From an uncultured Erysipelotrichaceae bacterium (lineage in GTDB: Bacteria; Bacillota_I; Bacilli_A; Erysipelotrichales; Erysipelotrichaceae), in contig CADBEA010000033.1 of assembly GCA_902793635.1 (NCBI GenBank), positions 1 to 34,485 of the forward strand: DNA of 34,485 bases, given 5' to 3'. Within the stretch, counting starts at the first letter, position 1, and each line of letters opens with the position of its first letter. Positions 1 to 34,485 of this stretch are shown piece by piece. The translations under genes and the position numbers were made by a program. Below the pieces are notes generated by a model. That model was not told where the DNA came from, did not search any database, and saw only the letters and a program-made list of their open reading frames with translations.

Positions 1-803
1 CCCCGCATATCGACAAAGACGAGTCCTTCAGCATCGGTGATCTTCTTCACACAGTAATCCGGAACGATGGAAATGCCTTCCTCGGCCGCGACCATGATCA
101 GGATGGATTCGACGTCGGTGGAACGGCAGACGATTTGCGGCTGATAGCCGGCTTTGTGATACAGTTCCATGAAGATGGCGTCACCGTGATTGTCAATGTG
201 TTCGGAAGGGGACATGTAGATCAGCGGCTCGTTGCGCAGGTCAGTGCGGTCCAGATATTCCCGGCCGCCCAGCGGATGGGAGGCATACAGGACAGCTGTC
301 AGACGGGCTTTTTCGATGGGCAGTGCCTGATATTCCGGATTGATCTGCAGGCGGGTGGAGTCCCAGGTGAAAATGATGTCATATTCATCATTCTGCAGGC
401 CGGATGCCAGCCGGTCGGACGTGTCCCGGTAACAGGTCAGAAGAACATTGGGCAGCTGACGGTGAAAGGAACGCAGTGTATCGGAAAGGGCACTCCGTTC
501 ATACCCTTTGATGTAACCGATGCGCAGACTGCCGGAGATACCGCTGCTGGCTTCAGCAGCCCGGATCATGGCTTCATCGAGCCGGGAAAGAATACTGCGG
601 GCGTCCTTCAGAAAACTCTGGCCGGCCGCTGTCAGAGTGATCGGCCGGGTAGAACGGTTGATCAGCTGACATCCTATACTGTCTTCGAGTGCCTTGATCT
701 GCTGGGTCATGGCTGTCTGGGTAATATAGTTTTCCTCGGCGGCAGCCGAAAAGCTCCGGGCGGTGGCAACAGATATGAAATAACGCAGCTGGTTGATATT
801 CAT
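1..803 (-). CDS. LysR-family transcriptional regulator (3' end beyond window)
   Basis: Reading the minus strand from the ATG at 803 gives 267 residues open to the window edge, so the C-terminus is missing. The start MNINQLRYFISVA and the following helix-turn-helix with AAAEENYITQTAMTQQIKALE (about residues 18-38) are a textbook LysR DNA-binding domain, followed by the linker helix and a substrate-binding domain of periplasmic-binding-protein type (from about residue 90). A GGAG ribosome site lies just upstream of the ATG. The gene is divergent from the YitT-type membrane gene at 888, and a perfect palindrome of LysR-site geometry lies directly upstream, so autoregulation and control of the neighbour are the expected roles. 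The effector cannot be told from sequence. The family call is secure; the specific target is inference. Confidence 0.93.
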   Translation of the reverse strand, partial: MNINQLRYFISVATARSFSAAAEENYITQTAMTQQIKALEDSIGCQLINRSTRPITLTAAGQSFLKDARSILSRLDEAMIRAAEASSGISGSLRIGYIKGYERSALSDTLRSFHRQLPNVLLTCYRDTSDRLASGLQNDEYDIIFTWDSTRLQINPEYQALPIEKARLTAVLYASHPLGGREYLDRTDLRNEPLIYMSPSEHIDNHGDAIFMELYHKAGYQPQIVCRSTDVESILIMVAAEEGISIVPDYCVKKITDAEGLVFVDMR

Positions 804-812
804 AGAGACTCC

Positions 813-835
813 TAATATAAGTAAATCTTATATTA
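813..835. promoter_or_regulatory. Perfect inverted repeat, probable LysR operator
   Basis: Two perfect 9-base arms, TAATATAAG and CTTATATTA, are separated by TAAAT. The core contains the T-N11-A pattern typical of LysR-type sites (T at 818, A at 830). It lies 10 bp upstream of the lysR start codon and overlaps the inferred lysR transcription start, the arrangement of an autorepression site shared with a divergent target. Confidence 0.75.
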
Positions 836-863
836 TTATGCAGTAAACAGTCACTAAATTCAA
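835..863 (-). promoter_or_regulatory. Probable lysR promoter
   Basis: On the minus strand TTGAAT (plus 858-863) and CATAAT (plus 835-840) are 17 bp apart. The predicted start of transcription falls near 828, inside the palindrome at 813-835. Both hexamers deviate from consensus, so this is a moderate call. Confidence 0.5.
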
Positions 864-870
864 GAAAACA

Positions 871-890
871 CATGGTTTAATATAACCATG
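871..890. repeat. Inverted repeat covering the first start codon of the YitT-type gene
   Basis: CATGGTT (871-877) and AACCATG (884-890) are perfect 7-base arms around TAATAT. The right arm contains the ATG at 888. It could be a second operator, or an RNA hairpin that hides this start codon if transcription begins upstream of it. Confidence 0.5.
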
Positions 891-1541
891 AATCATATTA
901 ACAGAGATTACATGACAGTATTAAAGGAATATGCGGCGATTACAGCCGGCACGCTGCTGGTGGCTGCGGCGGTTGTCTATTATCTGATCCCGTGCCGTCT
1001 GGTGACAGGCAGTGTCTCCGGTCTGGCGCTGGTTCTGGACGAGATCGTTCCGCTTGGCGAGGATACGCTGGTTCTGATTCTGAACGTTCTCTGCCTGCTG
1101 GCCGGAATGAAAGCGTTCGGCCGCCGCTTCGGTATCCGTTCTGTCTATGTGTCTCTGCTTCTGCCGTTGTGCATGAAGATCCTGCCGGCTATTGTACAGC
1201 CTGTGAAGATGTACAGTCTGCCGTTGGCAGTTGTCTGTTTCCTGCTTCTGCTGACAGCCGGCCAGACGATCCTGTTTGAAAGCGGCACGGCTTCCGGCGG
1301 CATCGATACGATTGCTGAGATCCTCGCCCGCCGCACCGGTATCCGCACCGGCACAGCCATCGCGGCAGCCGGCATACTGACTTGTCTTACCGCGGCGCTT
1401 GTCTATGACTTCAAAGCGGTTCTGATCGGTATCGTCGTGACTGCCCTGAACGGCATTCTTCTGAATCTTGCTGTTCATCTGAAGACATGGCTGCGTGCCT
1501 TCCGGAATTCCGGCTTGGAAGAAGTTCCTGTATTGAAGTAA
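888..1541 (+). CDS. YitT-type (DUF161) integral membrane protein
   Basis: The 217-residue product is very hydrophobic, with five to six predicted membrane segments. It carries two YitT-family landmarks: a glycine-rich GSVSGLALVL segment near residue 41 and ASGGIDTIAEIL near residue 135. Family members are usually about 280-290 residues with a soluble DUF2179 domain at the C-terminus; here the protein stops after the membrane part. The function of the family is not established. The ATG at 888 has no recognisable ribosome site and sits inside an inverted repeat. The ATG at 912 (residue 9) follows a weak CAGAG and may be the real start. Divergent from the LysR gene and closed by its own terminator, it is the likely LysR target. 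Confidence 0.8.
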   Translation: MNHINRDYMTVLKEYAAITAGTLLVAAAVVYYLIPCRLVTGSVSGLALVLDEIVPLGEDTLVLILNVLCLLAGMKAFGRRFGIRSVYVSLLLPLCMKILPAIVQPVKMYSLPLAVVCFLLLLTAGQTILFESGTASGGIDTIAEILARRTGIRTGTAIAAAGILTCLTAALVYDFKAVLIGIVVTALNGILLNLAVHLKTWLRAFRNSGLEEVPVLK

Positions 1542-1547
1542 ACACTG

Positions 1548-1569
1548 ACCGGCTGATGCCGGTTTTTTT
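1548..1569 (+). terminator. Intrinsic terminator after the YitT-type gene
   Basis: ACCGGC and GCCGGT pair around a TGAT loop and are followed by seven T. It lies 7 bp after the stop codon. Confidence 0.9.
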
Positions 1570-1581
1570 CATAAAGTACGG

Positions 1582-1587
1582 TATAAT
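1582..1587 (+). promoter_or_regulatory. Candidate -10 box for the three-gene operon
   Basis: A perfect TATAAT lies about 35 bp upstream of the first gene of the operon and just after the preceding terminator. No good -35 hexamer is visible at 16-18 bp spacing, so the position is plausible but weakly supported. Confidence 0.45.
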
Positions 1588-1621
1588 GGTTGTAACGAAA
1601 TAATTGTTGAGGTGAATGGAT

Positions 1622-1981
1622 ATGCAAATACTGAAGATGCTGAAGAAAAAAGCAGGAATCGCCGATTTCAGCGATATCGTTTCTGTTTCCGCCGCCCGGG
1701 AAATGGCCATGCGCGGGGAACTGGAGCCACTGTATCTGATCGGTCTTCGTTTCGGCGGTGCTGAGGATCTCAGCAACTGCGTTTTCGTGCCGGTCGGAAT
1801 CGCCGCGATCAAGGATCAGTATGACGACGTCATTGAGGATCTGCTGCGGGAAGGCCGCATCAAAAGCTATTCCTGTGTGCCGGAATATAAGGGACGCAGT
1901 GCCATTCCGTTCCGGCTGACCATGAAGGCTTCCTCGCCGGAAGGCAGACCCGAATTCACTGAAACGATCAATATCTGGTAA
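1622..1981 (+). CDS. Conserved-looking protein of unknown function, 119 residues
   Basis: I do not recognise the family. The protein is soluble, slightly acidic, without signal peptide or membrane segment. It has a lysine-rich N-terminus (MQILKMLKKK) and a middle that reads like a small alpha/beta fold (LEPLYLIGLRFGG, then CVFVPVGIAAIKDQYDDVIEDLL). I chose the ATG at 1622 because GAGGTGA (1609-1615) is 9 nt away from it. The in-frame ATG at 1616 abuts that ribosome site and is less likely, but would add only two residues. It leads an operon with the kinase-like gene (14 bp gap) and the beta-glucosidase. Codon use matches its neighbours, so it is a real gene. Confidence 0.75.
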   Translation: MQILKMLKKKAGIADFSDIVSVSAAREMAMRGELEPLYLIGLRFGGAEDLSNCVFVPVGIAAIKDQYDDVIEDLLREGRIKSYSCVPEYKGRSAIPFRLTMKASSPEGRPEFTETINIW

Positions 1982-1995
1982 AGGAGAAATACTGT

Positions 1996-2652
1996 ATGGC
2001 TGAAGATATTCGCAAAGTAAAAGATGTCAGCGGCATCAAGGAATTCAATGCTGTCTATCAACTGCCGGACTGCGTGGTCCTGGACAGTGCCTATTGTTCA
2101 ATGGGACGCATGATCGGTTTCAAGGCGTGCCAGATCAGCGGATATACATATTATGATGCAAACACGCTGCTGGAACTTGTACCGCAGTACGGTGTCAGCA
2201 AAGACGACGTGGACCTCTATGAACAGAAACTGCGTACCCGTTCATTTACCGTGGAAGAACTGCAGGCTGATGAAGAATTTGTCAGACTGTCGAAGATCTT
2301 TGATGAGGCGGTGGATATCGCATTGAGCAAGGGCAGATGCCTGATCCACGACCGCGTCAGCAAGGAAGAAGTGCTGGCCAAGGGCTACAGCTGCGTCAGT
2401 GCCATGACGTATGCGACGGATATCAAAGCCAAGATCGTCAAAGCCAGAACTTCACCGATTTACGAGAATGTCAAAGATGACAGCGCGGTCATCGCCGGTA
2501 TCGCCGAAGAAGACATGATCCGCAGGAACTGGAAGCGCGGCCACAGCAAGTATGAGTGGGGCTGCCTGGAAACCTACGATATGGCATTGAACAGCGACGC
2601 GTTCGGACGTGACTTCACGGCTGAACTGCTGGCTTCCCTGATGAAACGGTAA
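1996..2652 (+). CDS. Cytidylate-kinase-like family protein with degenerate P-loop
   Basis: The 218-residue protein has the skeleton of the cytidylate-kinase-like family (PF13189 type). A nucleotide-loop position at residues 34-41 is followed by a helix, YYDANTLLEL, a VSKDDVDLYEQKL helix, a RCLIHDR strand and the C-terminal signature WGCLETYDMALNS (188-200), which mirrors the usual WG..xxYDLxxNS. Family members normally have GSGGREIG as the loop; here it reads CSMGRMIG, so the first glycine is lost and the second changed. Nucleotide binding may be reduced or gone. An AAGGAG site precedes the ATG by 9 nt. It is co-transcribed with a 6-phospho-beta-glucosidase, an unusual partnership. Family call by motif; loss of activity is inference. 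Confidence 0.7.
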   Translation: MAEDIRKVKDVSGIKEFNAVYQLPDCVVLDSAYCSMGRMIGFKACQISGYTYYDANTLLELVPQYGVSKDDVDLYEQKLRTRSFTVEELQADEEFVRLSKIFDEAVDIALSKGRCLIHDRVSKEEVLAKGYSCVSAMTYATDIKAKIVKARTSPIYENVKDDSAVIAGIAEEDMIRRNWKRGHSKYEWGCLETYDMALNSDAFGRDFTAELLASLMKR

Positions 2653-4125
<1,473 letters not shown>

Positions 4126-4128
<3 letters not shown>

Positions 4129-4147
4129 GCCCGGTATTCCGGGCTTA
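4126..4147 (+). terminator. Perfect hairpin after bglA, probable terminator
   Basis: TAAGCCCGG and CCGGGCTTA (9 perfect pairs) flank a TATT loop and include the bglA stop codon. The following tract (TGATATATTT) is only moderately U-rich, so termination may be incomplete. Confidence 0.7.
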
Positions 4148-4157
4148 TGATATATTT

Positions 4158-4172
4158 CGACAGAATTTGTCG
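4158..4172. promoter_or_regulatory. Operator copy 1 upstream of the ROK gene
   Basis: CGACA-GAATT-TGTCG is an inverted repeat with perfect 5-base arms. A near copy lies 53 bp downstream at 4211. The two sit either side of the promoter, about five helical turns apart. Confidence 0.6.
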
Positions 4173-4180
4173 TAAATCGG

Positions 4181-4209
4181 TTGACAGATCTTTCCGTAAA
4201 ATATATGAT
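4181..4209 (+). promoter_or_regulatory. Strong sigma-A-type promoter of the ROK gene
   Basis: TTGACA (4181-4186) and TATGAT (4204-4209) are 17 bp apart. The predicted start, near 4216, falls inside operator copy 2. Confidence 0.85.
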
Positions 4210-4210
4210 A

Positions 4211-4225
4211 CGACAGAACGTGACG
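4211..4225. promoter_or_regulatory. Operator copy 2 over the transcription start
   Basis: CGACA-GAACG-TGACG repeats the 4158 site. The left arm and the next three bases are identical, and the right arm has one change. Lying directly after the -10 box, a protein bound here would block initiation. Confidence 0.55.
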
Positions 4226-4244
4226 AAATAGTAAAAGAGGGTTT

Positions 4245-4247
4245 ATG
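4245..4247 (+). promoter_or_regulatory. Start choice for the ROK gene
   Basis: AGAGGG lies 5-6 nt before this ATG, and no competing start codon fits the promoter at 4181-4209. This fixes the N-terminus so that the winged helix-turn-helix begins within the first 15 residues. Confidence 0.75.
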
Positions 4248-5189
4248 GCAGGAATCAGTGATCTGAAAATGGAAAATATCCGTGATGTCAGGGCCTGTTT
4301 CTATACAGGCGGGACATGGACGAAGAATCAGCTGAGCCGGAAGACGGGGCTGTCGCTGGCCGGAACGACAAATGTGCTGAAGTATCTTCTTGAGAAGAAG
4401 GAGATCCTGCAGAGCGGCAAGGCAGCATCCAAAGCCGGCCGGAAATCGAAGCAGTATATCCTGAATCCGGACAGTTGTCATATCGGTACAGTCAAGATCA
4501 TGTATGGCCGCTGGAATCACAACGTTGAAATCGCCGCCATGCGGCTCAACGGTGAATGCATGCTGTCGGAAAGCGCCGGTGACACACTGTGTGACAGTGC
4601 CTTTCTGATGAACATGATCAGGATCCTTCTCAAGGAAGATCCGCTGATATCGGTGCTGGCCATTTCACTGCCCGGCACAGCCAGTAACGGCCGCATTGAA
4701 ACATGTGACGTCGCGGCTTTGGAAGGCATTGATCTTGGTACCATGATCGATCAGGAATTCAATGTTCCGTATATGATCGAAAATGATGTCAATACGGCCT
4801 GCATCGGTTTTGGCAGCGACCATCCGGATATCAGAAATCTGGCTCTGATCTATCAGCCGGAAATGTCACTGACCGGCTGCGGCATTATGATCAACGGCAC
4901 GTTGTATAACGGCTGCCGTCATGCGGCCGGTGAAATCAAGCATATGCCGCTGCGGGAAGCGAACGACCCGGTATCGCTCATGCAGGCACAGATCGAAGCA
5001 TTGTGCGCTGTGCTGAATCCGGAAATGATCGGCTGGTACAGCGATGTGATCATCGGTGATCCGGATTTCTCCGCCCGCCTCAGACTGCCGGAGCAGCTGA
5101 AGTGTGAAACGGTGAAACTGAGCGGCTTCACAGAACTGATCGACCGCGGTCTGTTTGGCATCGGCATGCGGACACTTGTATATCTTTAA
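4245..5189 (+). CDS. ROK-family transcriptional regulator
   Basis: The 314 residues combine an N-terminal winged helix-turn-helix (residues about 10-70, with TKNQLSRKTGLSLAGTTNVL as recognition region) and an actin-like ROK domain. The ROK part shows LAISLPGTASNG, the IENDVNTACIGF strand (equivalent of the ENDxN motif of sugar kinases) and GCGIMINGTLYNG. The N-terminal DxGGT phosphate loop and the cysteine zinc motif of ROK kinases are missing, and the domain is shorter than the usual 380-400 residue regulators, so it should be a sugar-sensing repressor without kinase activity. Its promoter is flanked by two copies of a CGACA-N5-TGTCG site, which suggests autoregulation. The gene sits between bglA and a sugar O-acetyltransferase, consistent with control of beta-glucoside use. 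The sugar ligand is unknown. Confidence 0.85.
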   Translation: MAGISDLKMENIRDVRACFYTGGTWTKNQLSRKTGLSLAGTTNVLKYLLEKKEILQSGKAASKAGRKSKQYILNPDSCHIGTVKIMYGRWNHNVEIAAMRLNGECMLSESAGDTLCDSAFLMNMIRILLKEDPLISVLAISLPGTASNGRIETCDVAALEGIDLGTMIDQEFNVPYMIENDVNTACIGFGSDHPDIRNLALIYQPEMSLTGCGIMINGTLYNGCRHAAGEIKHMPLREANDPVSLMQAQIEALCAVLNPEMIGWYSDVIIGDPDFSARLRLPEQLKCETVKLSGFTELIDRGLFGIGMRTLVYL

Positions 5190-5216
5190 ACGTATGATTC
5201 AGAAAAGGAGACAAGA

Positions 5217-6089
5217 ATGATTACGGATTATCATATTCACTGTGAATTCTCTGATGACTCCAGAGAAACAATGGATGCGCAGATCAGGCGGGCCATTGAA
5301 CTTGGTCTGGATGAGATCTGTTTTACCGATCATGTCGACTACGGCATCAAAAAAGACTGGGACGAAGGTGATATCGTCTGGCGCGGTGGCGACGGCATCG
5401 GGACATCGGTTGACGAAATGGATCCCTGTGCCAACGTCAACTATCCTGAATACTTCGCCAAGATCGACCGCATGCGTGAGACATACAAGGGAAAGATCGT
5501 CATTAAAAAAGGTCTGGAATTCGGCATTCAGACGGTCACGCTTGATCAGTACAGAAAACTGTATGCGAAATACCGTGATCAGCTGGACTTTGTTCTGCTG
5601 TCCATGCACCAGGTGGACAACCTGGAATTCTGGACCCAGGACTTCCAGCGCGGCAGAAGTCAGAAGGAATACAACGAGAAGTATTATCAGGAAATCTACG
5701 ACGTCATGAAGCAATTCAAGGACTACAGTGTACTGGCACATCTGGACCTGCTGGTCCGCTATGATCCGGCCGGCCGCTATCCGTTTGAAAACTGCCGTGA
5801 TCAGATCGCCGAGATTCTGAAACTGGCGATTCACGACGGCAAGGGCATTGAACTGAATACGTCTTCCTGGCATTACGGTCTTGATGACATTCAGCCGAGC
5901 CGTGATATCTGGCGGCTGTATAAAGACCTTGGCGGCAGGATCCTGACGATCGGATCAGACGCCCATACCACCCGATTCCTGGCGGATCATATGCAGGACG
6001 CAATGAAGATCCTCCACGGAGAACTCGGATTTGAAGAGTTCTGCACATTTGATCATATGAAGCCGATCTTCCACAGGTTTGAATCATGA
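5217..6089 (+). CDS. PHP-domain phosphoesterase, histidinol-phosphatase (HisK/HisJ) type
   Basis: The 290-residue protein opens with MITDYHIHCEFSDDS, giving the HxH metal pair (His6, His8), then FTDHVDY (Asp38, His39), Glu101, His131, His175 and the closing GSDAH pair (Asp248, His250). This is a complete trinuclear PHP site, so the enzyme should be an active metal-dependent phosphatase. Length and order match histidinol-phosphate phosphatases that remove phosphate in histidine synthesis. However, no other his gene is in the window and the neighbours are sugar genes, so another small phospho-substrate is possible. AAAGGAG lies 6 nt before the ATG. Its stop overlaps the next start by 4 bp, a sign of translational coupling with the acetyltransferase. 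Confidence 0.85.
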   Translation: MITDYHIHCEFSDDSRETMDAQIRRAIELGLDEICFTDHVDYGIKKDWDEGDIVWRGGDGIGTSVDEMDPCANVNYPEYFAKIDRMRETYKGKIVIKKGLEFGIQTVTLDQYRKLYAKYRDQLDFVLLSMHQVDNLEFWTQDFQRGRSQKEYNEKYYQEIYDVMKQFKDYSVLAHLDLLVRYDPAGRYPFENCRDQIAEILKLAIHDGKGIELNTSSWHYGLDDIQPSRDIWRLYKDLGGRILTIGSDAHTTRFLADHMQDAMKILHGELGFEEFCTFDHMKPIFHRFES

Positions 6090-6667
6090 TGAGTGAAAAA
6101 GAAAAAATGCTGGCGGGAAACTGGTACGACGCCAACTACAATGAAGAACTGATTGCCCTGCGTAAAAGGGCACAGTCGTTATGCACGGAACTCAGTGCTG
6201 TGCCGCCGACCAATGAGGAAGCACGGCAGGAACTGCTGCAGAAACTGTTCGGCAGGATCAACGACCATCTGGATCTGATTACGCCGTTCTTCTGTGACTA
6301 CGGCACCAATATCCATCTTGGTTCCTATGTTTTCATCAACACCAACTGCTATCTGATGGACTGCGCTGACATCACGATCGGCGACCATACCTTTATCGGC
6401 CCGTTCTGCGGCATCTACACAGCATCACATCCGATGCAGTATAAATACCGCAATCAGGGACTCGAGAAGGCTTCACCGGTAAAGATCGGTGACAACTGCT
6501 GGATCGGTGCCAATGTCAGTATCCTGCCGGGTGTGACAGTCGGCAGCGGCTGTGTGATCGCCGCCGGAGCAGTAGTCACGCATGACCTGCCGGACAATGT
6601 TCTGGCTGCCGGTGTACCGGCCAGTGTCGTCCGTGTCATTGATCAGGATGCACCGCTGGAAGAATAA
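6086..6667 (+). CDS. Sugar O-acetyltransferase, NodL/LacA/Maa type
   Basis: Transfers acetyl from acetyl-CoA to the 6-hydroxyl of maltose, glucose or galactoside-type sugars, often viewed as detoxification of unmetabolised sugar. The 193 residues fit the family (183-200). The N-terminal MSEKEKMLAGNWYDANY helix region is characteristic. The left-handed beta-helix of hexapeptide repeats runs from about residue 70 to 180, and the catalytic histidine is His115 in YTASHPMQ. VKIGDNCWIGANVSILPGV is the classic C-terminal repeat. The ATG at 6086 overlaps the previous stop codon; a second ATG at 6089 is equivalent. It ends the ROK-led operon before a strong terminator. Confidence 0.92.
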   Translation: MMSEKEKMLAGNWYDANYNEELIALRKRAQSLCTELSAVPPTNEEARQELLQKLFGRINDHLDLITPFFCDYGTNIHLGSYVFINTNCYLMDCADITIGDHTFIGPFCGIYTASHPMQYKYRNQGLEKASPVKIGDNCWIGANVSILPGVTVGSGCVIAAGAVVTHDLPDNVLAAGVPASVVRVIDQDAPLEE

Positions 6668-6713
6668 CACCGCTTCCGGCTGAATGAATTTATTGATTCC
6701 ACTGATACAGAAA

Positions 6714-6746
6714 CACAGACAGTCAATTTGACTGTCTGTGCTTTTT
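6714..6746. terminator. Intrinsic terminator between convergent genes
   Basis: CACAGACAGTCA and TGACTGTCTGTG form 12 perfect pairs around ATT, followed by TTTTT on the plus strand. On the minus strand the tail is only TTTCT, so it should serve the acetyltransferase operon well and cutC less well. Confidence 0.9.
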
Positions 6747-6747
6747 A

Positions 6748-7452
6748 TTATTCGGATAAGACATGCAGTACGGCGCGGATCTTTTCCGCATCGACAGCAT
6801 AGTAGTCTTCCAGATCATGAAGAGAGGACTTCGCTGACATATGCAGCTGGCGGATGCCGGTTTCCTGTACCGTCTGTAAGGCATTGGCCGCGCTGACGCC
6901 GCCGCCCGGCAGGATCTCGATACAGCTGCCGTATGTTTCATGCAGGGTTTTCAGCAGGGGAAAGCCGGGAATGACGGAGTCCTCTTTACCGCTGGTCAGT
7001 ATGCGGTCGATCTGACAGGAAAGCAGGGTCTCGATGGCTGCGAAGGGATCTTCCGCGGCATCGAATGCTTTATGGAAGACAGCTTCCTTCTGATAGGAAT
7101 GGATCAGTTCAGCCATTTTTCGGGTATTTGCTTCATCAACCGATCCGTCTTCCTGCAGAAAGCCGAAGACAATGCCGTCGGCGCCGTTCTTCAGAAAGAC
7201 TTCCGCATCGGCGAACATCATTTCCTTTTCGGTTTCCGTATAGCAGAACCCGGCCGGCCGCGGCCGTACCATGGCAATGATCTTTTTGTCAGTGGCTTTC
7301 CGGGCAGCACGCATCAGGGAAAAAGAAGGTGTCAGACCGCCCAGTTCGAGGGCGCAGTTCAGTTCGATCCTGTCGACTTCGGGGATGGCACATGCCGTCA
7401 GTACGTCGTCGTAGCTGCCGCAGCATATCTCAATTGTAATTCCGTTGATCAT
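6748..7452 (-). CDS. cutC: CutC-family protein (PF03932)
   Basis: The family was first linked to copper tolerance, but its biochemical role is unsettled; it folds as a TIM barrel. The 234 residues show ITIEICCGSYDDVLTA at the N-terminus, RIELNCALELGGLTPS, the MVRPRPAGFCYTETE strand-loop, VFHKAFDAAEDP, RILTSGKE and the ILPGGGVSAAN phosphate-type loop, all usual for CutC. I place the start at 7452 because AGGAG lies 5-6 nt upstream of it on the minus strand. An upstream in-frame ATG would begin inside the purA terminator and has no ribosome site. The gene lies 38 bp after purA on the same strand but behind a hairpin with a U tract. Confidence 0.9.
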   Translation of the reverse strand: MINGITIEICCGSYDDVLTACAIPEVDRIELNCALELGGLTPSFSLMRAARKATDKKIIAMVRPRPAGFCYTETEKEMMFADAEVFLKNGADGIVFGFLQEDGSVDEANTRKMAELIHSYQKEAVFHKAFDAAEDPFAAIETLLSCQIDRILTSGKEDSVIPGFPLLKTLHETYGSCIEILPGGGVSAANALQTVQETGIRQLHMSAKSSLHDLEDYYAVDAEKIRAVLHVLSE

Positions 7453-7464
7453 ATGATCTCCTGT

Positions 7465-7488
7465 AAAAAAGTGACGGTATTCCGCCAC
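7465..7488 (-). terminator. Intrinsic terminator between purA and cutC
   Basis: On the minus strand GTGGCGG and CCGTCAC pair (one G-U) around AATA and are followed by six T. It starts 3 bp after the purA stop codon. Confidence 0.85.
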
Positions 7489-7490
7489 TA

Positions 7491-8777
<1,287 letters not shown>

Positions 8778-8888
8778 TCAGTTTCTCCTTATGTTCTTTG
8801 ACTGAACAATGATAGCACAAACAGCCGGCAGATAAAATCCAAAGAAGTTTTTTTGAATAAAGTGTATGATTATGTGGAGGTGATGAAA

Positions 8889-9734
8889 ATGAGTGAAAAT
8901 GTTAACAGTGAAAACTGCAGCCATCATTGTGAAGGCTGTTCTGTAGAAAACTGCGGTGCCCGTCAGAATCCGCAAAGTCTGCTGATCGAACCGGATTCCC
9001 GTTCTTCGATTCGCCGGATCATCGGCGTTGTGTCCGGCAAAGGCGGTGTTGGCAAATCCTTCGTGACATCGATGCTGGCTGCCGAGATGCAAAGACGCGG
9101 CAAGAGAACAGCAGTTCTGGACGGCGATATTACCGGCCCGAGCCAGGGAAAGGCGTTCGGTATCAAAGAAAAGGCTTATGGTGACGGCGAACTGATCATT
9201 CCGGCTTATACCAAAAGCGGTATTCAGCTGATCAGCACGAATATGCTGCTGGAAAATGACGATACGCCGGTTTTATGGCGCGGCCCGATGGTTGCCAATA
9301 TTCTCAAGCAGTTCTATCAGGAAGTTTACTGGAATAACGTAGACGTCATGTTTGTTGACATGCCGCCGGGAACCAGTGATGTACCGCTGACTCTGTTCCA
9401 GTCATTCAAGCTGGACGGCATCATTGTCGTGACCAGCCCGCAGGAACTGGTATCGATGATCGTCGAGAAGGCCATCAACATGGCCAACGCCATGAATGTC
9501 AAAGTTCTCGGTCTGATCGAGAACATGTCCTATGTGGAATGCCCGAAGTGCCATGAAAAGATGTATGTCTTCGGCAAGTCCCACATCGACGCCACGGCTG
9601 ACAAATTCAATCTGCCTGTGCTGGCCCGTATTCCGCTTGATCCGGCGATTGCCGAGGCAAGCGATGCCGGCACGATCGAAGATATTGAAGTCCCGCAGAT
9701 CAAAGAAGCGGTCGATTTCATCGAAAATCTTTGA
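8889..9734 (+). CDS. Mrp/NBP35-type Fe-S cluster carrier ATPase
   Basis: A soluble P-loop ATPase that carries and transfers [4Fe-4S] clusters. In the 281 residues the deviant Walker A loop SGKGGVGKS is at 49-57, VLDGDITGPSQG at 77-87, the Walker B-like DMPPGTSD at 158-165, and the bridging CPKC motif at 218-221 that binds a cluster between two subunits. The N-terminus adds four cysteines (Cys10, 14, 17, 22) spaced C-X3-C-X2-C-X4-C, reminiscent of the N-terminal cluster of NBP35. I chose the ATG at 8889 because GGAGGTGA (8876-8883) is correctly placed for it; longer in-frame starts lie upstream of that site. It stands alone between purA and the two-component system and ends in a direct repeat. 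Confidence 0.92.
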   Translation: MSENVNSENCSHHCEGCSVENCGARQNPQSLLIEPDSRSSIRRIIGVVSGKGGVGKSFVTSMLAAEMQRRGKRTAVLDGDITGPSQGKAFGIKEKAYGDGELIIPAYTKSGIQLISTNMLLENDDTPVLWRGPMVANILKQFYQEVYWNNVDVMFVDMPPGTSDVPLTLFQSFKLDGIIVVTSPQELVSMIVEKAINMANAMNVKVLGLIENMSYVECPKCHEKMYVFGKSHIDATADKFNLPVLARIPLDPAIAEASDAGTIEDIEVPQIKEAVDFIENL

Positions 9735-9738
9735 TTTC

Positions 9739-9755
9739 TTCACAGAGAGTTCACA
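9739..9755 (+). promoter_or_regulatory. TTCACA direct repeat, possible response-regulator box
   Basis: Two TTCACA hexamers are separated by GAGAG, an 11-bp period that fits tandem binding by OmpR/PhoB-type regulators. In Bacillus, PhoP boxes are TT(A/C/T)ACA repeats with similar spacing. A GATACT -10 candidate (9771-9776) lies 15 bp downstream, and the regulator gene starts at 9793, so autoregulation is likely. Confidence 0.5.
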
Positions 9756-9792
9756 TTAGCCTGTCAGACTGATACTGCAAAGGAGAACGACA

Positions 9793-10470
9793 ATGACCAG
9801 GATACTGATTACTGATGACGAAGCGAAGATCCGTGAACTGATCGTAAAATATGCCCGACACGAAGGTTTTGACACAGACGAAGCCGAAAACGGCATGGAA
9901 GCTGTGGAGAAGTGTGAAAGGGAACATTTTGATCTGGTGATCATGGATATCATGATGCCGGAGCTGGATGGTTTTTCAGCTGTCAAGGAAATCAGAAAAA
10001 CACATCCGGATCTGCCATGTATCATGCTGTCGGCCCTTGGTGAGGAGTATGACCGTATCCATGGTTTTGACGTCGGCGTCGACGACTATGTTGTCAAACC
10101 GTTCTCCAGCAAAGAGTTGATGATGCGGATCCACGCCATCCTCAAGCGCACGCAGAGGGCGGCTGCATCCGGTGATCAGTTTGTCCTGAAGGGCCTTTTG
10201 ATCGACTACAGTGCCCGCACGGTAACAATTGACGGGGAAAGGATCCAGCTTTCTCCGAAAGAATATGAACTTCTGGTGTATCTGGTCAGAAACGCGGGTA
10301 TCGCGCTGACCAGAGAACAGCTGCTTTCCACCGTATGGGGGTATGACTTCTTCGGAGACGACCGTACCCTCGACACACACATCAAACTGCTGCGGCGTAA
10401 TCTGAAGGATTACGCGTCCTATATCGTCACGCTCAGAGGGGTAGGGTACCGCTTTGAAAAAGCCGATTAG
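9793..10470 (+). CDS. Two-component response regulator, OmpR/PhoB family
   Basis: Residues 1-120 are a receiver domain with the acidic pair DDE (8-10), the phosphoacceptor Asp52 in VIMDIMMPELDG, the switch serine in IMLSALGE and the lysine in VVKPFSS. Residues about 130-225 are a winged helix DNA-binding domain (LSPKEYELLVYLVRNAG, then the recognition region DRTLDTHIKLLRRNLK). At 225 residues it is standard. AAGGAG lies just before the ATG. The 3' end overlaps the histidine kinase start by 17 bp. The TTCACA repeat upstream suggests a PhoP-like regulator, but no phosphate transport gene is near, so the signal is not known. Confidence 0.95.
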   Translation: MTRILITDDEAKIRELIVKYARHEGFDTDEAENGMEAVEKCEREHFDLVIMDIMMPELDGFSAVKEIRKTHPDLPCIMLSALGEEYDRIHGFDVGVDDYVVKPFSSKELMMRIHAILKRTQRAAASGDQFVLKGLLIDYSARTVTIDGERIQLSPKEYELLVYLVRNAGIALTREQLLSTVWGYDFFGDDRTLDTHIKLLRRNLKDYASYIVTLRGVGYRFEKAD

Positions 10471-11920
10471 TTTAAGATGGAAAATAGCCCGCACACTGCT
10501 GCTGTTCGCGGTTTTCATCATCGGCGTTCTGTTTGTCTTTGAAGAGTTCCTGCTGGAACCGATGTATGAAGACAACAAGATCTCGACGGTAAAAAACGTC
10601 TCCGACAGTATCGTCGCGATACTGCAGCAGGGTGACGAAATCAGTGAAGAGGTCCTGTTCCAGTATCAGATGCAGAACGATACCTGCGTCCGCGTCATCG
10701 AGACGGATGAGGATATCTTCATGCCGCCGGAAACGATGAATTACGGCTGTCTTCTCTACCGTATGAATCCGCTGGAACTGACGCAGCTGATCGACGCGGC
10801 GGCAGCCAGTGAAGACGGTACGTATCTTGCCAACGAAACACCGTTCATGAACGGCAAAACAGACAGTTTCGGCAAGAAAGAAGCCGACGGAATGCGGAGT
10901 ATCACCTATACCCGCCTGGTGGCAAATGAGGATGGTGATTATACAGCGGTCATCGTGAATACCGGCTTCTCGCGGGTCAATGACGCATCCCGAACCCTGA
11001 ACAGGCAGCTGCTCTATATCGGCATCATACTGATTCTGGCCATCGTGCTTCTGACCTTCCTGATGGATGTTCAGATTGCCAGGCCGCTGACCCTGATCAA
11101 TCAGGAAGCAAAGAATCTGCCGGAAGGAAAGTACACCTATGATCCTTCCACCGACCGTTATCAGGAAGCCAGGGAACTCAATGAAACACTGCAGCAGGCG
11201 GCTCTGGATATCAACAAGGCGGAACAGGCCCGGCGCGATCTGATCGCCAATGTATCGCATGACCTGCGGACACCGCTGACCATGATCAGCGGTTACGGCG
11301 AAATGATGATCGACATGCCGGAGGAAAAGAACGATGAGAATCTGCAGATCATCATCGATGAATCCAAACGGCTCTCAGCGCTGGTCAACGATCTGCTCGA
11401 TCTTTCAAGAATTGAAGAGGGAAAGATCGTTCTGCAGAAGGAAAACTTCGACCTGCATGAGATGATCAGCACCGAGCTGCGCAAATACGACGTTTATACC
11501 AACACCGAAAACTATCAGATCGAATACTTCCCGGCTTATCACTGCATTGTCAATGCGGACCGCCGGCGGATGGAACAGGTCTTCAACAACTTCATGACCA
11601 ATGCCATTCACTACGGCGGTGATGCCAGACATATCATTGTCAGGGAAGTGAAGATGGATGACAGCGTTCAGGTGCAGATTCAGGACTTCGGCGAAGGAAT
11701 CGCGGAAAAAGACCTGGAAAACATCTGGGACCGTTATTACAAGATCGATAAACAGCATGTCCGCTACAGCAGCGGCAGCGGCCTTGGTCTGGCCATCGTC
11801 CGCAGTATTCTCGAATTGCATGAAGCTCGCTACGGCGTCAATTCCGAGCAGGGCAAAGGCAGCACGTTCTGGTTTGAACTGCCTTTAGCAAAGCAGGACG
11901 AAAACGAAGCCGAGGCATAA
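10454..11920 (+). CDS. Membrane sensor histidine kinase
   Basis: The 488 residues contain an N-terminal membrane helix (about 10-30), an extracytoplasmic sensor region (31-185), a second helix (187-204) and a HAMP-like linker. The HisKA domain has phosphoacceptor His269 in ANVSHDLRTPLT, and the ATPase domain has N-box NNFMTNAIHYGG, G1 DFGEGIAEKDLE and G2 SGSGLGLAIV. All catalytic elements are present. The start is a TTG at 10454, preceded by AGAGGGG and overlapping the response regulator. The first in-frame ATG comes only after the first membrane helix, so the TTG start is preferred. Coupled translation with the regulator is expected. The sensed signal is unknown. Confidence 0.93.
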   Translation: MKKPISLRWKIARTLLLFAVFIIGVLFVFEEFLLEPMYEDNKISTVKNVSDSIVAILQQGDEISEEVLFQYQMQNDTCVRVIETDEDIFMPPETMNYGCLLYRMNPLELTQLIDAAAASEDGTYLANETPFMNGKTDSFGKKEADGMRSITYTRLVANEDGDYTAVIVNTGFSRVNDASRTLNRQLLYIGIILILAIVLLTFLMDVQIARPLTLINQEAKNLPEGKYTYDPSTDRYQEARELNETLQQAALDINKAEQARRDLIANVSHDLRTPLTMISGYGEMMIDMPEEKNDENLQIIIDESKRLSALVNDLLDLSRIEEGKIVLQKENFDLHEMISTELRKYDVYTNTENYQIEYFPAYHCIVNADRRRMEQVFNNFMTNAIHYGGDARHIIVREVKMDDSVQVQIQDFGEGIAEKDLENIWDRYYKIDKQHVRYSSGSGLGLAIVRSILELHEARYGVNSEQGKGSTFWFELPLAKQDENEAEA

Positions 11921-12265
11921 AAACGGCGCGAAAGGGATCCGTACATGGATCTCTTTTTTCGTGATGCAGTACAGAAGGGCAAGTCCGGAGGCAATTACCA
12001 GGACGCACAGGATCCTCATCCCGCACCGCAGAGCCATGGCAGCACACAGTTTGACATCGCCGAAACCGAGCACACCGGCCAGGGAAAACAGTGAGAGTAC
12101 AGCGAAAACAGCCAGAGCCCAGACATAATCCGGGCGGCCGGCCAGCGCCTGCAGTGAGATGAGGATCCAGCCGGCGTCCGGTATCTCCATGGTACGGTAA
12201 TCATACCAGGAGATATATACAAGCAGCGGCATCAGAAGATAAGGGTGGAGGTAAAACTTTGTCAT
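11885..12265 (-). CDS. Short prepilin peptidase-like membrane protease (A24 type)
   Basis: The 126 residues hold the two aspartates of the aspartic prepilin peptidase fold: Asp22 in SWYDYRTMEIPD and Asp70 in the GFGDVKL version of the GxGD motif, plus the typical IPFAPFLCLG near the end. There are four or so membrane segments. The N-terminal zinc/methylation domain of full ComC/PilD enzymes is absent, as in TadV-like members. No pilin or assembly genes lie nearby, so any substrate is encoded elsewhere. No convincing ribosome site precedes this or any other in-frame ATG, and reading frame without homology extends upstream to 12430. The start is thus uncertain and the gene could be poorly expressed. 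The last 36 bp overlap the kinase gene, and the kinase terminator lies inside this coding region. Confidence 0.72.
   Translation of the reverse strand: MTKFYLHPYLLMPLLVYISWYDYRTMEIPDAGWILISLQALAGRPDYVWALAVFAVLSLFSLAGVLGFGDVKLCAAMALRCGMRILCVLVIASGLALLYCITKKEIHVRIPFAPFLCLGFVFVLLC
11933..11959 (+). terminator. Terminator of the two-component operon, inside the opposite gene
   Basis: AGGGATCC and GGATCTCT pair (one G-U) around GTACAT, followed by six T. It begins 13 bp after the kinase stop codon and lies within the antisense prepilin peptidase coding sequence. Confidence 0.85.
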
Positions 12266-12437
12266 ATCGAAAAGATCTGTTTCATGGGACGTCCGCATGC
12301 TCCGAACTGATGCCGCTGGGGAAGGAGGCAAAAGATTTTCTGATCTGTGCCGGAAGCTGCGCGGCGTCCTCAATCTTACTATTGCCGTCAGAAGGCCGAT
12401 TCCCTGTGATATTTTTGTGAAATAATTCACTATATGA
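12266..12437. other. Stretch without a supported gene between the prepilin peptidase and the riboswitch promoter
   Basis: The minus strand stays open to 12430 in the peptidase frame, but the sequence shows no motif and no ribosome site. It probably contains the minus-strand promoter and leader of that gene; I could not identify a convincing -35/-10 pair. Confidence 0.5.
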
Positions 12438-12465
12438 TTGACCGCCGGTCAGAAAGTGGTATGAT
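12438..12465 (+). promoter_or_regulatory. Extended -10 promoter of the riboswitch-ABC unit
   Basis: TTGACC (12438-12443) and TATGAT (12460-12465) are 16 bp apart, and TGG directly before the -10 box gives an extended -10 element. Transcription should begin near 12472, exactly at the 5' end of the RNA structure. A perfect palindrome, TGACC-GCC-GGTCA (12439-12451), overlaps the -35 box and may be an operator. Confidence 0.8.
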
Positions 12466-12471
12466 ATGGAC

Positions 12472-12623
12472 AAGCAATGAGGGAGTAACAGGCACACTGT
12501 GCGGCAGGCCGTCAGCCCGATGAACATCCGGTCTGCATGAAATTGTGAGACTCATCTGCGGCTTTGCTGCAGGAGTTCCGTACGGCCCAGATACAGCAAA
12601 GCAGAACTGTATCTGTTTTCTTT
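12472..12623 (+). promoter_or_regulatory. Candidate yybP-ykoY (manganese) riboswitch with expression platform
   Basis: The closing stem P1 pairs ATGAG (12477-12481) with CTCAT (12551-12555). Inside it the 5' loop reads GGAGTAAC (12482-12489) and the 3' loop TGTGAGA (12544-12550), the same positions and near-identical bases as the yybP-ykoY loops that read GGAGUAG and GCAAGA between a closing stem. A CCGTCA segment lies in the middle, and GCAGGCCG can pair with CGGTCTGC to make an internal arm. Downstream, GCTTTGCTG (12561-12569) is a perfect complement of CAGCAAAGC (12594-12602), an antiterminator that competes with the terminator at 12588-12619. The class was assigned by eye; a covariance search would settle it. 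It precedes an ABC exporter operon. Confidence 0.7.
12588..12623 (+). terminator. Riboswitch-controlled intrinsic terminator
   Basis: CAGATACAG and CTGTATCTG form nine perfect pairs around a ten-base loop, followed by TTTTCTTT. The left arm and loop also belong to the antiterminator pairing with 12561-12569, so the two structures exclude one another. Confidence 0.85.
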
Positions 12624-12676
12624 ATATGAAAATGAGTATCATTAAAGAAAACTGTTCCTGAATAACTGGAGGTTAT

Positions 12677-13393
12677 ATGCTGCAAATTGAAAATCTCGTC
12701 AAAAGTTTCGATAACAAGGAAATCCTGCATGGTATTTCCCTCAACGTCAAGGACGGAGAAATCTTCGGATTCATCGGTCACAACGGCGCCGGCAAAACAA
12801 CAACGATCCGCTGCGCGGTTGGTATCATTCCTTTTGAAAGCGGAAAGATCCAGATTGACGGAAGGAATATTCTCGATGATCCGATCTGGTGCAAAAGCGT
12901 CACAGCTTTCCTGCCCGACAATCCCGACCTCTATGAGAATCTGACCGGTATCCAGTATCTGAACTTTATCGCTGATATCTTTGAGATGACAGCGGAAACA
13001 CGTATGGACAAGATCACGGCGATCGGCCGTGAACTGGAAATATATGACAGTCTGGGCGATCAGATCAAGTCACTGTCGCACGGCATGAAGCAGAAGGTGG
13101 CTCTGATCAGTGCCTTCATGCACGATCCGCGTCTGCTGGTGCTGGATGAGCCGTTTGTCGGCCTTGATCCGAAAGCATCCTTCATTATGAAAAACAAGCT
13201 GCGTGAACTTTGCGACAACGGCGGCAGTGTATTCTTCTCTTCCCATGTTCTGGAAGTTGTCCAGAATCTGTGTGACGAGATCGCCATCATCAGGCAGGGC
13301 AGTATCATTATGAACGGCAAGACGGAAGAGATCCTGCAGTCCGGTGAATCGCTGGAACAGATCTTCCTCGATACGGAGAACATCGCATCATGA
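12677..13393 (+). CDS. ABC transporter ATP-binding protein (ABC-2 exporter type)
   Basis: The 238 residues are one complete nucleotide-binding domain: Walker A GHNGAGKT (34-41), signature LSHGM (133-137, a variant of LSGGQ), Walker B LLVLDEP (153-159), D-loop GLDP and the switch histidine in FFSSH (His190). It resembles the ATPases of two-gene ABC-2 export systems. TGGAGG stands before the ATG. The stop overlaps the permease start by 4 bp. It is the first gene after the riboswitch terminator, so its transcription should depend on that switch. If the switch senses Mn2+, the pair may export a metal or protect the envelope from it, but the substrate cannot be read from the sequence. Confidence 0.93.
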   Translation: MLQIENLVKSFDNKEILHGISLNVKDGEIFGFIGHNGAGKTTTIRCAVGIIPFESGKIQIDGRNILDDPIWCKSVTAFLPDNPDLYENLTGIQYLNFIADIFEMTAETRMDKITAIGRELEIYDSLGDQIKSLSHGMKQKVALISAFMHDPRLLVLDEPFVGLDPKASFIMKNKLRELCDNGGSVFFSSHVLEVVQNLCDEIAIIRQGSIIMNGKTEEILQSGESLEQIFLDTENIAS

Positions 13394-14949
13394 AACGGAT
13401 GCTGACACTTACCAAAACGCAGCTGCTGAATCTGTTCTTTCAGAGCCGCTCGGGAAAGAAATCGAAAATTCCGCCCATCGTGATCAGCTGTCTGGTCATG
13501 TTCGGACTTTCCCTGTATTACAGCTGGATCTTCGCAGATATGATGGAAACCCAGGCCCATGCTGTTCCGTATATGGTCAGCATTCTCGGCACGGTCATTA
13601 TCTTCATGAGCGGTATCTCGGGATCACAGGGCATGCTGTTCGGTTTCAAGGATTATGACAGCCTGATGGCACTGCCGGTGACAGAGCGTGATATCGTGAC
13701 GTCCAAGATCGTCGTCTACACGTTCATGCAGTATCTGTATTCCTTCTTCCTGGTGATTCCGGCCATGCTTATTCACGGCTACCGGATCAGTGCCAGTGTG
13801 TTCTACTATTTCCGGGTCATTCTGTGTTTCCTGCCGTTCCCGCTTCTGCCGATGGTTCTTTCCGCTCTGATCGGCATCGCTTTTCAGAAACTGACAGCCG
13901 GCAAGCGCTATGGCAAACTGCTGCAGAACGGCCTGACCATTGCCTTTATTGCCCTGGTATATTATTTTTCCTTTTCGTTTGGCGCTTCGGCCGGCAGCGG
14001 CCAGCCGGGCATGCAGGTGGGCGGCATCGCCGCTTTCCTGCCCAGTGCGAAATGGTACGTGGAGGGTGTCATCAATGCCGATATCCCGAAGCTTCTGCTT
14101 TTGTTCGGCATCGGCATTGCCGTCTATGTTCTCTTTATCCTGATCTATTCGCGTACGATCATCCGCGTCACCGCCCAGGGCATGCAGGGTTATCATGTCG
14201 CCAACTTCCGCCTGAAGAAGGTGAAACGTGCCGGTTCGCTCGGCGCTTTGATGCGTCAGGAATGGCAGCGTTATTTCAATAACTTCACATATTTCCTGAA
14301 TACCTCAATGGGGATGATCGTTCTGATGATCATGTCGATCTATGTAATCTTCATAGATAATCCGATCAAGGATCTGATCACCGAACTGATGATAGAAAGG
14401 GGAGACGTGCTGGCTAAAATCTGGCAGACGTTCATTCTGGCCATTTCGTGTGTCGGCAGTATGACCTGCACGACCGGTGTGTCAATTTCCCTGGAAGGTA
14501 AGAGTCTCTGGATCCTGAAGTCGATCCCGGCTGATGTCAAAGAGATCTTCCTGGCCAAGATCATGGTCAATGTGATCCTGATCATGGTACCGAGCACACT
14601 GTCGCTGCTGGGTCTTGGCATCGCTTTCCATCTGCCGCTGCTTTACTATATTGTGGGTATTGTGATGCTGGCAGCCACTGCTCTGTTCATCAGTATGCTG
14701 GGTCTGCTGATCAACCTGCGCTTTCCGAAACTGGAATTTGACAGGGAAGTCGTCGTCATCAAACAGTCTCTGTCGGCGTTTTTGAGCATCATGATTCCGA
14801 TGTTCCTGGCGGTAGGCATCATGATTCTGTTCTTCATTACAAATATGGAATACTTCTACTGGATCATGGCGTTTTTTATCGCGGCTGATCTCATCCTGGT
14901 CTTCCTGCTGCTGAAATACGGCACCGAACGGTTCAGAAGACTCGCATAA
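13390..14949 (+). CDS. ABC-2 type transporter permease, 519 residues
   Basis: A large polytopic membrane protein, with about ten to twelve hydrophobic segments (for example LVMFGLSLYYSWIFADM near 36-52 and the closing FFIAADLILVFLLL). No nucleotide-binding motif is present, so it should pair with the upstream ATPase in an exporter of the ABC-2 or putative-exporter class. A cytosolic basic segment (HVANFRLKKVKRAG, near 272-285) and the conserved-looking SLEGKSLWILKSIP stretch (near 368-381) resemble other 500-plus residue Bacillota permeases of this type. It overlaps the ATPase gene by 4 bp and ends the operon. The substrate is unknown; the riboswitch is the only clue. Confidence 0.88.
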   Translation: MKRMLTLTKTQLLNLFFQSRSGKKSKIPPIVISCLVMFGLSLYYSWIFADMMETQAHAVPYMVSILGTVIIFMSGISGSQGMLFGFKDYDSLMALPVTERDIVTSKIVVYTFMQYLYSFFLVIPAMLIHGYRISASVFYYFRVILCFLPFPLLPMVLSALIGIAFQKLTAGKRYGKLLQNGLTIAFIALVYYFSFSFGASAGSGQPGMQVGGIAAFLPSAKWYVEGVINADIPKLLLLFGIGIAVYVLFILIYSRTIIRVTAQGMQGYHVANFRLKKVKRAGSLGALMRQEWQRYFNNFTYFLNTSMGMIVLMIMSIYVIFIDNPIKDLITELMIERGDVLAKIWQTFILAISCVGSMTCTTGVSISLEGKSLWILKSIPADVKEIFLAKIMVNVILIMVPSTLSLLGLGIAFHLPLLYYIVGIVMLAATALFISMLGLLINLRFPKLEFDREVVVIKQSLSAFLSIMIPMFLAVGIMILFFITNMEYFYWIMAFFIAADLILVFLLLKYGTERFRRLA

Positions 14950-14991
14950 GACAATGCCAGAAGGTATAATGATTACGGAGGAATAAGTGTG

Positions 14992-15534
14992 ATGAAAGAC
15001 TTAAAAGGAACAAGAACCGAACAGAATCTCGCAGCTGCTTTCGCCGGTGAAAGCCAGGCCCGCAACAAATACGACTACTGGGCAAGCAAGGCCAAAAAAG
15101 AAGGCTATGAGCAGATCGCTGAAATGTTCACGCTCACCGCTCTGAATGAGAAGGAACATGCCAAGATGTGGTTCAAATACCTGCAGGGCGGCGCCATCAA
15201 ATCGACACCGGAGAACCTGCTCCAGGCAGCCGAAGGCGAGAACTACGAATGGACAGACATGTACAAGGAATTCGCTGAGATCGCTGACGAGGAAGGCTTC
15301 CCGGAAATCGCGGCCCAGTTCCGCGGTGTCGGCGGCATTGAAAAAGAACATGAAGAGCGCTACAGAAAACTGCTGGCCAACCTGAACAGCGGCGAAGTAT
15401 TCGTCCGTCAGGATGAAGTGACATGGCAGTGCCGCAACTGCGGTTATACAGTAACCGCCAAGGAAGCACCGGAAGAGTGTCCGGTATGCGCGCATTCCAG
15501 AGCTTATTTCGAGATCAAGCGCGATAATTATTGA
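14992..15534 (+). CDS. Rubrerythrin
   Basis: A cytosolic peroxidase that reduces hydrogen peroxide in oxygen-sensitive bacteria. In its 180 residues the ferritin-like diiron domain carries Glu20, the pair Glu53/His56 in NEKEH, Glu93 or a neighbour, and Glu117/His120 in GIEKEH. The C-terminal rubredoxin-like domain has C-X2-C pairs at 147/150 and 163/166 for a single iron. I use the ATG at 14992, which gives the usual MKDLKGT start; a GTG at 14989 would be better spaced from GGAGG (14977-14981) and adds one residue. A TATAAT at 14965 is present but lacks a -35 and would give a very short leader. Presence of this protein points to an anaerobic or microaerophilic lifestyle. Confidence 0.96.
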
Positions 15535-15540
15535 TTCTGA

Positions 15541-15563
15541 AGAAGAGGGAAACCTCTTCTTTT
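15541..15563 (+). terminator. Terminator after rubrerythrin
   Basis: AGAAGAGG and CCTCTTCT pair around a GAAA tetraloop and run into a short T tract. It begins 7 bp after the stop codon. Confidence 0.85.
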
Positions 15564-15633
15564 CAGTCATCGGGAGTTATCATGTTCAGATTCTGTGATA
15601 GGATATAGGACGAAAAGAGAAGGAGTGAAGAAA

Positions 15634-15891
15634 ATGAGCAAACATTTTGAATATGCTGCCCAGGGTGTATGTTCTTCCCGCATCATTCTGGATATTGACG
15701 GAGATACAATTGAAAACATGCAGGTCATCAATGGCTGCAACGGCAACCTGAAAGGTATTTCCGCTCTCGTCAAAGGCCGCAAGGCAGACGAAGTGATCAA
15801 TGCCCTGGAAGGCATTACCTGCGGTGCAAAGCCGACATCCTGTCCGGATCAGATCGCAAGGGCTCTGAAATCATATCTTGCCCAGCAGTAA
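15634..15891 (+). CDS. TSCPD-domain protein (TIGR03905 type)
   Basis: A small protein of 85 residues named after its own motif: ITCGAKPTSCPDQIARAL near the C-terminus, with further conserved NGCNGNLKGISALVKGR in the middle. TSCPD domains also occur at the end of B12-dependent ribonucleotide reductases, and stand-alone versions are widespread in anaerobic Bacillota; their function is not known. Cys12, Cys35, Cys62 and Cys69 could bind metal. The start at 15634 is fixed by AGGAG 8 nt upstream; a longer in-frame start upstream lies before that site and is not credible. It is a single-gene unit with its own terminator. Confidence 0.9.
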   Translation: MSKHFEYAAQGVCSSRIILDIDGDTIENMQVINGCNGNLKGISALVKGRKADEVINALEGITCGAKPTSCPDQIARALKSYLAQQ

Positions 15892-15914
15892 GCAGCGGTA
15901 TCGCTGCTTTTTTT
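15891..15914 (+). terminator. Terminator after the TSCPD gene
   Basis: AGCAGCG and CGCTGCT pair around GTAT, followed by about six further T. The stem begins on the last base of the stop codon. Confidence 0.92.
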
Positions 15915-15919
15915 CTGAT

Positions 15920-15948
15920 TTGTCATTCCCGGCATTAACTGTTAGAAT
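15920..15948 (+). promoter_or_regulatory. Promoter of the lspA operon
   Basis: TTGTCA (15920-15925) and TAGAAT (15943-15948) are 17 bp apart, with TGT directly before the -10 box (extended -10). It follows the previous terminator directly and leaves a leader of about 17 nt before lspA. Confidence 0.8.
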
Positions 15949-15971
15949 TCTTTTATTGTAAAGGAGGGAAT

Positions 15972-16439
15972 ATGGAACTTGTCATTATGATCCTGGTGCT
16001 GGTGCTCGATCTTTTCAGCAAGCATCTTGTCCAGGTCACGGAAAGTCTGCATCATGTCGTTCTGATCGACGGCTTTTTCCATATTACCTATGCGCAGAAT
16101 ACCGGCATGGCCTGGTCAATGCTTTCCGGACAGATTCCGTTTCTTTCTCTGGTCAGCGCTCTGGCTATCGGTTTCATGCTGTATTACCTGTATGTGAAAA
16201 AACCGGACAAGCTGAGCCGTATCGCCCTTGCCCTGATGATCGGCGGCGCGGCCGGCAATCTGTTTGACAGGCTGTATTTCGGCTATGTCCGGGACTTTCT
16301 GGACTTCTATATTTTCGGATATGATTTTCCGATCTTTAATATCGCGGACAGCGCGCTCTGCATCGGCGTGTTTCTGCTGGCACTCGCAACACTGAAGGAA
16401 GATAAGAAGAATTATGGCACTGATAAAATGGACCGTTGA
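15972..16439 (+). CDS. lspA: Lipoprotein signal peptidase (signal peptidase II)
   Basis: Cleaves the signal peptide of diacylglyceryl-modified prolipoproteins in the membrane. The 155 residues contain four membrane helices, the YAQNTGMAWSM motif (40-50), the GNLFDR block with catalytic Asp99 and the FNIADS block with catalytic Asp126. Start ATG at 15972 follows AAAGGAGGG. It overlaps rluD by 26 bp. The lspA-rluD order is common to many Bacillota, supporting both identifications. Confidence 0.96.
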   Translation: MELVIMILVLVLDLFSKHLVQVTESLHHVVLIDGFFHITYAQNTGMAWSMLSGQIPFLSLVSALAIGFMLYYLYVKKPDKLSRIALALMIGGAAGNLFDRLYFGYVRDFLDFYIFGYDFPIFNIADSALCIGVFLLALATLKEDKKNYGTDKMDR

Positions 16440-17334
16440 AGAAGATACGGATGTCCGTCTGGACAAATATCTGGCAGATACCCACGACCTCTCCCGCAGC
16501 CGGGTGCAGCAGCTGGTGAAGGAAGGCCGCATCATGGTTGACGGCAAACCGGTCAAGGGGTCTTTCAAACTGAAAAAAGGCCAGGTGATTGAATGCGATA
16601 TACCGGAAGACAGGGAAATTGACGTGCTGCCGCAGGATATACCGCTCGACATTCTTTATGAAGACAGCGACATCATCGTCGTCAACAAAGGCAAGGGGAT
16701 GGTTGTCCATCCGGCGCCTGGTGTCTATGAAGGAACACTGGTCAACGCACTGCTGTATCACTGCAAGGATCTTTCCGGCATCAACGGCTATATCCGGCCC
16801 GGCATTGTCCACCGCATCGACAAGGACACGACCGGCTGCATCGTCGCCTGCAAGAACGATCTGGCCCACGAAAGCATTGCCCGTCAGCTGGAGGACAAGA
16901 CATGTCACAGGGAATATCAGGCCATTGTCATGGGCAACATTCCGCATGATGACGGACTGATCGACGCGCCAATCGGCCGTGATCCGCGTGACCGTCAGCG
17001 TATGACTGTCACCGAGAAGAACAGCCGTGAAGCCCGCACCCATTTCCATGTCAAGGAGCGTTTCTATTCCGCAACCTGGGTCGAATGCGCGCTGGAAACC
17101 GGCCGCACCCATCAGATCCGCGTTCATATGCGCTATATCAATCATCCTGTCATGGGTGATGAAAAATACGGCAAGCCATGCCGCTATATGGATACCCAGG
17201 GACAGGTGCTTCATGCCTCGGACCTGACGCTTGTCCATCCCCGCACCGGTGAAACGATGCACTTCCATGCACCGCTGCCGTCCTATTTCGAAGAACTTCT
17301 GGAAATTCTCAGAAAAGAAAGGGATCTGGCATGA
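16414..17334 (+). CDS. rluD: RluD/RluA-family 23S rRNA pseudouridine synthase
   Basis: Converts uridine to pseudouridine in RNA, most likely helix 69 or a similar site of 23S rRNA. In 306 residues, an S4 RNA-binding domain (about 12-60, RLDKYLADTHDLSRSRVQQLVKEG) precedes the catalytic domain with Asp136 in the IVHRIDKDTTG motif (the family HRLDxxTSG), and RTHQIRVHMRYINHPVMGD near the end. The ATG at 16414 lies within lspA and is likely coupled. The rhomboid gene overlaps its end by 4 bp. Which paralogue of the family (RluD, or YlyB/YjbO type) cannot be fixed from one copy; position next to lspA favours the RluD-like YlyB. Confidence 0.93.
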   Translation: MALIKWTVEEDTDVRLDKYLADTHDLSRSRVQQLVKEGRIMVDGKPVKGSFKLKKGQVIECDIPEDREIDVLPQDIPLDILYEDSDIIVVNKGKGMVVHPAPGVYEGTLVNALLYHCKDLSGINGYIRPGIVHRIDKDTTGCIVACKNDLAHESIARQLEDKTCHREYQAIVMGNIPHDDGLIDAPIGRDPRDRQRMTVTEKNSREARTHFHVKERFYSATWVECALETGRTHQIRVHMRYINHPVMGDEKYGKPCRYMDTQGQVLHASDLTLVHPRTGETMHFHAPLPSYFEELLEILRKERDLA

Positions 17335-18134
17335 AGCAGGCAAAGGACAGACCGATCGTTACATTTGTTGTCGGCATCGTCTGTATTCTGATTTTCGCGG
17401 CCATCCGCTTTCTGCGCTTTGCCGGTGATGCGGAAGCTGCCATTCTCCTTGGCGCCTATTACAAACCGTTTATTATCGCCGGTGAATTCTGGCGTTTCCT
17501 GACAGCCGGTTTTGTCCATATTGATCTGTGGCATATTCTGATGAACATGATGGCCCTGCGTAATCTGGGCATGTTCATGGAAAAGATCACCGGCCGCTGG
17601 CGTTACCTCGCGATCCTGCTGCTGTCGATCATCGGCGGCAACGTCTTCTTCTTTATCATGTCGCACCAGACCTATGCGGTCGGTCTTTCCGGCGGCTTAT
17701 ATGGTCTGATGGCCGGCTACACACTGCTGATTCTCTACAGCGGCAGCTGGCGTGATCCGCGTATCATGAGTTCACTGATCAGCGCCTATCTGATCAACCT
17801 GATGATCAACTTCATGCCGCAGGTAGCCGCGGCTGCCCATGCCGGCGGTTTCTTCACCGGTCTGCTGGTGACCGGTATCCTGCTGCCTCTGAAAGATCAG
17901 AAGGCGAAGTACCATTACGGATTCTGTCTGCTTCTGCTGATCGCGGCAATGGGCTATCTGATTCCGAAGAATGCCTTTATCGACGAAGACAAGATCTACG
18001 CGAAGAGCGATATCGAGGTGCTGCGCTATGAAAAAGAGATCGGTCTTGGGCAGCATGCTGAGAAAATCGCCGCGAATCTTGATACGATATATACGGTTGA
18101 TTATCAAATATACAAAAAGGTCATGGAGGACTGA
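17331..18134 (+). CDS. Rhomboid-family intramembrane serine protease
   Basis: The 267-residue protein has six or so membrane helices. The catalytic serine is Ser120 in GLSGGLYGLMAG (the family GxSG) and the catalytic histidine His170 in AAHAGGFFTGLL. The HILMNMMAL motif (His68, Asn72) supplies the oxyanion-stabilising HxxxN residues. The site is therefore complete. A soluble C-terminal tail of about 70 residues (from about 200) follows the last helix and includes a charged stretch of unknown role. It overlaps rluD by 4 bp, and the deaminase follows after 2 bp, so it lies in the lspA operon. Substrates are unknown. Confidence 0.92.
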   Translation: MKQAKDRPIVTFVVGIVCILIFAAIRFLRFAGDAEAAILLGAYYKPFIIAGEFWRFLTAGFVHIDLWHILMNMMALRNLGMFMEKITGRWRYLAILLLSIIGGNVFFFIMSHQTYAVGLSGGLYGLMAGYTLLILYSGSWRDPRIMSSLISAYLINLMINFMPQVAAAAHAGGFFTGLLVTGILLPLKDQKAKYHYGFCLLLLIAAMGYLIPKNAFIDEDKIYAKSDIEVLRYEKEIGLGQHAEKIAANLDTIYTVDYQIYKKVMED

Positions 18135-18136
18135 AC

Positions 18137-18631
18137 ATGGAAAAACGAGCGGATGTACTGAACTGGGATGAATACTTTATGGGTCTGGCCCATCTTTCAG
18201 CCCTGCGTTCCAAAGATCCCAACACAACCGTCGGCGCCGCGATCGTCGATGAAAACCACCGGGTCGTATCGGTCGGCTACAATGGTTTCCCGAAAGGATG
18301 TTCCGATGATGAGTTTCCCTGGGACAGAGAAGGGGATACGCTGGAAACAAAATACGTCTATGTCGTTCATGCCGAACTGAATGCCATTCTGAATTCCAAA
18401 TGGCCGGTCACGGGATGCACGATCTATGTTTCACTGTTCCCGTGCAACGAATGCGCCAAGGCGATCATTCAGTCTGGTATCCGCCGCATTGTCTATGAAT
18501 CAGACAAATACAACGGTGTCGATACGAATATCGCATCCAAGCGTATGCTGAAAGCCGCCGGTGTCGAGCTGTGCCGGCTGGAGAATACGATCGAACTGAA
18601 TATCAGGAAAATTCCCAATCCGGAACTGTAA
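18137..18631 (+). CDS. dCMP deaminase (ComEB type)
   Basis: Deaminates dCMP to dUMP for thymidylate synthesis. The 164 residues contain the zinc site HAE (His78, Glu80) and PCNEC (Cys103, Cys106), with the nucleotide-binding regions DPNTTVGAAIVDENHRVVSVGYNGFPKG at 27-54 and a long insertion before the histidine typical of deoxycytidylate rather than cytidine deaminases. The ATG starts 2 bp after the rhomboid stop, with GGAGG just inside the upstream gene. It ends the lspA operon at a strong terminator. Confidence 0.94.
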   Translation: MEKRADVLNWDEYFMGLAHLSALRSKDPNTTVGAAIVDENHRVVSVGYNGFPKGCSDDEFPWDREGDTLETKYVYVVHAELNAILNSKWPVTGCTIYVSLFPCNECAKAIIQSGIRRIVYESDKYNGVDTNIASKRMLKAAGVELCRLENTIELNIRKIPNPEL

Positions 18632-18649
18632 GAAAGACAAATGAAAAAA

Positions 18650-18689
18650 GCTGCATATGGAATTGTTCTTCCGTATGCAGCATTTTTTT
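18650..18689. terminator. Bidirectional terminator between convergent genes
   Basis: GCTGCATATGGAA and TTCCGTATGCAGC pair (one G-U or mismatch) around TTGTTC. Seven T follow on the plus strand, and six A precede the stem (18644-18649), giving a U tract on the minus strand too. Confidence 0.9.
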
Positions 18690-18691
18690 GC

Positions 18692-18895
18692 TCAGTGCAG
18701 GATCGGCATCACGTATCCGGCTTCTACTGAATTGTAGATCGGGCTGATGCCGTTTTCTCTGCCTTTGATCATATCCCTGTAATTGTGCCTGCGGTTCAGG
18801 ACATTTGTGGAATATTCAACCTTGCAGATAATGTTCGGCAAGAAGTGTTTAGCCAGATTTTTGGTGGCGGTCATGAGCATGTTGTGATTTGTCAT
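18692..18895 (-). CDS. Small orphan protein of unknown function, 67 residues
   Basis: I do not recognise it. The product is basic and histidine/asparagine-rich, without a membrane segment (MTNHNMLMTATKNLAKHFL at the start, YNSVEAGYVMPILH at the end). Support for a real gene: GGAGG lies 8 nt before the ATG on the minus strand, and the stop codon is followed within 3 bp by the bidirectional terminator at 18650. Its coding bases are close to neighbouring GC content while its upstream region is markedly AT-rich. TTGCAAA recurs three times in and before the start region (18895, 18919, 18947). Unknown whether it is conserved. Confidence 0.6.
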   Translation of the reverse strand: MTNHNMLMTATKNLAKHFLPNIICKVEYSTNVLNRRHNYRDMIKGRENGISPIYNSVEAGYVMPILH

Positions 18896-19180
18896 TGCAA
18901 ATACCTCCTATCTATTTTTTGCAAACTAACTGTAGCATTGAAAAATTTGCAAAAACAGTCGAAAAGCCCTATTTTTACGCATTTTCTGCACTTTTTATGT
19001 AAAGAAAAACAGACTTTTCAATGCCTGTCTGAAATATCTTCAAGGGGAGAAATGAAACTGATTTTCACAAAAAATACACAATTCCGCTGTTTTGGAGTCT
19101 GAAAATGAAAAGAGATAGATTTGTTTCAGAGAGACTGAAAAGGTTTCAGATCGATTGCTTTTTGAATTGATTTCCACAAA

Positions 19181-19216
19181 CTCACATTTGTTTGCGAATG
19201 AGGAACAAATTGTGAG
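19181..19216. repeat. Long imperfect inverted repeat in the AT-rich gap
   Basis: CTCACATTTGTT (19181-19192) and AACAAATTGTGAG (19204-19216) pair over 12 bp with a single bulged base, around an 11-base loop. No U tract follows directly on either strand, so it is not an ordinary terminator. Confidence 0.6.
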
Positions 19217-19287
19217 TGACAAATGCAATAATACCTTTAAAACAAGCACTTTTCAGTTTGTGAAGATTTTAGTGTTTTATATACTAT

Positions 19288-19304
19288 GTTTCTGATTCAG
19301 AAAC
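19288..19304. promoter_or_regulatory. Perfect palindrome, possible operator in a minus-strand promoter
   Basis: GTTTCTGA-T-TCAGAAAC has perfect 8-base arms. On the minus strand it overlaps the spacer between TTGTTT and TATATA, which are 17 bp apart, so a bound protein would cover that promoter. A plus-strand TATACT (19280-19285) also borders it. Confidence 0.5.
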
Positions 19305-19371
19305 AAACCGGTGATAAAAACACGGAAACAGAGGCTTCCGGAAAGAAAAATGAAACAATTGTCATGAATAC

Positions 19372-19397
19372 AAAAAAGGAAGGATCTCAGTCCTTCC
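19372..19397 (-). terminator. Terminator of rnhC
   Basis: On the minus strand GGAAGGA and TCCTTCC pair around CTGAGA, then six T. The stem begins in the last codons of rnhC and the stop codon lies in the loop. Confidence 0.9.
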
Positions 19398-20247
19398 GGT
19401 ATTTTTCCAGGTTTTCGGTGTTTTTGAAATGCATCTTGGCAACTTTGTACATTTCCTGATAGCCGTATTTCTGAACGAATGCCTCGGCGAAGCGGTCCGC
19501 ATCTTTGCCGGCGCCTTTCTGGAATTCCATCTGGTATTTCTCGTTCATGGCATCGATCGAGCGCAGGAAAGCATAGCGGGCGATGACACTGGCGGCGCCG
19601 ACCGCGATGTATTTGTCTTCCGCCTTGGTTTCAAAATGAATGCCGCCGATGATCTTCGGCTCGTTCTGGATGTAACGGTAATAGAGCTGTTCCGGCGTGA
19701 ACTGGTCGATGACGCGGAAGTCGGGCAGCGGCATGCGTTTCGAGAGATTGACATAAGCCTGATTATGCATCTTGGCCTTGATCGCGTTCATGTTGTTGCT
19801 TTTATGCACCTCGTTGTAGCGGCTGTTGTCGAGGATCAGCAGGCTGTGCGGCAGCACTTCCGTGATCTTCGGTGCGACGGCGCGGATATGGGCATCGGTC
19901 AGCGCTTTGGAATCGCGGATGCCGAGATCCTCCAGCAAAGCGGCGTTTTCTTTATTCACGATGGCAGCACAGACACAGACAGGTCCGAAATAGTCACCGG
20001 TGCCGACTTCGTCGCTGCCGGCCTGCGGCAGGGTGTCAACTGCGGCATGATCAAAGGGTGCGGCATAAACAGCCGCGTCTTTGCCCTGAAAGACGGTCTT
20101 GCCGGATTCATAACAGGTAATGACACAGTTTTCGACACGCAGCTGCCATTTGGCGTAAGCCGGTGCCTTGCTTTGTGATTCCCGGAATGCCGTGAAGAGT
20201 TTTTCTTCCTGGTCCGGTGTAAGTTTCAATGTAATCGAAGTGCTCAT
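19387..20247 (-). CDS. rnhC: Ribonuclease HIII
   Basis: Cuts the RNA strand of RNA-DNA hybrids, such as R-loops and Okazaki primers. The 286 residues carry an N-terminal TBP-like substrate-binding domain (1-70) and a catalytic domain opening with GSDEVGTGDYFGP (Asp79, Glu80), which is diagnostic for HIII rather than HII. Further acidic residues are in IRDSKALTD and VIDQFTPEQL. Length is slightly short of the usual 300-310 residues. No strong ribosome site precedes the ATG at 20247. It is divergent from cvpA-mutS2, a neighbourhood conserved in Bacillota. Confidence 0.96.
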   Translation of the reverse strand: MSTSITLKLTPDQEEKLFTAFRESQSKAPAYAKWQLRVENCVITCYESGKTVFQGKDAAVYAAPFDHAAVDTLPQAGSDEVGTGDYFGPVCVCAAIVNKENAALLEDLGIRDSKALTDAHIRAVAPKITEVLPHSLLILDNSRYNEVHKSNNMNAIKAKMHNQAYVNLSKRMPLPDFRVIDQFTPEQLYYRYIQNEPKIIGGIHFETKAEDKYIAVGAASVIARYAFLRSIDAMNEKYQMEFQKGAGKDADRFAEAFVQKYGYQEMYKVAKMHFKNTENLEKYRKD

Positions 20248-20268
20248 GGGACTATTCTAACATCAGTT

Positions 20269-20296
20269 TTGCTTTGCGGAAATGATTTGGTATCAT
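20269..20296 (+). promoter_or_regulatory. Promoter of the cvpA-mutS2-uvrC operon
   Basis: TTGCTT (20269-20274) and TATCAT (20291-20296) are 16 bp apart, and TGG directly before the -10 box gives an extended -10 element. Confidence 0.6.
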
Positions 20297-20322
20297 AGGG
20301 TGGAAAGCAGGTAAGCGAAGAT

Positions 20323-21015
20323 ATGTTTGAAGTGACAGACAGCTGGCTGATGCCGGCCAATATAGCTATCGCGGCAGTGTTTCTGCTGTTTTTCTTCATG
20401 GGTATGCATAAGGGGTTACTGCGTCAGGCGGTTTCCCTGATCGGGACGATCGCTTCCTTTTACGGTTCCTGGCTGCTCTCGTCCGTGCTGGCGAAGTACA
20501 TCCGGATCTGGCCTCAGGAGTGGGCGATCCTGCAGGATACACCTTATGCTGAGGCGGCCGTGTTCTATCTGAATCAGATCAGCTGGCTGGTTGCCGTCTT
20601 TCTGGTGCTGCGGCTGCTCTTTGTAATGTTTGACAAACTGGCCAAAGGTCTTTCCGAAATACCGCTCATTGACGTCGTTGATGATATCGGCGGTGGTGCG
20701 GTCGGTATCGTGGAAGCGGCACTGCTTTGTGTCGTATTCACGATTTCTCTGGGAACACCTTTCTTTACCAACGGCATCATCCTGAAAGACGAATCATTGC
20801 TGAAGCCGGTCAATGAAGTTACCGGCATGGTGTTCCGGCAGTTTGTTTCACCGGTCATCAATGGTGATACATTGCGGAATCTGTATGAACAGGGTTCCAA
20901 GATCACCGAGGAACAGCGGATCAACCTGGAAAACTGGATGAAGGAAAACGGCATTGATCCGATCGACAACAGCGTTTCCTATGTCCCCGACCTTACCTAT
21001 GAGGTCAGGCTATGA
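20323..21015 (+). CDS. CvpA-family membrane protein
   Basis: A 230-residue inner-membrane protein with four hydrophobic segments (about 12-28, 35-55, 88-105 and 128-147) and the family glycine-rich element VDDIGGGAVGIVEAALL after the third. Relatives are named for colicin V production in E. coli; in Bacillota the gene regularly stands before mutS2 and its role is unclear. The last 4 bp overlap the mutS2 start. Ribosome site is weak (AGGTAAG somewhat far upstream). Identification rests on topology, the glycine motif and gene order. Confidence 0.82.
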   Translation: MFEVTDSWLMPANIAIAAVFLLFFFMGMHKGLLRQAVSLIGTIASFYGSWLLSSVLAKYIRIWPQEWAILQDTPYAEAAVFYLNQISWLVAVFLVLRLLFVMFDKLAKGLSEIPLIDVVDDIGGGAVGIVEAALLCVVFTISLGTPFFTNGIILKDESLLKPVNEVTGMVFRQFVSPVINGDTLRNLYEQGSKITEEQRINLENWMKENGIDPIDNSVSYVPDLTYEVRL

Positions 21016-23333
21016 ACGCCGAGCACAGCCTTGAACTGCATGTCATCCGCGCACAGATGGAACAGCTCTGTGCTTTTTCACTTGGCAAACAGAGGATCCG
21101 GGAGGCGCATCCTTCCTTCGAACCGCTGGTTATCAGACGGCTGAACGAATGGATCAGGGAAGCACTGGAAGCGGTCCGTAAATATGACACGATGCCGTTT
21201 GCCGGTATCCGTGATCTCAGCGAACCGCTGCAGAACGCGCAGAAGGGCAGAATCCTCACCGCGCAGGATATTCTTAACGAGATCCAGTTCATACAGGGTA
21301 TCCGTGGTATCCTTGTCTATCAGAAAAGTCTGAGTGAAGTGTCCCACGTGCATCTGGACGATCTGATCAATACTCTGACAGTTCATCAGAAATGTGAGAC
21401 CTTCCTGAAAAAATGCATCAACGAATACGGGGAAGTCATGGACAGCGCCACGCCTGAACTGGCAGCCGTCCGTTCGGCTTTGCGCCGTATTGACGGTGAG
21501 ATTGCTTCGGTGGCTCAGCGTTTTCTGCAGGCCCATGGTGACGCCGTTGTGGATTCGATCATCACTTACCGGAGCGGCCGGGCAGTCGTGCTTGTGCGCG
21601 CCTCTGATAAAAACAGCTTCGGCGGCATGATCCACGGTGATTCTTCCTCCGGTCAGGCATCCTATGTTGAACCGGCTTCTTTTGTGGCTGTCAACAACCG
21701 CAAGCAGGAACTGCTCAACCGCCAGGATGAAGAAGTGCAGCGGGTGCTGCGCATGTGCACCGACGCGACCGCTGAAGTGGCCACGGAAGAGCTGGCCAAT
21801 CTTGAAACCTGCGCCATTCTTGACGAGATCTTCGCCAAGGCTTTGTGGGGCTCGCAGCGGGAAGCCTGTGCCGCGGTGCTCAGCGAAACAAGCGAACTGA
21901 AACTGACGAGAGCCAGACACCCGTTGATCGATCCGGAAAAGGTTGTCGCCAATACATACCATCTGGCTGATCCCTGCCGGGTATTACTGATCACCGGACC
22001 GAATACCGGCGGCAAGACCGTCAGTATGAAAGTCATCGGTCTTTCCGTGCTGATGACTTATGCCGGCATGCCGGTGACAGCGGATGAAGCGGTGATTCCG
22101 TTCTTTGATCAGATCTTTGTCGACATCGGTGACGATCAGAGTGTCGTGTCTTCGCTGTCCTCCTTCAGTGCCCATATTCAGAAACAGGCTGAGATGTGCC
22201 GCAAAGCGACCGCTGACAGCCTGATCCTGCTGGATGAAGTCGGCAGCGGCACTGATCCGCGGGAAGGTGAAGCACTGGCGATCGCCATTCTCAACGAACT
22301 GCGTGAGCGGCACTGCATGACTGTGGCGACGACGCACTACGGAAGACTGAAAGCCTACGGCCGCCGGCATGATGATATACTGGTAGCCAGCGTTGAATTC
22401 GACATGCAGAAACTGGCGCCGACCTATCGCTATATGGAAGGAACGACCGGTCAGTCCAATGCCCTGGAAGTCGCCCAGCGCTATGGTCTGCCGTCCTCGA
22501 TCATCAAATACGCGCGTTTTCTGAAAGATCAGTCACGCAGTGAAGAGGACCGGCTGATCGAACGTCTGGAAACGCAGGTCAGTGAGAATACACGGCTGCA
22601 GGAAGAACTGCAGAAGAAGATCGCCGAGGCGGAAGAAAAGGAAGCCCGCCTGAAGAAGGAAGAAAACCGGCTGGCCCGCGAAAAGGACAGACTCAAGGCG
22701 CAGTATGAAAAGGAAGCGAAGGAATATCTCGAAAGTGTCCGGGAGGAAGCTGATGAGATCCTGGCCAGACTGCGCAGCCAGCAGGATGTCAAATATCACG
22801 AAATGATCGAACTCAGGCATGAGATCGACGGTCTGCAGGAAAACGAACGGCCGCAGGACATGCCCGAGCAGGAATATGAATACAAGGTCGGTGACGCTGT
22901 TGAACTCAGAGACAACGATCAGGTATGCGAAGTCATTAAGATCGGCCGCAAGGATCTGACCATCCTGATGAACGGCCGGGAGATCCGGGTGAAAAAGAAT
23001 CAGATCCGGCCCAGCACGCACATTATTCCGAGAATGAAAAAGAAGCCTTCCGCCACGATTCATATCGCTTCCCACGATATCTTCGCCAGCATGCCTTCCC
23101 AGTGCAATCTGATCGGCATGCGGGTCGATGAGGCAATGGAAGCGATGGCGGACTACTTTGATCAGGCCAAACTGCATGGTCTGAAGAATTTTCGCATCAT
23201 CCACGGTGACGGAACCGGCCGGCTCCGCAAAGCCGTACATGAAAAACTCAGAAACGATCCGTCGGTAAAGGAATTCCGGCTGGGCATGCCGCAGGAAGGC
23301 GGCACCGGCGCGACGGTCGTTGAATTGAAATAA
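21012..23333 (+). CDS. mutS2: Endonuclease MutS2 with C-terminal Smr domain
   Basis: A DNA- and ribosome-associated ATPase that suppresses recombination, and in Bacillus acts on collided ribosomes. In 773 residues, the core/lever region (1-280) is followed by the MutS ATPase with Walker A GPNTGGKT (329-336), Walker B LILLDEVGSGTDP and the VATTHYGRLKAYG switch region. A long charged coiled coil follows (about 510-610, rich in Glu/Lys/Arg), then the KOW-like DAVELRDNDQVCEVIKI segment and the Smr nuclease domain with NLIGMRVDEAMEA and IIHGDGTGRLRKAV near the end. All parts are intact. It overlaps cvpA by 4 bp; uvrC starts 3 bp after it. Confidence 0.97.
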   Translation: MNAEHSLELHVIRAQMEQLCAFSLGKQRIREAHPSFEPLVIRRLNEWIREALEAVRKYDTMPFAGIRDLSEPLQNAQKGRILTAQDILNEIQFIQGIRGILVYQKSLSEVSHVHLDDLINTLTVHQKCETFLKKCINEYGEVMDSATPELAAVRSALRRIDGEIASVAQRFLQAHGDAVVDSIITYRSGRAVVLVRASDKNSFGGMIHGDSSSGQASYVEPASFVAVNNRKQELLNRQDEEVQRVLRMCTDATAEVATEELANLETCAILDEIFAKALWGSQREACAAVLSETSELKLTRARHPLIDPEKVVANTYHLADPCRVLLITGPNTGGKTVSMKVIGLSVLMTYAGMPVTADEAVIPFFDQIFVDIGDDQSVVSSLSSFSAHIQKQAEMCRKATADSLILLDEVGSGTDPREGEALAIAILNELRERHCMTVATTHYGRLKAYGRRHDDILVASVEFDMQKLAPTYRYMEGTTGQSNALEVAQRYGLPSSIIKYARFLKDQSRSEEDRLIERLETQVSENTRLQEELQKKIAEAEEKEARLKKEENRLAREKDRLKAQYEKEAKEYLESVREEADEILARLRSQQDVKYHEMIELRHEIDGLQENERPQDMPEQEYEYKVGDAVELRDNDQVCEVIKIGRKDLTILMNGREIRVKKNQIRPSTHIIPRMKKKPSATIHIASHDIFASMPSQCNLIGMRVDEAMEAMADYFDQAKLHGLKNFRIIHGDGTGRLRKAVHEKLRNDPSVKEFRLGMPQEGGTGATVVELK

Positions 23334-23336
23334 AGT

Positions 23337-25124
23337 ATGGATAAAGAGTATATCAAAGCAAAACTGCGTAATCTGCCGCATCAGCCTGGCAGTTATCAGA
23401 TGAAGGATAAATACGGGGAGATCATCTACGTCGGCAAGGCCAAGGATCTGCATGCCCGGGTGAATCAGTATTTCGTCGGTGCCCATGACTTCAAGACGAC
23501 CCGCATGGTCGCCAGCATCGAGGATTTTGATTTCATTGTCACCGCCACGGAAAAAGAAGCGCTGGTTCTGGAAATCAATCTGATCAAGAAATACCGTCCC
23601 AAATACAACATCCAGTTCATCGATGACTCCAGCTATCCCTATATCAAACTGACGAGGGAAAAATATCCGCGGCTGATGATCGCAAGAGATACCCGCAAGG
23701 ACCGCAAGGCTAGATATTTCGGTCCTTTTCCTGATGCCGCGGCGGCCCGCAACACACTCAAGCTGCTTCAGAGTCTCTATCCGTTCCGCCGCTGCACCCG
23801 TCTGCAGGACAAAGTCTGTCTGTACTATCACATGGGACAGTGTCTGGGACCGTGTGTCTATGACATCGAAGACAGCGTCTATGAAGAAATGACTGACGCG
23901 GTCACCAGATTCATGAACGGTGATATCCGCGACATTGAAAATGACCTGAAGGAAAAGATGTACGCGGCCAGTGCCGAACTTGCATTTGAAAAAGCCCAGG
24001 AATACAAGGAGATGCTGGATTCCATTCATGCGGTGGCAGGGGATCGGCAGAATATCGAAAAGGACAACCGCGGTTCCCGCGACGTCTTTGCCTGGCATGC
24101 GGAAAAGGGCTACATGGCGATTACCGGCTTTCTGGTCCGTCGCGGCATTATCCTGAACAAGGAGTTCCGCCTGCGGCCGCTGTATGGTGATCCGCATGAC
24201 GAGTTCATCAGTTTTCTGTCCCAGTACTATCAGGATCATCCGGCTGCCCGTGAGCTGGTCCTTCCGCAGGGAACCGATCTCGACGCCCTGGCCGAACTGA
24301 TCGACATGCCGCTGTTCCAGCCGCAGCGCGGCTACAAGAAAAAGCTGATCGACATGTGTGTCGAAAATGCCAGAAAGCAGCTGGAACTGAAATTCAATAC
24401 TGTCGAAAAACAGAACACTGTCACCGATGAGGCAGTCCGGCAGCTCAGTGATCTGGCCGGCCGCGAGATGTCCCGCGTTGAACTGTTCGATAACTCGCAT
24501 ATCAGCGGCTCCTTCACAGTCGCCAGCTGTGTCGTCTATGACGACGGCCAGCCGAACCGCAAGGAATATCGTCTTTACAAACTGCATACCGCCAACAGCG
24601 ACGTTGACTCAATGAAGGAAGTCGTTTACCGGCGCTATTTCCGGCTCCTGAAGGAAGAGGGCAGAATGCCGGACGGCATCCTCGTCGACGGCGGCTGGAC
24701 ACAGATCGAAGCGGCCAAAGAGATCCTTGACGGTCTGGGCCTCAGCGATACGATCAAGATCATGGGTCTCGTCAAGGACGACCACCACAATACGAACGCC
24801 CTGATGGATACAGACGGCGAAGTGTTTGATATCGACAAGAACTCCGGTCTGTTCTTCCTTCTGACCAGAATGCAGGATGAAGTGCACCGCACGGCGATCA
24901 CTTATCACCGCAAGCTGCGCGCCAAAGCCCAGACCCGTTCGATCCTTGATGAGATCGAAGGTGTCGGACCGAAACGGAAACGGCTGCTGCTGAAGACCTT
25001 CCGCAATTTCACCGGTCTGAAAGAAGCCAGTGAAGAGGAAATCGCCGGCGTCGTTCCCCAGGAAGTCGCCCGCCGCGTCTATCAGGCACTCCATGAAGAT
25101 GTCAGCGATGCTTTTGCAGAATGA
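23337..25124 (+). CDS. uvrC: UvrABC system protein C
   Basis: Makes both incisions in nucleotide excision repair together with UvrA and UvrB. The 595 residues contain the N-terminal GIY-YIG nuclease domain (PGSYQMKD, IIYVGKAKDLHARV, metal Glu in LEINLIKKYRPKYN), a cysteine group (CTRLQDKVCLYYHMGQC), the UvrB-binding UVR helix pair (about 200-235), the RNase H-like second nuclease domain (ELFDNSHISGSFTVASCVV with its catalytic Asp, and GILVDGG) and a C-terminal helix-hairpin-helix (EIEGVGPKRKRLLL). Length is normal. It starts 3 bp after mutS2 without its own clear ribosome site, so it is probably coupled; a terminator follows at once. Confidence 0.97.
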   Translation: MDKEYIKAKLRNLPHQPGSYQMKDKYGEIIYVGKAKDLHARVNQYFVGAHDFKTTRMVASIEDFDFIVTATEKEALVLEINLIKKYRPKYNIQFIDDSSYPYIKLTREKYPRLMIARDTRKDRKARYFGPFPDAAAARNTLKLLQSLYPFRRCTRLQDKVCLYYHMGQCLGPCVYDIEDSVYEEMTDAVTRFMNGDIRDIENDLKEKMYAASAELAFEKAQEYKEMLDSIHAVAGDRQNIEKDNRGSRDVFAWHAEKGYMAITGFLVRRGIILNKEFRLRPLYGDPHDEFISFLSQYYQDHPAARELVLPQGTDLDALAELIDMPLFQPQRGYKKKLIDMCVENARKQLELKFNTVEKQNTVTDEAVRQLSDLAGREMSRVELFDNSHISGSFTVASCVVYDDGQPNRKEYRLYKLHTANSDVDSMKEVVYRRYFRLLKEEGRMPDGILVDGGWTQIEAAKEILDGLGLSDTIKIMGLVKDDHHNTNALMDTDGEVFDIDKNSGLFFLLTRMQDEVHRTAITYHRKLRAKAQTRSILDEIEGVGPKRKRLLLKTFRNFTGLKEASEEEIAGVVPQEVARRVYQALHEDVSDAFAE

Positions 25125-25141
25125 CCGGAAACGGTCATTTT
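25120..25141 (+). terminator. Terminator of the mutS2-uvrC operon
   Basis: AATGACCG and CGGTCATT pair around a GAAA tetraloop and are followed by T residues. The stem includes the uvrC stop codon. Confidence 0.8.
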
Positions 25142-25238
25142 CAGATTGTCCGTGCGAAGCGCATCCTTTAAAATGAAAAAAGAAAGAGGTTATCGGCGGC
25201 CGCTTTTGCGGCTTCCGTTCAACAGGGAGTATAATGCC

Positions 25239-26915
25239 ATGTCATATGCACTGATCAGCAACACCAGCAATTGCAAGAATTGCTATAAATGTATCCGTTA
25301 CTGTCCGGTCAAAGCTATCTCGTTTGAAAACGACAAAGCTTCGATCATTCATCTTGACTGTATTCTCTGTGGCACATGCTATCATATCTGCCCGCAGAAT
25401 CTGAAAAAGATCCGCAGTGACAGCGCTCTGGTAAAACAGATGATCGCTTCCGGCGCGCCGGTAGTCGCATCCGTGGCACCGAGTTTTGTCGCGTATTACG
25501 AAAACTGCGATATGGAAACGATGACCAGGGCCCTTCAGAAACTGGGCTTTCAGGGCTGTGAAGAAACAGCAATCGGCGCCACCATCGTCAAGAAGGCTTA
25601 TGACGAAATGCTGGAGGAAGACCATGATGTCATTCTGTCCACCTGCTGTCATTCCGCCAATACGCTGATCAAGCGTTATTATCCGGATCTTCTACCGCTG
25701 CTGGCACCGGTGCTTTCACCGATGTTGGCGCACGGTAAGGATATCAAGAGCCGTATCCCGGGTGCGAAGACCGTCTTCATCGGACCCTGCATTGCGAAAA
25801 AGGACGAGGCTGATCAGCATGCGGATCTGATTGACGCGGCTCTGACCTTCGAAGAACTGGACGCAATGCTTGCGGAAGCCGGCATTGAGATGGAAGAGAC
25901 CGATTCACCCATCCGGATCGAAAAGTCGAAAGCCCGTCTGTTCCCGACGACCGGCGGCGTTCTGAAGACGATGGAATGCGCCAGCCGGAATTATGAGTAT
26001 CTGGCGGTGGACGGCGTTGAGAATCTGATGCGCATGGCCGAGGATATTCAGGCCGGCCGCATTCATAACTGCTTTATCGAAATGTCCGCCTGCGCGGGGA
26101 GCTGCGTCAACGGACCGGTCGTCGTCAGCAAGCAGAAGAGTATTGCCAGCGGCACGATCGCCGTGCGGCAGTTTGCCGGTAAGGAAGACTTCGACTGCTA
26201 TCAGGTACAACCTGATGAAATCGGCTGTGCTTATGAGGACGATCACCGTCACAGAGTCACGCCGAGTGAAGAACTGATCGAAAAGACGCTGGTCAAAATG
26301 AACAAGGAAGATCCCGTCAACCGCCTCAACTGCGGCAGCTGCGGTTATGATTCCTGCCGTGAGAAGGCAATCGCGATTATCCGCGGCCGTGCCAATCCTG
26401 ACATGTGCCTGCCGCTGATGATGGAAAAGGCAGCTTCGATGTCCGACAAGATCGTATCCAATTCGACGAACGGTCTGATGGTTCTCGATGAAGACCTGCA
26501 TATCCAGCTGATCAATGACCGGATGTGCCGGCTGCTCGGCGGTGTGAAATCAGCTGATCTGATCGGTCAGCAGGTCACTGCCATCCTCGATCCGTTTGAT
26601 TATCTGGATGCATTGAGCGGTGATAAGGTCAACGCCCGCAAGCAGCATCTGGAACAGTACGGCAAGTGGGTCGAGAATACCGTGATCTTTGACAAGAAGT
26701 TCAATGTCCTGATCTGCATCATGCGCGACATCACGAAACATGAAGAGGATGCTCTGAAGCAGAAGCAGCTGATCGAAAAGACAATGATGGTCGCTGACGA
26801 AGTACTGAATAACAATATGATGACCGTTCACGAGATTGCTTCGCTGCTTGGTGAAACAGCCGCCCAGACCAAGGTCGCCCTGACCACCCTGAAGGAGACG
26901 ATCAATAATGAATGA
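25239..26915 (+). CDS. [FeFe]-hydrogenase-like sensor protein with ferredoxin, Fe-S and PAS domains
   Basis: The 558 residues run as follows. A 2x[4Fe-4S] ferredoxin has Cys12/15/18/22 and Cys41/44/47/51. A hydrogenase large-subunit domain (about 70-330) keeps the H-cluster ligands in STCCHS (136-137), GPCIAKKDE (184) and SACAGSC (285, 289). A CGSCGYDSC cluster follows (365/368/373 with Cys390), then a PAS domain (about 400-500) and a short helical tail. This is the layout of sensory (group C/D type) [FeFe]-hydrogenases, which are weakly active or act as H2/redox sensors. The catalytic loops are looser than in enzymes that make H2 in bulk. I start at 25239 because AGGGAG is 9 nt upstream; an in-frame extension to 25146 has no ribosome site. 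It overlaps the phosphatase by 8 bp. Confidence 0.88.
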   Translation: MSYALISNTSNCKNCYKCIRYCPVKAISFENDKASIIHLDCILCGTCYHICPQNLKKIRSDSALVKQMIASGAPVVASVAPSFVAYYENCDMETMTRALQKLGFQGCEETAIGATIVKKAYDEMLEEDHDVILSTCCHSANTLIKRYYPDLLPLLAPVLSPMLAHGKDIKSRIPGAKTVFIGPCIAKKDEADQHADLIDAALTFEELDAMLAEAGIEMEETDSPIRIEKSKARLFPTTGGVLKTMECASRNYEYLAVDGVENLMRMAEDIQAGRIHNCFIEMSACAGSCVNGPVVVSKQKSIASGTIAVRQFAGKEDFDCYQVQPDEIGCAYEDDHRHRVTPSEELIEKTLVKMNKEDPVNRLNCGSCGYDSCREKAIAIIRGRANPDMCLPLMMEKAASMSDKIVSNSTNGLMVLDEDLHIQLINDRMCRLLGGVKSADLIGQQVTAILDPFDYLDALSGDKVNARKQHLEQYGKWVENTVIFDKKFNVLICIMRDITKHEEDALKQKQLIEKTMMVADEVLNNNMMTVHEIASLLGETAAQTKVALTTLKETINNE

Positions 26916-28089
26916 CGCCATGTATATCGAATGCGGCTGGCAGTCCGTCAATCATGTCGGTGAACAGCTGTGCGGCGACAATGTCAATATCGTGGATGTC
27001 AATGAGAATTCCCGCGTCATGGTCCTGGCCGACGGCCGGACGCTGCTGGTCGGTGTCAAGGCCAACATTCTTTCGACCCTGACCGCCAAGATGATGTCCG
27101 AGATGCTGGCCGGAAACGTCCATCTGACTGACTGCGTTGACACGGTCATTTCGACACTGCCGGTCTGCCGGGAAAGGGGCGTCGCCTATTCGACGTTCTC
27201 GATTGCCCAGATGTGGGACGACGGTCTGATCCGTGTATTCAACTTCGACAATCCCAAGCCGTTCATCATCCATAAGGGCGTGGCGATCCTGCCGGACTAT
27301 GAAACGATGGAGATATCCGGCCGCAAGATCGACTACTGTTCGTTTGAAGCGGATGAGAATGACTGTCTGTTCATGATGAGTGACGGCACGATCAATGCCG
27401 GTGCCGGTGAGATCCTCAACTACGGCTGGCAGCTGCCGCAGATCATGGACTTCATGGAAGGCATGTATCAGCCGTTTGTCTCCGCCAAGGCACTGGCGAC
27501 GATCCTTGTTGACCGCTGCAATATTCTTTACAACAACAAGCCGGGTGACGATACGACAGCGGCTGTCGTCCGCATCCGGAAACACCATTCAGCCGCGCTG
27601 ATGGTCGGTCCCGCCAGCAACCGGGAAGATGATGAACGCATGGTGAAAGATTTCCTGAATGAGGAAGGAACGCATATCGTCTGCGGCGGCACGACTGCCA
27701 AAGTCGTCTCCAAGGTCACGCAGAAGGATATTGAGATCGTGACACTGGACGGGGATGACAGCGGCATCCCGCCGATCTCCAAGATCGAAGGCATCGACCT
27801 GGTCACGGAAGGTATGATCACCCTGCACAAGGTATATGAATACGCCCAGGACTGGCTTGGTGAGAACAAATCGTATTTTGACTGGAACTACCGCATCGAC
27901 GGTGCTTCATTGCTGGCCACCGAACTGCTGGAAAAGGACACGGATATCACATTCTATGTCGGCTGTGCCGTCAATCCCGCCCACCAGGAAGATGATTCGC
28001 TTGGCTTCAAGCTGAAGCTGCAGCTGATCGACAATCTGGCAGCCATCCTGAAGAAGATGGACAAAGAGGTGAAGGTCAGATACTTCTGA
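26908..28089 (+). CDS. PP2C/SpoIIE-family serine phosphatase partner of the hydrogenase-like sensor
   Basis: Residues 1-225 form a PP2C-type phosphatase: Asp24 in CGDNV, Asp42-Gly43 in LADG, Asp159-Gly160 in MMSDGT and the metal pair Asp214-Asp215 in GDDTTAAV. Residues 228-393 are a second domain (LMVGPASNREDDERMVKDFL, then CGGTTAKVV and IEGIDLVTEGMITL) of the kind found after such phosphatases in anaerobic Bacillota; its role is unknown. One oddity is that the usual DGLGSGVKAN loop reads DGRTLLVGVKAN here. GGAG lies 10 nt before the ATG. The 8-bp overlap with the sensor gene indicates a shared operon, probably sensing redox state or H2 and acting through dephosphorylation. No anti-sigma or anti-anti-sigma partner is in the window. 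Confidence 0.85.
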   Translation: MNDAMYIECGWQSVNHVGEQLCGDNVNIVDVNENSRVMVLADGRTLLVGVKANILSTLTAKMMSEMLAGNVHLTDCVDTVISTLPVCRERGVAYSTFSIAQMWDDGLIRVFNFDNPKPFIIHKGVAILPDYETMEISGRKIDYCSFEADENDCLFMMSDGTINAGAGEILNYGWQLPQIMDFMEGMYQPFVSAKALATILVDRCNILYNNKPGDDTTAAVVRIRKHHSAALMVGPASNREDDERMVKDFLNEEGTHIVCGGTTAKVVSKVTQKDIEIVTLDGDDSGIPPISKIEGIDLVTEGMITLHKVYEYAQDWLGENKSYFDWNYRIDGASLLATELLEKDTDITFYVGCAVNPAHQEDDSLGFKLKLQLIDNLAAILKKMDKEVKVRYF

Positions 28090-28110
28090 AACACCTTTAG
28101 ACAAAAGAAT

Positions 28111-28144
28111 AAAAAAAGAGAGGAACACTTCAAGGTGTTCCTCT
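28111..28144 (-). terminator. Terminator of the 129-residue membrane protein gene
   Basis: On the minus strand AGAGGAACAC and GTGTTCCTCT form ten perfect pairs around CTTGAA, followed by CTTTTTTT. It may also slow plus-strand transcripts from the phosphatase, which lack a U tract here. Confidence 0.9.
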
Positions 28145-28159
28145 TGTCGTATTCCGGAA

Positions 28160-28549
28160 TTATCTGACAATGACTTTGGCGACGGCTTTGGCGATACGCT
28201 TTTCGTCCCGCTTTCTGTCTAGGTAGCGGCGGGTCGCTTTCTCGTAGCCTTTGATGCCTTTCAGTTCATCGTCGTTTTTATAGATCAGATGGATGGCCAG
28301 CAGGATCGGCAGGATCGTCAGCAGCGGCTGCATATTCTTTTTGGTAACCTCGGATGTTTCATTGATGACTTCCGATTTGATATCCATCAGTTTCAGCTGC
28401 AGATCCAGATCCTCAAGCACCGGCTGCATTTCCTGAGCGGCTTTCGCTGCTTTGAGAAGCTTGCCGAGCAGAACGATGAGCATGATGAAGACGAGGGCGA
28501 TGGATGCATATAAAATATAAAAATCATACGGATGCAGATTGATATTCAT
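28160..28549 (-). CDS. Small membrane protein of unknown function, 129 residues
   Basis: I do not recognise the family. An N-terminal membrane helix (about 12-30, YILYASIALVFIMLIVLL) precedes an amphipathic stretch (31-70) that could form a coiled coil. A second hydrophobic segment (about 74-89, LLTILPILLAIHLIY) and a strongly basic tail rich in Lys/Arg (95-129) follow. The tail could contact nucleic acid or the membrane surface. AGGAAGG lies about 8 nt before the ATG, and a strong terminator follows, so expression is likely. It stands alone between convergent and divergent neighbours. Confidence 0.75.
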   Translation of the reverse strand: MNINLHPYDFYILYASIALVFIMLIVLLGKLLKAAKAAQEMQPVLEDLDLQLKLMDIKSEVINETSEVTKKNMQPLLTILPILLAIHLIYKNDDELKGIKGYEKATRRYLDRKRDEKRIAKAVAKVIVR

Positions 28550-28650
28550 AACGATACCTTCCTGTTGTCATTATCGTACCATTAAATTCACCTGTGTGTC
28601 ATATCAACTTTCTGGTTTCCCCCAAAAGGCAGGACAGTTATAATAGTCAT

Positions 28651-29127
28651 ATGGAAAAAACAATCACGATCATCCTTGTGTCCGACAATCACGGCCAGGC
28701 GGAAGGCCTGCAGTATCTGCGCCGTACTTACAGTAACGCGGATTATTTTATTCACTGCGGTGACGCAGAACTGCCGACCTATCTGATGGACGGTTTTCTG
28801 GTGGTGCAGGGGAACAATGACGGCTGGCAGCAGTTCCCCATGCGCAAGGTCATTCCCGTTGGCGAACACAATATATATATCTGCCACGGTCACCGTGACA
28901 TGTTTTACGGACGTTTTGAAATGCTGGCAGACAGATGCAAAGATTTCGGCTGTGACATCGGCTTTTTCGGTCATTCCCATATTCCGTTTGACAAGACTGT
29001 CAAAGGGGTGCGGCTTTTGAATCCGGGTTCTATCTGGCATAACCGGGATGGATCACCGGCTTCCTATATGATCGTGAAACTGAAGGGAAAAGAAGTTGAT
29101 GTGCAGCTGATGCGCTACAAAAAATAA
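28651..29127 (+). CDS. YfcE/MJ0936-type metallophosphoesterase
   Basis: A cytosolic phosphodiesterase of the calcineurin-like family; relatives act on small phosphodiesters. The 158 residues show the metal motifs in order: SDNHG, HCGDAE, GNND, ICHGH and FFGHSH, with NPGSI after them. The ATG at 28651 gives a normal N-terminus running straight into the first strand. A GTG at 28594 would add 19 residues without homology. There is no ribosome site before the ATG; instead a TATAAT ends 6 bp upstream (28639-28644), so the mRNA may be leaderless. The tRNA gene follows. Confidence 0.9.
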   Translation: MEKTITIILVSDNHGQAEGLQYLRRTYSNADYFIHCGDAELPTYLMDGFLVVQGNNDGWQQFPMRKVIPVGEHNIYICHGHRDMFYGRFEMLADRCKDFGCDIGFFGHSHIPFDKTVKGVRLLNPGSIWHNRDGSPASYMIVKLKGKEVDVQLMRYKK

Positions 29128-29135
29128 ATCCGTTC

Positions 29136-29164
29136 TTGAAAAGCAGGCTGTACTTTGATATATT
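29136..29164 (+). promoter_or_regulatory. Promoter of the tRNA-Arg gene
   Basis: TTGAAA (29136-29141) and TATATT (29159-29164) are 17 bp apart. Transcription should start near 29171, a few bases before the mature tRNA. Confidence 0.75.
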
Positions 29165-29173
29165 ATTAGCGCT

Positions 29174-29250
29174 GTCGTTGTAGCTCAGTTGGATAGAGCA
29201 CCCGCCTTCTAAGCGGACGGTCAAGAGTTCGAGTCTCTTCAACGACGCCA
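29174..29250 (+). tRNA. tRNA-Arg, anticodon UCU
   Basis: A full cloverleaf of 77 nt can be drawn: acceptor GTCGTTG with CAACGAC, D arm GCTC with GAGC, anticodon loop CTTCTAA with anticodon TCT at 29208-29210, T arm AAGAG with CTCTT around TTCGAGT, discriminator G and an encoded CCA. The outermost anticodon-stem pair (27-43) is C-A and does not match. It reads AGA (and AGG) codons. Confidence 0.96.
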
Positions 29251-29253
29251 TGT

Positions 29254-29290
29254 TAAATCGCCATCAGATCCTGCTGGCGATTTATTTTTT
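29254..29290 (+). terminator. Terminator after the tRNA, just before the DUF3196 gene
   Basis: TAAATCGCCA and TGGCGATTTA pair perfectly over ten bases, followed by six T. The next gene begins 12 bp later without a visible promoter, so it must use readthrough or a promoter I cannot see. Confidence 0.9.
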
Positions 29291-29301
29291 AGGGAAAACA
29301 T

Positions 29302-29997
29302 ATGGAAGACTATTACCGTGAAATCCTCGATGAAATCGATAGCCTGATGAAGGAAGATCGCCTGCAGCAGGCATTTTCGCTGCTTGAAAAGGAACTGGAG
29401 ATGCCCTATATCCCGCCGGAAGCGGAAGAAAAGATGCAGAAGATGCGCAAAGATCTGATCTACCGGATGGCGGAAGACAGGGAACAGTATGAACTGTCGC
29501 TGGACGCGCTTCTGAAGCGGCTGAAGGGAAAGCCGCAGACCCAGCTGGCCGCGGCGGCCGCGCTTTCCGAACGGAACCTGCGCTCCTGCTATCTGGAGAT
29601 CAACGACTGGCTGAGCAAGGATCCCCAGCCGGAAGCGGCGGCACTGATCATCGAAGCAATTGCCGAGCAGGAAATCAACGAAGAATTCACATTGATGAAG
29701 AATGGCGTGGAATATACGTTCTGGGGTACCGATGTCATACCGGTCGCCCACAGCAAAGGCTTTCATAAAGCCATGAAGCTGCTGGAGGAATGGATTGGCA
29801 GCGATCATCCGGATCTGTTTGAAATGTGCCGCACGGTACTGATCCATGAAGTATATCTGTTTCTGCCGCTTTCCTATGATGAACAGGAAGGGGAGGAACT
29901 GGCGCTTTCCGTCCTGGATCAGGTCAGCGCCCTGATGGACGAGGGAGAAACAGCCGCCCGGATCCGAAGCCAAATCGGGCAATCAAAGAAGAATTAG
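29302..29997 (+). CDS. DUF3196-type helical protein
   Basis: A 231-residue, acidic and entirely helical protein without signal or membrane segments. The N-terminus, MEDYYREILDEIDSLMKEDRLQQAFSLLEKEL, and the central QLAAAAALSERNLR helix resemble the DUF3196 family known from mycoplasmas and Erysipelotrichia, which has TPR-like helices. No activity is known for the family. AGGGA lies 7 nt before the ATG. The stop codon lies inside the first CIRCE element of the trigger factor promoter, so the two genes are tightly packed but separately controlled. Confidence 0.65.
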   Translation: MEDYYREILDEIDSLMKEDRLQQAFSLLEKELEMPYIPPEAEEKMQKMRKDLIYRMAEDREQYELSLDALLKRLKGKPQTQLAAAAALSERNLRSCYLEINDWLSKDPQPEAAALIIEAIAEQEINEEFTLMKNGVEYTFWGTDVIPVAHSKGFHKAMKLLEEWIGSDHPDLFEMCRTVLIHEVYLFLPLSYDEQEGEELALSVLDQVSALMDEGETAARIRSQIGQSKKN

Positions 29998-30020
29998 CAC
30001 TTTTATGTTGACAGTGCTAA
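29994..30020 (+). promoter_or_regulatory. CIRCE element 1 (HrcA operator)
   Basis: TTAGCACTT-N9-CAGTGCTAA matches the consensus TTAGCACTC-N9-GAGTGCTAA at 8 of 9 positions in each arm, with exact 9-bp spacing. It overlaps the -35 box and the stop codon of the upstream gene. Confidence 0.92.
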
Positions 30021-30036
30021 CACCCGTATGTATGAT
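30008..30036 (+). promoter_or_regulatory. Heat-shock type promoter P1 of tig
   Basis: TTGACA (30008-30013) and TATGAT (30031-30036) are 17 bp apart. CIRCE 1 covers the -35 and CIRCE 2 begins 2 bp after the -10, so HrcA can clamp both sides. Confidence 0.9.
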
Positions 30037-30037
30037 A

Positions 30038-30064
30038 TTAGCAGGCAAAGTGCCAGAGTGCTAA
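30038..30064 (+). promoter_or_regulatory. CIRCE element 2
   Basis: TTAGCAGGC-N9-GAGTGCTAA has a perfect right arm and six of nine bases in the left arm, again with 9-bp spacing. It covers the start of transcription from P1. Confidence 0.8.
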
Positions 30065-30103
30065 AAACTGCGTATGCTTTTCATGGCAGACTTGCCTGAA
30101 CTC

Positions 30104-30112
30104 TGTTATAAT
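30104..30112 (+). promoter_or_regulatory. Second promoter P2 of tig, extended -10
   Basis: TG-T-TATAAT is a consensus extended -10 element lying downstream of both CIRCE sites. Transcription from about 30119 would give a leader of 22 nt that includes the AAGGAG ribosome site. It lacks a good -35. It could supply unregulated basal expression. Confidence 0.6.
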
Positions 30113-30140
30113 ATTTCGGCGAAAAGAAGGAGTTAATATT

Positions 30141-31412
30141 ATGTCAATTTGGACACTGAAAGAAAAATCTGTCGGAGAACTCGTTGTAGTCATCGAGGGC
30201 GATGATTGGAAGAGAGCCGTTGCCAAGGCTTTTAACAAACTGGCTAAGACTGTTGTCATCGACGGTTTCCGTAAAGGAAGCGCCCCGAAGGCTCTGCTGG
30301 AAAAGAGAATCAGCGCCGGCGAACGTTTCATGCAGGCAATCGAAGACAGAGCAAATGACTGGATGAGAGCTGCCCTGGAAGAAAAGGGTCTGAAGCCGAT
30401 CAGCCAGCCGCAGCTGGATGTCCGTGCTGTCGACGGTGATAAGGCGGAACTGGTATTCACCTTTGCCGTTGAACCGAAGGCTGAGATCAGCGACTATATC
30501 GGACTGGATTACCCGCTCGATGAAGTTACTGTTTCAGATGAAGAAATCGCTGAAGAAATCGACCGTATGAGAGAAAGCTATGCCGAGATGGAAGTCAAGG
30601 AAGAAGCTGCTGAAAACGGCGATACAGTCAATATCAACTACAAGGGATTCAAGGACGGCGTTGCCTTCGAAGGCGGCGAGGCTGAGAACTATGATCTGGT
30701 GCTCGGTTCCAATTCCTTTATCCCGGGCTTTGAAGAACAGCTGATCGGCGTCAAGGCCGGTGAAGAAAAAGACTTGAACCTGAAGTTCCCGGAAGACTAT
30801 CACGCCGAGGATCTGAAGGGTGCTGAAGTCGTCTTCAAAGTCAGAGTCAATGAAGTTAAGACAAAGGTCCTGCCGGAGCTGAATGATGAATTCGCGCAGG
30901 ATATCAACGCCAAGGATGTCAAGACCGTGGATGATCTCAAAGACATGGTCAGAAGCAGAATCGAAGAAAGAAAGAAGAGCGAAGCGGAAGCCAAGGCAGA
31001 CAACGCCCTCAGCGAACAGCTGATCGAGAAGGTGAACGTTGAGATTCCGGATGTCATGATCGAAGATGAAGTCCAGGGTCAGATCAACCAGCTCGTCAAC
31101 CAGCTGCAGCAGTACGGCATGTCCCTGACAGGTTATCTGCAGATGATGGGCCAGACAGCTGATCAGCTGAAAGACAGCTACCGCGGCAACGCCGAGAAGA
31201 CAGTCAAGATGAGACTGGCTCTGGCGAGAATCGCTGAACTTGAAAATATCGAACCAACGGAAGAAGAGATCGAGACTGAATATCAGAATATCGCTTCCAT
31301 GTATCAGATGAGCATCGATGATGTCAAGAAATACATCGACAAAGATATGCTGATAAACGACCTCAAGAATCAGAATGCTTACAAATTCGTAAAGGAAAAT
31401 GCCAAGCACTGA
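30141..31412 (+). CDS. tig: Trigger factor (ribosome-associated chaperone and prolyl isomerase)
   Basis: Binds the ribosome exit tunnel and shields nascent chains. The 423 residues include the ribosome-binding domain with the GFRKGSAP signature (42-49), the FKBP-type isomerase domain (about 150-240, GDTVNINYKGFKDGVAFEGG) and the C-terminal helical chaperone cage (about 250-423). Length is typical (about 430). AAGGAG lies 8 nt before the ATG. Arginine is often coded by AGA here, in contrast to the CGC/CGT habit of neighbours, and the cognate tRNA is encoded nearby. Its promoter carries two HrcA sites, unusual for tig. Lon follows after a terminator. Confidence 0.96.
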   Translation: MSIWTLKEKSVGELVVVIEGDDWKRAVAKAFNKLAKTVVIDGFRKGSAPKALLEKRISAGERFMQAIEDRANDWMRAALEEKGLKPISQPQLDVRAVDGDKAELVFTFAVEPKAEISDYIGLDYPLDEVTVSDEEIAEEIDRMRESYAEMEVKEEAAENGDTVNINYKGFKDGVAFEGGEAENYDLVLGSNSFIPGFEEQLIGVKAGEEKDLNLKFPEDYHAEDLKGAEVVFKVRVNEVKTKVLPELNDEFAQDINAKDVKTVDDLKDMVRSRIEERKKSEAEAKADNALSEQLIEKVNVEIPDVMIEDEVQGQINQLVNQLQQYGMSLTGYLQMMGQTADQLKDSYRGNAEKTVKMRLALARIAELENIEPTEEEIETEYQNIASMYQMSIDDVKKYIDKDMLINDLKNQNAYKFVKENAKH

Positions 31413-31441
31413 GATCCGTTAAAACTTCTGCTGCAATCCTG

Positions 31442-31469
31442 AAATAAGACGCTCCTGCGTCTTATTTTT
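31442..31469 (+). terminator. Terminator between tig and lon
   Basis: AAATAAGACGC and GCGTCTTATTT pair perfectly around TCCT and run into T residues. No promoter is visible between it and lon, so partial readthrough is likely. Confidence 0.88.
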
Positions 31470-31494
31470 CCCAATACGAAGAAGGAGGTACAGG

Positions 31495-33807
31495 ATGAGT
31501 GAAATGAATATACACGTACCTGTCGTCGCAACCCGCGGAATTATCGTTTTCCCGGGCCAGGATGTCATGATCGAAGTCGGCCGTCAGAAATCACTGTCGG
31601 CAGTGAGTCTCGCCTCACAGTCTTTCGACAGCATGGTATGGATCGTCTGCCAGAACGACATTATGGTCGATGATCCGAAAGAAGCAAATCTCTATACTGT
31701 TGGAACTCTGTCCAAGATCAAGGTCATCCGCAAGAAGGACGGTTTCATGCGCGTTACGTTTACCGGCATGAAGAGAGCCCGTCTGGTAAAACTGTACGAT
31801 CAGCCTGACATGATGATGGCGGACATCGAAACGATGGAAGAGATCATCGGTGACCATCAGGAAGAAGTCGCACTGGTGCGGAAGATCGTCGGCGAGTTTG
31901 AGCATATGAACAATCTTTCGTCTGCCTTCCCGGCTGACGTGATCCATCAGCTGTCGCACGGCGTCAGCGCCCTGACCCTGACGGATCAGTTTGCCCAGTA
32001 TTTCATGATGGACATGGAAACCAAGCAGAAACTGCTGGAAACACCGGAAGTCAATGAAAGAATGCTGATGATCATCGCCGAACTGGAGAAGCAGCAGCGC
32101 TTCTCCCAGATCGAATCGACGATCAATGACAAGGTCAAGGAACGGATCGACGACGGTCAGAAGGAATACTATCTGCGTGAAAAACTGAAGGCGATCAAAG
32201 AGGAACTCGGCGACGTCTCCAGCATGACTGATGATTCCGCCCAGTTAAGGGAAATGATCGAGAAGAATCCGTATCCGGATCACGTCAAGGAAAAAGCCAG
32301 AGAAGAACTGCAGCGCTATGAGATGCTGCCGCCGGGCAGCGGCGAGGCGAGTGTCGCCCGCAACTATCTCGACTGGCTGCTGAAGGTTCCCTGGTGGCAG
32401 GAAACAGATGACAACGAAGACCTCAAGGCGGTCAGAGGCGTTCTTGATGAAGACCATTACGGTCTGACCAAGGTCAAGGACCGCATCATGGAATACCTGG
32501 CTGTCAAGCAGATGACCGGAACGCTCAACGCGCCGATCCTGTGTCTGGTCGGTCCGCCGGGTGTCGGTAAGACTTCGCTTGCCAAATCCATTGCCCGGGC
32601 TCTGGAAAGACATTTCGTCAAGATGTCGCTGGGCGGCGTCCGTGACGAGGCCGAAATCCGCGGCCACAGAAGGACATATCTCGGTTCCATGCCGGGCCGT
32701 GTCATTCAAGGCATGAAGAAGGCCCAGGTAATCAATCCGGTCTTCCTGATCGACGAAATCGACAAGATGGGTGCTGATTACAAGGGCGATCCGAGTGACG
32801 CGCTTCTCGAAGTTCTTGATCCGGAACAGAACGCTCTGTTCTCCGATCATTATCTGGAAGAACCGTATGATCTTTCCAAGGTCATGTTCATCGCCACAGC
32901 CAACTATCTGGAAAACATTCCGGCGCCGCTGCGCGACCGTCTGGAAATCATCCAGCTGCCTTCCTATACGGAAATCGACAAGGTGAACATCGCACTTGCC
33001 CACCTGATTCCGAAGCAGCTCAAGGCCAACGGTCTGGATGCGTCCCAGTTCAAACTGCGCAAGAACGAGATTCTTTATCTGATCCGTCACTATACAAGAG
33101 AAGCCGGCGTGCGTCAGCTGGAGCGGGTGATCGCTTCGCTGTGCCGCAAGACGGTTCTCGCCATTCTGAACGGTGAAAAGAAAACGGTGACCATTACCAA
33201 AAAGCAGATCAATACCTGGCTTGGTAAAGAAATGTTTGAATATGGTTCCAAGGAAAAGAAGGATCAGGTCGGTGTCGTCACAGGCCTTGCCTATACGGAA
33301 TTCGGCGGGGATGTCCTGTCAGTCGAAGTCAATTACTTTGACGGCAAAGGCGCGCTGATCATGACCGGTCAGCTTGGTGATGTCATGAAGGAAAGTGCTT
33401 CGATCGCACTCGACTATGTCAAGGCACATGCGGTTGAGCTGAAGATCGATCCGCAGTTCTTCGACAAGCATGACATTCATATTCATGTGCCGGAAGGTGC
33501 TGTGCCGAAAGACGGACCTTCTGCCGGTGTCACAATGACGACGGCGCTGGTTTCCGCCCTGAGCAATACAGCGGTTCACAGCGATCTGGCAATGACCGGT
33601 GAAGTGACGCTGCGCGGCAACGTGCTGCCGATCGGCGGTCTGCGTGAAAAATCACTGGCTGCCCATAGGGTAGGTATCAGTAAGATCCTGATTCCGAAGC
33701 TGAATCTGCGTGATCTTGATGAGATCCCGGATGCCGTCAAGGAAGATATCCGCTTCATTCCGGTCGAAAACGTTTCCCAGGTTCTCAAAGAAGCACTGGT
33801 GAAATAA
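31495..33807 (+). CDS. lon: ATP-dependent Lon protease
   Basis: Degrades misfolded and regulatory proteins in the cytosol. The 770 residues contain the N-terminal substrate domain (1-200), a coiled coil, the AAA+ module with Walker A GPPGVGKT (353-360) and Walker B VFLIDEIDKM, and the protease domain with the Ser676/Lys719 dyad in KDGPSAGVTM and GGLREKSLAAH. It is intact and of normal length, the LonA class. GGAGG precedes the ATG. The stop codon shares one base with the engB start. Confidence 0.98.
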   Translation: MSEMNIHVPVVATRGIIVFPGQDVMIEVGRQKSLSAVSLASQSFDSMVWIVCQNDIMVDDPKEANLYTVGTLSKIKVIRKKDGFMRVTFTGMKRARLVKLYDQPDMMMADIETMEEIIGDHQEEVALVRKIVGEFEHMNNLSSAFPADVIHQLSHGVSALTLTDQFAQYFMMDMETKQKLLETPEVNERMLMIIAELEKQQRFSQIESTINDKVKERIDDGQKEYYLREKLKAIKEELGDVSSMTDDSAQLREMIEKNPYPDHVKEKAREELQRYEMLPPGSGEASVARNYLDWLLKVPWWQETDDNEDLKAVRGVLDEDHYGLTKVKDRIMEYLAVKQMTGTLNAPILCLVGPPGVGKTSLAKSIARALERHFVKMSLGGVRDEAEIRGHRRTYLGSMPGRVIQGMKKAQVINPVFLIDEIDKMGADYKGDPSDALLEVLDPEQNALFSDHYLEEPYDLSKVMFIATANYLENIPAPLRDRLEIIQLPSYTEIDKVNIALAHLIPKQLKANGLDASQFKLRKNEILYLIRHYTREAGVRQLERVIASLCRKTVLAILNGEKKTVTITKKQINTWLGKEMFEYGSKEKKDQVGVVTGLAYTEFGGDVLSVEVNYFDGKGALIMTGQLGDVMKESASIALDYVKAHAVELKIDPQFFDKHDIHIHVPEGAVPKDGPSAGVTMTTALVSALSNTAVHSDLAMTGEVTLRGNVLPIGGLREKSLAAHRVGISKILIPKLNLRDLDEIPDAVKEDIRFIPVENVSQVLKEALVK

Positions 33808-34388
33808 TGCAGTACCATGAAGCGAAACTGCTGGCAACAGCAGCGAATAAGAACCAGTGGCCGGATTCACAGCTGCCGGAGATCATCTTCTGCGGAAGAT
33901 CGAACGCCGGTAAAAGCACGCTGATCAACGCTCTGGTCAACCGCAAAAACCTTGCTTACTCCGGCAAAACACCGGGTAAGACAAGACTGCTGAATTTCTT
34001 CACAGTCGATAACCGGGTCGTCTTTACCGACGCACCGGGATATGGCTACGCGACAAGTGACAAAGCCAGCGCGCTTCAGTTCGAAAAGCTGATCGATCCG
34101 TATTTCAAGGAGAGAGACGTTCTGAAAGGCATGATCCTGGTGGCTGACGCGCGGCGGGTGCCGAGTGAAGATGATCTGGCGATGATCGAATACGGCCGCT
34201 CGACGCATCAGGCAATCATTGTCGCCTGCACGAAAGCGGACAAGCTGTCGCATGGCGCCCTCGTCAGCAACATGAACAAGATCGCATCTGTGCTGGGTGT
34301 CAACCGCAAGGCGCTGATTCCGGTCTCCGCTCTGAAAAAGCAGGGTATGGATGAACTGTGGACAGCGATCGACAGAATGATTGAATAA
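33807..34388 (+). CDS. engB: Ribosome-biogenesis GTPase EngB (YsxC/YihA)
   Basis: An essential GTPase for assembly of the large ribosomal subunit. The 193 residues show G1 GRSNAGKST (30-38), the switch segment SGKTPGKTR, G3 DAPGYG (75-80), G4 TKAD (142-145) and G5 VSALKKQG. The start overlaps the lon stop by one base (TAATG), so it is translated by coupling. The lon-engB pair is a standard Bacillota arrangement. Confidence 0.96.
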   Translation: MQYHEAKLLATAANKNQWPDSQLPEIIFCGRSNAGKSTLINALVNRKNLAYSGKTPGKTRLLNFFTVDNRVVFTDAPGYGYATSDKASALQFEKLIDPYFKERDVLKGMILVADARRVPSEDDLAMIEYGRSTHQAIIVACTKADKLSHGALVSNMNKIASVLGVNRKALIPVSALKKQGMDELWTAIDRMIE

Positions 34389-34425
34389 GGGGCTGTAACG
34401 AATAAGAAACAGTCAAAAAAGAAAT

Positions 34426-34459
34426 AAAAGCGTCTGACCTATAAAGGACAGGCGCTTTT
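34426..34459 (+). terminator. Terminator of the tig-lon-engB block
   Basis: AAAAGCGTCTG and CAGGCGCTTTT pair over 11 bases (one G-U) around a twelve-base loop and end in TTTT. Confidence 0.85.
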
Positions 34460-34462
34460 ACT

Positions 34463-34485
34463 TGGTATAATTTGAGTATGCAAGC
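34463..34485 (+). promoter_or_regulatory. Extended -10 promoter and possible leaderless start at the right edge
   Basis: TG-G-TATAAT (34463-34471) is followed after 6 bp by an ATG at 34478, too close for a ribosome site. The coding frame, if real, continues outside the window (only M-Q can be read), so the gene cannot be identified. Confidence 0.5.

Follow-up and report, generated by a model that had tools for sequence, protein, structure and literature searches.

A leader RNA of the yybP-ykoY type without helix P4 upstream of an ABC exporter in an uncultured Erysipelotrichaceae bacterium

The locus and its leader

The window, meaning the whole stretch of 34,485 nucleotides analysed, makes up a single contig of a genome of 2.43 Mb. 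It holds a 200-nt leader, flanked on one side by a divergently oriented gene for a type IV leader peptidase and on the other by a gene pair for an ABC ATPase and an ABC-2 permease (12677–14949; Table 1). The permease matched PF16949 below threshold, and several of its homologues (∼27–35% identity) passed that threshold. A rubrerythrin gene starts 39 nt 3′ of the permease gene, and a TATAAT-like box lies between the two; the rubrerythrin gene may be co-transcribed and co-regulated with the ABC pair or may use its own promoter. The same gene order, with rubrerythrin a short way past the permease, was found in L061, a near relative of the ABC locus from a "Solobacterium sp." assembly of goat ileum.

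A first-pass annotation, made from the letters alone, had described a closing stem AUGAG/CUCAU around two loops, an antiterminator that excludes a nine-pair terminator, and an extended −10 promoter. All of these elements were recovered where it had placed them. Within the RNA, GGAGUAAC occupies 12482–12489 and UGUGAGA 12544–12550, and the terminator stem is followed by UUUUCUUU. Transcription would start near 12471–12473.

Table 1. Features of the leader and the genes downstream of it.
Feature	Position	Strand	Basis
Extended −10 promoter: TTGACC (from 12438), 16-nt spacer, TG before TATGAT (12460–12465)	12438–12465	+	Sequence; consensus-like
Perfect palindrome TGACCGCCGGTCA, overlapping the −35 element	12439–12451	.	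Recurs next to TetR genes and in promoters of further leaders
Aptamer, P4-less yybP-ykoY-type RNA	12474–12558	+	Model R1, 85.8 bits; model R2, 69.8 bits, E 2.3e-17
P1.1 5′ strand AUGAG, pairing with 12551–12555	12477–12481	+	Covariation
L1 GGAGUA; A10 equivalent at 12484	12482–12487	+	Invariant in alignment A1
P2 hairpin	12492–12502	+	
P3 hairpin; L3 loop UCAGCCC at 12512–12518, A41 equivalent at 12514	12504–12536	+	Site numbering from PMC6754395, PMC9190785
7-nt single-stranded linker in place of P4	12537–12543	+	Hairpin count, genus against canonical relatives
L1 3′ half (GAGA) and P1.1 3′ strand CUCAU	12544–12555	+	Alignment
Predicted anti-P1 hairpin (OFF state), sequestering the P1.1 3′ strand and the antiterminator strand	12550–12576	+	
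Antiterminator, 12561–12569 with 12594–12602, nine Watson-Crick pairs	12561–12602	+	Complementarity enriched across loci
Intrinsic terminator, nine-pair stem 12588–12596/12607–12615 and U-rich tail	12588–12623	+	
ABC transporter ATPase, 238 aa	12677–13393	+	PF00005, E 9e-25
ABC-2-type permease, 519 aa	13390–14949	+	PF16949, sub-threshold
Rubrerythrin	14989–15534	+	

The palindrome TGACCGNCGGTCA overlaps the promoter of the window leader and those of about seven more leaders in the RNA family. It also adjoins a TetR-family gene in five relatives (L213, L217, L225, L226 and L230, near 1501) and precedes small membrane-protein genes. It is probably the operator of a TetR-family regulator with a membrane-related regulon. 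Its place in the promoter, together with its occurrence beside TetR genes in relatives, suggests double control of the leader by the palindrome and the RNA, though the palindrome is degraded in L061. An inverted repeat resembling a Fur box, AATGAGTATCATT, lies at 12631–12643 between the terminator and the ATPase start; it too is degraded in L061 and was set aside as a functional site.

Family membership and downstream genes

The first-pass annotation had assigned the leader to the yybP-ykoY family and proposed the RF00080 covariance model as a check. RF00080 gave no match to the window RNA even at E≤10, nor any match in the whole window genome, which counts against our reading. The evidence is weak, because the validated E. 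coli mntP switch also scores below the cut-off (41.6 bits against 45). The score test is insensitive and not exclusive.

When the genus was searched at the DNA level, the core of the leader turned up ahead of genes of quite distinct kinds. Covariance model R1 was built from 28 such leaders. Model R2 was built from 20 leaders of other, non-ABC genes, with the window RNA and its two orthologs left out, and it still scored the window RNA highly (Table 1). R1 matched in 62 of 70 genomes of the genus; single genomes had up to eight matches, and the window genome had four. In the order Erysipelotrichales, to which Solobacterium belongs, 199 of the 295 genomes had a match.

We then counted covariation in P1 and P3 on 102 sequences aligned to the R1 structure; the original MAFFT alignment agrees. 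Double-changed pair cells numbered 196, where the shuffles averaged 46 and none of 500 reached the observed value, and the signal was lost when the partner strand was slid by 1–3 columns. Covariation in relatives, a point raised in the first-pass annotation, is therefore present. The folding energy of the single leader sequence is ordinary (z of −0.8 and 0.0), as would be expected of a common attenuator or terminator that resembles yybP-ykoY RNAs by chance. That explanation is refuted by the leave-out E-value, the presence of the core before unrelated genes and the covariation, and we give it next to no credence.

Sub-threshold RF00080 matches in the genus are largely the same as R1 matches (for example G205:C56, G190:C96, G103:C223 and G194:C71), and several sister RNAs linked to mntP were matched in this way. 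R1 in turn recovers RNAs detected by RF00080 in other families of Bacilli, where the genes behind them read as MntP, P-ATPases, Na+/Ca2+ exchangers and CitMHS carriers. Comparative sequence data thus confirm that the leader is more than a chance structure, and they support a cis-regulatory RNA of the yybP-ykoY type.

The genes behind this RNA were surveyed at 115 loci of the genus, with families scanned on representatives and the remainder assigned by sequence clustering. Na+/Ca2+ exchangers (PF01699) follow at 24 loci, SPFH/flotillin/HflK/QmcA proteins (PF01145) at about 21, Na/Pi symporters (PF02690 with PhoU) at 19 and MntP (PF02659) at 13. A membrane protein of 558–588 aa follows at 12, ABC exporters at nine, CitMHS carriers (PF03600) at seven and Ca-type (P2A-type cation) P-ATPases at two; other genes follow at the rest. 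The 558-aa membrane protein of L149 (1350–3023, minus strand), the one representative of its family scanned, had no Pfam or NCBIfam match; at L149 its gene is followed by an SPFH (QmcA-like) gene. At L187 and L191 (match at 1501), from other genera of the family, the proteins encoded behind the RNA resemble PiT-type phosphate transporters by eye; with NptA, that would make two types of phosphate transporter among the targets. Unrelated T-box leaders lie near these RNAs at L042 (1796–2035) and L171 (310–560).

MntP and P-type ATPases are classic yybP-ykoY targets. These metal-exporter genes stand behind sister RNAs, and an ABC exporter behind the window RNA. To our knowledge, Na/Pi symporters, Na+/Ca2+ exchangers and flotillins are not established Mn2+ genes, and their abundance speaks against our reading. 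So does the presence of mntP elsewhere in the window genome without a leader of this kind; expression of mntP there is independent of this kind of switch. A structured leader of convergent sequence, unrelated to yybP-ykoY and answering membrane stress, phosphate stress or another signal that is not a metal, would account for the many membrane-scaffold and phosphate targets and for the blindness of RF00080 to the window RNA. We regard it as very improbable, since the two metal-site loops agree with those of yybP-ykoY RNAs, mntP lies behind sister RNAs, and intermediates bridge RF00080 and R1.

The first-pass annotation had presented the ABC exporter as a new type of target and had asked whether the RNA precedes its homologues in related genomes. 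The combination of the RNA and an ABC-2 pair of the window type occurs in only three genomes: the window's own, G155 (L061; leader identity 95%) and G197 (80%). No R1 match was found upstream of more distant homologues (∼24–36% identity) in 29 further loci of the bacterial family, a few of them incomplete; these belong to other genera. The exporter is one of many unusual targets and not a lone exception; among them is a second, unrelated ABC family with a PF16962 permease and a C-terminal Rce1-like domain (L113). ABC exporters therefore appear to have joined the regulon at least twice.

The putative metal site and the missing helix P4

In crystals, Mn2+ is bound by N7 of an invariable adenosine, within UCA41AU43UC in L. 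lactis and ACA48U49ACU52 in X. oryzae (PMC6754395). The Mn2+-site nucleotides of the L. lactis RNA are G9, U39, C40, A41, U44 and C45 (PMC9190785). The window RNA has the L1 internal loop of yybP-ykoY RNAs, GGAGUA/RAGA with A10, closed by P1.1 and P1.2. Its L3 loop keeps U39, C40, A41 and C45; positions 42–44 differ from both L. lactis and X. oryzae, which counts against our reading. The adenosine equivalent to A41 is present in all 114 parsed L3 loops. Placing A41 at the purine by which mntP RNAs and the others differ would have implied a changed metal contact; that reading was dropped, as the papers put A41 at the invariant A deeper in L3.

Within the genus, the L3 loop ACAURCU was found in 13 of 13 mntP RNAs (the X. 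oryzae loop ACAUACU in 12, ACAUGCU in one) and in 0 of 101 others; the Fisher p of 2e-17 overstates this split, because related sequences are counted as independent and RNA and gene may be co-inherited. Outside the genus, a few mntP-linked RNAs read ACAUACU, ACAUGCU or ACAUAAU, and the parsed leaders of P-ATPases, exchangers and CitMHS carriers have loops unlike those. The split raises the alternative that the non-MntP RNAs (L3 UCANCMC, the window RNA included) share the scaffold and sense another divalent ion such as Ca2+, with Mn2+ left to the ACAURCU mntP RNAs. It would suit the abundance of Na+/Ca2+ exchangers, Ca-type ATPases and phosphate symporters among the targets. Sherlock and Breaker considered it probable that certain yybP variants respond to divalent ions other than Mn2+, which would explain genes unfit for Mn2+ (PMC7266159). 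On the other side, A41 is kept in every parsed loop, which argues against a changed ion, and the split may be mere co-inheritance of RNA and gene. The validated Mn2+ sensor of L. lactis, which precedes a P-type ATPase, itself has a loop of the non-MntP kind, UCAAUUC. We consider a change of ion unlikely. The literature searched contained no published Ca2+ riboswitch; nor did it contain a link between the motif and flotillins, the target lists of the founding 2015 papers lying outside it. Sensing of Na+, suggested by Na+-coupled targets, was set aside once MntP and P-ATPases appeared among the targets.

Known yybP-ykoY structures have four helices, P1–P4, around a four-way junction (PMC9190785, PMC11087558). 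P4 is absent from the window RNA, which weighs against our reading. Of the first-pass assignment, the yybP-ykoY-type RNA with its antitermination platform is supported, and the full architecture of the family is not. In 111 of 115 RNAs of the genus, exactly two hairpins (P2 and P3) lie between the L1 halves, with a median single-stranded tail of 7 nt. Most canonical RNAs of other families of Bacilli have the third hairpin. As the known structures are four-way, the window RNA is a three-way-junction form. L199, from the same bacterial family, keeps P4, and L195, L200 and L201, from outside it, also seem to have none, so the loss extends beyond the genus. On the simplest reading, P4 was lost within or near the order.

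Compared with the L. lactis yoaB-type RNA, the window RNA shares L1, the four L3 nucleotides, P1.1 as switch helix and the antitermination platform, but differs in its three-way junction, the changed L3 positions, the failure of RF00080 and the ABC exporter downstream. Compared with the mntP type of X. oryzae and E. coli, it has the same L1, and its mntP-linked sisters carry ACAUACU; its own L3 differs, and P4 is present in the E. coli RNA. The NiCo riboswitch is another metal-sensing junction RNA before transporters (PMC6754395). Unlike the window RNA it has no L1–L3 docking loops, and Rfam gave no match at the window leader.

Switching and significance

With the nascent RNA folded to 12604 and P1.1 enforced, the antiterminator had a probability of 0.998. 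When the P1.1 5′ strand was blocked, this fell to 0.30, with the mutually exclusive anti-P1 hairpin at ∼0.61. In these calculations P1.1 formation excludes the terminator, as in an ON switch. However, in the full-length equilibrium fold the terminator wins even with P1.1 formed, a result against our reading. Since the terminator is favoured at equilibrium either way, the decision is kinetic, and the switch must act during transcription.

A recognizable terminator was found in 96 of the 115 leaders. In 10 of them the P1.1 3′ strand doubles as the 5′ arm of the terminator, so that ligand-stabilised P1.1 means ON. In the other 86 the arm is separate, and its complementarity to the spacer averages 8.5 nt, compared with 5.8 nt for a shuffled spacer.

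We propose that a metal, which we infer to be Mn2+ together with Mg2+, would bind between L1 and L3 and stabilise P1.1. Formation of P1.1 would keep CUCAU from the anti-P1 hairpin and leave 12561–12569 free to capture the terminator 5′ arm, and the ABC exporter would be transcribed. In the absence of metal, folding of the anti-P1 hairpin would be followed by that of the terminator. The exporter might serve in metal export or in adaptation of the envelope to metal stress.

Our reading, at a probability of about 0.72, is that the leader acts as a riboswitch that turns transcription ON, belongs to the yybP-ykoY (Mn2+) superfamily and has a compact P4-less form, an enlarged regulon and Mn2+ as the presumed ligand. 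It is based on the R2 E-value, the spread through genus and order, the covariation, the MntP and P2A-type ATPase loci and the matches shared by RF00080 and R1. The metal-site match to L. lactis, the P1.1-dependent antiterminator probability, the 10 terminators built from P1.1 and the spacer complementarity also support it.

The standard model overlooks an RNA that two thirds of the genomes sampled from this order carry, in up to eight copies each. Its form suggests that natural RNAs of this type can do without the four-way junction. The mntP-linked and other RNAs of the genus are matched natural pairs that bear on the suspicion, already in print, of ions other than Mn2+ as ligands of some yybP-ykoY RNAs. 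If the UCANCMC RNAs did change ion, they would be a variant class over a calcium, phosphate and membrane-scaffold regulon, and their ACAURCU sisters would stay with Mn2+. The finding ties flotillin-type scaffolds, Na/Pi symporters, Na+/Ca2+ exchangers and ABC exporters to one putatively metal-sensing RNA.
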